Shown: piece by piece, positions 1 through 60,455 of the stretch
How positions within the stretch are numbered: position 1 is the stretch's first letter
How the letters are laid out: each line of letters starts with the position of its first letter
Assembly: GCA_030693515.1 (NCBI GenBank)
Contig: JAUYAK010000074.1
Coordinates: 1 to 60,455 of the forward strand
DNA from: Opitutaceae bacterium
Lineage (GTDB): Bacteria > Verrucomicrobiota > Verrucomicrobiia > Opitutales > Opitutaceae
Length of the DNA: 60,455 nt
Reading direction: 5' to 3'
The notes under the pieces: model-generated
The model's database searches: none
Told to the model about the DNA's origin: nothing
Seen by the model: the letters and a program-made list of their open reading frames with translations, nothing else
Translations under genes and position numbers: made by a program

Positions 1-658
1 GTGCCTCGGCAAGATGGGCGAAGTCTCGAAGGCCGGGCGCACCGTGCTGTTTGTGAGCCACAACATGGCCGCGACCCGCGCCCTGTGCACGACGGCGATC
101 TGGATGGACCAGGGTGCGGTGAAGGAAATCGGCCGGGTCGCTCCCGTGGCCGACCATTACCTCGCCCGCCTGCACGCCAACCCTTCGCTCGACACCGCGC
201 TGGGCGAGCGGCCCCGGGCGCAACACTTCGGCTCCAAGCTCAAGCTCACCCACGTGCGCCTCAACCAGGGCCGCGGCCTCTGGCACGGCCAACCCCTCGA
301 GGTCGAATTTCACTTCGAGTGCGCCTCCGCCGTCGAGGAGGTCGCGTTCGGGATCGGATTCTGCAACCGCGAAGGCGTGCGCATCCTTTCCCTCGACACC
401 GATCTGCCTGGCCCCCGCTGGAAATTCCCGGCCGGGCACAAGGGCCGCGCCAAGCTCACCATTCCGACCCTCATGCTTGAGCCGGACCTTTACACGCTCG
501 ACCTCGGTTCGCGTTCCGGCGACGGCCACGGCCTCGACTACCTGTCACAATTCGGCCAGGTGATGGTGACGCCCAGCGACCAGACTCCCGCCATGATCGC
601 GATGCAGGAATCCGGCCGCGGCGGCGTGCGTCAGCCGACGGAATCCGCTCTCGGCTGA
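1..658 (+). CDS. ABC transporter ATP-binding protein, Wzt-like (5' truncated)
   Basis: Only the C-terminal part is present; the open frame enters from the left edge (first full codon at base 2). The visible ATPase remnant includes the segment LFVSHNM, which fits the Walker-B-distal H-loop histidine of an ABC ATPase. A roughly 150-residue beta-rich region follows, as in the C-terminal substrate-recognition domain of Wzt/TagH-type polysaccharide exporters. Family knowledge: such ATPases work with a Wzm-like permease to export lipid-linked glycans across the inner membrane. The permease would lie outside the window. The next gene starts 16 bases downstream on the same strand, so it belongs to the polysaccharide cluster. 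The Wzt type is inferred from the C-terminal extension and the context. Confidence 0.8.
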   Translation, partial: CLGKMGEVSKAGRTVLFVSHNMAATRALCTTAIWMDQGAVKEIGRVAPVADHYLARLHANPSLDTALGERPRAQHFGSKLKLTHVRLNQGRGLWHGQPLEVEFHFECASAVEEVAFGIGFCNREGVRILSLDTDLPGPRWKFPAGHKGRAKLTIPTLMLEPDLYTLDLGSRSGDGHGLDYLSQFGQVMVTPSDQTPAMIAMQESGRGGVRQPTESALG

Positions 659-674
659 GATCGACCCAAGCCAG

Positions 675-1478
675 ATGAACTGCCCGATCTGCCAGGCTGC
701 GACCGCTCACTTCGGCGACGCCAAGATCATGGGCAAGCACCCGGCGTCGTTCCGCCGCTGCGCGGACTGCGGCTTCCTGTTTGCCCCGGATCCCTATTGG
801 CTCCCCGAATCCTACCAGTCGGCGATCAACCAAACGGACATCGGCTCCGTGTCGCGGGCCGACACCTTCTCGCGCTCAACCAAAGCCGTCATCGAATTCT
901 GCCTCAAGGACGCCAGTCGCTTCCTCGACTACGGCGCTGGCTACGGGATTTTCGTGCGCAAGATGCGGGACAACGGCTACCCATTCCTCGCCTACGACCA
1001 ATACTGCGAGAATCTCTTCGCCTCGGATTTCAAGCTGGAGGCGCTCACGGACCAGCGTTTCGATCTCGTGACGGCGTTCGAGGTCATGGAGCACCTGATC
1101 GACCCGCTTGAGACCTTCGCCACGATCTTTCGGCATGCGGACGCCGTGCTGTTCTCGACCCAGCTCGTGCCCGAGCCTGCCCCGGCCGTGGGGACGTGGT
1201 GGTATTTCGGCCTCGATCACGGCCAGCACATCTCTCTCTACACGCGGCGCACCCTTGAGCTGATCGCGTCCCGGCACGGCAAGTCTCTCGCCTCCGACGG
1301 CTCCAGGCTCCACCTGATAAGCAGCCGCCGGATATCCTCGCGCTGGTTCCGTTGGCTCACCGGCAAGAAGGGCGCGAAGCTCATCGAGCTGGCCGTGCGG
1401 CGCCCGTCGCTGCTGATGACCGATTTCGAGCAACTGCGCCAGGCGCAGTTGAAAAAACTCGGCGTGCCCGACAACTGA
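675..1478 (+). CDS. Class I SAM methyltransferase with N-terminal zinc ribbon
   Basis: This 267-residue protein starts with two Cys pairs (C3/C6 and C29/C32), which look like a zinc-binding ribbon. A Rossmann methyltransferase domain follows, with a glycine-rich SAM motif FLDYGAGYGIF at about residues 83-93 and an acidic stretch FEVMEHL that fits motif II/post-I. This architecture is common among sugar C-methyltransferases and related enzymes of polysaccharide loci; the substrate cannot be read from the sequence. It lies between the Wzt-like ATPase and a second zinc-ribbon methyltransferase, on the same strand with short gaps. The ATG start is 16 bases after the previous stop and has no obvious Shine-Dalgarno. 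Confidence 0.8.
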   Translation: MNCPICQAATAHFGDAKIMGKHPASFRRCADCGFLFAPDPYWLPESYQSAINQTDIGSVSRADTFSRSTKAVIEFCLKDASRFLDYGAGYGIFVRKMRDNGYPFLAYDQYCENLFASDFKLEALTDQRFDLVTAFEVMEHLIDPLETFATIFRHADAVLFSTQLVPEPAPAVGTWWYFGLDHGQHISLYTRRTLELIASRHGKSLASDGSRLHLISSRRISSRWFRWLTGKKGAKLIELAVRRPSLLMTDFEQLRQAQLKKLGVPDN

Positions 1479-1497
1479 AGCCATTCCTCGTTTTTTC

Positions 1498-2520
1498 GTG
1501 AGCACCCAGCCCGCCACACCCCCGTCCGGACCACAGACCGGCTGTCTGGTCTGCGGCGAGGCCGCGACCAAGCCCTGGACCGGGCGCCACTGGCACATCC
1601 CAGGGCGCGACCGTCAGTTCACCTACGTCGCGTGCGCCCGCTGTGGCTCACTGTCCTGCGCCCCGGTGCCGACCGAGGCCGAGCTCGCCTACTATTACGG
1701 CACGCACTTCGACTACGGTTGGTATCGGCAGCGCGCGTCGTTGAAAAAGATCCAAGCCAAGGCGCGGTGGCGCCGTGCCGGTCGGATTCTGAAAAACTAC
1801 GGCGCATCCAAAGGCCGGCTGCTCGACATCGGGTGCGGGCACGGCCATTTCGTGAACAGCGCGAAACGCGACGGATGGGAAGCTTGGGGGGTGGATTTCG
1901 CTTCGGATGCGACTGCCTATGGGCGCGAGACCCTGAAACTTAAGATCGTCGAGGGCACGCTCGGCACCGCCGTCCGCTCCGGTCAATTGCCAGCTCGCAC
2001 ATTCGACTTCATCACCGCATGGCATTGTGCCGAGCACGTGAGCGAACAGAGAGAATTTTTCGACCTCATCGCCGGCCTTCTGGCGCCGGGCGGACTCCTG
2101 TTGATTGCCGTGCCAAACGCAGAAGCCACGGGCATGAAGTCGCGCCGCGAAGAGTGGACGTGGTGCCAGCAGCCTTACTTGCATGTCGTCCACTACACCG
2201 CTCGCGGCCTGACCGCCGCCGTCGCGCAAAGCGGCCTGACCGTGGCTGCCACTTGGTCACGCGACACATGGGATGGAAACTGGCTGAGCGATGAAGTCTT
2301 CGGCGACGCGCCTAAGGTGGTTGCGAAACAACTGGCGAAACTGCACTGGCGGCTCGGATTTGGCTTCGAGGAAGGAGTGCGGTTGGCCTGTTACGCCATC
2401 GGTGGCATCCGTCACTGGGCCTTTGGCCTCGAAGGCCGCGGGCTGGATCGCGCCGAGCTATCTCTGCTCGCGAGCTCCCCGCCTCATGCGGCAGCCAACC
2501 AACCTGAGGGAAAAAGCTGA
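1498..2520 (+). CDS. Class I SAM methyltransferase with N-terminal zinc ribbon (second copy type)
   Basis: The protein has 340 residues and starts with GTG. Cys pairs C16/C19 and C46/C49 form a likely zinc ribbon. The SAM-binding motif LLDIGCGHGHF lies at about residues 108-118, followed by AWHCAEHV and LLAPGGLLLIAVPNAE, typical of the Methyltransf_11/23 fold. It resembles the preceding gene in architecture but diverges in sequence, so the two are probably functional siblings and not a recent duplication. It likely methylates a nucleotide-sugar or glycan intermediate. The GTG at 1498 is preferred because the zinc ribbon begins shortly after it and it clears the upstream stop by 19 bases. Confidence 0.8.
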   Translation: MSTQPATPPSGPQTGCLVCGEAATKPWTGRHWHIPGRDRQFTYVACARCGSLSCAPVPTEAELAYYYGTHFDYGWYRQRASLKKIQAKARWRRAGRILKNYGASKGRLLDIGCGHGHFVNSAKRDGWEAWGVDFASDATAYGRETLKLKIVEGTLGTAVRSGQLPARTFDFITAWHCAEHVSEQREFFDLIAGLLAPGGLLLIAVPNAEATGMKSRREEWTWCQQPYLHVVHYTARGLTAAVAQSGLTVAATWSRDTWDGNWLSDEVFGDAPKVVAKQLAKLHWRLGFGFEEGVRLACYAIGGIRHWAFGLEGRGLDRAELSLLASSPPHAAANQPEGKS

Positions 2521-2524
2521 TCCG

Positions 2525-3544
2525 ATGCCTCCCTCCTGCAGCGCGAACAACCAGGCCCACTTCCGCTCCGCCAAGCTCGGAGCCGTCCGCCTCATCGCCC
2601 GGCTGGCCCTGCTGCGCATCGCGGCGTGGCTGACCCGGCGCAAGTTGATCGTCGTGACGCTGACAGAGCATTTCGGCGACATCGTGGCCTGCGAGCCTGT
2701 CGTTGGTCATCTGCGCCAGGCCCATCCTCGCGTTTGGCTCGTTTGGGTGTGCAGCCCGCGCTACGTCGAACTGGTTCAGCATCACCCTGGCATCGATTCC
2801 GTCGCGACCGTGCCCTGCCTCACCAGTTGGATCATCGCGCGGCGCTATCATATTGCCGCGCGCCAAATCGATCTGCACGTCAACGGTCGCTTCTGCCCCG
2901 TCTGCCTTCGGGCCTTGGAGAACCCGGCCAATCCTGCCATTACGCTTAACAATTATTATCGATTCGGGTCGCTCCAGCAGGCGCTCGCTCAAGCCGCGGG
3001 CCTGCCTCCTTTGGACGAACAGCCCGCCCTGCACTTTCCAGAAGGGATCGACGCCCGCATCGCCCAACTGGGTTTGCTGCAGGACTACGTCGTGATTCAC
3101 GCCAAGTCCAACGAGGCCGTGCGCGACTGGCCACTGGAACGCTGGCCGGAAGTTGCCCGTCGAATCCGAGACGACCTCGGGCTTACAGTAGTCGAAATCG
3201 GTCTAAAGAGCGTGCTCGCGACCGGCAGCGTGCCCTTCGTGGATCTGTGCGGAAAACTCAGCTTCCTGGAGACCGCGCGCGTCATCCAACATGCGCGGCT
3301 CTTTGTCGGCATCGATAGCGGCCCCGCGCAACTGGCCAATGCGGTCCGCTGCCCCGGCGTGTTGCTGCTGGGCCAGTATCGCGGTTTTGACAATTACCAG
3401 CCTCACTCCGGCTACTACCGCGCGGGCGGCGCGACCATTTTGCGCGCGGCCGGCACCTTGCAGCAACTGGCCGTCGACGAGGTCGCCGCGGCCGTTGAGG
3501 CCCGTCTCGCCGATTCCAGCGCGCATCAGGCCGGGACCTCTTGA
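2525..3544 (+). CDS. Glycosyltransferase family 9 (heptosyltransferase-like)
   Basis: 339 residues from the ATG at 2525, four bases after the previous stop. An in-frame extension upstream would overlap the methyltransferase and has no family similarity. The N-terminal domain carries LIVVTLTEHFGDIVACEPVVGHL, matching the GT9 pattern of GDxxxxxPxxxxLR. The C-terminal domain has LFVGIDSGPAQLANAV, the GT9 nucleotide-sugar-binding motif (DSGP in place of the common DTGP/DSGxxH). GT9 enzymes transfer ADP-heptose or related sugars in LPS core synthesis; the donor here is unknown. It acts at the cytoplasmic face of the inner membrane. Confidence 0.8.
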   Translation: MPPSCSANNQAHFRSAKLGAVRLIARLALLRIAAWLTRRKLIVVTLTEHFGDIVACEPVVGHLRQAHPRVWLVWVCSPRYVELVQHHPGIDSVATVPCLTSWIIARRYHIAARQIDLHVNGRFCPVCLRALENPANPAITLNNYYRFGSLQQALAQAAGLPPLDEQPALHFPEGIDARIAQLGLLQDYVVIHAKSNEAVRDWPLERWPEVARRIRDDLGLTVVEIGLKSVLATGSVPFVDLCGKLSFLETARVIQHARLFVGIDSGPAQLANAVRCPGVLLLGQYRGFDNYQPHSGYYRAGGATILRAAGTLQQLAVDEVAAAVEARLADSSAHQAGTS

Positions 3545-3551
3545 GTCTGGG

Positions 3552-3574
3552 GCTTTTTTCCGTTTGAAAAAAGC
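3552..3574. other. Perfect A/T-rich hairpin in the gap after the GT9 gene
   Basis: Nine-base arms GCTTTTTTC and GAAAAAAGC are separated by CGTTT. They lie within 10 bases of the GT9 stop codon. The T tract is inside the stem, so this is not a textbook intrinsic terminator. It could still stabilise a 3' end or cause partial termination within the operon. Confidence 0.3.
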
Positions 3575-3640
3575 GCCTTCGCGCCCGTCCACGTCGTCTT
3601 AAGTTTGCCCGCCGCCGAGCCGTTTGTAATTTCCTTCACC

Positions 3641-4600
3641 ATGCCACGCAGACTCTTGAGCCGAATGCTGGACCGTTTGCTGCACCCCTTGGTGCGCCGG
3701 CTCGATCAAGCCCACCACGGGCACACCCTCCGAGTCATGGACGGCATGGAACGCCACGCCTTTCTCATGGCGGACCTGCTGATTGCCCAGCGCCGCGCGC
3801 AACCGGAACTTACGCCGCGCGACTGGGAATTCCGCGTCTGCTCCCAGTGGGGCCAGGACGGAATCATCCAATATCTCCTCCACCACGTGCCGATCGCGCA
3901 CCGCACTTTCGTCGAGTTCGGCGTGCAGAATTATCGCGAGTCGAGCACGCGCTTCCTGCTCATGCACGACAACTGGTCGGGCCTGATCATCGACGGCGAC
4001 GCGGACGCCATCGCAGACATCCAACGTGAATCCTACTACTGGCAGCACGACCTCGCGGCGCTCAATGCCTTTATCACGCGCGAGAACATCAACGAGTTGA
4101 TCGCAAAAAAATTCACCGGCGATCTCGGCCTGCTGGTGGTCGATATCGACGGCAACGACTACTGGGTCTGGGAGGCCATCGACGTGGTGCGGCCGCGCAT
4201 CGTGATCTGCGAATACAACAGCGTCCTGGGGCCCGACCTTGCCGTCACGGTGCCCTACCGGCCGGACTTCACCCGCGAAGCAGCGCACCACTCCAACCTT
4301 TATTTCGGGGCGTCCCTCAGCGCGCTCCACCATCTTGCGCTGCGCAAAGGCTACGCCTTTGTCGGCTGCAATTCGCATGGCAACGACGCCTTCTTCGTCC
4401 GGGCCGACATCGCGCACGATGTCCCCGCCGTCGCGCTCGACGACGGCTACATCGAGTCGCAATTCCGCGAGTCGCGCGATGCGCAGGGCCGCCTCACGCA
4501 TCTCGCCGGCCGCGCGCGCTTCGACGCCATCGCTCACCTTGAAGTCTTCGACCTGGCGGATGGAAAGGTGCGCCCACTCCGTGAAGCGAAGCCGCTCTGA
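3641..4600 (+). CDS. Conserved hypothetical protein, FkbM/methyltransferase-like fold
   Basis: 319 residues from the ATG at 3641; a TTG 36 bases upstream is in frame but less likely. The core reads TFVEFGVQNYRESSTRFLL, then WSGLIIDGD and LLVVDIDGNDYWVWEAI. This has the order of a SAM-binding Rossmann fold (acidic-aromatic-glycine loop, an acidic residue after strand 2, a later DIDG strand), as in FkbM-type enzymes, but the glycine loop is atypical. Proteins of this kind occur in glycan-synthesis clusters without an assigned reaction. It is flanked by a GT9 gene and a GT-A-fold glycosyltransferase, so a role in glycan modification is inferred only. Confidence 0.6.
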   Translation: MPRRLLSRMLDRLLHPLVRRLDQAHHGHTLRVMDGMERHAFLMADLLIAQRRAQPELTPRDWEFRVCSQWGQDGIIQYLLHHVPIAHRTFVEFGVQNYRESSTRFLLMHDNWSGLIIDGDADAIADIQRESYYWQHDLAALNAFITRENINELIAKKFTGDLGLLVVDIDGNDYWVWEAIDVVRPRIVICEYNSVLGPDLAVTVPYRPDFTREAAHHSNLYFGASLSALHHLALRKGYAFVGCNSHGNDAFFVRADIAHDVPAVALDDGYIESQFRESRDAQGRLTHLAGRARFDAIAHLEVFDLADGKVRPLREAKPL

Positions 4601-4648
4601 CCCTCTTTCCGCGCCTAGGCGCAGTCCGCAGCCGCCTCCGCGCGTTCC

Positions 4649-5698
4649 ATGACGCTCACGATCTTCACCCTCTGTTCAGCCAACTATCTGGCCCATGCCA
4701 AGACGCTGGGCGAATCCGTGCGCCGGCATCACCCGGAAGCGCGCTTCGTAATCGGCCTCGTCGATCGCGTGCCATCGGATCTCCCGCCGGGCTTTCTGCA
4801 CGCCTGCGAGGTGCTGCCGGTGGAGCAGCTGAAGCTTCCCGGATTCGCCGACATGGCGGCGCGCTACAACGTGGTCGAGCTCAACACGGCGGTGAAACCC
4901 TTCTACCTTGAGCACCTCTATGCCGCGCCGGAGCCGCCCGCGGTCGTCATCTACCTCGATCCCGACATTGTGCTGTTCAGCCCGATGACCCGCGTGCTCG
5001 AACGGCTGCGCACCCACCACCTGATCTTCACCCCGCACAGCTGCACGCCCGACGACAACCCAACGGTCGTCGATTACGAGCAGGCCATGCTCAGCACGGG
5101 CGTGTTCAACCTCGGCTTCCTGGCGACAAGCCGGTCCGATGAAACGATGCGTTTCCTGCGCTGGTGGCAAAAGCGCCTGTTCGCCTATTGCTATTACCGG
5201 CCGGGCACCGGGCTCTTCGTCGATCAGATCTGGACGGTGCTCGCCCCGGCCTATTTCGAGTCTTCCTTCATTGAGCGCGATCCCGGCCACAACACCGCGT
5301 ATTGGAATCTCTTTGAGCGCAGGATGACGTGCGACGCAGGTCGCTGGATCGTCAACGACCGCCACCCGCTCGTTTTTTTTCACTTCAGCAATTACAATCC
5401 GGACAAACCCGAGAAACTCGCGAACCGCGCGTGGCCGGCGGTCCCCACGTTCGCCGAGCGGCCTGAGCTCGTGCCGCTCTACGCCGCGTATCGCGCGGCC
5501 CTGCTGCGCCACGGCTACCCCGCCGTGCATGGCATCAAATGCCAGCTCGGGTTGCCGATGGGCGGCAAGGTGCCACCACCAGCGTCAGCACCCAAGCGTT
5601 TCGCCGGAAAAGTCCTCGCCACGCTGCCCGCGAGCCTGCGCGGCGCCCTCGGCCGCACCGCCGGCTTTGTCTCCCGCCACTGCGGCGCCGCATCATGA
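4649..5698 (+). CDS. Glycosyltransferase of the nucleotide-diphosphosugar (GT-A/GT8-like) superfamily
   Basis: 349 residues. The N-terminus MTLTIFTLCSANYLAHAKTL and the segment VVIYLDPDIVLFSPM (a DxD metal-binding motif) are characteristic of GT-A enzymes of the GT8/GT24-like type. The region between them holds a long acceptor-binding insertion. No membrane helix is evident, so it probably acts in the cytoplasm on lipid-linked or nucleotide-linked sugars. Its stop overlaps the ATG of the next GT2 gene (ATGA at 5695-5698), indicating translational coupling. Confidence 0.75.
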   Translation: MTLTIFTLCSANYLAHAKTLGESVRRHHPEARFVIGLVDRVPSDLPPGFLHACEVLPVEQLKLPGFADMAARYNVVELNTAVKPFYLEHLYAAPEPPAVVIYLDPDIVLFSPMTRVLERLRTHHLIFTPHSCTPDDNPTVVDYEQAMLSTGVFNLGFLATSRSDETMRFLRWWQKRLFAYCYYRPGTGLFVDQIWTVLAPAYFESSFIERDPGHNTAYWNLFERRMTCDAGRWIVNDRHPLVFFHFSNYNPDKPEKLANRAWPAVPTFAERPELVPLYAAYRAALLRHGYPAVHGIKCQLGLPMGGKVPPPASAPKRFAGKVLATLPASLRGALGRTAGFVSRHCGAAS

Positions 5699-6675
5699 GC
5701 GCCTCGATCATCATCTGCACCTACAACCGCGCGCGCGACCTGGATGCCACGCTCCGGGCTTTGCAGGCGACTGAAGTGCCGGCCGATTTTCCGGTGGACA
5801 CACTCGTGGTCGACAACGGATCGACGGACGAGACCCGACACGTTGTCGAGGCCCACCGTGGCGGGCGGCTCGGTGTCTCCTACACGCATGAGCCGCGGCG
5901 AGGGAAGGGCCACGCCTATAACCGCGGCCTCGCCGAATCGCGCGGAGAGATCGCCATCTTCACCGACGACGATGTCCGCCCCGCGCGGAACTGGATCGCA
6001 GCGATCTCCGCACCCATTCGGGAAAATCGCGCCGAAGCCGTCGCCGGAACCATCACGATCGCACCGCATCTGGATCGTCCGTGGATGAAGACGTTTCACC
6101 GCACCACGATGGCCGCGACCACAGGCTGGGACATGCGCAACCCCGGCGGGATGAACGGAGCCAACATGGCCTTTACGAAGCGCGTGCTCGAAAAAGTGCC
6201 CGGCTTCGATCCGGAACTCGGGCCCGGCGCACTGGGCTTTTGGGACGAGGCGCTTTTCGGCAACCAGCTCCTCGCCGCCGGCTACCGAATCACGGGCGCC
6301 GCCGAGGCCATTGTGGAACATCACTTCCAGCCCTCGCGGCTCAAGCGCCAAGCCTTCCTGGAGCACGCAGCCAAGGCGGGCCGATCCGTCGCCTACCTCG
6401 CTTGGCATTGGGGCCACTCGCCGCGCGATCCTTTCGTGCGCTTCCGAGCGCTGAGAAAAAGGATCAAACTCGCCCTGCTCCGCACGTTACATCCCCGCGA
6501 TTGCACAATCGAGGAAGGCTGCGCCGAATGGGAGTTCAACGCCGCACGCACGCTCGCATATTTCGAGCAATTCGCGCGTGAGCAGGAGCGCCCCCGCGCC
6601 TACGCGAAGCATGGTCTCCGCAAACTCGCTCCGGCCGCGCCGCGGTCCACCACCCTCCAGCCTGCCACGCCATGA
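5695..6675 (+). CDS. Glycosyltransferase family 2
   Basis: 326 residues, starting at the ATGA overlap; an upstream in-frame extension to 5539 lies entirely inside the previous gene and is rejected. The N-terminus SASIIICTYNRARDLDATL is the classical GT2 opening. TLVVDNGSTDETR and AIFTDDDVRPARNWI give the nucleotide-binding and DxD metal-binding sites. PGFDPELGPG and FWDEALFGNQL fit the C-terminal acceptor region of GT2 enzymes. It is inverting by family; the sugar and linkage are unknown. Its stop overlaps the next gene at 6672-6675. Confidence 0.88.
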   Translation: MSASIIICTYNRARDLDATLRALQATEVPADFPVDTLVVDNGSTDETRHVVEAHRGGRLGVSYTHEPRRGKGHAYNRGLAESRGEIAIFTDDDVRPARNWIAAISAPIRENRAEAVAGTITIAPHLDRPWMKTFHRTTMAATTGWDMRNPGGMNGANMAFTKRVLEKVPGFDPELGPGALGFWDEALFGNQLLAAGYRITGAAEAIVEHHFQPSRLKRQAFLEHAAKAGRSVAYLAWHWGHSPRDPFVRFRALRKRIKLALLRTLHPRDCTIEEGCAEWEFNAARTLAYFEQFAREQERPRAYAKHGLRKLAPAAPRSTTLQPATP

Positions 6676-7772
6676 ACCTCGCCTACGACGGACATATCTT
6701 CCGCTGGCAGAAAGTGGGCGGCGTGAGCCGCTACTTCCGCGAGGTCATCTCCCGGCTCCCCCGCGACTGGACCCCGGCAATCCTCGGCGAGGCCGCGCCG
6801 CAAAACCTGCCGTCCCATCCGCGGCTCATTGCCTCGGGCCTGAGTTCGCTGCGCCCGCGCAGCCTGAGCCAGCCACTCAAGGTCCGGTGGTGGGAACAAC
6901 GCCACCTTTCACGCGCGCATGTTTTTCACCCCACCTACTACGGCCTGACTGGGGGCCTCAGCTATGCGCGCATCAAATGCCCCGTGGTCGTGACGGTCCA
7001 CGATCTCATCTCGGCCACCTATCCGCAGCTGGAGGATGATGGCGCTGCCACGACTCAAGGCATGCGCGTGGCGCTGGACCGGGCCGACCACGCGATTTGC
7101 GTGTCTCGTGCCACGGAGCGGGATCTGCTTACGCATTTTCCGCACATGGCAGGCAAGACCTCGGTCATTTATCACGGCACGTCGTTCGAGGTCTTTCGCG
7201 ATTCCCCCCCCGCCTCGATTTTCGAGGTGCCGGTGTTTCTCTTCGTCGGCCGCCGCTCGACCTACAAGAATTTTGCCCTGTTGCTCCGCGCGTTTGCGAA
7301 GGCCTGCCAGTCGCACCCCACCATGCGGCTGTGCGCCGCCGGCGGCCCGCTGACCGAGGAGGAGAAATGGCAGATCCATTTTCTCGGCCTTTCCAGCCGC
7401 GTGGACGCGGTGACCTACCCTTCCGAGGAAAAACTGGAGCAGCTTTATCGCGACAGCGTGGCGCTGCTCTATCCTTCCCGCCACGAGGGTTTCGGCATTC
7501 CCGCGCTGGAGGCCATGGCCTGCGGCACCCTCGCCGTCACCGCCAACACCACCAGCCTGCCCGAAGTGGTGGGCGACGCCGGCATCATGCTCGATCCGGC
7601 GGATGAGGCGGCGTGGACGGACTGCATGCTCGCCATCGCCACGGACCAGGTCCGTCGTTCGGAATTGCTGGAGCGGGGCCGCCGGCGGGCCACGGGGTTT
7701 TCGTGGGAGGCCACGGCCGCCAAGCACGCCGCCGAATACCGCCGGCTCGCGCTGGCCCCCCACCGTCCCTGA
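6672..7772 (+). CDS. Glycosyltransferase family 4 (GT-B fold)
   Basis: 366 residues, coupled to the upstream GT2 gene by an ATGA overlap. The N-terminal domain has VGGVSRYFREVISRLP, a typical GT4 donor/acceptor loop, and VVVTVHDLI. The C-terminal domain carries FLFVGRRSTYKNF and PSRHEGFGIPALEAMACG, the E-x7-E signature of retaining GT4 enzymes. It is similar to mannosyl- and rhamnosyl-transferases of O-antigen clusters, but the donor cannot be assigned. It is cytoplasmic and probably peripheral to the membrane. Confidence 0.88.
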   Translation: MNLAYDGHIFRWQKVGGVSRYFREVISRLPRDWTPAILGEAAPQNLPSHPRLIASGLSSLRPRSLSQPLKVRWWEQRHLSRAHVFHPTYYGLTGGLSYARIKCPVVVTVHDLISATYPQLEDDGAATTQGMRVALDRADHAICVSRATERDLLTHFPHMAGKTSVIYHGTSFEVFRDSPPASIFEVPVFLFVGRRSTYKNFALLLRAFAKACQSHPTMRLCAAGGPLTEEEKWQIHFLGLSSRVDAVTYPSEEKLEQLYRDSVALLYPSRHEGFGIPALEAMACGTLAVTANTTSLPEVVGDAGIMLDPADEAAWTDCMLAIATDQVRRSELLERGRRRATGFSWEATAAKHAAEYRRLALAPHRP

Positions 7773-7777
7773 ACCTC

Positions 7778-8791
7778 ATGAACGCCCAACCCAAAGAGAA
7801 ACCCGTGTGGATTTGCGTCTCGCCCACCAAGAACGAGTCGTGGGTCATCGATCGTTTCCTGGGTGCGGCGGGCACGTGGGCGGATCACATCTTTGTCGCC
7901 GACCAAGGCTCGACCGATGGCACGCGCGAGATGATCGCCCGCGCGCCCAAGTCCAGCCTGCTCTCCAACGAGGCCCAAGGTTTCTACGAACATCACCGCC
8001 AGACGCTCCTGCTTTCCGCCGCGCGCAAGATTCCCGGCAAGCGGATCATCGTGAGCCTCGACGCGGACGAGACCCTGTCCGCCCACTGCCGCACCTCGCC
8101 CGAATGGGCCAAGATCGAGGCGGCCGCGCCGGGCACGATCCTCCGCTTCCGCTGGGTGAACATCCTGCCCGGCTTCGAACGCGCCTGGGTTTGCCCCGGG
8201 CACGTGCCGCTCGGCTATGTGGACGACGGCGTGGACTACGTCGGCGGCACGATTCACGGCCCGCGCCTGCCCCAACCCAAGGATGCGCCCGTCCTGGACC
8301 TGAACGACATCGTCGTCCTGCATTTCCAATACATCCTCTGGGATCGCATGGCCAGCAAGCAGCGCTGGTATCAGGCGTGGGAGTTCACCCGCGGCAAGTC
8401 CGGCCCGCTCGACATTTTTCGCCAATACAACCACATGCACGGCGGCTGGGAAGAGCGCGACCTCTGCCCCGTCCGCCCGGAGTGGCTGGAGGGTTTCGAC
8501 CGGGCGGGCATCGACTACCGTTCGCTCACGTGCGAGCCCGTGACCTGGTGGGATCGCGAGGTCGCCGGGATGTTGAAGGAACGCGGACCGGAGTATTTCC
8601 GGCGCATCGCCCTGTGGGACTACGATTGGAACGCTTTCGCCCGGAAGGTTGGCATGACGGGAGTGGATTTCAGCGACCCGCGCTCGAAGTTCGAACGCAT
8701 CGCCCACAGCTGGCTCAAGCGCACCCAAAAACGCCGCGGGGATCTGAGTGTGCGGGCCTTCGAAAAACTCCTGCGCCTCCGCGGCTGGTGA
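7778..8791 (+). CDS. Glycosyltransferase family 2
   Basis: 337 residues from the ATG at 7778, five bases after the previous stop. An earlier in-frame start would overlap the GT4 gene by 160 bases and is rejected. The segments KNESWVIDRFLGAAG, IFVADQGSTDGTREMI and IIVSLDADETL give the GT2 nucleotide-binding and DxD sites. The remaining ~200 residues lack transmembrane helices. This is close to the WaaE/KdtX-like GT2 style that begins with a conserved KNE, so a core- or branch-sugar transfer is plausible. Confidence 0.82.
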   Translation: MNAQPKEKPVWICVSPTKNESWVIDRFLGAAGTWADHIFVADQGSTDGTREMIARAPKSSLLSNEAQGFYEHHRQTLLLSAARKIPGKRIIVSLDADETLSAHCRTSPEWAKIEAAAPGTILRFRWVNILPGFERAWVCPGHVPLGYVDDGVDYVGGTIHGPRLPQPKDAPVLDLNDIVVLHFQYILWDRMASKQRWYQAWEFTRGKSGPLDIFRQYNHMHGGWEERDLCPVRPEWLEGFDRAGIDYRSLTCEPVTWWDREVAGMLKERGPEYFRRIALWDYDWNAFARKVGMTGVDFSDPRSKFERIAHSWLKRTQKRRGDLSVRAFEKLLRLRGW

Positions 8792-8808
8792 CCCAATCTG
8801 CGCCCGTG

Positions 8809-9936
8809 ATGAGTCCCGCCACAACCGCCACCTCCGCGCCCAACCCGGTGCTTGCCGGCATCACCGAAAGCCGCGAACAGGGCTTGCTCGTGCTCGCCCC
8901 GTCGGCGCGGAAGCACGGACGCCGCGTGCTGTTCATCAATTCCTACGGCGGTTCGGAAGTCTGGGCCAAGGTGAAGCAGGGCCTGCTGCCCCCGCACCAC
9001 ATGTGGGGCTGCATCGAACTCGTCCGGCTGGGCTACGAGGTCGCGCTCGCCGAACCGCTGCATCATTTCAACTATCGCCGTCCCTTCCCGCACGATCTGC
9101 GCCTGCTGCGCGTCGTGCGCTCGTGGCTGCGGCCCGACGACATCGTCTATTGCGGGCACACGCTGCTGTTCTGGGTGCCACTGCTCCGCGCGCTCCTGGG
9201 CCGCCGGCGGCATCTCGTTTCGATGACCTATGCACGGGAAGAACTCGATTTCGCGAGGGCGCATCGCGGCATCATCGCCCTCACGCCGGCCGCCGCCGAC
9301 CAGGCGCGCAAAATCGCGCCCCAGGCCAAGGTCGCCCATCTCGCCTGGGGTTGTGATCTCGGTTTTTTTCCGCAGCTGGCCTATGACCCGCGCTGGTTCC
9401 TCTCCTGCGGCATCACCCACCGCGATTTCCCAACCCTGAGCCAAGCGGCGCGCCAATCGCCCCATGCTCTCCGCCTCATCTGTCCGGGCCTGCCGCCCGG
9501 CATTGAGTGGTCGCCCAACGTCACCGTGATCGACGGCGGCAAAGGCTGGAACCACCAGAAGTCCGCCGTCAGCTATCAGGAGTTATTTCACGAGCACTAT
9601 GCCGGCTCCATCGCCTCGCTCATCATCCTCAAGCACGACCCCGTCCAATATACCGCGGTGGGCTTTACCAACCTGCTTGAGGCGCTCGCGCTGGCGCGCC
9701 CCGTGATTGTTACGCGGACAGGCGCGATCCCCGGCGAGATCGACGTCGAGGCGGCCGGATGCGGGCTGTTTGCGCCGCCCAATGATCCCGCGGCCCTCGC
9801 CGCCCTCATCACCCAGCTGGGCCGCGACCCGGCGGCGGCTCAGGCCATGGGGCAAAAAGGCCGGGCCCTGGCGGAACGGCATTACAACATTGGCCGCTAT
9901 GCCGAAGGGCTGCACCAGTTTTTCGCCTCCTTGTAA
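8809..9936 (+). CDS. GT4-like glycosyltransferase, paralog of the gene at 15846
   Basis: 375 residues from the ATG at 8809; an in-frame GTG at 8788 is an alternative that would overlap the previous stop. The N-terminal part (VLFINSYGG, HMWGCIELVRLGYEVALAE) and C-terminal part (PVIVTRTGAIPGEIDVEAAG) are nearly the same as in the gene at 15846-16967, so these are true paralogs. The C-terminal EALALARPVIVTR region corresponds to the GT4 E-x7-E zone, though the usual EGFG is missing. A GT-B fold is therefore likely. Its position among glycosyltransferases supports a role in chain assembly. Confidence 0.72.
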   Translation: MSPATTATSAPNPVLAGITESREQGLLVLAPSARKHGRRVLFINSYGGSEVWAKVKQGLLPPHHMWGCIELVRLGYEVALAEPLHHFNYRRPFPHDLRLLRVVRSWLRPDDIVYCGHTLLFWVPLLRALLGRRRHLVSMTYAREELDFARAHRGIIALTPAAADQARKIAPQAKVAHLAWGCDLGFFPQLAYDPRWFLSCGITHRDFPTLSQAARQSPHALRLICPGLPPGIEWSPNVTVIDGGKGWNHQKSAVSYQELFHEHYAGSIASLIILKHDPVQYTAVGFTNLLEALALARPVIVTRTGAIPGEIDVEAAGCGLFAPPNDPAALAALITQLGRDPAAAQAMGQKGRALAERHYNIGRYAEGLHQFFASL

Positions 9937-9944
9937 GCCCGGCC

Positions 9945-11144
9945 GTGAGCACACTTGATTCCACCGCCGTTCGGACGGAAACAGCTGCCCCCCTGCTCGG
10001 CGGCCACATCCGGGCCTTGGATGGGCTGCGCGGCGTCGCGATCGCGCTGGTCCTCATCGGTCACTTCTACCCCAAGATCCTCGTGATCGATTCCTATCCG
10101 ACGATCGCGCTGTTCCTCGGGCGCCTCGTGAGGCCTTGCGGCTATGGGGTCGAGTTGTTCTTCGTGCTCTCGGGTTTTCTGATCACGGGCATTTTGCTCG
10201 ATACCAAGGGCGAACGCGGTTTCCTCGGAAAATTCTACGCGCGGCGCACGCTGCGTATCTTTCCCCTCTACTACGGGGCGCTGGCCGTCGTCCTGTTTGT
10301 GCTCCCTCACTTCGTAGCTTTCGACGAAGGGGCCCAAGCGATCGTCGCGCGCCAAGCTTGGCTTTGGACCTACTTGGCGAACTGGCCCACCGGCTGGATC
10401 TGGGATGACTCAAATGTTTTCCGGCTTGGCCACTTCTGGTCGCTCTGCGTCGAGGAGCATTTCTACATTTTCTGGCCGCTGATCGTCGCCTTCACCTCCC
10501 AGCGGCGCATCATCCTGGTCGCCCTCGGGCTGATTGGGGTTGGACTGATTTGCCGCACCGCTCCGTTGCTGGGAGGTGCGGAGACGCCCGTGATCTTCAC
10601 TTGGCTCACGCTGCAGAAGCTCGATGGCCTCGCGATTGGCGCGATGCTCGCGACAGCCCTGCGCGATCCTGACCTGATGCGGTTCGTCCCATCAGGCCGC
10701 ACCTACCGCCGCCTGCTCGGGGCCTTCGTCTTTTTGAGCCTCACCTACGTCATGCTGCCTCATCGCCTCCACCATCAGGCTCTCGATATCGCGGGCGAAA
10801 CCGTGATCGTGATCACTTTCGGGCTGATCTTGCTCGGCACGCTCAAACTGCGGAAGGGCGCACTCTGGCACCGGGTGATGACGTCCAGTTCCCTGGTCAC
10901 ACTCGGCAAATACAGCTATGGCCTCTACGTGATCCACGGTATTCTCCGTCCCGCCTTCGAAAGGCTCTTCGATTTTCGCCACCTCCCCACATCGCATGGA
11001 CTCTCGTTCCTTTGGATGCTGCTTTACTATGGGCTGGCGATCAGCGCCAGCCTCGCACTCGCCTACCTGAGCTACCACGGTTTCGAAAAATGGTTCCTCA
11101 AGCTGAAGCGTCATTTCGATTACTCGGCCAAAACAGTCGCTTAG
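9945..11144 (+). CDS. Acyltransferase 3 family membrane protein (OafA/YrhL-like)
   Basis: 399 residues, GTG start eight bases after the previous stop. RALDGLRGVAIALVLIGHF at about residues 24-42 contains the R-x-D-G-L-R-G signature and the catalytic-region His of AT3 proteins. SLCVEEHFYIFWPL is the second conserved motif. About ten hydrophobic helices follow. Family knowledge: these integral inner-membrane enzymes O-acylate (usually O-acetylate) sugars of exported polysaccharides. There is no fused SGNH domain. In this cluster it most likely decorates the exopolysaccharide or O-antigen repeat. Confidence 0.88.
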   Translation: MSTLDSTAVRTETAAPLLGGHIRALDGLRGVAIALVLIGHFYPKILVIDSYPTIALFLGRLVRPCGYGVELFFVLSGFLITGILLDTKGERGFLGKFYARRTLRIFPLYYGALAVVLFVLPHFVAFDEGAQAIVARQAWLWTYLANWPTGWIWDDSNVFRLGHFWSLCVEEHFYIFWPLIVAFTSQRRIILVALGLIGVGLICRTAPLLGGAETPVIFTWLTLQKLDGLAIGAMLATALRDPDLMRFVPSGRTYRRLLGAFVFLSLTYVMLPHRLHHQALDIAGETVIVITFGLILLGTLKLRKGALWHRVMTSSSLVTLGKYSYGLYVIHGILRPAFERLFDFRHLPTSHGLSFLWMLLYYGLAISASLALAYLSYHGFEKWFLKLKRHFDYSAKTVA

Positions 11145-11154
11145 CCGCCTAGAC

Positions 11155-12372
11155 GTGACCCGCATCCTCTACCTCTGCTCGTCCTGGCCGCATGGCCGCA
11201 GCTTCGGCGGCCAGCTCCGCGCGTTGCACCTCGGGCGCGCCCTGAAGGCCGTGGGACAAGTGACGGTGCTGGCCGTGAGTTCGGAGGCGGACGATCGAGC
11301 CGCCGCCGAAAAAACCGCGGCCGAGTTTGAGGTCCTGCCGCCCATTTTACCCCGCCCGACCCCCAGCGGGGGCCTGCCCGGAAAACTCCGCCGCGCGTTC
11401 AGCCCGCGCTGCATGGAGGTCCACGGAGTCGCGGCCTCGGTGGAAGACGCCCAACGGGTCGCGGCGCTCGTCGGCGATTACGATCTCGTGTGGGTGCTCA
11501 ATTCGAGGACGCCGAACATCCTCCGGCGCTGGCACTGGCCCCGCAGCCACCTCGACCTCGACGATGTGCCGAGCACCTACCTGCGCACGGTGGCCCAAAG
11601 CGGCGAAGCACCAGCCCAGCGCTGGAAAGCTCGCCTCCAACAGCGCCTCATGCATCGCCGCGAGCGACTGTTCGCGGAGCGTTTCTCGACGCTTTCCGTC
11701 TGCAGCCAGCCGGACAAGGACTACCTCGGCGGCGGTGACCGGATTCACGTGATCCCGAACGGATTCGAACGCCCGGCGATCGAGCCCACCTACAATCCCC
11801 CCGCAGGCCCGCCGCGGATCGGGTTCATCGGGCTCTATTCCTACGCGCCCAACGCCGACGGGGTGCAGTGGTTCCTGCGCGAGTGCTGGCCGCAATTGCG
11901 CCAAGCGGTCCCGGGCATCCGGCTGCGCCTGATCGGTAAGGACACCGACGGACCGGCCGGTCCGCAGGGTCCGGATGTGGACGGCCTCGGCTGGGTCGCC
12001 GACTCCGCCGCCGAGATCGCAACCTGGTCGGCCATGATCATTCCCATCCGCTTTGGCGGCGGCACCCGCATCAAGATCGCCGAGGCCTTTTCCAGGAAAT
12101 GCCCAGCCGTCTCGACGCGGCTCGGGGCCTTTGGCTACGAGGTGCAGGACGGCCGCCAGCTGAGACTCGCCGACCAACCGGCCGATTTCGCGCAAGCCTG
12201 CGTCGAACTCGTCCGCGACCGAAACCAGGCCCGAGCGATCGCGGAACAAGCCTGGAGCGAATTCCTCACCACGTGGACGTGGGATGCCATCGCACCTGCC
12301 GTGCAGACGGCCGCGGCAAATTGCCTCGCATTGCATCGCGCCTCGCCATCAATCACCCGCCATCACGCATGA
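11155..12372 (+). CDS. Glycosyltransferase (GT4/GT1-like)
   Basis: 405 residues, GTG start ten bases after the acyltransferase stop. The N-terminus TRILYLCSSWPHGRSFGGQLRALHLGRAL is that of a GT-B donor-side domain. The C-terminal half has IGFIGLYSYAPNADGVQWFLRECWPQL and IPIRFGGGTRIKIAEAF, the pattern of the sugar transferase group that includes PEP-CTERM/exosortase-associated glycosyltransferases, where GGGTRIKI replaces the EGFG motif. Its stop overlaps the start of the next gene (ATGA at 12369-12372). Confidence 0.82.
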   Translation: MTRILYLCSSWPHGRSFGGQLRALHLGRALKAVGQVTVLAVSSEADDRAAAEKTAAEFEVLPPILPRPTPSGGLPGKLRRAFSPRCMEVHGVAASVEDAQRVAALVGDYDLVWVLNSRTPNILRRWHWPRSHLDLDDVPSTYLRTVAQSGEAPAQRWKARLQQRLMHRRERLFAERFSTLSVCSQPDKDYLGGGDRIHVIPNGFERPAIEPTYNPPAGPPRIGFIGLYSYAPNADGVQWFLRECWPQLRQAVPGIRLRLIGKDTDGPAGPQGPDVDGLGWVADSAAEIATWSAMIIPIRFGGGTRIKIAEAFSRKCPAVSTRLGAFGYEVQDGRQLRLADQPADFAQACVELVRDRNQARAIAEQAWSEFLTTWTWDAIAPAVQTAAANCLALHRASPSITRHHA

Positions 12373-13367
12373 AACTTTTCTTCCAATTCTGCGGCCCGGC
12401 CGCACTGCGGAAGCCGTGGGAGACGGAGGCCATGCTGGACTCCTTCCGGCAGTCGCTGCGGGCCGCGGATCATCCGCGATACCGCGTCGCGGAATCTGAA
12501 CGCGCCGCGGACGTCATCGCGTTGGTGGAAAGTGTCGCGCCAAAGGACTGGCGCTATCTGGCGGCCCTGGCAGCCGAACCGGTGATTAGGCGGCGGCCCG
12601 AGAGCTGTTTCACCATCAATTACGACGACGATGCCGCGGGATTCCTGCCCGGGCTTTACGCGGGGCTATCCGCCGGCCGCTTCCATCCGAAAAAACACCG
12701 GGCCACCGGCTACCTGCTGAAGCGAACCGACCGCGTGGACGAGCACGCCGCTAAACGGGACCGAGTTCCCCCACGATTGCTTTTTTCCTTTCGCGGCGCC
12801 AACAGCCACCCGGTGCGAGCCCGGCTGTTCGACTTGGACGCGCTTCGAACGCCACACACCAAAATTCTCCGCATCGATCGGTGGTTCGATCATACGGCCC
12901 AGGAGGAGATCGACTATTTCGACGAGATATTGGAGTCACATTTCATTCTGTGCCCGCGTGGCATCGCCGCCACGTCCCACCGGATTTTCGAGGTGATGCA
13001 GCTCGGGCGGGTGCCGGTGATTCTATCGGATGACTGGATCGCCCCGGCCGGACCAGCTTGGCAGAAATTCTCCATCCGCATCGCCGAAGCGAAACTCGAC
13101 GCACTCCCGGAGGTGCTCCGGCTTCGCTTGCCCGAAGCCCACGAAATGGGGCGGTTGGCTCGCCTGGAGTGGGAACGGTGGTTCGCACCCGACACCAAGA
13201 TGCTGACCGCCGCCACCGCGATCGAGGATCTCGCCCTGACCCGCCCACCCAGTTTCACTGCGCTCTCGGCTCTTAAAGAATGGCATTCTTTCCGCAAACG
13301 CTGGGAGATGGGCTGGTCCTTGCCTCATCGCTTACAGCGCAGAGTCCTGCGATTCCTGCCTTTATAA
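12369..13367 (+). CDS. Exostosin-like glycosyltransferase (GT47-type)
   Basis: 332 residues from the coupled ATG at 12369; a longer frame from 12099 lies inside the previous gene. The C-terminal domain contains LFSFRGANSHPVRARLF, HFILCPRGIAATSHRIFEVMQLGRVPVILSDDWIAP, which is the conserved core of the exostosin family (PRG, S-x-R-x-x-E, G-x-x-P-V-I-x-x-D). Bacterial members occur in capsule and O-antigen clusters; the donor is unknown. The GC content drops sharply just after its stop. Confidence 0.8.
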   Translation: MKLFFQFCGPAALRKPWETEAMLDSFRQSLRAADHPRYRVAESERAADVIALVESVAPKDWRYLAALAAEPVIRRRPESCFTINYDDDAAGFLPGLYAGLSAGRFHPKKHRATGYLLKRTDRVDEHAAKRDRVPPRLLFSFRGANSHPVRARLFDLDALRTPHTKILRIDRWFDHTAQEEIDYFDEILESHFILCPRGIAATSHRIFEVMQLGRVPVILSDDWIAPAGPAWQKFSIRIAEAKLDALPEVLRLRLPEAHEMGRLARLEWERWFAPDTKMLTAATAIEDLALTRPPSFTALSALKEWHSFRKRWEMGWSLPHRLQRRVLRFLPL

Positions 13368-13544
13368 CGAAAACCTCCGGCTGGCACACCACCCAAATTA
13401 CTCGTATCGCCAGCTTCAAGCTTGAGGACGAGACTTCGACCCCGGAACATTTCAATCTGCATAATACCCGGCTCTTCGCGCTCGGTTTCCAAAGAAGACC
13501 GAGCCAGAATAAAAAAGCCAAATATCGGAAAACCCCCACAAACC

Positions 13545-14270
13545 ATGAGCTTTGCAAGCCGCCTCATTCCATTTAAACTACGTAAATCCATTTTCAAATT
13601 ACTGAGCACGCGCAGCCTATGGCTGTCACAAGCTGGCCAGGATTTCTGGGTTTCAGGGGAGGCGTTTAACGGCAAGCGCGGGGGATATTTTCTAGACATC
13701 GGAGCCCATGACGGAATCACGATCAGCAATACGTTCATCCTGGAGCGAAAATACGCCTGGAAAGGCATTTGCGTGGAGGCCAATCCATCAAGCTTCTCGC
13801 TTCTGCTCAAGAACCGTGAAGCAAAATGCCTGAACATTTGCCTAGACAGCAAAAATGGAGAAGTTGAGTTTGCACTTGGTGACAAGCTGAGCGGCATCGT
13901 TTCATCGGATACCGACAATCCCGACACCAGCGACTTCCCCAAAATCCGCCTGCAAACACGGGTGATAAATGACATACTGGCCGAGCACAATGCCCCTAGT
14001 GTGATCGATTATCTCTCAATCGACGTGGAAGGGGCAGAAGATCGGGTGCTGTCTGGCCTCGACTGGAAAGCATATCGATTCAACTGCGTGACCATCGAAC
14101 GCCCTTCCCAAGGGCTGCGCGCCAAGTTTAGCGACGAAGGCTATGTTCTGGTCAAAGACTTGCCAGGCCTTGATGCTTTTTTTGTCCACAAGGAATTCAT
14201 CCCGACCTTTCAGGAGAATTGTTATGGATTTTGGAACAGCACACGGATTTTCGGCTTCCGCTGGAGCTAG
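13545..14270 (+). CDS. FkbM family methyltransferase, low-GC
   Basis: 241 residues from the ATG at 13545; the in-frame extension to 13422 has no family similarity. The FkbM core is clear: GGYFLDIGAHDGITISNT (SAM loop), GICVEANPSSF (acidic residue after strand 2), then VIDYLSIDVEGAEDRVL, the IDVEG signature. These enzymes O-methylate sugars or other small acceptors. Base composition is visibly lower in GC than the neighbours: bases 13561-13620 contain 24 G/C out of 60, whereas most of the window is well above 60%. It looks like a recent insertion into the locus. The flanking ~180-base gaps share the low GC. Confidence 0.82.
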   Translation: MSFASRLIPFKLRKSIFKLLSTRSLWLSQAGQDFWVSGEAFNGKRGGYFLDIGAHDGITISNTFILERKYAWKGICVEANPSSFSLLLKNREAKCLNICLDSKNGEVEFALGDKLSGIVSSDTDNPDTSDFPKIRLQTRVINDILAEHNAPSVIDYLSIDVEGAEDRVLSGLDWKAYRFNCVTIERPSQGLRAKFSDEGYVLVKDLPGLDAFFVHKEFIPTFQENCYGFWNSTRIFGFRWS

Positions 14271-14463
14271 CCTCCATCACTTAGTAATCTCCGAATCCGA
14301 TCTCAATTCGCTCCTGCGCCACGACATGTATTTCGCCATTCGTCCGCTTAAAGTCTCGATCCTGTGTCAAACAATCAGGCGAGTGATATAGCAATGATTT
14401 TACCTTTTGAGTTTGGCCCAAAGCTCGATCTTTCCGTAGTAATACCGTCTTCCCTCCTACTTT

Positions 14464-15750
14464 ATGAAAATCTGTGTCGTCGGCCTCGGTTACGTGGGGC
14501 TCCCGCTCTCCCTTCAATTCGCGCGTTGCGGCGCCACGGTGCTCGGTCTCGACATCGACCGGGGCAAGGTTGACGCCCTCAATCAAGGGAAGAGCTACAT
14601 CAAGCACATCAGCCCGGAGTCGATCAAAGCGGCCATCGACGCCACGTCGTTCAGCGCCACGACCGATTTCTCCCGCGCCCAGGAGTGCGAGGCCGCCATC
14701 ATCTGCGTGCCGACGCCGCTCAACAAGAACCGCGAGCCCGACATCTCCTACATCACGGAGACCGGCAAGGCCCTCGCGCCGCATCTCAAGAAGGGCGCGC
14801 TCGTCGTCCTCGAATCCACCACCTACCCCGGCACGACCGACGAGGATTTGCGCGCCGTGCTGGAAGCAGGCTCGGGACTCAAGGCGGGCGTGGACTTCCA
14901 TCTGGCGTTTTCGCCCGAGCGCGAAGACCCGGGCAATCCGAGCAGCGTCGTCGCGACGATTCCCAAGGTCGTCGGCGGCTACACGCCCGAGTGCCTCAAG
15001 AAAGCGATCGCCCTCTACTCGATCGCGATCAAGACGCTCGTGCCCGTGTCGTCGTGCCGCGTGGCCGAGGCGACCAAGCTGCTCGAGAACACGTTTCGCA
15101 GCGTGAACATCGCCCTCGTGAACGAACTCAAGGTCGTTTACGCCGCGATGGGCATCGACGTCTGGGAGGTGATCAACGCCGCCAAGACCAAGCCGTTTGG
15201 CTTCATGGCCTTTTACCCCGGCCCCGGCCTGGGTGGCCACTGCATCCCGATCGATCCGTTTTATCTGACGTGGAAGGCCCGCGAATACGGCCAACACACG
15301 CGCTTCATTGAGCTGGCTGGCGAGATCAACACCGCCATGCCGGAATACGTGGTGCACAAAGTGGCCGACGCGCTCAACGAGCGGCAGAAATCCGTCAAGG
15401 GCAGCCGCGTGCTCGTGGTCGGCCTCGCCTACAAGCCCAACGTCGACGACGAGCGCGAGTCGCCGAGCTACATCCTGATGGAGCAGCTTAAGGCCCGCGG
15501 AGCCGAGGTCGCCTACTACGATCCCTACGTGCCGATCATCCGGCCCACGCGCGAACATGCGCACTGGACCGGCGTGAAGTCGGTGGCGTGGAACCGCGAG
15601 ACGGTGCAAGGCTTCGACCTCACGCTCATCGCCACCAATCATGCCTCGGTCAACTACAGCGAACTGGCCGACTGGTCGCCCTGCATCGTGGACACGCGCA
15701 ACGCGATGCACGGCATCACAGCCAAGCCGGGCCAAGTGCACAAAGCCTAG
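14464..15750 (+). CDS. wbpA: UDP-N-acetylglucosamine 6-dehydrogenase (WbpA/TviB-like)
   Basis: 428 residues. The NAD-binding motif VGLGYVGLP is at residues 6-14, and GGHCIPIDP around C260 is the catalytic-cysteine motif of UDP-sugar 6-dehydrogenases. YKPNVDDERESPS marks the C-terminal domain. Length and the CVPTPL / STTYPGTT segments fit the UDP-HexNAc dehydrogenase branch and not UDP-glucose dehydrogenase. The reaction would be UDP-GlcNAc + 2 NAD+ to UDP-GlcNAcA in the cytoplasm. It provides a uronic acid precursor for the polysaccharide. The leader has a pyrimidine-rich tract directly before the ATG and no Shine-Dalgarno. UDP-ManNAc dehydrogenase remains possible. Confidence 0.85.
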   Translation: MKICVVGLGYVGLPLSLQFARCGATVLGLDIDRGKVDALNQGKSYIKHISPESIKAAIDATSFSATTDFSRAQECEAAIICVPTPLNKNREPDISYITETGKALAPHLKKGALVVLESTTYPGTTDEDLRAVLEAGSGLKAGVDFHLAFSPEREDPGNPSSVVATIPKVVGGYTPECLKKAIALYSIAIKTLVPVSSCRVAEATKLLENTFRSVNIALVNELKVVYAAMGIDVWEVINAAKTKPFGFMAFYPGPGLGGHCIPIDPFYLTWKAREYGQHTRFIELAGEINTAMPEYVVHKVADALNERQKSVKGSRVLVVGLAYKPNVDDERESPSYILMEQLKARGAEVAYYDPYVPIIRPTREHAHWTGVKSVAWNRETVQGFDLTLIATNHASVNYSELADWSPCIVDTRNAMHGITAKPGQVHKA

Positions 15751-15845
15751 GCGGCCTGCGGCCCCGACGCCTGTTGAGCCCACCCAATCCTCTCGGCCCT
15801 AGCGGAGCGGCGCCTCCGCCGGGCGAATGAAGAGAAATTTTAATC

Positions 15846-16967
15846 GTGCCTGAGACCACAAACCACCCGATTGCGATCCCTGCCCGGTTCGATGACATCG
15901 CCGTGGAGCAGAGAGGCGACATGACTATTCTCCGCTCCAAGACGCGGAAAACGCATCGGCGGCTTTTCTATCTTAATTCCTACGGCATGGCGCAGGCCTG
16001 GCGCACGCTGGAGGATCCGAATCCGGGCCAGCACCTGTGGGGCTGCATCGAACTCGCCCGCCTCGGCTATGAGGTCGCCATGCCGGAGGAGCCGGTGCGC
16101 GGCCGGTTCTTCAACTACCGGCGTCAAGATTTCAACCAACTGCGTTTCATCCGGGAGTGGCTCGGCCGCGACGGCATCCTCTACAGCGGGCATACCGTGC
16201 TTTTTTGGGCGCCGATGCTGGCTGCTGCAGGATTGTTGCGCTGCCCGGTGGTGACCCTGCTCTACGCGGCCGGGGAGAATCTGCGTTTCTCCTCAGGCTA
16301 CGCCGGCGTGATCGCCATGACACCCGCCGCCGAACGGCGCGCCCGCAGTCTGGCACCCGGCGCGAAAATCGCGCACCTCGGCTGGGGCGTCGATCTGCCG
16401 CTCTACCCCAGCTCACGCCACACGCCGGGCTGGTTCCTTTCCTGCGGCAAGACCCGCCGTGATTTTTCCACGCTCGCGAGTGCCGCTGGGAAAGTGGCAG
16501 AAACCGTGCGTGTCATCAACACCAGCGCCCCAGCGGGACTGGACTGGCCCGCTAATGTCCAGTTTGTCGGCACGGCGCAGGCCGGGACCTGGGAAGCCGT
16601 TTCTTTCCGCGAATTGATCGACCGCCACTATGCCGGCTGCACCGCCGCATTAGTGCTGCTCGAGACCGATACCGAGGAGCGCTACGCCGCTGGCTTTACC
16701 CAGCTCATCGAAGCCCTGGCCCTGGGCAAGCCGGTGATTGTCACGCGCACCGGAGCGATTCCCGGTGAGATCGATGTCGAAGCGACGGGCTGCGGAATCT
16801 TCGTCCCGCCGAAGGACCCGGTAGCGCTGGCCGAAGCGATGATCACCCTGGCAAAAGACCCGGCTCGCGCCGCCGCCATGGGCCAGGCGGGGCGGCGGTT
16901 GTGCGAAACCGACTACTCCATGGAACGCTTCGGCACGCGGCTGCACGGCTTTTTCAGCCAGCTCTGA
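15846..16967 (+). CDS. GT4-like glycosyltransferase, paralog of the gene at 8809
   Basis: 373 residues, GTG start after a 95-base gap. It shares with the gene at 8809 the N-terminal block LFYLNSYG, HLWGCIELARLGYEVAMPE, the central ILYSGHTVLFWAP, and the C-terminal KPVIVTRTGAIPGEIDVEATG. The two therefore form a paralogous pair separated by five other genes and the dehydrogenase. A GT-B fold is inferred, with a conserved acidic pair near the C-terminus. Different donor or acceptor specificities are likely. It is the last glycosyltransferase before the exosortase core. Confidence 0.72.
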   Translation: MPETTNHPIAIPARFDDIAVEQRGDMTILRSKTRKTHRRLFYLNSYGMAQAWRTLEDPNPGQHLWGCIELARLGYEVAMPEEPVRGRFFNYRRQDFNQLRFIREWLGRDGILYSGHTVLFWAPMLAAAGLLRCPVVTLLYAAGENLRFSSGYAGVIAMTPAAERRARSLAPGAKIAHLGWGVDLPLYPSSRHTPGWFLSCGKTRRDFSTLASAAGKVAETVRVINTSAPAGLDWPANVQFVGTAQAGTWEAVSFRELIDRHYAGCTAALVLLETDTEERYAAGFTQLIEALALGKPVIVTRTGAIPGEIDVEATGCGIFVPPKDPVALAEAMITLAKDPARAAAMGQAGRRLCETDYSMERFGTRLHGFFSQL

Positions 16968-17059
16968 CGGTCCCCGCGGCTCGCATCCACCCGGGATTTC
17001 TCTGGCTCCAGCACGGCCTCAAGGCTATCAGCTTTTTCGTCTGTCAAGCCATCACGACC

Positions 17060-18319
17060 ATGAATCCGCATCCTCAGATTTTTCCCATCCGCGTGTTGCC
17101 CGCAGTCATTGCCTGCCTTGCAATCGGTCCCGCCCTCATCGCACAAACGCTGATCATGCCGGTGCCGGGCAGGTCATCCCCCCTTGATGTCGCGCGTGAT
17201 CTTTCCACCGGCACGAAGCGCAGCGCACCGACCTCAAGCTTCGAATCAGCCCTGGCCTCAGGAGCCCCCCTGCTGAAGACGGGCACCTTCGTTTACTCGG
17301 GCGACTTATCTTACCGCTACATCGACGGCACGCGCCTGCGCTCGGAGACGGGCAACGACCGGGACACGGCGATCCAAGCCTTTATTTTTGCCGGCACCCT
17401 CGCCGTGGGACGGCACTGGAGCATCAGCCACTCCACCACCAAGAGTTACTACGAAAATGATGAATTCCGCGATCCCCTCGACTACAATGCCTCGGTGTCC
17501 GCCGGGTATATCGTGGGCGAATGGAACGTCGCAGGGGCGCTCAGCTATTCCCTGACGAACGACACCATCCTGGAAATCGGCGCCCAAACGACACGCGAGT
17601 CCTACGGCAGCAGCCTATCGGGATCCCGACAAATCGGCCCAAAAACCACGATCGATCTTTCGGGCCACTACAGTTTCGGCACGGCTACCGGCTTGGTGAA
17701 TGGTCGCAGCATCTCCGTCAACGAGTCGATCAACTACAAGGTTTCACCGAAATTGAATATGGGAGTCGGCCTTTCCCATGGCATCTCCTTGCGCAGCGCC
17801 GGTGCGGACAGCGACTTTTTCCGCCCGCAGCTCAGGGCCTCATGGCAACCGACGGCAAAAACCTCGCTCAGCGCGTCTGCGGGCTACGAATATCGACACT
17901 TCGATGTGAACGGGCGGAACCGCCTTGAAAATCCCGTTTACAACCTGTCGCTCGGCTACAGCCCGGTGGCACCCACCTCCTTCACGGTCTCCGCGAGCGC
18001 GTCGGAAGGCGATTCTTTCTTCCTCAATCGGGCGACCCGGACGACCGGCCTGACCTTCGGCGTAGAGCAGCGTTTCCTCGGACGCTTTTTTTTCACGGGC
18101 AGCTATTCCTCCGGCAAGACCGACTACGTCGCGGTCGACCGGGGGCTGATTCTGGACCGGCGGGACAAAAGCGATGCCTTCGGCGCAAGTCTCAGCACGG
18201 CATTTTCGCGCCGCGCCTCGCTATCGCTGTCCTACACTCAAATCAAAAACACGTCCGACACCACGCGCTTCTCCCAGTCGAGCCATCAGTATACCCTAAA
18301 CCTTGGCTATCGCCTGTGA
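17060..18319 (+). CDS. Outer-membrane beta-barrel protein of the exosortase locus
   Basis: 419 residues from the ATG at 17060; a longer in-frame extension from 16901 overlaps the preceding gene. A signal peptide is evident at residues 1-28 (VLPAVIACLAIGPALIAQ). The rest consists of alternating amphipathic strands (repeated S-x-S-x-G/Y patterns such as FTVSASASEG and SLSLSYTQIKN) and ends in YTLNLGYRL, as expected for an integral outer-membrane barrel. Barrels in this position of exosortase/EPS clusters are thought to serve as polysaccharide exit channels (EpsL-like); that role is inferred from location. The gene precedes the exosortase by 120 bases. Confidence 0.75.
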   Translation: MNPHPQIFPIRVLPAVIACLAIGPALIAQTLIMPVPGRSSPLDVARDLSTGTKRSAPTSSFESALASGAPLLKTGTFVYSGDLSYRYIDGTRLRSETGNDRDTAIQAFIFAGTLAVGRHWSISHSTTKSYYENDEFRDPLDYNASVSAGYIVGEWNVAGALSYSLTNDTILEIGAQTTRESYGSSLSGSRQIGPKTTIDLSGHYSFGTATGLVNGRSISVNESINYKVSPKLNMGVGLSHGISLRSAGADSDFFRPQLRASWQPTAKTSLSASAGYEYRHFDVNGRNRLENPVYNLSLGYSPVAPTSFTVSASASEGDSFFLNRATRTTGLTFGVEQRFLGRFFFTGSYSSGKTDYVAVDRGLILDRRDKSDAFGASLSTAFSRRASLSLSYTQIKNTSDTTRFSQSSHQYTLNLGYRL

Positions 18320-18439
18320 AAAACCACGTGTATTCGCGTCGAAAAGTGACGATGGCATCATCCGGATGAACCGTCCTTTCTCCAAATTGCACGCTGACAA
18401 TCCGGCCACCCCCAGCAGGTTTATTTTTGCCTACGATCG

Positions 18440-19411
18440 ATGACCACCGAGACCCGACAGATGGGGGAAAAGCACACCGGCCCGGTTGCAACCCCGGCAG
18501 TCGTCACTGAAACGAATCCGCCATCCCGCCTCGCCGGCTTGCGGGGTATCCCCCCGCTGCTCGGGGCCACGCTCGCCGCCCTCGCCGCCGCCTACGCGCT
18601 GCCGCTCGTCGACCTCGTGCAGTTCGCGCTGCAGGGCGAACTGTATTCCTACATCATTTTGGTCCCGGTGGTCAGCGGCTATCTCTTCGCGACCGCCCCG
18701 CGCTCGCCCTTGCCGGCCGGATCGCCCCACCGGCTTCTTGCGGGCGTCTTCGCGATGCTCGGACTCGTGGCGATGGTCTCGCGACTGGCCCTCGGTTCGG
18801 CGCTGCAGCGGCAGGATGCGCTGGCGCTGGGCACGGTCTCGTTCGTCGCGTTCGTCACCGCCGCCGCGGCGTTCTTCCTTGATCGCGCTGCGTTTCGCCG
18901 GGCGCGGTTCCCCCTGGCGTTTCTCGTCTTCATGGCGCCCTTCCCCATCGCGATGGAGCAGGCCATCGAGGTCGCGCTGCAGCATGGCTCGGCGCCGGCG
19001 GCCCACGCGATGTTCCTCCTCGCGGGCACGACCATGCACTATCACGATTTGATTTTCGAGCTGCCGGGCATCGCCCTGCGCGTCGCGCCGGAATGCAGCG
19101 GCATCCGGTCCACGCTCGTGCTGTTCATGGTGAGCCTGGTGGCGGGGCATCTCTTCCTCCGCACGCCGTGGAAACGCGCCGTGATCACCCTCGCCGTGAT
19201 TCCGCTCGCCCTCATCCGCAACGGCTTTCGCATTTTCGTCATCGGCCAGCTGTGCATCCACCTCGGCCCGCATATGATTGACTCCATGTGGCACCACCAG
19301 GGCGGGCCGATCTTCTTCGCCCTGTCGCTCGTGCCTTTTTCCATCCTTGTTTTCTATCTGGTGCGATCGGAGCGCGGTGCGCTCCGCGCCTCAACCCCCG
19401 CCGTCAAGTAA
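18440..19411 (+). CDS. Exosortase (EpsH/Xrt family transpeptidase)
   Basis: 323 residues with about eight hydrophobic helices. The active-site signature is visible: ECSGIRS with C219, then LIRNGFRI with R264, and the MWHHQGG stretch with H285/H286, matching the Cys-Arg-His triad of the exosortase/archaeosortase family. Exosortases cleave C-terminal PEP-CTERM-type signals at the membrane and probably attach the protein to a lipid or glycan carrier. Here the EpsI partner is a separate minus-strand gene at 29099-29824. The gene is followed nine bases later by a PrsT-like TPR lipoprotein. No protein with a recognisable sorting tail occurs in the window, so the substrates must be elsewhere. The subtype is not assigned. 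Confidence 0.92.
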   Translation: MTTETRQMGEKHTGPVATPAVVTETNPPSRLAGLRGIPPLLGATLAALAAAYALPLVDLVQFALQGELYSYIILVPVVSGYLFATAPRSPLPAGSPHRLLAGVFAMLGLVAMVSRLALGSALQRQDALALGTVSFVAFVTAAAAFFLDRAAFRRARFPLAFLVFMAPFPIAMEQAIEVALQHGSAPAAHAMFLLAGTTMHYHDLIFELPGIALRVAPECSGIRSTLVLFMVSLVAGHLFLRTPWKRAVITLAVIPLALIRNGFRIFVIGQLCIHLGPHMIDSMWHHQGGPIFFALSLVPFSILVFYLVRSERGALRASTPAVK

Positions 19412-19420
19412 TTCCCCGCC

Positions 19421-22400
19421 ATGTTCCGCTCCGCTTTGCGCCATTCCTTACTCATGTTCGCCGGCGGTCTCCTCGCCGCCGTGCTGGCGGGCTGCTCACG
19501 CCAATCCGGACCCGAGGCCGCGATCAAGCGGGCCGACGCCTTCTTCGCGCAGGGCGACTACGAAAAGGCGGAGCTCGAATACAAGAACGCCCTCCAGCGC
19601 GGCGCCACCGGCGGCCACCCGATTGGGCGCCTGGGGATGATCTATTTCGACCAAGGCCGGATCAGCGTCGGCTACCGCTTCCTGCGCCGCGCGCTTGAGC
19701 TGAGCCCGGACGATTTGGCGGTGCGCATCCGGCTGGCGCATTTCGATTTCAGCAACGGCAAGCCGGGTGAGGCCCGGCAGGGTGCGCTTTTCATCCTCGG
19801 CAAGGATCCCGCCCACACCGAAGCCCCCATCATCCTGGCGGAGACCGTGGCCAACCTCGAGGAGGCCAACGACGCGCGCTCCCGGCTCCGCACGCTCGCG
19901 GGCGGCGCCAGCGACCGCGCGCCCGCCCTCGTCGGCCTCGCCTTGATCGACCTGCGCGAACGCAAATTCAAGGACGCCGAAGTCCTGCTGGATCGCGCCC
20001 GCCAGGCCGACCCCAAGTTCCATCTCAACGCCGCCGTGGCGGCCCAGATCCACATGGCGCAGGGTGAAACGGCGCGGGCGGAGACGGCGCTCGCCGCGGC
20101 GGCTGAGCTTTCCCCGCCGCGCTCCCAAGTCCGCGTGCAATATGCCCGCTTTCTCTTTCAAAACCAGAAATTCGAGGCCGGCCGCCGCCTCCTTGAGGAT
20201 CGCATCGCTAAAACGCCCGATTTCATCCCCGCCTACATTGCCCTGGCCGACGCGCTGAACACCGCGCAGAAATACGACGAAGCCGTCGCTTTGCTCGACA
20301 AGGTCATCAACCGTGATGCCGAGCATCCCGAGGCGTTGATCCTTATGGGGCAGGTCCGGCTGCGCATGGGCGACAAGGAGCGCGCCGTCACCACCCTGGA
20401 ACGCGCCATCGCCCTCTATCCTCGCTCGGCGCCGATGCATTTCCAGCTCGGTGCCGCCCACGAATCGGCCGGTAACCTCCCGGCCGCCAGCGCCAGCTTC
20501 TCGCAAGCGCTGCGCATCGCCCCCAACTACGTCCCGGCCGCCCTCTCACTCGCGCAGGTGCAGGCCCGGCAGGGCGATTTCGCCAACGCGGTGAAAACCA
20601 TCGAGCCGCTGGCCCGCCGGGAACCGCCCATCCTCGAGGCCCGCACGCTGCTCGCCGCGTCCCTGCGTGGCCAGGGCTCGCTCGACGAAGCGCTGCAGCT
20701 CTACCGCCAGCTGGCCGAGGCCAATCCCAAGATCGCGGATTTTCATTTCCTTGTGGCTTCCGTGCTTGAGCAGAAAGGCCAGACGGCCGAGGCCCGCTTC
20801 GTGCTTGCGGCCTTGCATGAGCACGCTCCGGACTACCTGCCCGCCCTGGAGAAGATGGTGGGCTACGACATGGCCGATAAGAAATTCCCCGCCGCGATTG
20901 CCCGGCTCGAGGCCTATGTCGCCCGCCACCCGGCCGCCGCCGTGGCCCACCTGATGCTCGCCAACATCTTCCTCCAGCAGTCTGACACCGCCAAGGCCGA
21001 GACCGCGCTGAAGAAAGCCATCGAGCTCCAGCCCGACGCCCAAGTCGCCTACGGCCTCCTCGCCAAGCTCTACATCGACTCCCAGCAAACCGACAAGGCC
21101 ATCGCTACGCTGCGCGCCACGGTCGAGAAGAACCCCAAGGACTTCGGCGCCCACTTCGTCCTCGGCACCCTCCACGAATCGCAGAAAAACTATCCCGCCG
21201 CCCGCGACGCCTACGAGGCCACGGTCGCCGCCAACCCAAAGATGGGCCACGCGCTCAACAACCTCGCCTACCTCTACGCCGATCAGCTCGTCGATCTCGA
21301 CAAGGCGCAGGATGTCGCCCAGCGCGCCCGCGAGGCCCTGCCCGGCCAGGCTGAAATCGCCGACACGCTCGGCTGGATCCTTTACAAGAAGGGCCAGTAT
21401 CCCCGTTCCGTCGCCCTGCTCGAGGAAGCCATCGAGAAACTGCCCGACAATGCCGACGTGCGCCTGCACCTCGGCCTGGCCTACTATATGTCCGGCCAGG
21501 AAGCCGCCGCCCGGACCAACCTGGAAAAAGCGCTCAAACAGCAACCGGCCGTCGCCGGCGCGGCCGAGGCGCGGCAATGCCTCGCGGTGCTCGCCACGGA
21601 CATCGGCAACGCCGCCGCCGCGCGGCCCGTCCTCGAGCAGGCCGTCGCCGCCCGCAAGGATGATCCCGTGGCCAATCTCCGCCTCGCCGCGATACTCGAG
21701 CGCGAAGGCAACGCCGGGAAAGCTCTCGCCGCCTACGAAATTGCGCTCAAGACCAACCCCAGCCTCGTCCCCGCCGTCGTCGCCGCGATGCGCATCCACG
21801 CCTCGCGCAACGAGACCGCCAAGGCCCTCGCCCTCGGCCGCGAAGCGCGCAAACTGGTCCCCGCCGACACCCAGCTCACCCAAGCCCTCGGCCGCCTGAC
21901 GTATCAGGCCGGTGATTTCCCCGGTGCGCTCGCCCTCCTGCAGGACGCCGCCCGCCGCCAGCCCGACGACGCCGAGATCCTCTTCGACCTCGCCGACGCC
22001 ACCTACGCCCTCGGCCAGCTCACCCCCACGGAGAATGCGCTCAACGACGCGCTCCGCCTCGCGCCAACCTCCCCGCGCGCCGCCCAAGCCCGGCAACACC
22101 TCGCCCTCCTCGCCTTCGCCCAGAATCCGGCCGATGCGGCCGCCGCCACACAGGCCGCCGACACCGCGCTCAAGGCCGACCCAGGCAGCGTGCCCGCGCT
22201 GATGGTCAAAGCCGCGCTCGACGAACGCGGGGGCAACGCCAAGGCCGCGCAGCAAACCTACGATAAGATCCTCACGCGCTGGCCCGACTTCCGGCCCGCC
22301 ATGCGCCGGCTCGCCATCCTCTGGTCCGCCCAGGCCGAGCTGCCGAAAAACGCCGCCGAGATCGCCGGCAAAGCCCGCGACACCTTCCCCGGCGACGCGG

Positions 22401-22651
22401 AGCTCACGCGCGCGTTTGGCCTGATTCTTTACCGCCAGGGCAACTTCACCCGCGCCGCCACGCTCCTGCAGGAGAGCGCGCGCACCCTGACCAAGGACGC
22501 CGAGCTGCTGTATTACCTCGGACGAGCCCAGATCGAAAACAAGGACGCCGATGCCGGGAAGAGCTCCCTGGAGCGCGCCCTCACCCTCGGTCTCAAAGAC
22601 GAATTCGCCCAGGAAGCCCGCCGCCTCAGCGCGCCCCCGGCGAAGAAGTAA
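19421..22651 (+). CDS. prsT: PEP-CTERM system TPR-repeat lipoprotein (PrsT-like)
   Basis: 1076 residues. A lipoprotein signal is clear: a hydrophobic stretch and lipobox L-A-G-C with the acylated cysteine at residue 25. The rest is a continuous array of TPR helices (recurrent patterns such as AxxxLGxxYxxxGxxxxAxxxxxxAxxxxP), consistent with about two dozen repeats. Long TPR lipoproteins of this size sit beside the exosortase in many EPS loci, where they probably scaffold the export machinery at the outer-membrane side of the periplasm. The ATG is nine bases after the exosortase stop. Base use is very GC-biased, so the opposite strand also shows a spurious 726-residue frame. Confidence 0.85.
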   Translation: MFRSALRHSLLMFAGGLLAAVLAGCSRQSGPEAAIKRADAFFAQGDYEKAELEYKNALQRGATGGHPIGRLGMIYFDQGRISVGYRFLRRALELSPDDLAVRIRLAHFDFSNGKPGEARQGALFILGKDPAHTEAPIILAETVANLEEANDARSRLRTLAGGASDRAPALVGLALIDLRERKFKDAEVLLDRARQADPKFHLNAAVAAQIHMAQGETARAETALAAAAELSPPRSQVRVQYARFLFQNQKFEAGRRLLEDRIAKTPDFIPAYIALADALNTAQKYDEAVALLDKVINRDAEHPEALILMGQVRLRMGDKERAVTTLERAIALYPRSAPMHFQLGAAHESAGNLPAASASFSQALRIAPNYVPAALSLAQVQARQGDFANAVKTIEPLARREPPILEARTLLAASLRGQGSLDEALQLYRQLAEANPKIADFHFLVASVLEQKGQTAEARFVLAALHEHAPDYLPALEKMVGYDMADKKFPAAIARLEAYVARHPAAAVAHLMLANIFLQQSDTAKAETALKKAIELQPDAQVAYGLLAKLYIDSQQTDKAIATLRATVEKNPKDFGAHFVLGTLHESQKNYPAARDAYEATVAANPKMGHALNNLAYLYADQLVDLDKAQDVAQRAREALPGQAEIADTLGWILYKKGQYPRSVALLEEAIEKLPDNADVRLHLGLAYYMSGQEAAARTNLEKALKQQPAVAGAAEARQCLAVLATDIGNAAAARPVLEQAVAARKDDPVANLRLAAILEREGNAGKALAAYEIALKTNPSLVPAVVAAMRIHASRNETAKALALGREARKLVPADTQLTQALGRLTYQAGDFPGALALLQDAARRQPDDAEILFDLADATYALGQLTPTENALNDALRLAPTSPRAAQARQHLALLAFAQNPADAAAATQAADTALKADPGSVPALMVKAALDERGGNAKAAQQTYDKILTRWPDFRPAMRRLAILWSAQAELPKNAAEIAGKARDTFPGDAELTRAFGLILYRQGNFTRAATLLQESARTLTKDAELLYYLGRAQIENKDADAGKSSLERALTLGLKDEFAQEARRLSAPPAKK

Positions 22652-22814
22652 TTCCGCTCGCCATCCCGCGCCGCTCGCAGCGCAGGACCCAGCGCCAGAG
22701 AACAAGAAACACGCCGGCGACCGCACCCGCGGCCGTCGTCACTGCAAACGATTCTTCCCCTCCCTTCGGCCAAGAGATCGACACGGCCGCGGCCGGCCGT
22801 CCATCCTTCGGCCC

Positions 22815-23885
22815 ATGCCCACGCCTGTCGCCTCTGCCGGATTCCTGCGCCACCGTCCGGTCATCCGCTGGGGCATCATCGGTTGCGGCGACGTCACCGA
22901 AGTGAAAAGCGGCCCCGCCTTCCAGAAAGCCGATGGTTCGCAACTTGTCGCCGTCATGCGTCGCGACTCCGCCAAGGCTGCCGACTACGCCCGCCGGCAC
23001 GGCGTGCCGCGGTCGTATGCGGACGCCCGCCAGCTCGTCGCCGATCCCGAGGTTGATGCCGTTTACATTGCGACGCCACCCGACGCGCACCTCGACTGCG
23101 CGCTGCTCGCCGCCGCCGCAGGCAAACCCGCCTATGTGGAGAAACCGATGGCGCGCCACACCCCCGAGTGCGATCGCATGATCGCGGCGTTTGCCGCGGC
23201 CGGGATTCCGCTCTTCGTCGCCTACTACCGCCGTGCGCTGCCGCGCTTCACGCTCGTGAAAGACCTGCTCGATCGCAGCGAGATCGGCACCGTCACCGCG
23301 GTGAACTATGCGCAGGCCGAGCCTTTTCACCGCAAGGATGCCGGCTGGCGCATCGCTGCGGCCATCGCGGGCGGCGGGCATTTTCTCGACGTGGGTTCGC
23401 ACACGCTGGACCTGATGGATTATCTCTTCGGGCCGTTGCACGACGTCACCGGGGCGGCCACGAACCGCGCCTCGCCCTATCTGCTGGAGGATACGGTCGC
23501 GATGTCGTTCCGCACCGCTGGCGGCATCGTCGGCGTGGCGACCTGGAATTTCGCCTCGGCCGTGCGGCGCGACACGTTGCGCATCGAGGGCACGAACGGC
23601 TTCATCGAGTTTTCGGTGCTGGAAAACGCCCCGGTGCGGCTCGAGAACGCCGCCGGCGTGCAATCGATCGTGCGCGATCATCCGCCGCATGTGCAGCAGC
23701 CGCTCGTGCAATCCGTGGTGGATGATCTGCGCGGACGCGGGGTGTGCCCGAGCACCGCCGAATCGGCGCGGCGCACGACCGTGGTCATGGATACGGTGCT
23801 GCAAGGCTACTATGGCGGGCGCGCCGATGCGTTCTGGACCCGCGAAGCCTCGTGGCCGGGCCGCCGTCGCGAGGGAAACGCTTGA
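22815..23885 (+). CDS. Gfo/Idh/MocA family oxidoreductase
   Basis: 356 residues from the ATG at 22815; upstream in-frame codons run back into the TPR gene. The N-terminal Rossmann domain has WGIIGCGDV (residues 19-27), then VYIATPPDAH and the YVEKPMA (EKP 109-111) motif that holds the catalytic Lys. The C-terminal domain has GGGHFLDVGSH with the conserved Asp/His. Family members oxidise or reduce sugars with NAD(P). The context suggests a nucleotide-sugar or free-sugar step for the polysaccharide. It does not look like WbpB despite the WbpA-type enzyme upstream. Confidence 0.82.
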   Translation: MPTPVASAGFLRHRPVIRWGIIGCGDVTEVKSGPAFQKADGSQLVAVMRRDSAKAADYARRHGVPRSYADARQLVADPEVDAVYIATPPDAHLDCALLAAAAGKPAYVEKPMARHTPECDRMIAAFAAAGIPLFVAYYRRALPRFTLVKDLLDRSEIGTVTAVNYAQAEPFHRKDAGWRIAAAIAGGGHFLDVGSHTLDLMDYLFGPLHDVTGAATNRASPYLLEDTVAMSFRTAGGIVGVATWNFASAVRRDTLRIEGTNGFIEFSVLENAPVRLENAAGVQSIVRDHPPHVQQPLVQSVVDDLRGRGVCPSTAESARRTTVVMDTVLQGYYGGRADAFWTREASWPGRRREGNA

Positions 23886-23916
23886 GGCGCCCGCCCGATC
23901 GCGCACCGTCGCGCTC

Positions 23917-25416
23917 GTGTCCCAGAGCCCCGAACGCGCCGCCCCCACTCCGCCGCTCCGGCGCTCGCTGGAGCAGTTTCGCGCCCCGGCGCGCCGCCGG
24001 CCGCTGCCCGCGCTGGAGATCGCGGCGGTTGCGATTGTGGGGGTGCATCTGGTGTTTCTGCCCTGGGCCATTGGCGGGATGCCTGTCTGGGCGCAAATCG
24101 CCAGTGCCGCGCTCGCGGTGGCGGGCTTCGTCGTCGCGCTGATCCCGCGCGCACCACGCGACGACACGGGCAGCCCGGCCGGAATCGCGATGTGGCCGCG
24201 GCTGATCGCGTTTCCCGTCTTCTGGATCGGGCTGGCGCTGCTCGGTTACATCACGGCGCAAGCGCTCAACCCGGCCTGGGTCTTCCGCAGCGACGCCGCG
24301 AATTTCTGGATGGAGCGCATCCCGCACCTCGAGTGGCTGCCGGCCGGCGTGAGCGCGCCCTTCGACCGCTGGAATCCGTGGCGCTCGCTGCTCGTCTATG
24401 GTTCGGCGTGGCTGACGCTTTGCACCGTGTGGGTGGCCTGCACGCGGCGCCGCAGCCTGCAGCTGCTGCTCATCGCGCTCGTCGCCAACGGCGTGCTGCT
24501 CGCGGCCTTCGGCGTGCTGCAAAAACTCACCGGCACCGCCAAACTCTACTGGTCCCTGCCCTCGCCCAGCCTCTGGTTCTTCGCGAGTTTCGTCTACAAG
24601 AACCACGCCGCCGCCTACCTGAACCTTGCACTCACCGCCGCCGGCGCGCTCGCGGCGTGGTATCACGTGCGCGGGCTGCGGCGGCACGAGAAGTCCAACC
24701 CCGCCGGGCTCTTCGCCTTTTTTGCGATGGGCATCGCCGTGGCCGTGCTGGCGAGCTACGCGCGCGGCGCGACCCTGGTGATGATGGTGCTGGTCGTCGG
24801 CTGCGCCGCCGTGCTCCTGTGGCACCGGCGCGCCGTGCCCGCGGGCAGCCGCCACCCCGCCGTCGCGTTCGCGCTCCTCGTCGTGTTTGCCGTTTTCCTC
24901 GTGACGGGTTTCCGCGCCCTGCGGTCGCACGACGCGTTCACCCACCTGCGCCAGGGTTTAACCCAGCAGGATCGCGCCCTCGAGGTGCGCGGGGTGGCCA
25001 CCGCCGCCGCGCTCGAGATGCTGGCCGAGCACCGCCTCACCGGCGTGGGCGCGGGAGCCTTCCGCTATCTTTTTCCGATCCATCAGGCGAAACACCCCGC
25101 GCTGACCATGTCTTTGGGCGAGCGCCGGCACTGGGAACACGCGCACAACGATGTCGTGCAGTTTCCCATCGAGCTGGGCCTGCCGGGCGTGGCCCTTGGC
25201 CTGCTGGCCCTCGGCTACGCGCTGCTCACACTGGTCAGGCATCATTTCTGGGATCATCCGCTGGGGGCCTGTGGCGTGCTCGGACTGCTCCTGCTGCCGG
25301 TTTACGCGTGGTGGGATTTCCCGTTTCAATCCCCGGCCATTCTGATCACGTGGTGCGCGCTCTGGCCGGTGATCGCGCTGTGGGTTAAAGTTGAGGAGCT
25401 GGCCGCATCGGACTGA
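23917..25416 (+). CDS. O-antigen ligase / polymerase family membrane protein
   Basis: About 499 residues if the GTG at 23917 is used; no in-frame ATG exists before the first membrane helix. It has ten or more hydrophobic segments. The periplasmic loop signature HWEHAHNDVVQFPIELGLPG is the Wzy_C/WaaL H-x-H-N pattern. The preceding LTGVGAGAFRYLFP also matches the family. It either polymerises the repeat unit or ligates the glycan to a carrier, acting at the periplasmic side. It ends 12 bases before the convergent PglF-like gene, so the two arms of the locus meet here. Confidence 0.8.
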   Translation: MSQSPERAAPTPPLRRSLEQFRAPARRRPLPALEIAAVAIVGVHLVFLPWAIGGMPVWAQIASAALAVAGFVVALIPRAPRDDTGSPAGIAMWPRLIAFPVFWIGLALLGYITAQALNPAWVFRSDAANFWMERIPHLEWLPAGVSAPFDRWNPWRSLLVYGSAWLTLCTVWVACTRRRSLQLLLIALVANGVLLAAFGVLQKLTGTAKLYWSLPSPSLWFFASFVYKNHAAAYLNLALTAAGALAAWYHVRGLRRHEKSNPAGLFAFFAMGIAVAVLASYARGATLVMMVLVVGCAAVLLWHRRAVPAGSRHPAVAFALLVVFAVFLVTGFRALRSHDAFTHLRQGLTQQDRALEVRGVATAAALEMLAEHRLTGVGAGAFRYLFPIHQAKHPALTMSLGERRHWEHAHNDVVQFPIELGLPGVALGLLALGYALLTLVRHHFWDHPLGACGVLGLLLLPVYAWWDFPFQSPAILITWCALWPVIALWVKVEELAASD

Positions 25417-25428
25417 GCCCGTGCCCTC

Positions 25429-27297
25429 TCACTCGAGGTAGGGCGTGTATTCCGGCACCAGGCGTTTGAGCAGGGCCTTCAGTTGGTTCGCATCCATCGC
25501 GTGGAGCGTCTGCTCCAGATCGCGCAGGCCGGAATCACCGGCTCCCGCCTCACTCGTGAAACGCATGATGCGCGGGTGCGCCGTGGTCGCGTAGCGCTCG
25601 GTGTGGTGCTGCAACTCCTCGTAGAGCTTCTCGCCGGGCTTGAGCCCGGTGAACACGATCTCGATGTCCTCGCCTACGCGATAGCCGCTCAACTCGATCA
25701 TCTGCCGCGCAAGATCGACGATTTTTACCGGCTGGCCCATATCGAGGACGAAGATCTCGCCGCCGTGACCGAGCACGAAACTCTGCAGCACGAGCCCCAC
25801 CGCCTCCGAAATTGTCATGAAGTAGCGGCTCACGTCGGGATGCGTCACGGTCACCGGCCCGCCCTGCTCAATCTGGCGCTTGAAGATGGGGACGACGCTG
25901 CCGGAGGATCCGAGGACATTGCCGAAACGCACGGCCATGAACTCCGTCGTCGCACCCGCGGCGAGCGCCATGAGCTGGATTTCCGCGAGGCGCTTGGTCG
26001 CGCCCATCACGCTCGTGGGGTTGATGGCCTTGTCGGTCGAGATGAACACGAACGCATCCACCCCGTGCGCCATCGCGAGGGTCGCGAGCCGGCGCGTGCC
26101 GAGCACGTTGTTGCGGATCGCCTCGGCCGGCTGCCGCTCCATGAGATAGACGTGCTTGTGCGCCGCCGCGTGGAAGACGACCTCGGGCCGGTAGCGGGTG
26201 AAGAGAAATTCCATCCGCTCGCGATCGAGGATGTCCGCCACGAGCGGCACGATCACGCCGGCGAAGCCGAGTTCGTTCAACTCCTGCTCGATCACGAACA
26301 GCGCGCCCTCGGCCTGCTCGACGAGGAGCAGTCGCTTCGGGTTGAGCGCGACGATCTGGCGGCACAGCTCGGCCCCGATGCTGCCGCCGGCACCCGTCAC
26401 GAGCACCACGCGGCCCGCGATGCGCTGGCGGATGCCCGCCGCGTCGAGGTTCACCGGATCGCGGCCGAGCAGATCCTGCACCTCGACCGGGCGGATGCGG
26501 CTCGCCCTCATCCGCCCCGAGGCCAGCTCCTCCAGCGAGGGCATCGTCTCGACCTTGATCCCCTGCTTGGCCAGCAAGAGCACCACCTCGCGCACACGCT
26601 TCGCCGGCGCCGAGGGCATCGCGATCACGGCTTTGGCGATCGTGGTAATGCCCTTCGCCGTCGCGATGGCCTCGGGCCGGCCGATCACGGGCACGCCATG
26701 CACGAGCCGGCCGTGCTTGGACGGATCATCGTCGAAAAACATCACCGGGCGGAAGCCGCGCGAGGGCGAATTGATGAACTCCTTCGCCAACGAGGCGCCC
26801 GCATCCCCCGCCCCGATGATCGCGAGACGCTGCTCCTGGACACCGGTGGTCGCCCGCTGCGCGCCGCTCAGGCGTTCGCGATACATCCGCGCCGCGACGC
26901 GGCCGAGACAGAGGCCGCCGAGGCACAGCATGAAATCACTCAACAGCACACCGCGCGGCGGCGAATAATGCGCCGAACCGAGCAGCCGGGGCAGCAGCAG
27001 CAGCGCGCTCGAGCCCAGCGTCACCCAGATGATCCGCATCAAATCCGGGATGCTGAAAAACGTCATCAGGCTGCCGAATTGCCGCGCCAGCACCAGCGCC
27101 ACGAGCTTCACGCCCACCACGGCGGGCAGCAGGCGCAGCCGCTCCGCCCGGTAGCCCTCAGGCACGGCGAACTCAAAACGGATCTCGTAGGCGAGCCAGA
27201 AGCTCGCCGCGATCACCACGCCGTAGAAAAAACCCAAAATGAGCACGCGGCTCTTTTGCGCGAGGTCAGCGAAGGGGGCGTGGATTTCCTCGGGCAT
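25429..27297 (-). CDS. Nucleoside-diphosphate-sugar 4,6-dehydratase (PglF/WbpM-like)
   Basis: 622 residues from the ATG at 27297 (ATGA overlap with the upstream gene). The N-terminus holds about four membrane helices. A first Rossmann-like domain (LAIIGAGDAGASL, 158-170) follows. The catalytic dehydratase domain has VTGAGGSIG (300-308), STDKAINPTS (420-429) and M431-x3-K435: methionine replaces the SDR tyrosine, as in PglF and WbpM. RFGNVLGSSGSVVP is also conserved. Reaction: UDP-GlcNAc to UDP-4-keto-6-deoxy-GlcNAc at the cytoplasmic membrane. With the PglE-, PglD- and PglC-like genes upstream it would supply a di-N-acylbacillosamine-type sugar. An epimerising relative is not excluded. Confidence 0.9.
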   Translation of the reverse strand: MPEEIHAPFADLAQKSRVLILGFFYGVVIAASFWLAYEIRFEFAVPEGYRAERLRLLPAVVGVKLVALVLARQFGSLMTFFSIPDLMRIIWVTLGSSALLLLPRLLGSAHYSPPRGVLLSDFMLCLGGLCLGRVAARMYRERLSGAQRATTGVQEQRLAIIGAGDAGASLAKEFINSPSRGFRPVMFFDDDPSKHGRLVHGVPVIGRPEAIATAKGITTIAKAVIAMPSAPAKRVREVVLLLAKQGIKVETMPSLEELASGRMRASRIRPVEVQDLLGRDPVNLDAAGIRQRIAGRVVLVTGAGGSIGAELCRQIVALNPKRLLLVEQAEGALFVIEQELNELGFAGVIVPLVADILDRERMEFLFTRYRPEVVFHAAAHKHVYLMERQPAEAIRNNVLGTRRLATLAMAHGVDAFVFISTDKAINPTSVMGATKRLAEIQLMALAAGATTEFMAVRFGNVLGSSGSVVPIFKRQIEQGGPVTVTHPDVSRYFMTISEAVGLVLQSFVLGHGGEIFVLDMGQPVKIVDLARQMIELSGYRVGEDIEIVFTGLKPGEKLYEELQHHTERYATTAHPRIMRFTSEAGAGDSGLRDLEQTLHAMDANQLKALLKRLVPEYTPYLE

Positions 27298-27911
27298 CAG
27301 CGGCGGGAGTCGGACCGCGGGGCGGCGGGATTGAATTCGGACATGGTGGCCTCGCCGGACGCATTCACGCCGCCGCGGCCCAGCACGGCCTTGAACGTGA
27401 GGAGGATGATTTTGGCGTCGAGCCAGAAGCCCCTCGTCTCCACGTAGCGCACGTCCCATTCGAATTTCTCCTCCCAGCTGAGCGCATTGCGGCCCATCAC
27501 CTGCGCCAGCCCGGTCAGGCCGGGCCGCACTTCGTGGCGGCGCGCCTGCCGCGGCGTGTAGCGATCGAGATACTGCACAAGCAGCGGACGCGGCCCGACG
27601 AGACTCATCTCGCCGCGCAGGACGTTGACGAGTTCGGGCAACTCATCAAGCGAGGTTGAGCGCAGCCAGCGGCCAAAGGCGGTCAGCCGCTCCGCATCGG
27701 GCAGCAGCCGCCCGGCGGCATCCCGCGTGTCGCGCATCGTGCGAAACTTGATGAGTTCAAAAATCACGGCATCCCGACCCGGCCGCCGCTGACGGAAAAA
27801 CACCGGCGCGCCCAGCTTGGCGCGCACCAGCACCGCCACGATCGCTGCCAGTGGCATCCACAGCGGCGCGGTCCCAACGACCGCCGCCAGATCAAAAATA
27901 CGTTTGAGCAT
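27297..27911 (-). CDS. Undecaprenyl-phosphate phosphoglycosyl transferase (PglC-like sugar transferase)
   Basis: 204 residues, a minimal monotopic phosphoglycosyl transferase. A re-entrant hydrophobic helix lies at residues 5-30, then FFRQRRPGRD, FELIKFRTM and TSLDELPELVNVL with the catalytic Asp-Glu dyad at D89-E90, then GEMSLVGPRPL. The short length (no WcaJ-type membrane domain) fits PglC, which transfers a phospho-sugar from UDP-di-N-acetylbacillosamine to undecaprenyl phosphate. This would be the initiating step of chain assembly. Its stop overlaps the dehydratase start, and the aminotransferase gene precedes it by 13 bases. Confidence 0.88.
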   Translation of the reverse strand: MLKRIFDLAAVVGTAPLWMPLAAIVAVLVRAKLGAPVFFRQRRPGRDAVIFELIKFRTMRDTRDAAGRLLPDAERLTAFGRWLRSTSLDELPELVNVLRGEMSLVGPRPLLVQYLDRYTPRQARRHEVRPGLTGLAQVMGRNALSWEEKFEWDVRYVETRGFWLDAKIILLTFKAVLGRGGVNASGEATMSEFNPAAPRSDSRR

Positions 27912-27924
27912 CGGCTACTCCACT

Positions 27925-29067
27925 CTACCCGCGGCGCGCGACCGCCTTGACCGCGGCGATCACGCGCTCGCGATCCGCCAGCGTGAGGTTGGAGCCCGAG
28001 GGCAGGCAAAGACCCCGCGCAAAAAGATCCTCCGCCACCGCGCCGCCGTAGCATTCGCTGCCCGCGAAGACCGGCTGCAGATGCATCGGCTTCCACACCG
28101 GACGGACCTCGATGTTCTCCGCCTCGAGCGCCTGGCGCACAGCCTCGCGATCCGCGCCAAACTTTTCCGGATCGACCAGCACGCACGTGAGCCAGCGCGT
28201 GCTCCGGCCCCATGCCGCCTCCGGCATGAACTCGATGCCGGGCGTGTCCGCGAAACCCGCCTGATAGGCCTCATTGTGCGCACGCCTCGCGGCCACACGG
28301 TCATCCAGCACCCGCAGCTGCCCGCGCCCGATCGCGGCGAGCACGTTGCTCATGCGGTAGTTGAATCCGATCTCGGAGTGCTGGTAGTGCGGCGCCGGAT
28401 CGCGCGCCTGCGTCGCCCAATACCGGGCCTTCTCGATCAGCGCCGCATCGTTGGACACCAGCATGCCGCCGCCCGAGGTCGTGATGATCTTGTTGCCGTT
28501 GAAGGAGTGAATGCCGCAGAGCCCGACTGATCCAGGCGCCCGGCCGCGATACGTCGCGCCGAGGGCCTCCGCCGCATCCTCGATCAGCGGAATCCCGTGC
28601 CGCGCGCAGAGCACCACGATCGGATCGAGGTCGGCGCTTTGCCCGTAGATGTGCGCCAGCACGACGGCTTTGGGCACCCGCCCACGCTTCACGCGATCCG
28701 TGATCGCCTCGGCCAGCAGCGCGGGCGACATGTTCCACGACTCGCGCTCGCAATCGACAAACACCGGCCGCGCGCGCTCGTAGAGGATCGGGTTGACCGT
28801 CGCCGAGAAGGTGAAGGTCGAGCAGATCACCTCGTCGCCCGGCTGCAGGCGCAGCCAGCGCATCGCGAGATGGAGCGCCGCGGTGCCCGACGACAGTGCC
28901 GCCGCGTAGGCGGTGCCGACCCGCGCCGCAAACTCCGCCTCAAACGCGTCCACACTCGGTCCGAGCGGCGCGATCCAGTTGGAGGCGAAAGCCTCCGTGA
29001 CGAACCGCAGCTCGTCCCCGCCCAGGTGCGGCGACGAGAGGTAAACGCGGGGTTTGCGGTCGGGCAT
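27925..29067 (-). CDS. DegT/DnrJ/EryC1 aminotransferase (PglE-like)
   Basis: 380 residues of the PLP-dependent sugar aminotransferase family. SSGTAALHLAM (59-69), PLIEDAAEALG with D164 (pyridine-N contact), and HSFNGNKIITTSGGGML with the PLP lysine K193 are all present. The product is a 4-amino sugar nucleotide from the 4-keto-6-deoxy intermediate. It lies between the EpsI gene (31-base gap) and the PglC-like gene (13-base gap) on the same strand. The donor is usually glutamate. Confidence 0.88.
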   Translation of the reverse strand: MPDRKPRVYLSSPHLGGDELRFVTEAFASNWIAPLGPSVDAFEAEFAARVGTAYAAALSSGTAALHLAMRWLRLQPGDEVICSTFTFSATVNPILYERARPVFVDCERESWNMSPALLAEAITDRVKRGRVPKAVVLAHIYGQSADLDPIVVLCARHGIPLIEDAAEALGATYRGRAPGSVGLCGIHSFNGNKIITTSGGGMLVSNDAALIEKARYWATQARDPAPHYQHSEIGFNYRMSNVLAAIGRGQLRVLDDRVAARRAHNEAYQAGFADTPGIEFMPEAAWGRSTRWLTCVLVDPEKFGADREAVRQALEAENIEVRPVWKPMHLQPVFAGSECYGGAVAEDLFARGLCLPSGSNLTLADRERVIAAVKAVARRG

Positions 29068-29098
29068 CGGAGTTAAATCGGTTTGGACGGAGCTTTCT

Positions 29099-29824
29099 TC
29101 AGGCCCCGGGGGCGGCGGCCAAGCCTAGACCCGCGAGTGCCTCCACCATGGTTTTCCAACCGGCCTCGTCATGTAGCCGCTCGAAGGGCACCGAACTCGT
29201 CACCCGCACGAAGAGCTGCGCACGGCTGCCGGCGAGCGCATACGCCAAGGCGTCGCGCCACCAACCCACGATGCCGGGACTCGTGGCGAGCTGCCCACCG
29301 TAGTCATGGACCTGCGCGCCGACGAGGTGCCAGTAGAGCACATGCTCCTGGCGTCCATCGCGGCCCGGTGCCTGGAAAATCCGCCACTGTGCGGACTGGA
29401 GCCGCGTGTCGCTGGTGGTGATTTTCTCGGCGAAGCGTTGGTCGAGGCAGGTCCAGCCGTTTTCAATCCAGCAGCGGTCGGGCGTGTGCGAAGCGACTTT
29501 TTGCACCGGCATGCGGTTGGGCGCCCAATAGGCGGCGTAAAGGCCGACGGTCACACCTCCACGGCGGTAAAGCCGGTAAACGTAGTCGTCGTAGTTCAGC
29601 GTGCGCTCGATGGCGCCGCGCACCGCCTCGTTGGGGCCGAGCGGCTCGTCGCTCACCACCCAGCCGGCGAGTTGCGCCGGAATCTGATTTTTCAAATCGA
29701 TCGGGCGTGCGGCCACCGCTCGCTCGCCTTCGGTCATGTCACGGAAACGGATAAATTGCAGCGCCAGCGCCGTCAGCAGCACGACCGCCGCAAGCATGAG
29801 GACCGCGCGAGTCTTCATCATCAT
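29099..29824 (-). CDS. epsI: Exosortase-associated protein EpsI (DUF3485)
   Basis: 241 residues with one N-terminal membrane helix (residues 5-24). The EpsI pattern is seen: FRDMTEGERAV, IPAQLAGWVVSDEPLG, then VYRLYRRGGVTVGLYAAYW, HTPDRCWIENGWTC and VLYWHLV. EpsI is a periplasm-facing partner of the exosortase; in some genomes it is fused to its C-terminus. Here it is unfused and lies on the opposite strand, about 10 kb from the exosortase. The ATG (start of an MMM run) overlaps the PglD-like stop at 29821-29824. Its insertion between PglD- and PglE-like genes is unusual. Confidence 0.85.
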   Translation of the reverse strand: MMMKTRAVLMLAAVVLLTALALQFIRFRDMTEGERAVAARPIDLKNQIPAQLAGWVVSDEPLGPNEAVRGAIERTLNYDDYVYRLYRRGGVTVGLYAAYWAPNRMPVQKVASHTPDRCWIENGWTCLDQRFAEKITTSDTRLQSAQWRIFQAPGRDGRQEHVLYWHLVGAQVHDYGGQLATSPGIVGWWRDALAYALAGSRAQLFVRVTSSVPFERLHDEAGWKTMVEALAGLGLAAAPGA

Positions 29825-30462
29825 TCGATGCGCCGCGCGGGCACACCAAAGACCTTGGTGCCCGGGTCCACGTCCCGCATCACCACCGCGCCCGCGCCGA
29901 GGTAGGCGCCGTCGCCCACGCTTACGCCGGGGGCAATCACCACGTGGCTGCTAATCCATACGGACCGACCGATGCGCACGCCGCCGGTGAGATCGCTGTG
30001 GCAATTGATCTGCGTCCAGTCGCCCACCTCCGTATCGTGATCGACCGTCGCGTGGAGATTCACCGCCACCCCCCGGCCGATCCGGTTGTTGGCCGACACG
30101 ACACTGTGCGGACACAGGATCACACCCTCGGCCAGCTCGACCTCGTGGCCCAGCACCGCGGTGCGATGAATGATCCGCGTGAAGCGGCCGCCGCGCGTGG
30201 CGATGAGCTCCGAGCAACGCTGCTTCACCGCCGGCACACCGACCGCACAGACAAACACCTCGTCGTCCGCCGGCTGATGATCCGTGAGCCGGCCGATCAA
30301 TTTTCCCGGCGAGCGCTTGTGCGTGAGCGCCTCAAGGTTGTCGTCGATAAACCCCTTGATCGTCCAATCGCGGCCCATCTGCTCCGACTGTTCCGCCCAC
30401 GCGAGCACCTCGCGGCCAAAGCCGCCGGCGCCGATGATGATGAGTCCGGGAAGTTTTCCCAT
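29821..30462 (-). CDS. Sugar O/N-acyltransferase, PglD/NeuD-like left-handed beta-helix
   Basis: 213 residues. The N-terminal Rossmann-like domain has LIIIGAGGFGREVLAWAE, the NeuD/PglD opening. The C-terminal part consists of hexapeptide turns (VILCPHSVVSANNRIGRGVAV, INCHSDLTGGVRIGRSVWI) forming a left-handed beta-helix trimer. HATVDHDTEVGDW provides the conserved catalytic-histidine region. The function would be acetyl-CoA (or acyl-ACP/acyl-CoA) transfer to the UDP-4-amino sugar. Because an ACP, a ligase and a reductase directly precede it in the operon, the acyl donor may not be acetyl-CoA; this is inference. Confidence 0.87.
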   Translation of the reverse strand: MGKLPGLIIIGAGGFGREVLAWAEQSEQMGRDWTIKGFIDDNLEALTHKRSPGKLIGRLTDHQPADDEVFVCAVGVPAVKQRCSELIATRGGRFTRIIHRTAVLGHEVELAEGVILCPHSVVSANNRIGRGVAVNLHATVDHDTEVGDWTQINCHSDLTGGVRIGRSVWISSHVVIAPGVSVGDGAYLGAGAVVMRDVDPGTKVFGVPARRIE

Positions 30463-30464
30463 GG

Positions 30465-31193
30465 TCAGATCGTGCCGGAATCCACGAAAAGATTCTGGCC
30501 CGTAATCGACGCCGCGCCATCGCCGAGCAGGTGCACGACGGTGGCCGCGACGGAGTCCGGGCTCGTCGCCCGCTGGAGCGCGGTGCGGCGGTGGATTTTC
30601 TCGCGCTGCTCAGCCGTGAGGCCCGCGCTCATCGCCGTGTCCATGAAACCGGCCACGACGCAATTGGAGCGGATGCCGCGCTCGCCCCACTCGCGCGCCG
30701 TGCTTTTGGAAAACGCCTCCAGCGCGCCCTTGGTCGAGGCATACATGGCGAGCCCCTTGTAGCCCGTGTGCACGCTGATCGAGGAGATATGCACGATCGA
30801 GCCGGCGACCTGCTTCAGCAGCATCTGCCGAATCACGTGCTTCGTGATCAGCATCGGGGTGAAGACGTTCACCTCATACATCGCGCGCAACCGCGCGGCA
30901 TCCAGGTTGGCAACCAGATCGTCATAGGCGACGGCGGCATTGTTGACGAAGCCGTGCAGTGGCAGAGCCAAGGGCAGGAAAGGCTCGCACAACTCCGCCT
31001 TCACCGCGTCGACCCGGCCGAGATCGAAGGCGTGGAAGTGCGCCCGTCCCGCGTGCCCGCGCTGCAAAGCCGCGAACTCCGCCGAGAGCCGGCGGCTCAC
31101 GCCGTGAACGTTCCATCCCGCGGCCAGCACCGCGCGCGCGATCGCGAGGCCGAGACCCTGCGATACGCCGGTGATGAGGATGTTCTTGCTCAT
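30465..31193 (-). CDS. Short-chain dehydrogenase/reductase (FabG-like)
   Basis: 242 residues. Classical SDR motifs: TGVSQGLG (8-15), NNAA (84-87), Ser 138, and Y151-x3-K155. FVNNAAVAY and MYASTKGALEAFSKSTAREW are typical of 3-oxoacyl-ACP reductases. It starts at the ATGA overlap with the ligase and ends two bases before the PglD-like start. With the neighbouring ACP and ligase it would reduce a ketoacyl group to a hydroxyacyl group. Reduction of a keto-sugar is the alternative. Confidence 0.85.
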   Translation of the reverse strand: MSKNILITGVSQGLGLAIARAVLAAGWNVHGVSRRLSAEFAALQRGHAGRAHFHAFDLGRVDAVKAELCEPFLPLALPLHGFVNNAAVAYDDLVANLDAARLRAMYEVNVFTPMLITKHVIRQMLLKQVAGSIVHISSISVHTGYKGLAMYASTKGALEAFSKSTAREWGERGIRSNCVVAGFMDTAMSAGLTAEQREKIHRRTALQRATSPDSVAATVVHLLGDGAASITGQNLFVDSGTI

Positions 31194-32437
31194 GCGCGGG
31201 CCACCTTACCCGTGCGGGTCGACGCGATGTTGTCCACGAAGCGGATCATTCGCGGGACCTTGAACGGTTGCAATTGCGCTTCGGCAAATTCGCGCAGCGC
31301 GGCCTCGGCCGGGGCGGCGCCGCGTGCGACGACCTCCGCGCAGAGCACCTGGCCGAGCACGGAGTTTTTCCGGCCGAACACGCGCGCCTGCACGACAGCC
31401 GGATGCGCCGCCAGCACCGCCTCGACTTCATGCGGGTTCACCTTGCGGCCACCCACGTTGATCCAGTCACGCTCGCGGGCGACGATGCGGAAGCGCAACG
31501 GCGCCGCGCGCTCCACGACGACCGCGTCGCCCGTGTCATACCACTCCCCGCCCGTCGCCCCACCGTCGAACTCGCCGAGCAGGTTGCGATGCACGTGCAG
31601 CGTGCCGCCGCGCACTACGACACTCCCCTCCAGCCCGGGAGCGATCCCAAAAAGGTCGCCGTCTGAGGTCAGCAGCGTGCCGGCCTCCGTCGAGGCATAG
31701 ACGTTGTGCACCCGCGCCGCGGGAAACAGCGCCTTGAGCTTTTCGATCAATCCCGCATCCGCGCTTTCGCCGCCCAGCGTCACCGATCGCACGCCGGCCA
31801 GCGCACAATCAGCGGGCAAAAGCAGCCGGTAGAAGCTCGGCGTGGCCGAGAGGTGCGAGACCCCATGCCGCTCAATCGCTGCAAACACCGCCGCACGTTC
31901 AAGGTCGCGCACATCGACGAGCGTGCAGCCATTGGCGAGCGCCTGGAGGCAAACCTGAAGGCCCGCGACATGCGTGGGATTGTAGGCCAAGGCCCAGACG
32001 GCCTCGGCGTGGCGTGGCGAAACCTTCACGGCGCGCGCGAGATTCGCGGCCGGCTGCCAGACGCGCCTGGGCAGGCCGGTCGAGCCAGAGGTGAACAGAC
32101 CCAGCCGGGCGCGCGATCCGCCGGCGGCCTTTTCCTTGAGCGATTCGAGCGAAATCGAGGCGTCGCGCGACAGCGTGACCGTCCGCTGAAGATCGCTGGG
32201 CAAAAACCCCAGCGCCTCGATCTCGCCTAGATTGAAGTCGGCGTCGAATAGCGTCTGCTCTGCATCGCACGCGATCGTGGTGGCGCAGGCGATGAGGGCC
32301 TCGCGCGCCGAGGCGGGCTGGCAGCACGGCCGATGCGCCGCCGCGCGCGTGCGAATCTGCGCGAGCAGCGTCGCGTAGGTCTCGCTCGCGCCGGAGCGGC
32401 CGTCGATCCACCAGGGTTTTTCCAAGGCCGCGTTCAT
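31190..32437 (-). CDS. Stand-alone acyl-adenylating ligase (AMP-binding family)
   Basis: 415 residues, shorter than typical acyl-CoA synthetases (about 500-550). It keeps the ANL motifs: FTSGSTGLPRRV (115-126, P-loop), VYASTEAG, GEWYDTGD, and the C-terminal NVGGRKVNPHEVE and TRTGKVARA, with the likely A10 lysine at K411. The shortening is mainly at the N-terminus. It would activate a free acid as acyl-AMP and load it onto the ACP encoded immediately upstream, whose stop overlaps this start (ATGA). Acyl-CoA formation is the alternative. Confidence 0.85.
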   Translation of the reverse strand: MNAALEKPWWIDGRSGASETYATLLAQIRTRAAAHRPCCQPASAREALIACATTIACDAEQTLFDADFNLGEIEALGFLPSDLQRTVTLSRDASISLESLKEKAAGGSRARLGLFTSGSTGLPRRVWQPAANLARAVKVSPRHAEAVWALAYNPTHVAGLQVCLQALANGCTLVDVRDLERAAVFAAIERHGVSHLSATPSFYRLLLPADCALAGVRSVTLGGESADAGLIEKLKALFPAARVHNVYASTEAGTLLTSDGDLFGIAPGLEGSVVVRGGTLHVHRNLLGEFDGGATGGEWYDTGDAVVVERAAPLRFRIVARERDWINVGGRKVNPHEVEAVLAAHPAVVQARVFGRKNSVLGQVLCAEVVARGAAPAEAALREFAEAQLQPFKVPRMIRFVDNIASTRTGKVARA

Positions 32438-32670
32438 TTTTTTCCCGCGCGCGTGATCTTGTCGTCGAGTTCGCCCACGGTCTGCACAAGCCCGTCGGCA
32501 AACACATCGACGCCGAACCGCTCCTCGATCCGCACCGTCAGCTCCGCAAGATCGAGTGAGGCGAACCCGAGCTCCTCGCGCAATCGGGTGGCCCGCGTAA
32601 CGCCACTGGCCGGCGGCTGCTTCTTGTTGGCGCGCACCTCGTCGATGAGCCGGAGGAGATCAGAGTGCAT
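32434..32670 (-). CDS. Acyl carrier protein
   Basis: 78 residues from the ATG at 32670. Homology begins at MHSDLLRLIDEV, and the upstream 62 residues of the longer frame belong to the neighbouring GT gene. A four-helix ACP pattern is visible. The phosphopantetheine site reads ELGFASLDLAEL with S38; the usual Asp of the D-S-L motif is Ala here. The gene overlaps the preceding GT4 gene by 11 bases and is followed by the adenylating ligase. It probably carries the acyl group for amino-sugar acylation. Confidence 0.87.
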   Translation of the reverse strand: MHSDLLRLIDEVRANKKQPPASGVTRATRLREELGFASLDLAELTVRIEERFGVDVFADGLVQTVGELDDKITRAGKK

Positions 32671-33781
32671 GATAATAGGCCGCGAGCCCATCGGTGATGC
32701 GTTGCTCGGGAAACAATTTCTCCACGCGCGCACGCGCGTCGTGCCCCAGCCGTGCCGCGAGCTCGCGATCCGCGGCGAGTTGCTCGAGGCACCGACGCAG
32801 GGCCGCCCCATCGCCCGGCGGATGGAGCAGTCCGCCGCGCCCTGCTTCGACCGCATCGGTCACGCCGTAGATCCGCGACGCCACACACGGGCAGCCGCAC
32901 GCCGCCGCCTCGATGATGACGCTCCCGAAGCCCTCGCGATGGCTCGGCAGGCACAGCACATCCGCCGCCGCCATGAAGCGCTCCGGGTTCGGTGTCTGCG
33001 CCACAAATCGCACCTCAGACTCGCGGCCAGCCAAGGCACCGCGCACCTGCGCCTCCATGCCCGCCTCGTCCGGCCCGACCAGCACCAGGCAAACCGGCCC
33101 CGATGCCTTCATCGCCGCAAACGCCCGCGCCAGATCCAACACACCCTTGTCGCGATTGAGCCGACCCACGAAAAGAAACAGCACCGCGCCGTCGTCGACC
33201 CGGAGTTCCGCCCGCAACGCCGCCCGCGCCGCGGCATCGGGCCGAAAGCGCGCGAGGTTCACGCCGCAGATCGAGCCGTCGCCGATCACAGTGGTCCTTC
33301 CGCCGGCAACCACGCCCTCCGTTGCGAGAAACCGCGCCTGCGACGCGCTGTCGGCCAGCAAATGCGTGGCAGAGCGCGCGAGGACCCGATCGAGATTTTT
33401 CAGGAGCCAGCGCTTCGGGCCGCGCTTCGTCGCCCAGACTTGGCCGGTGAACGTATGCAGCCGGCGCGGCACGCCCGCAAGCCGGGCGGCAAGCATGGCG
33501 AGCAGGCCAGCTTTCGGCGTAAACGAATGCACGAGGTCGAAACGCTCGCGGCGGAACAGCCGGCGCAACGCCAGCAACGCGCCCAGATCGCGCAGGGGCG
33601 CGACCGCGCGCTCAATGCCCACGGCGTGAAATTTCGCGGCCACGTGATCCGCGCGACGCGGCCGGCCATGGCATACGACCGACACGTCGAAGTCCGCGCT
33701 CAGCCGCACCGCATGCGGCCGCAGGAAGGCGTCAAACGTGGCTGGGGCAGCGCACACGAGGCAGAGGCGTTTACGCGGCAT
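32660..33781 (-). CDS. Glycosyltransferase family 4 (PglA-like)
   Basis: 373 residues. The donor-side signature LVHSFTPKAGLLAMLAARLAGVPRRLHTFTGQVWATKRG is typical of the GT4 group containing PglA, which adds the second sugar to undecaprenyl-diphosphate-bacillosamine. The C-terminal domain has LFVGRLNRDKGVLDLARAF and CLPSHREGFGSVIIEAAACG (E-x7-E). It therefore probably adds the sugar next to the PglC-derived residue. It overlaps the following ACP gene by 11 bases and the preceding GT2 gene by 11 bases. Confidence 0.87.
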   Translation of the reverse strand: MPRKRLCLVCAAPATFDAFLRPHAVRLSADFDVSVVCHGRPRRADHVAAKFHAVGIERAVAPLRDLGALLALRRLFRRERFDLVHSFTPKAGLLAMLAARLAGVPRRLHTFTGQVWATKRGPKRWLLKNLDRVLARSATHLLADSASQARFLATEGVVAGGRTTVIGDGSICGVNLARFRPDAAARAALRAELRVDDGAVLFLFVGRLNRDKGVLDLARAFAAMKASGPVCLVLVGPDEAGMEAQVRGALAGRESEVRFVAQTPNPERFMAAADVLCLPSHREGFGSVIIEAAACGCPCVASRIYGVTDAVEAGRGGLLHPPGDGAALRRCLEQLAADRELAARLGHDARARVEKLFPEQRITDGLAAYYHAL

Positions 33782-34661
33782 GGGCGGCGCCGGTCGGGGC
33801 GTTCAGCGGGAACAGCCGCGCACCCTCGGCAATGAAAGCGCGGCCGGCGTCATCCATCGGTTGCACGCCAGCGCTGAAGTTCGCCCGACGGCGCAGTGTT
33901 TTTTCATAAGCCCGCGGCCAGAGCAGAAACGGCAGCAGACCGATCAGGCTCGCCCAGCGATCTCGTTTCAGCCGTCGCAGGCCCGGGCTGCGCCGCAGCA
34001 CGCCCGCACGGACGAGCCCGCGGATCTGGGCGAGTGCCGACCAGTTGCTCCGCCACGCCGCGGCCGGGGTGATCCCCGCGGCCTCGTGATAAGCATAGAG
34101 CGGCTCCGGGCAGAAGACTCCGCGCGCCGTGTTGGCCAAGGTAAGCACCATCGTCTGATCCTCCGCGCGTCGCAGCGGCGGGTAACCGATCTTTCGGAGT
34201 GTCGCGAGATCCCCGCAGAGCGTCGCGTGGGGAAACATCCGCGGTTCGCTGTCCCCGGCGCAACCGCGCACCCCGCCGATCCCGCCCGCCGCATCGATCA
34301 AAACCATGGCGGAGCAGAAAAACAGATAACCCTCCGCGCGCGCAGCGCTCGCCCGCGCGAGCCGCCCGGGCAGGGAGAGATCATCTGCATCCATGATGGC
34401 GGCCCAGCGCCCACGCGCCTGCCGCAGCGCAAACTCGCGTGCGCGACCGCGGCCGACATTTTCCGGCAGCCGGTGGTAGCGGATGCGGGCATCGCCCAGC
34501 GCCGCGATCACATCCGCCGTGCCATCAGTCGATCCGTCGTCCACCACCACCCACTCCCAGTCGGTCACGCTTTGCCGGGTCAGCGACCAATGGCAGCGCG
34601 GCAAAAACGCCGCGCCTTGGTAGGTGGGCGTGATGAAGGAAAACTCGGGCGCGGCACTCAT
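33771..34661 (-). CDS. Glycosyltransferase family 2
   Basis: 296 residues. FSFITPTYQGAAFLPRC, WVVVDDGSTDGTADVI and AAIMDADDLSLPGRL (the DxD) are clear GT2 motifs. The C-terminal third has a hydrophobic helix-like stretch (ASLIGLLPFLLWP) that may associate with the membrane. The start overlaps the stop of the upstream GT4 gene (ATGA), and its end overlaps the next gene. Donor and linkage are unknown. Confidence 0.87.
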   Translation of the reverse strand: MSAAPEFSFITPTYQGAAFLPRCHWSLTRQSVTDWEWVVVDDGSTDGTADVIAALGDARIRYHRLPENVGRGRAREFALRQARGRWAAIMDADDLSLPGRLARASAARAEGYLFFCSAMVLIDAAGGIGGVRGCAGDSEPRMFPHATLCGDLATLRKIGYPPLRRAEDQTMVLTLANTARGVFCPEPLYAYHEAAGITPAAAWRSNWSALAQIRGLVRAGVLRRSPGLRRLKRDRWASLIGLLPFLLWPRAYEKTLRRRANFSAGVQPMDDAGRAFIAEGARLFPLNAPTGAAHAA

Positions 34662-35773
34662 GCGTTCTTTGTTCCGGCTCCGGCACCCGCGGTGAATTCA
34701 TCCAGCAGCCCGCGAAAGCGCCCGCGAAACGCCTCGTAGGTGAAATGGCTGCGCCACCGCTCGCGCCCCGCGAGCCCCAGCCGGCGTGCCTCGGCGGGGT
34801 TCGCCAGCAGGCGGCAAATTTTCCCCGCGAGATCGCCCGGCCGATCGAGATCGGCGAGCAGGCCGGTGCGCTCGTCCTCCACGACTTCGCCGCCGGCGTC
34901 ATGCACCGAGGCCACGACGGGCAGGCCGTGGCGCATCGCCTCGATGTAAACCAGCCCGAAGCCCTCGCCGCGGCTCGGCAGCGCAAAGGCCGTGGCCGTG
35001 CGGTAGCACTCGGCCAGTTTTTCTTCGGGCACGAATCCCGCGAAATCCACCCGGTGCGCGACCTTCCGCGCCGCGGCGAACCGCACCAGCTCCGGCACTT
35101 GTCCGCCCTGTCCGACAATCCGCAGGCGCGCCTCAGGATGCCGCGCCAGGACCGCCGGCCAGGCCTCGATGAGTTCGCGGTGCCCCTTGTAGCCTTCGCG
35201 CGCCTCCATCCGGCCCACGACGAGCACAACCGGCGGACCATCCGCCATCGTGGGCAGCGGCGCGGGCTCGGAGGTCTCCGTGCCGAGCCAGCACACACCC
35301 GCGCGCGCGAAACCGCCGTGGCAACGGTCCGCGCGATCGCGCGTGAAGCGGGAGTTGGCCGCGAGCAGACTGGCGCGGCGGCACGCCGCCACGCTGCCAG
35401 GCCGCGCCCGCTCCCAGATCTCAATGCCGTGCAGGAAAACCATGAACCGGCGGCGGGCCCCCAGCGGCGACCACCGGTGCAGCTTGGCATAGTAGGCCGC
35501 GTCGTAGAGCACCGCGCCGGGCCGCAGCATGGCCCGCCAGAGGCCGAGCGAGAAACGCAGCCGCGAGCCGCCGTAGCAGCGACGCGGCGCCCCGGCGCCG
35601 GCCGGCGGTTGGTCCGCATCGCGATCGCAGAACACATGGATTTCCGGCTGATAGCCCGAGACGCTTTCCTCCATCACGCGCGCCATCAGGCGATCGACGC
35701 GGGCGATGCCGCCGTTGCCGGCCACGAGCGACTCGCAGGCGAAGATGATGCGCCGGGGTGTCATGGTTGGCAT
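34658..35773 (-). CDS. Glycosyltransferase family 4
   Basis: 371 residues; the ATG at 35773 overlaps the upstream stop, and a second in-frame ATG is nine bases downstream. IIFACESLVAGNGGIARVDRLMARVM begins the donor-side domain. PVVLVVGRMEAREGYKGH and LPSRGEGFGLVYIEAMRHGLPVVAS carry the GT4 E-x7-E motif. HRVDFAGFVPEEKLAE is also typical. A cytoplasmic retaining transferase acting on the lipid-linked oligosaccharide is likely. Confidence 0.88.
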   Translation of the reverse strand: MPTMTPRRIIFACESLVAGNGGIARVDRLMARVMEESVSGYQPEIHVFCDRDADQPPAGAGAPRRCYGGSRLRFSLGLWRAMLRPGAVLYDAAYYAKLHRWSPLGARRRFMVFLHGIEIWERARPGSVAACRRASLLAANSRFTRDRADRCHGGFARAGVCWLGTETSEPAPLPTMADGPPVVLVVGRMEAREGYKGHRELIEAWPAVLARHPEARLRIVGQGGQVPELVRFAAARKVAHRVDFAGFVPEEKLAECYRTATAFALPSRGEGFGLVYIEAMRHGLPVVASVHDAGGEVVEDERTGLLADLDRPGDLAGKICRLLANPAEARRLGLAGRERWRSHFTYEAFRGRFRGLLDEFTAGAGAGTKNA

Positions 35774-37170
35774 CAGCCGCGGCGCGGCCGCGAGGCCGGC
35801 ATCGCTTCAGGCGGCGCAATCGCGGCCGTGAAGACGGTCTTCGATGCGAGGTAGAACAACCCGCCCCACAGCGCCGCCTGCATCACGAGGTAGCGCAGAT
35901 TGTAGATGAATCCGTAGGTGCTCATCTTCTCATAGGCCGAACTCATCAGGATCACGAGCAGGGCCAGGGCGAGGTGCGGCTTGTCGACAAACAGGCGCCG
36001 GATGCCTCGCTCCAAACCGCCCCACAGCAGGCACAGGCCGCCACCGAACACAATCACGCCCCAGATGCCGGCGCGCGACCAGCCATCCGCGAGGACCGGA
36101 AATGGCACCGAGCCGCCGACCGAAATCGAAAACCCGTAGCGCCGCGCCGCGCCGAGGCCAAACTCGCGGTCGAGGCTCTCGTCGAGGTAATCGTTGGCCT
36201 CGCGGAACAACGTCGACTGATTCATGAACCGGAACTCGTCGGTGAAGTCATCGAAACCGCGGTAGGGCACGCGCTCAGGGGAATACCCGAGGGCGACGAA
36301 GTTGCTCCAGATGATCATGCGCTCGACCCCGCGCGTGAAGTTGGAGAACACGCCCTCGCCCCGCGACGACTCGCCCACGAGGCGCCCGATCTCGCCGGCT
36401 CGGGCCAGCAGATCGCTTTCGCGCTCGACCGTCCCGTCCTTGCGGACCGTTTCGATCCGGGCGCTCAGGTAGAACACCGGAACGACGAGCAACACGCTGC
36501 CCAGCGCCGCCCACACGCGCATCAAGCGGCTGAGCGTCAGCCACACGCCAAGCGCGAAGAATGCCAGCGGCAGGAACAACAGGGCCCGCGAGCCGGCGCC
36601 GAGCGCCAGCATACCCCCGCTCACCACCGCCACCCCGAAGAGGGCGACCGCGATCGGGTAGCGCCGCCAGCACAGCCCGATGAGCAGCGGCGTCATGAAG
36701 AACGACAGGTGCAGGTAGCTGATCGCCTGCGTCACAATCGGCACGCGCACAAACACCGTCCCGATGAAATAGAGCACCAGTCCGGTCGCGAAGATGCACA
36801 GGATCACCTCAAAGCCCGGCACACGCTGCCGGTTGATCTGCTGGATTTGAAAAAACGTGCCCGCCTGGCGCCGATGGGTGAACAACCGGCCGCAAGCCAA
36901 GGCCACGAGCGGCATGATGGTCTGCCCCAGCGTCACCGCGTAGGGCGTGTCGTTGAGATTGGGCGTGAGATCGGGACCGATGTAAACGACTGCCGAGCCG
37001 GTCAACCCGAGGTAGAGCGCCATCCAGCCGCATTGCAGCAGGAAGAAAAGCGCCACGCCACCGAGGAGCACCTGGTCCTGCATCCGCCGGTAAAAATACC
37101 GCACGATTCCGCCGTTGATCGCCACCGCCATCGCGAGGCCGAGCCAGAGTTGGGCGGAGGGTGTGTCCAT
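35773..37170 (-). CDS. Multi-pass membrane protein, probable O-antigen polymerase (Wzy-like)
   Basis: 465 residues with roughly twelve hydrophobic segments and a long hydrophilic central loop (about residues 255-350, e.g. RSDLLARAGEI to EANDYLDESLD). No sequence signature of the classical Wzy_C domain is visible. Topology, size and position between glycosyltransferase genes and a Wzx-like flippase gene are the basis for the call. It would polymerise repeat units at the periplasmic face. Its stop overlaps the next GT4 start. This is distinct from the O-antigen ligase-type protein at 23917-25416. Confidence 0.6.
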   Translation of the reverse strand: MDTPSAQLWLGLAMAVAINGGIVRYFYRRMQDQVLLGGVALFFLLQCGWMALYLGLTGSAVVYIGPDLTPNLNDTPYAVTLGQTIMPLVALACGRLFTHRRQAGTFFQIQQINRQRVPGFEVILCIFATGLVLYFIGTVFVRVPIVTQAISYLHLSFFMTPLLIGLCWRRYPIAVALFGVAVVSGGMLALGAGSRALLFLPLAFFALGVWLTLSRLMRVWAALGSVLLVVPVFYLSARIETVRKDGTVERESDLLARAGEIGRLVGESSRGEGVFSNFTRGVERMIIWSNFVALGYSPERVPYRGFDDFTDEFRFMNQSTLFREANDYLDESLDREFGLGAARRYGFSISVGGSVPFPVLADGWSRAGIWGVIVFGGGLCLLWGGLERGIRRLFVDKPHLALALLVILMSSAYEKMSTYGFIYNLRYLVMQAALWGGLFYLASKTVFTAAIAPPEAMPASRPRRG

Positions 37171-37204
37171 GCGGATGGAGTTAGCGCGGCAACAGCCCGG
37201 ATTT

Positions 37205-37283
37205 TTTGACCACGGCTAACACGGACAAACCCGGATTGATTCTCTGCTTCATCCGTGCCGATCCGTGAAATCCGTGGTCACGT
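37205..37283. repeat. Intergenic inverted repeat (CCACGG / CCGTGG type) running into a gene end
   Basis: Imperfect inverted repeat: the left arm starts TGACCACGGCTAACACGG and the right arm ends AATCCGTGGTCAC; the half-unit ATCCGTG also recurs. I recognise the style as a dispersed intergenic repeat of Verrucomicrobia-like genomes. The end of the CgeB-like gene lies inside it, giving the C-terminus VTTDFTDRHG. It could form a long stem in RNA between that gene and the Wzy-like gene. Confidence 0.65.
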
Positions 37284-38355
37284 TTTTTGAGTTGGATAGA
37301 CTGGCCTTCATCCGCGCGCTCACGGCGGCCCAGTCGCGCAGCATGATTTCTCGCCAGCTATAGCCGGAGGTCGTGCAGCGCCGATGGCCGCGCGCTGCAA
37401 TGGCGCTGCGCGCTGCGTCGTCGGCGAGGTAGCGACGCACCTTGGCCACCAACTCGGCCTCGCTCCCGAAGAACTCCGCCTCCTCGCCCTCGCGATAGTC
37501 GCGCTGATGTTCCCGTGTGCGCATCGCCAGCAGGAAGGTGCCGCACGCGGGAATCTCGTAGCTACGGCCCGCCGTCTCGTTGTAGTTCCACTCGGAGACG
37601 AAACCGAGGCCGATGAGCGCGTGCTTAAGTGCGAGCACATAGTCGCGATCATTCAGGCTGTCGAACACGTGGCCGGCGAGGCGCGGGTTGCGCCGCGCCC
37701 GCGCCAGCCAGGGCCGGCCATAAACCTTCACGCGCACCCCCGCCGCGAGCAGGGCCGTGATGCCGCGCTCCGTGCGCGGCTCCCAGTGGCCGATAAATAT
37801 CGCGTCATGGGTCCAGCGCGCCGCGAGTTCGGAATCCCGCCCGGGCTTCGAATCGAAACGCCGCTCGTCGTAGCCGAGTTGCGTGAGGGCGACTCGACCG
37901 GGCATCGTGGCCTGGAGACGGCGAAAATCGGCGGCGTTGCTTGTGAGGTAATGGTCGTAGAGCGGCGCGGTGGCGGCGAGCCGGCGGCGCGTGAACCTCA
38001 GGCGCAACGGCCGCGGCCAGAGCGCGTCGGTCACATGATGCGCGAGCCGCACGCCACTGCGGCGCAGCTCCCGCAGCGTCGCGGGCGCCACCCAGGTGCC
38101 CTTGTCGATCCAGAGGAAATTCAGGCGCTGTTCGCGCACGAGATGGAGCACGGCGGCGTTGAGCCGCCGCGGGCCCGCGCCCACGCACGGAACTTGATTG
38201 AGCCAACGGGCGAGGCGTCCACCGTTCAGATACCGATCCGGATCGAGCGCCACCACCCCGGGCTCCACGCTCCGCAGCGCCTCAAACCGCGAGAAGCAGG
38301 TCCCCCCTGGATCGAGGGTGCCGACATAGCCAAGACGGAGCGGGAGCTGGCTCAC
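37249..38355 (-). CDS. Glycosyltransferase with CgeB-like C-terminal domain
   Basis: 368 residues from a GTG at 38355 that overlaps the upstream stop (GTGA); the longer frame to 38451 lies inside the methyltransferase gene. The N-terminal domain starts LPLRLGYVGTLDPGGTCFSR. The C-terminal domain contains DAIFIGHWEPRTERGI, VKVYGRPWLARAR, and FVSEWNYNETAGRSYEIPACGTFLLA, the Glyco_trans_1_2/CgeB pattern with the conserved Glu before PACG. The last ten residues are encoded by an intergenic repeat, so the stop has probably shifted relative to homologs. Confidence 0.75.
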   Translation of the reverse strand: MSQLPLRLGYVGTLDPGGTCFSRFEALRSVEPGVVALDPDRYLNGGRLARWLNQVPCVGAGPRRLNAAVLHLVREQRLNFLWIDKGTWVAPATLRELRRSGVRLAHHVTDALWPRPLRLRFTRRRLAATAPLYDHYLTSNAADFRRLQATMPGRVALTQLGYDERRFDSKPGRDSELAARWTHDAIFIGHWEPRTERGITALLAAGVRVKVYGRPWLARARRNPRLAGHVFDSLNDRDYVLALKHALIGLGFVSEWNYNETAGRSYEIPACGTFLLAMRTREHQRDYREGEEAEFFGSEAELVAKVRRYLADDAARSAIAARGHRRCTTSGYSWREIMLRDWAAVSARMKASLSNSKNVTTDFTDRHG

Positions 38356-39089
38356 GGCGTTTTTTCCGGCCGGCAGGCCGAGATCAGATAGACGCGCGTG
38401 TGGATGCGCGCCCCGGGGCTGCCGGTCTCTATCACATCCAGGATCATCCACCTGAGGCGGACAAACTGCCAGAGCACCCAGCGCACGGGCCCAAACCGCC
38501 AGCCCAAGCGCGGCACCGGGCCCAGCTCGCGCGCCTCAATTTTTCCGTAGCCAAACAGATCCAGCAGCCGCCCCGCGGCCTCCGGCCCGAGCGCAATCTC
38601 GTGCGTGAGATCACCGTAGCGCACCTTCATGCCCGCGCGCGCATCGGGGTTGGGCATCTGCACGATCAACCGCCCGCCCGGCTTCAGCGCCGCGTGGGCC
38701 GCGCTGAGAAATTCCAGCGCCTCGCCCTTCTGCAAGTGCTCCAGGATGTCGATCGCAAGGATGAGGTCCCAGCGGCCGGGGCTCTCGCGCAACGCCGCCA
38801 TCGCATCGCCCGCCCGCACGTCGAGGCCGGCCTCGCGCGCCCGCCGCACCTGCTGCTCGCTCGCATCCACGCCGTGCAGATCGGAGTAGCCCAGCCGTTG
38901 TAGCGCTTGCAGCATCTGTCCGCCGCCGCAGCCGACATCGAGAATCGCCGCCTGCGACGAAGCCGGCAGCCAACGCCGGAAATACCACCGGTAGGCGCGC
39001 GTCCAGTGCACCACGAGGTCGGGCCGCTGGTAGCCGCTGGCCTGAAATTTTTCGGCGTAGCGACGGTAGATGATTTCGCGGTAGTCCAT
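38352..39089 (-). CDS. Class I SAM-dependent methyltransferase
   Basis: 245 residues from the ATG at 39089; upstream TTG/GTG codons in frame overlap the FkbM stop. The SAM motif AILDVGCGGGQML, DLHGVDASEQQV, DLILAIDILEHL and LKPGGRLIVQMPN are the four standard motifs of the Methyltransf_11/25 group. A possible amphipathic C-terminal helix (WVLWQFVRLRWMILDVI) suggests membrane association. It is coupled to the following glycosyltransferase by GTGA. The glycan position methylated is unknown. Confidence 0.85.
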   Translation of the reverse strand: MDYREIIYRRYAEKFQASGYQRPDLVVHWTRAYRWYFRRWLPASSQAAILDVGCGGGQMLQALQRLGYSDLHGVDASEQQVRRAREAGLDVRAGDAMAALRESPGRWDLILAIDILEHLQKGEALEFLSAAHAALKPGGRLIVQMPNPDARAGMKVRYGDLTHEIALGPEAAGRLLDLFGYGKIEARELGPVPRLGWRFGPVRWVLWQFVRLRWMILDVIETGSPGARIHTRVYLISACRPEKTP

Positions 39090-39109
39090 GATGGAATCGG
39101 ATCGCTGGG

Positions 39110-39967
39110 TCACCAATCGCTTGCTGTGTCGGCGTCGATTCTAATGACTGCGCTGAGCGCCGCGAAATCGCGTTCGTTCACGGCGAGCCAGTTCGAGTAG
39201 CAGAAGCTGTCGAGCGCAGGGTGGTAGCGGGCATAGCACAGGAGGCCGCGCGGGCGAATCTTGCACAGGCGGTAACCGGCGGGTCCGAGCAGGCCAAAGA
39301 CATCCTGCAACGAGGTGCGCGCCGGAATCCACGTCTTGTTGTATTCCCACTGGATGAAGCGCACGCGCCGTTCCGCAATCGCGCGGCCGAACCCACGCAA
39401 CACCGCAACCTCATGGCCCTCGACGTCGATCTTCAGGAAGTCGATCGCGGCCACCCCGCGCTCGCCGAGAAACGCATCGCCGGTCGTCAGCGTGGCCGGC
39501 TCGGTGCGCTCGCCGGACTCATCCGGCAGGGCGTGCAGCGAATTGGAGCCCGAGCATGAACCGCTCACGCGCATCGTGGCGGCACCGGCTCGATCGGAGA
39601 GCCCGAGCGCGAGGCACTCGACCCGCGGCTCGCCGGCAAATCTACTTTGCAACGCGCGATAAGTCTCCGCCACGGGCTCGAAGGCCAAGACCCGGCCGCC
39701 GGCACTGACCGCCAGAAAACGCGCCGTCCAGTCGCCGACGTTGGCCCCCGCATCCAGCGCCACTGCCCGCGGACCGAGCACGCAACGCGCCACGAGATCG
39801 AGCGTGCGGTTCTCGCCGTTGCGCTCGGGATCATCGAGCTGCTCCCCGCGCGTGCGCCAATAGACGAAGCCGCCGAGGCGGTTGAGTGCGCGTCGGCCGA
39901 GCACGGCCTCAAACCCGCGCAGCGTCGCGTCGATCAGACGGGCCTTGAACTGGTTTTCCGTGCGCAT
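39110..39967 (-). CDS. FkbM family methyltransferase
   Basis: 285 residues. VALDAGANVGDWTARFL is the SAM loop, RVLAFEPVAETYRAL the acidic strand-2 region, and IDFLKIDVEGHEVAVLRGF the IDVEG signature of FkbM. GC content is normal for the window, unlike the FkbM gene at 13545. It is likely to O-methylate a sugar of the glycan. It starts three bases after the flippase stop, in the same operon. Confidence 0.87.
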   Translation of the reverse strand: MRTENQFKARLIDATLRGFEAVLGRRALNRLGGFVYWRTRGEQLDDPERNGENRTLDLVARCVLGPRAVALDAGANVGDWTARFLAVSAGGRVLAFEPVAETYRALQSRFAGEPRVECLALGLSDRAGAATMRVSGSCSGSNSLHALPDESGERTEPATLTTGDAFLGERGVAAIDFLKIDVEGHEVAVLRGFGRAIAERRVRFIQWEYNKTWIPARTSLQDVFGLLGPAGYRLCKIRPRGLLCYARYHPALDSFCYSNWLAVNERDFAALSAVIRIDADTASDW

Positions 39968-39970
39968 CGT

Positions 39971-41479
39971 TCAAGTCGCACCGGCACCGGAAAAACCGCG
40001 GAGCATCGCGCGCAACCGATGAGAAAGCGCCCCCAGCACCAAGGCGTAGGCGAACAGGCCGACGAGGCCGCGCAGCCCCATCCCGCCGGGCACCAGCCAC
40101 GCCGCCGCAAGCCCCGTGCCCGCCGCCGTGACGGCTGCCGCCAATTCCCCGGCGATCATCCGACGCTCCGGAGCGGCCACGCACAGCCGCTCCAGCGCGA
40201 GCCGGGGAAACAACCAGAGCGCCACCAGCGCGCGCGGCAAAACGGCCCCGATCATGAGACCGGCGAGGCCGGAAACGTGGAGCCCGATGACCATGCCCGC
40301 GATCGCCAGCAGGCTGAGCGCGCCGTTGATCTGGTAATAGGCAATGGTCGCGCCACTCGCAAAGTAGAGTTGCGCGAAAAGACCCGAGAAAACATTCACC
40401 GCGAGGCCGATCGCGAGGATGCCGGCCGCATCCCGGCCCAAAAACTGCGCTGGACCCACCCACCAGCCGACCAGCGGCTCCAACCAGAGGATGGTTCCCA
40501 GCGTCGCCGCCCCCAGGAGCCACGAGAGGCGCATGGCCGCCACCGCCACCAATCCCGCCAGTTCGCCGGTGCGCGCCCCGCCGCGCAGAAAACCCACCGT
40601 CGGGGCCAAGGCCACTCCTGGCCGCTGGAATAGGCTCAGGAGCAAATCCACCGGCCGTTTCGTCAACGCATAGGAAGTCACCGCCGCCGCCTCAAACCGG
40701 CGTCCGATCAGGAGAAGGTCCGCACTCATGGCGACGGTGCCGGTGATTTTGTCCCAAGCCGCCCAGGCCAGCACGCGGCGATCGAGCGACAAGGAATCGA
40801 CAGACGGGATTTCACGTTCAGAAGGCGGCAGCGTTGCGAGATCACGAAGCACGAAGGGCGTCGCACCCAGCAACTGCAGCACCCAACGCACGACGACGCC
40901 CAGCGGCAGCGCCAGCACGCCCCAGCCCAGGGCGAGTCCGCCGAGGGTCGCCGTGAGACCGGCCAGGGCGCTGCCGATCGTGACGAGCGTGTGCGTCCGC
41001 GCCGCGCGCAAAGCCACCCCGAGGCAGGTGATCGCATTGGCCATCAGGCCCGCCGCGACGCCGGCTACGGACAGAAAAACCAGCCACCAGCCCGTGCGCG
41101 CCGCCACCGTCGCCCCCGGATCGATGAGGCGCGCGATCCAGCCCGCCGTGACGGCGCCCGCGACGATCATGACCGCGGCCAGCACCGCGTTGAGCCGCAA
41201 GCCGCGCCGCGCCAAGCCCACCGCCCGTCCCGGCCGATCGCTCCCCAGCGCCAGCGACACCCGCTGCTGCATCAGCGCCGAGATACCCGGATCGAGGATG
41301 CCGATCCAGAGCGCGACGCCGCCGGCGATGAGCCACAACCCAAACTCCGCGCTGCCGACATGGCGCAGGTAGATCGGCACCAGCACCACACCCTGCACGA
41401 GCATGAAGCCAAGGCCGGAATACTGGAGAACGAGGTTCCACGTTACTTCGCGCCGAGTGGTCGTGGCGGCGGCGCTCAA
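39971..41479 (-). CDS. Polysaccharide flippase (Wzx-like, MATE/MOP superfamily)
   Basis: About 502 residues from a TTG at 41479, chosen because family-like sequence ([29 protein letters not shown]) starts soon after. An in-frame GTG at 41605 and another at 41446 are alternatives. About 12-14 hydrophobic helices are present; an N-terminal polymer-export-protein pattern and a paired C-terminal half fit the MOP flippases. It would translocate lipid-linked repeat units to the periplasm. It is the first gene of the minus-strand arm, and its promoter should lie in the divergent region 41480-41725. Confidence 0.78.
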
Positions 41480-41725
41480 GCGGTCGCGGCCTCCCCGACA
41501 TTGGTTTCCGGCATGGCTTCGCCCCGTCGCTTCCCCGCGGAGGCGACCGGATTGGCAAACAGGGTTTTCGCGTTCATCGATCGCGGCCGAAGCCGACTGG
41601 GCCACGCGCGCAGCCTCGGTTCCGGCCAGCGTGAGCGGCGCCCTCCCCCCCTACAAGCCCGCCATGGCCGCACCGAAAAACTCCGCGCTCGTCACCGCGT
41701 GGCGCGGCGTTTCATCGTGGGCGGC

Positions 41726-43186
41726 GTGACCGTCCCCGCTTCCGCCCCCGATGTCATCCGCCGGCTCGCCGCGAGCCTGCCGGCCGGGCGCGTGCTCGCG
41801 GATGCGGCCCCGCTGGCCGCCTACGAGAGCGACGGGCTCACGGCGTTTCAGGCCAAGCCGCTCGCCATCGCCATGCCCGAGACCCAGGCCGAGGCGATCG
41901 CGATCGTGCGGTTTTGCCACGCGGAGCAGCTGCCCTTCGTCGCGCGCGGGAGCGGGACGAGTTTGTCGGGCGGCTCGCTGCCCTTTGCCGGCGGCATCGT
42001 GATTGCGCTCAACCGGCTCAACAAAATCCTCCGCGTCGATCCGGCCCAGCGCCTCGCCGTCGTCGAGCCGGGCGTGATCAACCTTGCGGTGACCGCGGCG
42101 GCGCAGCCGCACGGCCTCCACTACGCGCCCGATCCCTCCAGCCAGTCGATCTGCACGATCGGCGGCAACGTCGCCTTCAACGCCGGCGGCGCCCACTGCC
42201 TCAAATACGGCATGACCTCCAACCACGTGCTTGGCCTCAAGGCCGTGCTCGCCACGGGCGAGGTGGTCGAGTTTGGCGGCGCGAGTCGCGAGCAAATCGG
42301 GCCGGATTGGACCGGGCTCTTCGTGGGCAATGAGGGGCTCTTCGGCATCGCGCTCGAAATCACGCTGCAACTCCTGCCCCGGGCGGAGATGTTTCACACG
42401 GTCCTCGCCGGCTACCGCACGCTCGAAGAAGCCGGCGAGGCGGTGTCGGCCGTGATCGCGAGCGGCCTGCTCCCCGGCGCGATCGAAATCATGGACGCAC
42501 TCGCCCTCGAGGCCGCGACGGCCGCCGTGCATGCAGACTACCCGCCGGGCTGCGAAGCTGTGCTCATCGTGGAGCTGGAAGGCCCGCGCGAGGTCGTTGC
42601 CGCGGACCGGGCGCGCCTCGATCACATTCTGGCGGCCAGCCGGCCCGTCGAAGTGCGCCCCGCCCGTGACGCTGCGGAGCGCCTCGCGATCTGGAAAGGG
42701 CGCAAGAGCGCGTTCAGCGCGGTGGGGCGGCTCTCGCCTGATTTCATCGTGCAGGACGGCGTGGTGCCGCGAAGACGCCTCGGCGAAGCGCTGCGCAAAA
42801 TCGCCGCGTGGTCGCGCGAGTCGGGCGTGCGCTGCGCCAATGTGTTTCACGCCGGCGATGGCAACCTGCACCCGCTCATCCTCTATGACGGCCGCGAGCC
42901 CGGCGCGCTGGAACGCGCGGAGAAACTGGCCGGAAAAATCCTGCGCCTGTGCATCGAGATGGGCGGCTCCATCACGGGCGAGCACGGCGTGGGCATGGAG
43001 AAGCGCGATTACCTGCCGGAGATGTTCAACGCCGAGGAAATGGCGTGCCTGAAGCGGCTGCGCGCCGCCTTTGATCCGCACGGCATCGCGAACCCCGGAA
43101 AAATGTTTCCGGTCGAGGGCGCGCCCGCGCTCGCGCAGCACGGGCTGCATCCGCTGGAGAAGGCCGGCGTGATTTCGCGGGAATGA
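41726..43186 (+). CDS. glcD: Glycolate oxidase subunit GlcD (FAD-linked)
   Basis: 486 residues from the GTG at 41726; the longer open frame to 40991 is antisense to the flippase gene. The PCMH-type FAD domain shows [29 protein letters not shown] and [22 protein letters not shown]. The C-terminal FAD-oxidase domain ends with [14 protein letters not shown] and [15 protein letters not shown]. Length agrees with GlcD (about 490-500). With GlcE and GlcF it oxidises glycolate (or D-lactate) to glyoxylate or pyruvate and feeds electrons to the quinone pool. An intergenic repeat separates it from glcE. Confidence 0.9.
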
Positions 43187-43201
43187 AAAAATCCCGGATT
43201 A

Positions 43202-43284
43202 GTCACCGAGGGCACAGAGGCCCAAGCCGAGGGCACGGAGAGTTTCTCTGTGATCTCTGCCTCTGCGCTCCGTGAACTCTGTGA
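43202..43284. repeat. Intergenic inverted repeat (CACAGAGG / CTCTGTG type)
   Basis: Imperfect inverted repeat: the left side contains GTCACCGAGGGCACAGAGG and GAGGGCACGGAGA, the right side TCTCTGTGATCTCTG and CGTGAACTCTGTGAC. It fills the glcD-glcE gap and ends 13 bases before the glcE ATG. It could pair into a long stem that affects glcE expression. It is of the same general style as the repeat at 37205 but unrelated in sequence. Confidence 0.65.
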
Positions 43285-43297
43285 CCCAAAAAGACCG

Positions 43298-44365
43298 ATG
43301 AGTTTGCCTCTCACGCCCACTTCACCCCAAGAACTCGCCGACGCCGTGCGCTCGGCGCCGCGCGTGATCGTCGTGGGCGCGGGGACCAAACCGCGGCTCG
43401 CGCGCGTCGCGGACGATTTCGTGCGCATCGCGACGACGCGGCTGCGCGGGATCGTGGAGTATGAGCCGAGCGAGTTCACCTTCACCGCGCTCGCCGGCAC
43501 GCCGCTGCGCGAGATAGCGGCCGCGCTGGCGTCCCAGGGCCAGTATCTGCCTTTCGATCCGATGCTCGCGGAAGCCGGCGCCACGCTTGGCGGCACGGTC
43601 GCGGCGGGACTGAGCGGGCCAGGGCGGTTCCGGTTCGGCGGGCTGCGCGATTTCATCCTGGGCGTGCGCTTCGTCGATGGCGAAGGGCGGCTGCTGCGGC
43701 TCGGCGGCAAAGTCGTCAAAAACGCCGCGGGCTTCGACGTGCCCAAGTTTTTTGTCGGCGGCCTCGGCCGCTTCGGCGCGCTCGCCGAGCTCACGTTCAA
43801 GGTTTTCCCGCGGCCCGCCGCGCTCCGCACGCTGCGGCTCGATGCGGCGGACGATGCCGCGCAGCTGAAAATCCTCACCGCCGCAGCCGGCGCGCGCTGG
43901 GAGTGCGACGCGCTCGACACCGCGCTCGACGAGCCGGCCGTGCTCGCGCGGATCGGCGGACCGGCGGCGGCGCTGGATGCGCTCTGCGCGGAAATCCTGG
44001 CCCGGTTTCCGGGTGCGATACTCGCCGACGGCGAGGCGTCGTCCCATTGGCGCAGGGCGACAGAATTCCTGTGGGCGCACGACGGCGGCAGCCTTGCGAA
44101 ATTCGCCATCACGCCCGCCCAGGTGCCGGAGTTTTCCGCGTGGGCGCGCCGGCGGCCCGGCGGCCGCGGCTGGATTAGCGCGGGCGGCAACGTCGGCTAT
44201 GTCGCGGCGGAAAGCGGCGCGGCGCTGGCGGACGCGCCGTGGCCGGGTGTGATGCTGCGTGGCACCGGGCCGCTCTGGATCGGACCGCAGCGCGCACCCG
44301 CGATCATCGCCGCCGTGAAACACGCGCTCGATCCGCACGGCCGTTTTCCAAGCCTTAACGACTGA
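43298..44365 (+). CDS. glcE: Glycolate oxidase subunit GlcE (FAD-binding)
   Basis: 355 residues from the ATG at 43298. The FAD-binding PCMH core is seen: RVIVVGAGTKPRLAR, GIVEYEPSEFTFTALAGTPL, GATLGGTVAAGLSGPGRFRFGG and LRLGGKVVKNAAGFDVPKFFVGGLG, the last being the GlcE hallmark. GlcE lacks its own full oxidase domain and acts with GlcD. It is followed by glcF after three bases. Confidence 0.9.
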   Translation: MSLPLTPTSPQELADAVRSAPRVIVVGAGTKPRLARVADDFVRIATTRLRGIVEYEPSEFTFTALAGTPLREIAAALASQGQYLPFDPMLAEAGATLGGTVAAGLSGPGRFRFGGLRDFILGVRFVDGEGRLLRLGGKVVKNAAGFDVPKFFVGGLGRFGALAELTFKVFPRPAALRTLRLDAADDAAQLKILTAAAGARWECDALDTALDEPAVLARIGGPAAALDALCAEILARFPGAILADGEASSHWRRATEFLWAHDGGSLAKFAITPAQVPEFSAWARRRPGGRGWISAGGNVGYVAAESGAALADAPWPGVMLRGTGPLWIGPQRAPAIIAAVKHALDPHGRFPSLND

Positions 44366-44368
44366 ACC

Positions 44369-45643
44369 ATGCTCCACGCGATTAAACCCCAGGAACACGG
44401 CCCGCTCGGCGATCCGATGGCGCATGCGGTGCAGGCCTGCGTGCATTGCGGCTTCTGCCTCGCGGCATGCCCGACCTACAGCGAACTCGGGCAGGAGATG
44501 GATTCGCCGCGCGGCCGCATCGTGCTGATGAAGCAGGTGCTCGAGGGCACGCTGGCACCGGAGGCCGCTGCGCCGCATATCGACCGCTGCCTCGGCTGCC
44601 TCGCCTGCGAACCCGCCTGCCCCAGCGGCGTGCCCTACCGCGATCTCATCAGCCCGTATCGCGCGCAGGTGCAGGAAAAGCTGCCGCGGACCTTCGGCGA
44701 GAAGCTCCGCCGCTGGCTGGCGGCCAAAACCATTCCGTTTCCGGCCCGGTTCCGCCTCGCCCTGCGCGGCGCGAAGCTCGGCCGCGCGCTGGGCGCGCTC
44801 GTGCCGGGCGTGCTGCGCCCGATGCTGGCGCTCGCCCCGCGCGAGGTGCCGCCGGCCGTAACGCTCCCGGTCGTGACCCCCGCCCAGGGCGAGCGCCGCG
44901 CGCGCGTGGCGCTGCTCGCCGGCTGCGCGCAGCAGGTGCTCGATCCCGACATCAACGTCGCGACCATCGACGTCCTCGCGCGCAACGGCGTCGAGGTCCT
45001 CGTGCCGGCGGCGCAGGGCTGCTGCGGCGGCCTCGCGTGGCACACGGGTGACCTCGCGGCGGCGCGGGCCTTCGCGCGGCGCAACCTCGACGCGTTTCCC
45101 GGCGACGTGGATGCCATCCTCACCAACGCCGCCGGCTGCGGCTCGGCGATGCACGAATACCACCTCATCCTGAAGGGGACGCCCGACGAGGCCCGCGCGG
45201 AGGCGCTGCGCAAGCGTGTCGTCGATGTGAGCGTGTTTCTCGCCAAGCTCGGCTTGCGCGAACTCCCCGCCGTTGGACGCGCCGCGCAGATCGTCGCCTA
45301 CCACGATGCCTGCCACCTCGCCAATGCCCAGGGCGTGCGCACCGAGCCGCGCGGCCTGTTGCGCGCGATTCCCGGCGTCGAGCTGCGCGAGCTGCCCAAC
45401 GCGCACCTCTGCTGCGGCAGCGCCGGCACCTACAACCTCGACCAGCCGGCGATCGCGGATTCGCTCGGCGCACAAAAAGCGCAGGCCGTCGCGGCCTCGG
45501 GCGCGACCGTGGTCGCAAGCGGCAACATCGGCTGCCTGACGCAACTGAAGACCCATCTGGAAAAACTCCGCTCGCCGGTGCAGGTGCGGCACACGATGCA
45601 AATCCTCCGCGACGCCTATCGCTCCAACCCTTCTTCGAAATGA
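44369..45643 (+). CDS. glcF: Glycolate oxidase iron-sulfur subunit GlcF
   Basis: 424 residues. Two 4Fe-4S motifs are present: C24-x2-C27-x2-C30-x3-C34 and C74-x2-C77-x2-C80-x3-C84. Two CCG-type domains follow (AAQGCCGGLAWHTG and AHLCCGSAGTYN). It transfers electrons from GlcD/GlcE to the membrane quinone pool. It begins three bases after glcE and its stop overlaps the next gene (ATGA at 45640). Confidence 0.92.
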   Translation: MLHAIKPQEHGPLGDPMAHAVQACVHCGFCLAACPTYSELGQEMDSPRGRIVLMKQVLEGTLAPEAAAPHIDRCLGCLACEPACPSGVPYRDLISPYRAQVQEKLPRTFGEKLRRWLAAKTIPFPARFRLALRGAKLGRALGALVPGVLRPMLALAPREVPPAVTLPVVTPAQGERRARVALLAGCAQQVLDPDINVATIDVLARNGVEVLVPAAQGCCGGLAWHTGDLAAARAFARRNLDAFPGDVDAILTNAAGCGSAMHEYHLILKGTPDEARAEALRKRVVDVSVFLAKLGLRELPAVGRAAQIVAYHDACHLANAQGVRTEPRGLLRAIPGVELRELPNAHLCCGSAGTYNLDQPAIADSLGAQKAQAVAASGATVVASGNIGCLTQLKTHLEKLRSPVQVRHTMQILRDAYRSNPSSK

Positions 45644-46107
45644 AAACTTCCCGTCACCTTTTCGTTTTGCTCCTCGGCCTGCTGGCGAGCCCGGCGCTCT
45701 GGTCCGCCCTGCCGCCCGCGATCGCGGTGGTCCAGGCCGACCATGCCCGCGTCAAGGCGATGATGGCGGGCGATGCCGCCACACTGGGGGCGCTGATGTC
45801 GGATCAACTGCGCTTCGCGCACTCCGACGGCCGCGTCGAATCCAAGGCCGACTACGTGAAAAATCTCCTCGCCGGCGACACCGCCTACGCCGACGTGAAA
45901 CTGCGCGAGGTCGAGACCAAGCAAATCGCGCCGGATGTCGTCTATGTGCTCGGCGCCCAGCAGATGCGCAAGCGGCTCGGCCCCGACTGGTCGGACGTGT
46001 TCCTCCGCTATCTCGCCGTGTGGCGCAACGAAGGCGGCGTTTGGCGACTCGTAGCCTGGCAGTCCGCGCGCCCCGCGGGCAACAGCGTCGTGCCGCCGAA
46101 GAAATAA
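45640..46107 (+). CDS. Secreted SnoaL/DUF4440-like protein
   Basis: 155 residues, coupled to glcF by an ATGA overlap. A Sec signal peptide is likely (residues 1-22, HLFVLLLGLLASPALWSA). The mature part is one NTF2-like domain: AIAVVQADHARVKAMMAGDAATLGALMSDQLRFAHSDG, then LAVWRNEGGVWRLVAWQS, both typical of DUF4440. The function of these small proteins is usually unknown. Being translated with glycolate oxidase suggests a periplasmic accessory role, which is inference. Confidence 0.75.
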   Translation: MKTSRHLFVLLLGLLASPALWSALPPAIAVVQADHARVKAMMAGDAATLGALMSDQLRFAHSDGRVESKADYVKNLLAGDTAYADVKLREVETKQIAPDVVYVLGAQQMRKRLGPDWSDVFLRYLAVWRNEGGVWRLVAWQSARPAGNSVVPPKK

Positions 46108-46160
46108 CCGGCCGTCAGCGAGCCGGAATCGGCCGCGCCCACAATCACCGTGGCAGCAAA

Positions 46161-46180
46161 GCGGGGTGAGGGCACCCCGC
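46161..46180. terminator. Perfect GC-rich hairpin between convergent genes
   Basis: The 8-base arms GCGGGGTG and CACCCCGC enclose the loop AGGG. It lies midway between the stops of the SnoaL-like gene (46107) and the convergent permease gene (46217). There is no T tract on either strand, so it may be a repeat fragment or a weak bidirectional 3' element. Confidence 0.35.
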
Positions 46181-46216
46181 CTACATCGAAAAAACGAATC
46201 TTGACGGATCGGCGCC

Positions 46217-47863
<1,647 letters not shown>

Positions 47864-48144
47864 GGGAGGGTCGGAAGAGGGGGAGATGGAGAGACAGGGA
47901 GACGGCGAGAAAGCGGGGCTGGGCGCTACCATGCACGCGAGGTGCGTCGCACCATGATGGCGAAGGGGCGGGTCGCAGGGAGTCAGGCGCGCGTGCAGGA
48001 GGCGAGCGGTTTTTTGAGCCTCGCCGAATACCAGCGTGATTGGAGTGTGCCGGCGGGCCGTCAAGCCGGCTGCACAAGACCACAAGAGGAATTTCGTTGC
48101 ACGGAGGCAGGGGCCCGCGGCGAATCGCCGGAACGCTTTTCCGC

Positions 48145-48732
48145 ATGAAATTTCTCCCTCTCACCCTCACCGGTCGCGCCGTGCGGCTCGAACCGTTGGC
48201 CGAGGTCCATCATGCTGCGCTGGAGCGCAACGGCGCGGACGCGGAGGTGTGGCGATGGATGACCTTCGCCCCTGCCGATCCGCGGGAGAAGGTGCGCGCG
48301 TGGTGCGCGAAGCTCGGAGCCATGCAGGCGCGCGGCGAGGCGGTGGCGTTTGCGATTGTCGATGCGGCGCGCGGCGAGGCCGTGGGCGGAACCGTGCTCT
48401 TCGACTACGCGGAAGCGCACAAGCACGTGGAGATCGGCTACACCTGGCTGGCGCGGACCGCATGGCGGACCGCGATCAACACCGAAGCAAAATACCTTCT
48501 GCTGCGGCATGCCTTCGAGACCCTCGGACTGAATCGCGTGCAGTTGAAGACGGATGCGCGCAACGAACGTTCGCAAGCTGCCATCGCCCGGCTGGGCGCG
48601 GTGCGCGAGGGCGTGTGGCGCGCGCACATGGTGCTGCCGGACGGACATGTGCGCGACTCGGTCGTGTTCTCCATCATCGCCGCCGAGTGGCCGGCGGTGA
48701 AGACGCGACTGGAGCAATCGATGGATCGGTAA
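48145..48732 (+). CDS. GNAT family N-acetyltransferase (RimJ/RimL-like)
   Basis: 195 residues from the ATG at 48145. LTGRAVRLEPLAEVHHAAL starts the fold. HVEIGYTWLARTAWRTAINTEAKYLLLRHAF includes the acetyl-CoA region and NRVQLKTDARNERSQAAIARLGAVREGVWR is the typical C-terminal RimJ/RimL signature. The acceptor is unknown: a protein N-terminus or a small molecule. It converges with the M28 peptidase gene, whose stop is six bases away. Confidence 0.85.
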   Translation: MKFLPLTLTGRAVRLEPLAEVHHAALERNGADAEVWRWMTFAPADPREKVRAWCAKLGAMQARGEAVAFAIVDAARGEAVGGTVLFDYAEAHKHVEIGYTWLARTAWRTAINTEAKYLLLRHAFETLGLNRVQLKTDARNERSQAAIARLGAVREGVWRAHMVLPDGHVRDSVVFSIIAAEWPAVKTRLEQSMDR

Positions 48733-48738
48733 GCCGCG

Positions 48739-50136
48739 TCAAAGCCCCTGCGTGTCCACGAGCCACACCAGCGCGGCGAGGGCGCCCGCGCCGAGATGGA
48801 GTTCGCGGGGATGCACCTTGTCGATCGAGTCGGCCGTCGTGTGGTGGTAGTCGAAGTAGCGCTGCGAATCAGGCGTGAGGCCGGCGACCGCGATGCCTTG
48901 GGCGAGCAGCGGGCCCACATCGGCTCCGCCCGTGCCTTTGACGAAGGTGTTCAGGCCATACGGCGCAAAGAGCGGCGCCCAGCGCGCAGTGGCGCGTTCG
49001 TGCAGGTCGCCCTGGGTGCTGCCGAGGTTGAAGCCGCGGGGCTGGAAGCCGCCGTTGTCCGTCTCGATGGCGATGAGGTGCCGCTCCTTCCTCTCGCGCA
49101 CGGCCGCCGCGTAGGCGAGCGAGCCGCGGAGGCCGTTCTCCTCGTTGGTGAAGAGCACGCAGCGCAACGTGTGGCGCGGCCGCAGCCCGAGCGCCCGGAA
49201 GATCCGCAGCACCTCGATCGACTGCACGACGCCCGCGCCGTTGTCGTGCGCGCCGGGTGACACATCCCACGAGTCGAGGTGGCCGCCGACCAAAATGATG
49301 CGCTCGGGAAACTCCGTCCCGCGGATCTCGCCGAGCACGTTGTGCGAGGGCGCATCGGGCAGCCAGCGGGAGTTGATCGTGAGAGCGACGCGCACCGCCG
49401 CGCCGCCGGAGTTTTTCGCCGCCGCCAGCGCGGCGCTGAGCTTCTCCGCGGCGAGCGTCGAGATCGCAGCGGCCGGGATGCGCGGAGCGTCGGGCGCGTA
49501 GGTGGTGCCGCCGGTGTGGGGAAGATCGTCGAGGGCGTGCGTCATCGAACGCACGATCACCGCGACGGCACCGAGGCGCGCCGCCGCCGAGGGCCCGCGG
49601 CTGCGCACGCCGACGCCCGTGCTGTAAGCCGTGCCGGGCCGGATGATCGCAGGGTCCATCGGGCGGTTGAAGAAGACGATTTTGCCGGCGACCTGCTCGC
49701 GGCTGAGCGCGGCGATCTCTTCGAGCGACTTTACCTCGACGACCCCCGCCTCGATCCCGCCGGCGGGCGTGGGCACGGAACCACCGAGCGCGAAAGCCGC
49801 GAGCGGTTGCGCGGTGCCGCCGGCGTGGAGCGTGACGGTTTCCTTGGCACCACGCTCCCAATGCGGAACCATCACGTCCTGCCGGTAAACCCGATCCGCG
49901 CCGGCGCGCTGGAGCGCGCCCTCCGCCCACACGACGGCGCCGGCGAGATTTTTCGAACCGGCGAGCCGACCGGGGTGATTGGTGACGAGCGTGCGGAGCT
50001 CCTCATAGGCGCGACCGCGCACGATCGCCTCCTCGAAAATGGCGCGCACGCGCACGGCCTCGTCGGCGGGCGCCTGGGCACGGACGGCGGAGACCGCGGC
50101 GAGAACGGCCACGGCAAGAGGAGGCAGGCAGCGCAT
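48739..50136 (-). CDS. Secreted M28 family zinc peptidase (carboxypeptidase Q-like)
   Basis: 465 residues from the ATG at 50136; an in-frame extension of 12 codons upstream is rejected because the signal peptide (LAVAVLAAVSAVRAQ) follows the later ATG. A PA-type insertion occupies about 100-260. The M28 zinc ligands are visible: GGHLDSWD (H286), AHDNGAG (D298), TNEENGLRG (E332/E333), ETDNGG (D360), and YHHTTADS (H431/H432). It is periplasmic or secreted and probably acts as an aminopeptidase/dipeptidase. Confidence 0.87.
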   Translation of the reverse strand: MRCLPPLAVAVLAAVSAVRAQAPADEAVRVRAIFEEAIVRGRAYEELRTLVTNHPGRLAGSKNLAGAVVWAEGALQRAGADRVYRQDVMVPHWERGAKETVTLHAGGTAQPLAAFALGGSVPTPAGGIEAGVVEVKSLEEIAALSREQVAGKIVFFNRPMDPAIIRPGTAYSTGVGVRSRGPSAAARLGAVAVIVRSMTHALDDLPHTGGTTYAPDAPRIPAAAISTLAAEKLSAALAAAKNSGGAAVRVALTINSRWLPDAPSHNVLGEIRGTEFPERIILVGGHLDSWDVSPGAHDNGAGVVQSIEVLRIFRALGLRPRHTLRCVLFTNEENGLRGSLAYAAAVRERKERHLIAIETDNGGFQPRGFNLGSTQGDLHERATARWAPLFAPYGLNTFVKGTGGADVGPLLAQGIAVAGLTPDSQRYFDYHHTTADSIDKVHPRELHLGAGALAALVWLVDTQGL

Positions 50137-50231
50137 GGCGAAGGTTCTTCGCGCGTCGCCGCGCGGACACAAGCGGGGAGTGGCGGGCCGGCGGGCCAGC
50201 GCGGGTGCGCCGGAGCGGATCAGGGTTTGAG

Positions 50232-50300
50232 GTAGGGCGGGGCTGTGACCCGCCCATTCGCGCGCTGAGTATTCGAGGGCGGGTCACAGGCCCGCCCTAC
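50232..50300. repeat. Large inverted repeat (GTAGGGCGGG / CCCGCCCTAC)
   Basis: Arms of 24 bases (50232-50255 and 50277-50300) pair with a single mismatch around a 21-base spacer. The ends are GTAGGGCGG and CCGCCCTAC. It sits between the M28 start and the DUF1592 gene end. I take it as a dispersed intergenic repeat that could also act as an RNA hairpin 3' of the DUF1592 transcript. Confidence 0.75.
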
Positions 50301-50307
50301 CCCGGAA

Positions 50308-53058
50308 TCACTTCGATCGGAAGAGCTCGCTCTGCACGATGGCGTGGACAATGGAGCGCACGCCGTGGCCGGAGCCCGCGGTCTCGCGCACGAGTTTCTC
50401 GATGGCCGGGCGGTCGCTGAAGCGCACCGGCGCGCCGGTGGCGTAAATCATGAGCTGGCTCGCGAGATTGCGGGCGACCTCGGTCTCGCGATCGAGGAGG
50501 AGGCGCTTGAATTCGCGCACATCGGCGAAGGCCCGCCCATCGGGGACGTGGCCGGCGGCATCAACGGGCAAGCCGTAATGCCACTCGAAGGGCTGGCCAT
50601 TTTTGCCGAGGCCTTTTTCCCCCGGCTTGTCCTCCGCAACCGCGCGGTAGCGGTCGCGCCAGGCGCCCATGATGTCGAAGCTCTCGAGCGCAAAACCCGG
50701 CGGGTCGATTTTGTCGTGGCAGGCGGCGCAGCTCTTGTCGGCCCGGTGCTGCTCCAGCTGCTGGCGGATGGTGACGGCGCCGCGGATATCGGGCTCGACC
50801 GCGGGCACGGGCGGGGGCGGCGGAATCTCGAGGCCGAGGATGCGCTCGACGATCCATTTGCCGCGAAGCACCGGCGAGGTGGTGGTGCCGTTGGCCGTGA
50901 CCTTGAGCACGCTGGCCTGCGTCATGAGGCCGCCGCGCGGCGAGCCGGGGGGCAGCGCGACGCGGCGCGGGGTGCTGCCGGTCACGCCCGGGATGCCATA
51001 GTGGTCCGCGAGCCGCTCGTTGAGAAACGTGAAGTCGGAATCGATGAGATTCCGCGCGGGCAAATCCCGGTCAATCAGCTCGGCGAAGAAGAGCTGGGTC
51101 TCGAGCACGGCGGCCTCGGTCAGCGCATCGTCGAGGTAGTAGTCGTTGTAGAGCGTCGTGGAGGGCGTGGTGTCCTCCATTTTCCGGAGATCGACCCAGT
51201 AATCGAGAAACGCATCCGTGAAGCGCCGGGCCTTCGGGTCGGCGAGGAGGCGCTCGGTCTCGGTGCGGAGCCCGGCCGGTGTGCGGAGTTCGCCGCGCGC
51301 GGCGCGGACGCGGAGCGCGGCGTCGGGCTCCGAATTCCAGAGGAAGAACGCGAGCCGTGAGGCCAGCGCATGATCGTTGAGCAGGCCGGGCTGCTCATCG
51401 AGGAAGATGAAGGCCGGCGAGGCGAGCACGGCCGTGTAGCACGCGAGCATGGCCTCGGTGAAACTGAGGCCGGCCCGGGTGCGATCGTCGAAGAGCGCCA
51501 CGAAGCGATCCGCGTCCGCGGCGTCCACGGGGCGGCGGTAGGCACGCGCGATGAAGCCACGCAGCAGGCGCGCCGCATCGGCGCGGGGGTTTTGCGAGAC
51601 GACCTCGACCTGCGTCTCCTCAAGCGCCACCACGCGCTGGCCAGCGTTACGGCCCGTGTCGCGACGCTCGCCGCCGGGCACGGTGGCAATGGGAATGCCG
51701 CCGGTCTTTTTTTGCGCAGCCCGCAGCGGCAGATCGCCAAAGAGGAGACGGTAGCCGGCGGCGGTGGACTCGTCGTAGAGCGGACCCTCGACCTCCATCC
51801 AGCGGAAGGCGACGGCCGGCGCGCCCTCGGGTGTCATGTGCGGGTTGCGGAAATTATTCGGCCGCGAGCGGTAGAGGCGCGAAGCGTCGGGCACGAGTGT
51901 CTCATTGGCGAGCAGCCAGACCTCCCCAAGATCATGGACCGCGGGCTCGGGAGTGAGATCGAATTCGCCGATGCGGCGGTTCAGGACGCCGTTGCGCGTG
52001 TAAACCGTGATCGGCTCGTGGCGGCGGCCGGGCTGCGGATGGTCATAGTCGCCGACATTTTTGTTGGGCGGACGCGGCGTGCCTTTCTTGTCCTGCTCGC
52101 CTTTGAACGACATCGAAATGCCGCCCGGCGGCACCCACAGCGTGTAGCCGCTGAAGCGCACGCGGTAGCGGCCGGCGACCGGCGCGCGAAACCCGTCCCA
52201 CCGGTAGGTGAAGCCCGTGACGTAGTTGCTGGAGACCCAGCCGATCGCCTCCTCGTCGCGCCGCGCGGGATCGCTGAGCGGTTCGCGCAGCCAGCGCACC
52301 TCGGGCTGCGCGGTGTGCAACCCGACCACGGGAAAGGTCATGCGGTCGGGCGAGGAGTTGAAGATGCTGCCGGTGAACTTGCTCGTGAGCGTGCGCTGAT
52401 CGCGGGCGTAGTGGCGCACGGTCGTCGTGGGCGGCTGCGCAAACTGCACGCTGAGGACCTGCCGCATCGCATAGTCGGCCGCGCTCATGTAGCGCGACAG
52501 GTGGACGTGTGAGACGTCGAGGGCGCGACTGAGCTTGTTGAAGCGGTGCGACTCGCCGTCCTCGGGAAAGAGGCCCTTCACCTGCAGCCACGGCGCGGCG
52601 AAGAGATCGCGCAGGGTGTTCTCATATTCGTAGCCGTTGAGGCGGCGGGCTGTGGCGCGGCCTTCGCGCGCGGCGACCTCGCGCTCATACGCGGTGAACG
52701 CGCCGGCGAGCGAACCCTGGACCGACGACAGTTCCGCGGCCTCCGGGCGCGCCTTGTTCTTCGGCGGCATCTCGCCCGCCTCCAGGCGATCATGGATGCG
52801 AATCCACCGATCAAAGTTAGCGCGGTCGGCCGGTTGAAACGCGAGCGACGTGAGGTCGAGGCCCGCCTCCTTGTCGGTGTCGTTGTGGCAGTTCGCGCAG
52901 TGTTTTTCGACGAAAGCGGGAGCGAGCGGCGGTCCGGACGCAGCGAAAAGCGGCGCGGCGGAAAACAAGAGCGCGAACAGCCCGCCTCGCGCGAGGCGGG
53001 ACCGAAAGTTGCGAAGCGTCCCTGCTCTCCCGAGCAGGGCTACCAATCCGGGGCTCAT
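50308..53058 (-). CDS. DUF1592-family planctomycete-type cytochrome c protein
   Basis: 916 residues from the ATG at 53058 (ATGA overlap with the upstream DUF1552 gene). A signal peptide lies at about 20-40. The first heme motif is C54-x2-C57-H58 (HCANCHND, planctomycete cytochrome c domain). Then DUF1587 ([15 protein letters not shown]), DUF1595/1592 ([33 protein letters not shown]), DUF1588 ([17 protein letters not shown]) and DUF1585 (MIYATG) follow. A second C-x2-C-H (SCAACHDK) occurs late. The function is not established; paired with DUF1552 it is presumed to be periplasmic electron transfer or degradation. Confidence 0.88.
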
Positions 53059-54404
53059 GCCAGCTCCAAGCCGCGCATCGTGCCGGTCGAGGAGGCGAAC
53101 TTCTCCTCCTCGATGCCCATGCGCTGCAACATCGAGACGAAGAGATTCGGCAGCGGGTAGTTCTGGGTCGTGCTGAACGCCAGATGCTGCCCGTGCTTGA
53201 AGCCGCCGCCCGCGAAGACCACGGGCATGTTGAAGCACGTGTGCTGGTTGGCGTCGCCGAAGTTGGAACCGTAGAGGACCATCGTGCGATCGAGCATCGT
53301 CTCCTCGGCCTCGCGCACCGCCTTGAGGTCGGCGAGGAGGCCGGCGACGAGCTGCATGTGGAGCTCGTCGATGGTCTTGAGCTGCGAGCGCTTGTTCTCC
53401 GATTTGCCGTGGTGCGAGAGGTTGTGGTAGCCGTCGGTGATCTTGGTGTCGGGAATCTCGAGGACGGGCGTGGAGACGCTGTCCAGCATCAGCGTGATGG
53501 CGCGGGTGGAGTCGGTCTCGAACGCGAGCCGCGCGAGATCATACATCACCTTCACCTTTTCCATGTAGGCAGCCGGGCTCGCGGGATCGACGGGCACGGG
53601 CGCCTTCACGACAGGCTTGGGTCTGGTCTCCCAACCCTGCGAGGCCTGCAACCGGTGCTCCAGATCGCGCACGCTCGTGAAATATTGATCGAGCCGGTCG
53701 CGGTCGCGGGCGGTGACGCCGCGTTGCAGCTCCTTGGCCTGGCCAGCGACCGTGTCGAGGATGCTGCGGCCTGTGTCGAGCCGGCGCATCTGCGCGGCGA
53801 CCTGCTCCGGCGTGCCTTGGAGGAAGAGCTGCTTGAAGACCTCCGCGGCCTTGTCCTCGGGCGGGATCGCGACGCCGGTGCCCGTCCACGAGAGCGAGCG
53901 CGTGCGGGTGTTGACGCCGAGTGTAATGGACGGAAAACGCGTGAGCGTGCCGATGCGCTCGGCGATGTGCTGGTCGAGCGAGATGGTGTTGCGAAATGAG
54001 CTGCTGCCCGGATGCGGCGCCGCAGTGAGGAAGCAGATGTCGGCCGGATGCCCGCCATCGACGTTGGGATGCGAGACGCCGCTGAAGACGCTGAAATCGC
54101 CGCGGTGCGCCTGCAGTTTCTCAAGGTAGGGCGAGGCTTGGTAGCCGCGGCCCGCCCCCGTGGGAAAAAACTGGTCGCCCAGCAGGCCGAGGTTGTTGCA
54201 GATGGCAAACATCCGTCGCGGCTTCGCGCCCGGCGCAAGCGGGGACGATGGCGCCGCGGCGCGCGCAAAGGACGGCAGCATCGACTCGAGGAAAGGCAGC
54301 GCGAGCGCCGTGCCCGCGCCTTGGAGGAACCGGCGGCGCGACACGGGCCGGCGCGTCGAGACATAAGGGGCGGCAGGGCGGGCGGGTGATAAGGGGTGGC
54401 GCAT
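53055..54404 (-). CDS. DUF1552 family protein, Tat-exported
   Basis: 449 residues. A twin-arginine signal is clear: [20 protein letters not shown] at residues 22-41. The mature domain has [47 protein letters not shown] and [13 protein letters not shown], typical of DUF1552 and of the related alkaline-phosphatase-like DUF1501 fold. It is normally encoded next to a DUF1592 protein, as here. The start is the first ATG after the divergent gap. Confidence 0.88.
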
Positions 54405-54747
54405 GGCGGGCGGGGATTAGGCTAGACGCTGGCGAAGCCCAGACGATGCGAAGCGGCCGCAACGAGTCGAGCCTCCCGACGCCAGAATATGGCGAAGATA
54501 CCCCGTTCCGCAGGCAAACGCGCCGTTGCATTCTACAGCCGCCCGATCACGCTCCGGCCCGTCCCCCTTCCGCTCAGCGTCACACGCGCCGCCGCACCCC
54601 CGGCCGGCGCAGCGTTCAAGATGGCTCCGCCCCGCCGCTTCCTCCCGCCCCCGCCCGGCTGCACCGCCGTGCGCGCAGGCTGAGCGTTCCCCCCGCACAC
54701 AGCCCCCGTTTTTTGCCAGCAACCAACCCGCACGATCCCTCGTTCCC
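54405..54747. other. Divergent intergenic region, no gene seen
   Basis: Holds the start regions of the DUF1552 gene (minus) and the membrane-protein gene (plus). Short open frames are present but have no homology-like motif. I could not identify a convincing -35/-10 pair, operator or repeat. The final 30 bases before the plus-strand ATG are pyrimidine-rich with no Shine-Dalgarno. Confidence 0.6.
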
Positions 54748-55773
54748 ATGAACCCACACGACATCGCGTCCAATCCGCCGGCGGCCGCGCCGGCTTCGTC
54801 AGGCAGCGTCTCCGGCCAGGCCAGCGTCACGCATCTCGGCGCCGATTCCGGCGCGCAGATCCGCGGCTTCGATCCCCTCAGCCACTCCCCCCGGGGCGCC
54901 GGCACGCCCGCCTCGTCGGGCTTCGTCAGCAGCACCCTCCTCGGCGATTACGTGGGCCGTGCCCTCGGCTTCGTGAGCGCGGTGCTCAATCCCGGTCTCG
55001 TCGAAAACACCCTCGGTCTCGCCAAGCGCGGCGGCCACTATGCGGTGCTCGCCGGCGGCGCGTTCACCCTGGTCCTCGCGATCGTCGAGGCCATCCGCGG
55101 CAACTCGTTTCAGATGTTCGCCCTGGGCCTCGGGCTCGTGGCCGCGATCGGCGTGGCGCAGTTTGCCGCGACGCGCTTCCTCGACGCCGCCGGCACCGTG
55201 ATCGCCGGCACGCCGGGCCGCGTGTCGTCGTCCGCGTTTCTCGACTGCGCGGGCCTGCTGCTCGTGATGCTCGCGATCTCGTCGCTGCTGGGCGGCATCA
55301 CCGGCGCCATCGCGGAGGGGAGCGCCATCCCGCTCCTGCCGGCGGTCCTGAGCACCGCGCTCTTTGGCTGCCTGGGGGCGCTCGCGCTCCATCCCGCGGT
55401 GGTCAACACCCATCCCGGCAACGGCAGCGCCGGTGAGGAGGGGATCGGGCTGCTGTCGTTTGCGGCCAAGGCCGGGCTCAAGGTCGCGCCGCTCGTCTTC
55501 GCGCTCTTCTCGATCACGGGCGCGCTCACGCTGCTCTTTGGCTTCTTCTCGCGCGACGGCGCGCTGGTGGTGATCGCCAACAGCGCCCTCAGCCTCGTGC
55601 CGCTGCCGGTGAGGATGCCCGTCGCCGGCCCGATGATCGGCGCCGTGCTCGTCGTCGTGGCCTGCCTCGTGCCGATCCTGGCCTACGCGGGCTTCCTGCT
55701 GCAGCACCTCTTCATCGACCTGCTGCGCGCCGTGCTGAGCGTGCCGGGCAAGCTCGACGCGCTGCGCCGCTGA
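54748..55773 (+). CDS. Unrecognised multi-pass membrane protein
   Basis: 341 residues from the ATG at 54748; the in-frame extension upstream is low-complexity. The first 55 residues are polar, rich in Ala, Ser, Gly and Pro. After them lie about six hydrophobic segments (for example AVLAGGAFTLVLAIVEAI, MFALGLGLVAAIGVAQFAA, FLDCAGLLLVMLAISSLLGG). I do not recognise the family. The strong terminator 22 bases after the stop supports expression as a single-gene unit. Confidence 0.7.
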   Translation: MNPHDIASNPPAAAPASSGSVSGQASVTHLGADSGAQIRGFDPLSHSPRGAGTPASSGFVSSTLLGDYVGRALGFVSAVLNPGLVENTLGLAKRGGHYAVLAGGAFTLVLAIVEAIRGNSFQMFALGLGLVAAIGVAQFAATRFLDAAGTVIAGTPGRVSSSAFLDCAGLLLVMLAISSLLGGITGAIAEGSAIPLLPAVLSTALFGCLGALALHPAVVNTHPGNGSAGEEGIGLLSFAAKAGLKVAPLVFALFSITGALTLLFGFFSRDGALVVIANSALSLVPLPVRMPVAGPMIGAVLVVVACLVPILAYAGFLLQHLFIDLLRAVLSVPGKLDALRR

Positions 55774-55795
55774 ACCGGCCACGGCCAAACCACGA

Positions 55796-55831
55796 CGCGG
55801 ACACGCCCTCCGGCGCGTCCGCGTTTTTTTT
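55796..55831 (+). terminator. Rho-independent terminator
   Basis: Arms CGCGGACACGCC and GGCGCGTCCGCG (12 bases, one A/C mismatch) enclose the loop CTCC and are followed by eight T residues. It is placed 22 bases after the stop of the membrane-protein gene. Confidence 0.9.
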
Positions 55832-55977
55832 GCGCCCGCCCCGCAGCCACCGGTACGGCCGCGCCTCCGGGCGCAGCGCTGTTGCATGCCCGCACGACAA
55901 CTCCGCGCTTTCGTTTTCGGCGCCGCACCCTTTCGTGGACGAGCCGTGCTTGCGCGGCCATTTTTCCGCCCTGTCCC

Positions 55978-56535
55978 ATGGCCAAGTTCTTCGACGCCCT
56001 CACCCCTGCGCACCTCGAGTTCATCGCGGCGCAGAAAATCTACTTCGTCGCCTCCGCCCCGCACGCCGGCCGCGTGAACCTCTCGCCCAAGGGCATGGAC
56101 ACCTTCCGCGTGCTCTCGGCCACACGCGTGGGCTACCTCGACGGCACCGGCAGCGGCAACGAGACCGCCGCGCACCTGCTCGAGAACGGCCGCGTGACGA
56201 TCATGATGTGCTCGTTCACGACGGCTCCGCTCATCTTCCGCATCTACGGGCGGGGCCGCGCGGTGCATCCGGGCCGCGCGGACTGGGCGGAACTGCGGCC
56301 CCGCTTTGGCCCGCCGCTGCCCGGCGAACGCCAGCTGATCATCGCCGAGGTGGAAAGCGTGCAAACCTCGTGCGGGTTTGCAGTGCCGTTCTTCGACTAC
56401 CGCGGCGAGCGCGAGACGCTGATCGACTACTCCGTGAAAAAGGGCCCCGCTGGCATGGCCGATTACCGCACCAAGAAGAACCAACGCAGCATCGACGGCC
56501 TGCCGACCGGGCTGCCTGTCCCCGTCACCCCATGA
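55978..56535 (+). CDS. Pyridoxamine 5'-phosphate oxidase-fold protein
   Basis: 185 residues from the ATG at 55978; the in-frame extension to 55882 overlaps the region after the terminator and shows no family features. AKFFDALTPAHLEFIAAQKIYFVASA begins the PPOX split-barrel. GRVNLSPKGMDTFRVL, VGYLDGTGSGNETAAHL and RVTIMMCSFTTAPLIFRIYGRG are typical of the FMN-binding PPOX-like proteins of unknown substrate. A flavin- or F420-dependent reductase or a heme-related function is possible. Confidence 0.82.
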   Translation: MAKFFDALTPAHLEFIAAQKIYFVASAPHAGRVNLSPKGMDTFRVLSATRVGYLDGTGSGNETAAHLLENGRVTIMMCSFTTAPLIFRIYGRGRAVHPGRADWAELRPRFGPPLPGERQLIIAEVESVQTSCGFAVPFFDYRGERETLIDYSVKKGPAGMADYRTKKNQRSIDGLPTGLPVPVTP

Positions 56536-56552
56536 TCCATGCGCCAGGCCTT

Positions 56553-56588
56553 GTCATCGCGAGGAGCGAAGCGACATGGCGATCCAGC
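56553..56588 (+). repeat. Dispersed repeat of the GCGAGGAGCGAAGCGAC type
   Basis: The sequence GTCATCGCGAGGAGCGAAG continues GCGACATGGCGATCCAGC. I recognise this as the widespread repeat whose reading frame encodes VIARSEAT-like peptides; here one frame indeed gives VIARSEATWRSSW. It lies between the PPOX gene and the HAD gene and creates a false upstream ATG for the HAD gene. Confidence 0.75.
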
Positions 56589-56602
56589 TGGAATCCCATC
56601 CC

Positions 56603-57262
56603 ATGATCCGCGCCCTCATCTTCGACTTCGACGGCCTGATCCTCGACACCGAGACGCCGCTCATCGACTCCTACGCCGAGGTGCATCGTGTGCACGGCGT
56701 GGCCTTCGACCGCGCGATCTTCATCCGCAGCGTGGGCCACGCCGACTACGCCTTCGATCCATGGCACGGCTTTTCTCCCCACGCCGATCGCGCCGGGCTC
56801 GAGGCGGAGCGCAAGCAATGGAAAGACGATCTGCTCCTGCGCCAGCCCATCCTGCCCGGCGTGATCGCGCTCCTCGACGCCGCGCGCGCGCACCAGCTGC
56901 GCGTCGGCCTCGCGTCGAACTCGGAGCATTGGTGGGTGGACGCACACCTGCAGCGCATCGGGCTGTTCGAGCGGTTCGAGTTCATCGCCTGCCGCGAGGA
57001 TGCACCCGCCCCAAAACCCGCGCCCGACCTCTACCAACTCGTCCTCGCGCGCTTTGGCCTGCGCGGCCCCGAGGCGATCGCCTTCGAGGATTCGCACACC
57101 GGCTCGCTCGCGGCCAAGCGCGCCGGTCTCTTCGCCGTCGCCGTGCCCAACCCCTCGACCGCGCACCACGATTTCGCGCACGCGGATCTGCGCGTGGCCT
57201 CGCTGGCTGAGATCGACCTCGCGGGGCTGACGGCTCGGTTGGCCAAAGGTGAAGCGCGTTGA
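56603..57262 (+). CDS. HAD-superfamily hydrolase (beta-phosphoglucomutase/phosphatase-like)
   Basis: 219 residues from the ATG at 56603; the ATG 27 bases upstream is encoded by the dispersed repeat and is rejected. HAD motif I is LIFDFDGLILDTE, motif II is GLASNSE, motif III is the KPAPDLY lysine, motif IV is AIAFEDSHTG. The cap is of the small helical type (class I), as in beta-phosphoglucomutase and phosphatases such as GphA. The substrate is unknown, a sugar phosphate being likely. The stop is 13 bases from the convergent TonB receptor stop. Confidence 0.88.
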   Translation: MIRALIFDFDGLILDTETPLIDSYAEVHRVHGVAFDRAIFIRSVGHADYAFDPWHGFSPHADRAGLEAERKQWKDDLLLRQPILPGVIALLDAARAHQLRVGLASNSEHWWVDAHLQRIGLFERFEFIACREDAPAPKPAPDLYQLVLARFGLRGPEAIAFEDSHTGSLAAKRAGLFAVAVPNPSTAHHDFAHADLRVASLAEIDLAGLTARLAKGEAR

Positions 57263-57275
57263 CCCTCGATCGTCA

Positions 57276-60200
57276 CTACCACCGTCCGCGCACGCCGAGG
57301 GTCCAGACCGGGCCGTAGAAGAAGTTCGTCCGCATCAGGCCGGGTTCATTCACATAGGTGCGGATCGGGGAGTTGAGCACGTTGCGGCCGCTGAGCGTCA
57401 GTTCGTAGCGCCGGCCCAGCTTATAGCCGCCGCTCACGTCGAACATGAGGCGCTCGTATTGCCACTGCGTCTGCGTCGCGGCGATCGCGGTGAGCCGCGC
57501 ACTCGCCCACGTGGAGCGCACCTGCAGGTTGAAGCGGTGGTTGCTGAAGCGCACGCCGCCGTTGACGGCCTTGGGCACGACACTCACGAGCCTGATGTCC
57601 GGCACCGCCCGCGTCAGCGATCCGAAGACGCTGAAACCGCGCGCCCAGCCCGGCAGAAACACGAGCTGCTGGGAATACTCCACCTCGACGCCCTTGATTT
57701 TGCGGATGCCATTGAGGTTAGCGGGCCGGAAAAACGTGTAGCCGACATACTCGGGATCATCGGCCAAGCCAGCCTGCTCGGCGGTGATCTGCGTGCTGCT
57801 CACGCCCATGTTTTTCACGTTGAGCGTGTAGGCGGAGACGCTGAGCGTGCCGGCGGGCTCCATGTAATACTGCACGCTCGCGAAGTATTTGTCGGAGGTC
57901 TCCGGCTTCAGGTCGGGGTTGGGCAGCGTGACGGTGAAGTTGGTGTCGTTGATCGCCAGCGCACCGGCGAGGTTGTTGTAGTCGGGCCGGCCGATCGTCT
58001 GGCTGGCGGCGACCTGCACGACGAGGTTGGGTCGGATTGAGTATTTCGCGCCGCCGCTGAGGAAGGTGTTGTCGTAGCCACCGTAGCGATCGCTGCGCTG
58101 GAAGCCGCGGTATTGGTAAGTGATGTAGGGAATCGTGCCCGCCGTGTAGCCGGCGGCGCGCACGAGGGCGTTGGGGATGAGATCGAACACGCGGCCGACT
58201 GTGCGCGTGCGCTCGTGCCGCACGCCGGCATTGAGGCGCAGGCGCTGCCAGCGGGTGTTGAATTCGACGTAGCCGGCGTCCACCTGCTCCTTCACGGCGC
58301 GCGGACTGGCGTTGAGCGCAGTGAAGTTTCCGACGGTGTTTTCCGTGAACTGCGCGGGGTCGCGCTGGAAGAGCTCATACATTGTGGTCGCGTTCGAGAT
58401 CGGGATGCCGAGCGAGGGCACGTTGTCGCCCTGCCTCGGATCGAAGACGGGCTGCGTGTGCACAGCCATCACGGTGGAGGCCGCGAGCTGGTTGCGCGCG
58501 GGACCGACGTAGGTCCAGGTGTGCGCCCCGGTCTTGAAGAGATCGTAGACGGTGAGGCGCGACTTTACTCCAGCCTGCACGGTGACAGGCAGGCCGAGGT
58601 CGAAGGTCTTCTTGCCGTCGAAGTTGCCCTGCCACACCTGACTGCGGCCGGTGCGCTCGGAGGTGCCGATGTTGTTCGCGTTGGCATCGTCGCGGTTGAA
58701 ACTCGCGATGTCGTTCCACGGCCGCCCGTTGGTCTGGCGGAGCTGCCAGCTGCCGTCGCGGGTGTTGTCGCGCGTGGCGCCCCAGCCCATGCGGGTGACG
58801 CGGTTGTTGGTCGTAGCCCAGTAGCCGGTGCGGCGGTCCTCGTAATGGGTGCGGCTGCGCGAGTAGCCGCCGCCGAGCGTGAGGAGGAGATCGCCGCGCT
58901 TGAACTCAAGCTTGGGCGTGTAGGTCGAGGTGTCGTTCCACTTGTGGCTGTGGCCGATGATGGTCTCGAGGCGCGTGTTGATGTTGGCGGTGGGGCGCGC
59001 GACGAGGTTGAGCAGCGTCGAGGCCGGATCGAGATCGGCGGTGTTGGCGCGGAAGATCACCTGCCGGGCGTTGATCTCGTCGTTGAAGTGCGAGCCCTGC
59101 GTGCGCAGCGAGGCGACGAGGCCGGGGAGAATCTTGAAGTCGAGGTTGAGGCCGAAGGCCGCGCGTGTGGTGATCTTCGGGTTGTCGCGGAAGGTGAGGT
59201 TGTTGATGATCGGCGCGCGCGGCACGGCGACGGTGCCGGTGTCAAACGTGTGCGTGATGCCGGCCTGCTCGTTGTAGAGGCTGTTGTGCGAGAGACTGAG
59301 CTGCACACCGAAGCGCTGGCGGAACGAGTCGGCGTAGGTGAACACGAAGCCGGGGCGGATCTTGCGGTGCTCGCCGTCGCCGGGGCCGGGCGTGCGCGCG
59401 GTGGTGAGGTCGTAGGGGTTGGCCGTGAGGGTCGTGGTGGCGGTGATCTCGCGGCCGCGGCGCTCGAAGGCGTTTTTGCTGCGCATGTTCAGCGTGCCCG
59501 CGGGCGCGTCGGCGTCCATCGAGGCCGTGAGCGTCTTGTTGATCTCGATGGACTCGATGCTGGTGATGGAGGACTGCTCGAACTCGAACTGCCGCGTCGC
59601 GCCCGTGAACAGCGCCGAGGCCGCGCTCGCCGCCCTCATGCCGTCGATGCTCACCGCCGCGTATTTCGGGTCGAGGCCGCCGAGGCGCACGGCGCGCGCG
59701 TCGGCATCGACGTAATCGAGCACGACGCCGGGCAGGTATTTCACGAACTCGCCGACGTTGCCCCCGGTGATGTCGCCGAAGTTGTCGGCGGCGACGACGC
59801 TCTTCATGTTGAGCGCAGCGCGCTGCTCCATGATGGCCTTGGCGTTGCCCTCGCGCTCGTTGGAGACGACGAATTTCTCAAGCGTCACGACCTCGCCCGG
59901 TGTCGGCGTGCCCGCGCGCGTGCCGGGGGCGAAGACCGCGCCCTTCAGCTCAAAGTCGCGCGTCGCGGTCGCGCCCGCGGTCACGGTGAGCGCGGCGGTC
60001 GCGCGCTCGTAGCCGGTGTAGGCGATGGCGAGCGTGACGGCGCCGGCGGGAACGTTGGGCAGCACGAAGGAGCCGTCGGCGTCGGAGAACGCCACGATGT
60101 CGGTGCCGACGACGGCGACCTCCGCGTTACGCACGTATTCCTGAGTGGCAGGGTTGAACACGCGGCCGGTGATGCGGCCGGTGCCGGCGGATTGCGCGAG

Positions 60201-60287
60201 CGCGATCGTGGCGGCGACCAGCGCGCAGAAGGCTTGCAGAAGACGGCGTGTGACACGACGGCCCGAGGAAGTAGCGACAGCATTCAT
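57276..60287 (-). CDS. TonB-dependent receptor with CarboxypepD_reg domain
   Basis: 1003 residues. Signal peptide at 1-32. An N-terminal CarboxypepD_reg-like domain (about 36-120: GRITGRVFNPATQEYVRNAEVAVVG, GSFVLPNVPAGAVTL), a plug (GNVGEFVKYLPGVVLDY, VRLGGLDPKYAAVSIDGM) and a 22-strand-type barrel with repeated aromatic strands are visible, ending VWTLGVRGRW. This long form is typical of Verrucomicrobia and Bacteroidota receptors for sugars or siderophores. The substrate is unknown. No partner SusD-like gene is present. Confidence 0.9.
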   Translation of the reverse strand: MNAVATSSGRRVTRRLLQAFCALVAATIALAQSAGTGRITGRVFNPATQEYVRNAEVAVVGTDIVAFSDADGSFVLPNVPAGAVTLAIAYTGYERATAALTVTAGATATRDFELKGAVFAPGTRAGTPTPGEVVTLEKFVVSNEREGNAKAIMEQRAALNMKSVVAADNFGDITGGNVGEFVKYLPGVVLDYVDADARAVRLGGLDPKYAAVSIDGMRAASAASALFTGATRQFEFEQSSITSIESIEINKTLTASMDADAPAGTLNMRSKNAFERRGREITATTTLTANPYDLTTARTPGPGDGEHRKIRPGFVFTYADSFRQRFGVQLSLSHNSLYNEQAGITHTFDTGTVAVPRAPIINNLTFRDNPKITTRAAFGLNLDFKILPGLVASLRTQGSHFNDEINARQVIFRANTADLDPASTLLNLVARPTANINTRLETIIGHSHKWNDTSTYTPKLEFKRGDLLLTLGGGYSRSRTHYEDRRTGYWATTNNRVTRMGWGATRDNTRDGSWQLRQTNGRPWNDIASFNRDDANANNIGTSERTGRSQVWQGNFDGKKTFDLGLPVTVQAGVKSRLTVYDLFKTGAHTWTYVGPARNQLAASTVMAVHTQPVFDPRQGDNVPSLGIPISNATTMYELFQRDPAQFTENTVGNFTALNASPRAVKEQVDAGYVEFNTRWQRLRLNAGVRHERTRTVGRVFDLIPNALVRAAGYTAGTIPYITYQYRGFQRSDRYGGYDNTFLSGGAKYSIRPNLVVQVAASQTIGRPDYNNLAGALAINDTNFTVTLPNPDLKPETSDKYFASVQYYMEPAGTLSVSAYTLNVKNMGVSSTQITAEQAGLADDPEYVGYTFFRPANLNGIRKIKGVEVEYSQQLVFLPGWARGFSVFGSLTRAVPDIRLVSVVPKAVNGGVRFSNHRFNLQVRSTWASARLTAIAATQTQWQYERLMFDVSGGYKLGRRYELTLSGRNVLNSPIRTYVNEPGLMRTNFFYGPVWTLGVRGRW

Positions 60288-60455
60288 GGTGGGGAAAAGA
60301 CTTGGCAGGAATCTGACTTAAGGAGCCTCTGAAAAACTCACTGTTTAATCCGGCCGATGGGTGCGAGGGGATTTTTTTGCGAATGGAAACGGGCGAGTGG
60401 CATGGGCAGGGAAGTTGCGGGGGTGGACTTGGGCCGGGTGGAACGACCGGCGGGG
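60288..60455. other. Upstream region of the TonB receptor, no gene seen
   Basis: 168 bases to the right edge. No frame with family features. The region should hold the promoter of the receptor gene (minus strand); I did not find a convincing motif. The leader just before the ATG is C/T-rich on the coding strand. Confidence 0.5.

Follow-up and report, generated by a model that had tools for sequence, protein, structure and literature searches.

Organization of the locus

The window, by which we mean the whole 60,455-nucleotide stretch analysed here, comes from a genome of 6.65 Mb and carries on its minus strand a run of genes in the order glycosyltransferase, acyl carrier protein (ACP), ligase, SDR, PglD, EpsI, aminotransferase, PglC and PglF, with several overlaps of a few bases and with the EpsI gene placed between those for PglD and the aminotransferase (Table 1). 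Family assignments are from Pfam and NCBIfam, the ACP having been searched with one additional upstream residue. The first-pass annotation had described an ACP, a 415-residue ligase, a FabG-like SDR and a PglD-like acyltransferase head to tail, and all four are present in that arrangement, match their families and keep their catalytic residues. Its span of 30465-32670 is exact for the ACP, ligase and SDR genes and leaves the acyltransferase just outside. The ATGA coupling that it noted holds for the ACP/ligase and ligase/SDR junctions; the SDR/PglD junction is a gap of 2 nt. Upstream, the ATG of the ACP gene overlaps the 3' end of the glycosyltransferase gene by 11 nt.

Table 1. Genes of the operon and other features of the window, with family matches
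Feature	Position	Strand	Family evidence
Glycosyltransferase upstream of the cassette	32660..33781	-	PF00534 1.9e-30
ACP, 78 aa, phosphopantetheine Ser38 in GFASLDLAEL	32434..32670	-	PF00550 2.3e-5
Stand-alone adenylating ligase, 415 aa, ANL superfamily	31190..32437	-	PF00501 2.8e-22, PF13193 6.1e-17
FabG-like SDR, 242 aa, Ser138-Tyr151-Lys155	30465..31193	-	PF13561 (adh_short_C2) 4e-43
PglD/VioB/NeuD-family left-handed beta-helix acyltransferase, 213 aa, catalytic His142 (by alignment), Asp141	29821..30462	-	TIGR03570, PF00132, PF17836
EpsI-like exosortase-associated protein	29099..29824	-	NF045609 2.8e-12, 46.5 bits (below cut-off 220)
PglE/LegC-like aminotransferase	27925..29067	-	PF01041 6.6e-101; TIGR04181 364 bits, cut-off 420
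PglC-like initiating sugar-phosphate transferase	27297..27911	-	PF02397 5.4e-59
PglF-like UDP-HexNAc 4,6-dehydratase, 622 aa	25429..27297	-	PF02719 2e-113 (longer start in search)
Exosortase, XrtC (VPDSG-CTERM)-like	18440..19411	+	PF09721 2e-41; TIGR04151 284.1 bits, cut-off 300
Acyltransferase-3 gene	9945-11144	opposite to cassette	

The PglF, PglE and PglC assignments stand at the level of families. Because the dehydratase misses the cut-off of the PseB model (165.5 bits against 407.75) and the aminotransferase that of the LegC-type model (Table 1), the families do not fix the exact sugar. The surroundings hold further glycosyltransferase genes, methyltransferases and an O-antigen-ligase-family gene, as assigned by Pfam and NCBIfam. 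A putative flippase and a putative polymerase are visible near the operon by eye, neither with a match in these two libraries. The GC content of the cassette, 0.63-0.69, is no outlier in a locus at 0.68.

Recurrence of the cassette in relatives

Ligases of the window's kind (type A) occur at 21 distinct loci, with duplicates counted once (L028/L160, L034/L161, L026/L126 and L027/L127) and two near-alike loci from two assemblies (L031 and L052) counted as two; where named, the ligase-bearing relatives are Opitutaceae and other Opitutales. An ACP gene is present at all 21, an SDR gene at 19 (all except L034 and L054) and a PglD gene at 15, with a weak PglD relative in L060. Conservation of the cassette in relatives had been set beforehand as a point on which the first-pass reading could fall, and the genes do stay together: ACP, ligase, SDR and PglD are contiguous at 8 of the 21 loci (the window, L026, L027, L029, L030, L032, L058 and L162) and keep this order around an insertion at four more (L028, L031, L052 and L053), and L033 reads ligase, SDR, PglD, ACP. 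Since the same gene set recurs in relatives, the arrangement is not due to chance.

The tie to PglD is looser than first proposed, holding at the 15 loci above and failing in a cassette-free PglD operon of a congener (described below) and at five of the 21 loci (L034, L051, L055, L056 and L057), where no PglD lies within the examined stretches, that of L055 leaving 5.5 kb uncovered. The neighbours of these cassettes are of polysaccharide type at L051 and L057 by Pfam, and at L055 by eye only; at L056, a GNAT acetyltransferase adjoins the ACP. Judging by the five PglD-less loci, the cassette may also serve a different acceptor. EpsI is found at 14 of the 15 type-A loci with PglD (L054 is the exception), at none of the six without a clear PglD, and at just two of nine PglD loci accompanied by a KASIII ketosynthase only, so that it tracks this kind of PglD operon and not the acyl cassette as such; the proposed link between cassette and exosortase locus survives as a property of the operon type.

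Of 387 genomes sampled from the whole phylum, eight match the ligase profile strongly (E <1e-150), all within the same taxonomic order, and 16 weaker matches (1e-46 to 4e-69) extend to other orders and classes. Fifteen of the weaker matches better fit a second type, B, in which the ligase is about 455 aa long and is accompanied by an ACP of 100 aa and an SDR of its own; the remaining one, in G400, fits type A weakly. Type-A and type-B ligases are about 30% identical across their aligned part. PglD is nearby at 9 of 22 type-B loci (L061-L065, L067, L068, L169 and L171), whereas no clear PglD is seen at the other 13, of which several lie on short contigs and six have PglC instead (L066, L070, L164-L166 and L173). 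This count limits how far every such module can be read as a PglD feeder, and it lowered slightly our confidence that the window's cassette is one, to just over an even chance. Of 852 plasmid records matched by the ligase, none reached 60% identity; the best 25 of the 852 are all below 40% and are named as generic AMP-binding or fatty acid ligases, in one instance as MenE, or are unannotated.

Conserved residues and predicted folds

The ligase is without part of the usual N-terminal region, and its predicted fold is still that of the ANL superfamily (pLDDT 87.0, pTM 0.75), with MenE, 4-chlorobenzoate-CoA ligase and malonyl-CoA ligase among the nearest folds. In an alignment covering 17 of the 21 distinct type-A loci, the A3/A5/A7/A8/A10 motif residues S117, G118, T250, E251, D304, R321, G410 and K411 are invariant and T116 is present in 16; the A10 Lys is thus kept throughout. 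In the A4 region (NPTHVAG in the window), 16 of the 17 have His156, as in acyl-CoA ligases, where amino-acid-activating adenylation domains typically have Asp. Together with a profile of 19 ligases for which 4-hydroxybutyrate-, acetyl- and succinylbenzoate-CoA ligases rank first, this His indicates from sequence that the substrate would be a small non-amino carboxylic acid, and the pocket does not single out which. The exosortase A-associated acyl-CoA ligase family (TIGR03098) was rejected as an assignment, the ligase scoring 82.3 bits against a cut-off of 592.35.

The ACP scores 25 bits against PF00550, above the cut-off of 20.8, and its attachment Ser is present in all 17 aligned sequences (17 of the 21 loci). 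The SDR has the classical Ser-Tyr-Lys triad, which is conserved with Asn109 in 18 of 18 aligned sequences; it does not reach the cut-off of the FabG equivalog TIGR01830 (147.5 against 297.75 bits). Its closest sequences are 3-oxoacyl-ACP reductases and MupS, the latter also the top PDB sequence match (4yxf, 2.7e-35). Distances of ligase, SDR and ACP covary with r of 0.81-0.91 (n=12), the SDR-ACP pair at 0.91, and each of them with PglD at 0.63-0.66.

PglD is the only protein of its kind in its genome. It scores 179.2 bits against the NCBIfam NeuD/PglB/VioB model TIGR03570, above the cut-off of 160.8, and matches Hexapep (PF00132, 9.4e-14) and PglD_N (PF17836, 9.1e-10) in Pfam; the catalytic His142 is present in 12 of 12 aligned PglDs. 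The best of its model runs reached a pLDDT of 96.7, the other four 68-72. Nearest in fold are the acetyltransferase domain of Neisseria gonorrhoeae PglB, VioB (7txp) and C. jejuni PglD (2vhe/3bsy), with TM of 0.89-0.91 to 4m98 and 7txp. The residue before the catalytic His, Asp141, occurs in all 12 PglDs of cassette-A loci that have no KASIII and in L162, which also has Cys154, and in none of 26 others. Because these 26 include two loci that combine type A with KASIII (L054 and L059), Asp141 at best marks A-only loci, and the pattern coincides with a single clade and a single loss, which confound it. A residue signature, HCDLTG, was rejected as a marker of PglDs with acyl modules, since the module-free L108, L109 and L112-L114 have the same or a close form and the KASIII-linked L122-L124 do not.

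Acyl modules beside PglD across genomes

A PglD search of 142 genomes, the window's own included, gave 34 with a match at E<=1e-20. In 27 of these, the stretches examined contain a type-A or type-B ligase or a KASIII no more than 4 kb from PglD: type A in 10 (with KASIII also present in L054 and L059), type B in 3, type-B genes plus KASIII in 5, and KASIII without a ligase in 9. One of the five with type-B genes plus KASIII, G113, has the type-B ACP and SDR, its ligase being absent from a contig of 5.9 kb, and G127 is an additional genome with a weak ligase match near PglD. Ligase and KASIII occur together at L051, L054 and L059. Pfam was used to check the KASIII, second ACP, SDR and type-B assignments on ten sample proteins; the second ACP of L054 had no match, and that of type B at L068 narrowly missed its cut-off.

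No module was found near PglD in 6 of the 34 genomes: G016, G120, G125 and G107, and G139 and G106, both on short contigs. KASIII homologues in these genomes are only 28-37% identical, like those of their kin, with none in the half-complete G106, and their matches to the type-B ligase are at most 28%. The window locus itself has no KASIII in its Pfam and gene listings, and its genome has no dedicated one (best match 31%, relatives' general KASIII homologues being mostly 26-37%). Given one or two homologues of KASIII in each genome (E<=1e-20) and few such ligases, we estimate chance co-location with PglD at well under one locus.

Probable cassette loss in a congener

One module-free genome, the congener G016 (L108), has a locus syntenic with that of the window. 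Its two glycosyltransferases are 74 and 78% identical, and PglD, EpsI, the aminotransferase, PglC and PglF are 70-83% identical, whereas ACP, ligase and SDR are all missing between glycosyltransferase and PglD, so that the glycosyltransferase orthologue abuts PglD. The genome, 94% complete, lacks a type-A ligase, the best match standing at 1e-11, and type B likewise gives no match at 1e-15. A tree of PglD sequences nests G016 in the cassette-A clade (13 rows, 100/96), beside the window and L026 (95/78, just below the strict mark), which makes loss of the cassette in G016 the simpler reading of these sequences.

Seventy positions are invariant in the 12 cassette-A PglDs, and G016 differs at six, including Asp141 (to Ala) and Cys154. 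Leaving out each of the other members in turn gives 0-3 such differences, with the deep-branching L053, at 15, as the one exception. PglD identity also drops, to 70% for G016 against 75% for L027, a clear drop unique to PglD in the operon (PglE is near-level at 83 versus 84%). Faster PglD evolution after cassette loss was nevertheless rejected as an explanation: relative-rate tests with three outgroups gave no significant PglD excess (32:21, 28:23 and 32:20, against 100:74, 110:74 and 111:73 for the other genes), and the one comparison to differ (Fisher p=0.004) took the window itself as reference, a result that branching order could explain and that we set aside. Being a single event in a single clade, with no acceleration against outgroups, the match between Asp141 and cassette loss is only suggestive.

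Proposed role and alternatives

We propose a route in which PglF and the aminotransferase would, as their families suggest, produce a UDP-4-amino-4,6-dideoxy-HexNAc; the ligase would adenylate a small free carboxylic acid and load it onto the phosphopantetheine arm of its partner ACP; the SDR would turn a keto group of the acyl chain on ACP into a hydroxyl; PglD would move the hydroxyacyl group from ACP to the C4 amine of the sugar; and PglC would initiate the lipid-linked repeat. At A-only loci, the ligase takes the place of VioS, the KASIII of the viosamine island discussed below, and at the ligase-plus-KASIII loci it may act as if supplying the starter. That different acyl-ACP generators lie beside one acyltransferase is most simply accounted for if PglD takes its acyl group from ACP. 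Overall, it seems to us somewhat probable that the cassette is a dedicated acyl-ACP supply for N-acylation of a bacillosamine-type sugar by PglD. Counting for it are the conserved gene set and catalytic residues, the coupling of the genes, the covarying distances, the recurrence of different acyl modules beside PglD, and the loss of the cassette in G016 along with Asp141. That the product is a hydroxyacyl group we hold to be evenly balanced. The role of the SDR as keto-group reducer is drawn from analogy with the viosamine island. A free 3-oxo acid is not an obvious ligase substrate, which counts against the mechanism.

PglD could instead acetylate from acetyl-CoA, as in Campylobacter, while the acyl group of the cassette goes to another position or sugar of that polysaccharide by way of a different acyltransferase. 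Its closest solved relatives are acetyl-CoA enzymes, G016 keeps the same operon without the cassette, PglD is absent near five type-A cassettes, four of which have polysaccharide-type or GNAT neighbours, and at 13 of the 22 type-B loci, and an acyltransferase-3 gene is present within the window. That gene, however, lies about 19 kb off on the other strand, and at 8 of the 21 type-A loci the cassette is directly next to PglD, with KASIII-ACP modules adjoining PglD elsewhere; we regard this account as unlikely, if a serious contender.

Two further accounts concern single genes of the cassette. The SDR might be a sugar-nucleotide reductase or another polysaccharide redox enzyme, with ligase and ACP giving an unreduced acyl group or the ligase only salvaging acids: SDR membership by itself gives no substrate, the FabG equivalog cut-off is missed, and this SDR is missing at L034 and L054, where ligase and ACP are present. 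Set against this are the ATGA overlap of the SDR and ligase genes, SDR distances that follow those of ACP, the 3-oxoacyl-ACP reductases and MupS as nearest sequences, and the joint absence of all three genes in G016, and we think it quite improbable. It is still harder to credit that the ligase activates an amino acid in the manner of DltA, leading to an aminoacylated sugar. In profile comparisons the ligase does weakly resemble DltA (7vhv, 5.6e-19) and NRPS adenylation domains, but the A4 region, by the rule given above, disfavours such a substrate, and a reductase would be without a role.

If the cassette does supply PglD, plug-in carrier-protein modules, one of which has a ligase in place of a ketosynthase, would decide which acyl group the initiating amino sugar carries. 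The sequences would then predict which Opitutales carry non-acetyl amino sugars, with the cassette-less congener as a natural control, and the ligase-ACP-reductase-PglD set could be used to put chosen acids on sugar nucleotides. A broader and decidedly tentative model, which we consider doubtful, is that PglD of Opitutales is an acyl-ACP-dependent N-acyltransferase with exchangeable modules (ligase, ketosynthase, or a hybrid in which a ligase-loaded ACP primes the ketosynthase), such that swap or loss of a module, as in G016, resets the N-acyl substituent that the first sugar carries, with a matching change in the residue preceding the catalytic His. Bacillosamine-type sugars would in that case be carriers of a combinatorial acyl code written by a miniature starter-plus-extender carrier-protein line.

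Relation to known systems

Amino sugars bearing hydroxyacyl groups are already known, and so are carrier-protein genes at the loci concerned. The window has four enzyme families in common with the PglF-PglE-PglD-PglC pathway of C. jejuni, which leads to N,N'-diacetylbacillosamine and whose PglD, matched by our model (2vhe/3bsy), has been solved in complex with acetyl-CoA; to our knowledge, that pathway is without an acyl cassette. AntD (3vbl), the anthrose N-acyltransferase acting on a 4-amino-4,6-dideoxy sugar, uses a hydroxyacyl-CoA donor and is a distant fold match to PglD (rank 41, TM 0.52). Cj1307/Cj1308 of C. jejuni are a possible parallel, for which we found no paper and which we do not use as support.

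In Neisseria, exchange of the acylating module between PglB and PglB2 turns the trideoxyhexose diNAcBac into the glyceramido form GATDH; this switch uses an ATP-grasp domain, and the excerpts of the report used here mention no ACP, ligase or SDR (PMC11130364). Similar in gene content are enterobacterial flagellin glycosylation islands, for which Acp, a CaiC ligase, FabG and NeuD are listed, and also LuxC/LuxE, the authors suggesting a putative liposugar (PMC4875605). Among the top-ranked matches in the open-licence literature, we found no description of a ligase replacing the ketosynthase beside PglD, of how often this occurs in Opitutales or of cassette loss in a congener. The same literature yielded no description of an ACP-dependent nucleotide-sugar acyltransferase; one may be published elsewhere.

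The viosamine island of Pseudomonas syringae comprises vioA, vioB, vioS, vioR, acp, vioM and vioT, with orfA-E as its counterpart in P. aeruginosa PAK, and the portions of the source drawn on here assign VioR, VioB (213 aa, annotated as dTDP-viosamine acetyltransferase), VioS (a KASIII) and ACP to N-(3-hydroxy-1-oxobutyl)viosamine (PMC3927599). Loss of vioR abolishes the modified viosamine cap, whose acyl group is N-(3-hydroxy-1-oxobutyl) (PMC3927599), so the hydroxyacyl amino-sugar route that the first-pass annotation envisaged has an analogous precedent, as far as these portions describe it. Like the window, the island brings together in one locus an aminotransferase, a VioB-family acyltransferase (by name a member of the PglD family), an ACP and a 3-oxoacyl-ACP-reductase-like gene. 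Unlike the window, which has an adenylating ligase and belongs to a genome with no dedicated KASIII, it has VioS, and it serves a flagellin glycan through dTDP-viosamine where the window has a polysaccharide locus and a bacillosamine-type sugar (PMC3927599). By analogy, this KASIII-ACP-SDR-VioB route to an N-3-hydroxybutanoyl sugar is the nearest characterised counterpart of the pathway that we propose.

Acyl modules and extra genes in related operons

A natural control for the cassette is at hand in the congener G016, where the operon at locus L108 is syntenic with that of the window and, between the glycosyltransferase gene and PglD, is without exactly the ACP, ligase and SDR genes. At six loci with the second (type-B) ligase module (L066, L070, L164, L165, L166 and L173), a PglC-like gene shares the stretch with that module, and no clear PglD is present there. 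L068, also a type-B locus, holds a second and divergent set, ACP-SDR-KASIII-ACP-PglD, 2 kb away from the first and within one and the same genome.

Several relatives carry extra genes. Small gene pairs, by eye toxin-antitoxin-like or nucleotidyltransferase/HEPN-like, lie inside or adjoin the operon, and an asparagine-synthase-type gene stands at the ACP gene or a few genes upstream of it, an assignment made with Pfam for L051 only.

Coordinates of features in the window and in related loci
Feature	Locus	Position
Cassette-less stretch	L108 (G016, contig C169)	2586-4473
Second module set	L068	13274-16379
Small genes	L028	9279-9889, 12294-13011
Small genes	L030	11431-12833
Small genes	L052	3348-6396
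Asparagine-synthase-type gene	L028	5730-7709
Asparagine-synthase-type gene	L029	2387-4330
Asparagine-synthase-type gene	L030	1716-3704
Asparagine-synthase-type gene	L051	11574-13574
Acyltransferase-3 gene	window	9945-11144
Exosortase	window	18440-19411
PrsT-like TPR protein	window	19421-22651

Other genes of the window

The same polysaccharide region includes an acyltransferase-3 family gene (PF01757), possibly encoding an O-acylating enzyme. Adjoining the exosortase is a PrsT-like TPR protein (415 bits, above the cut-off of 312), and the exosortase itself falls near the XrtC (VPDSG-CTERM) model, at 284.1 bits, below the cut-off of 300.
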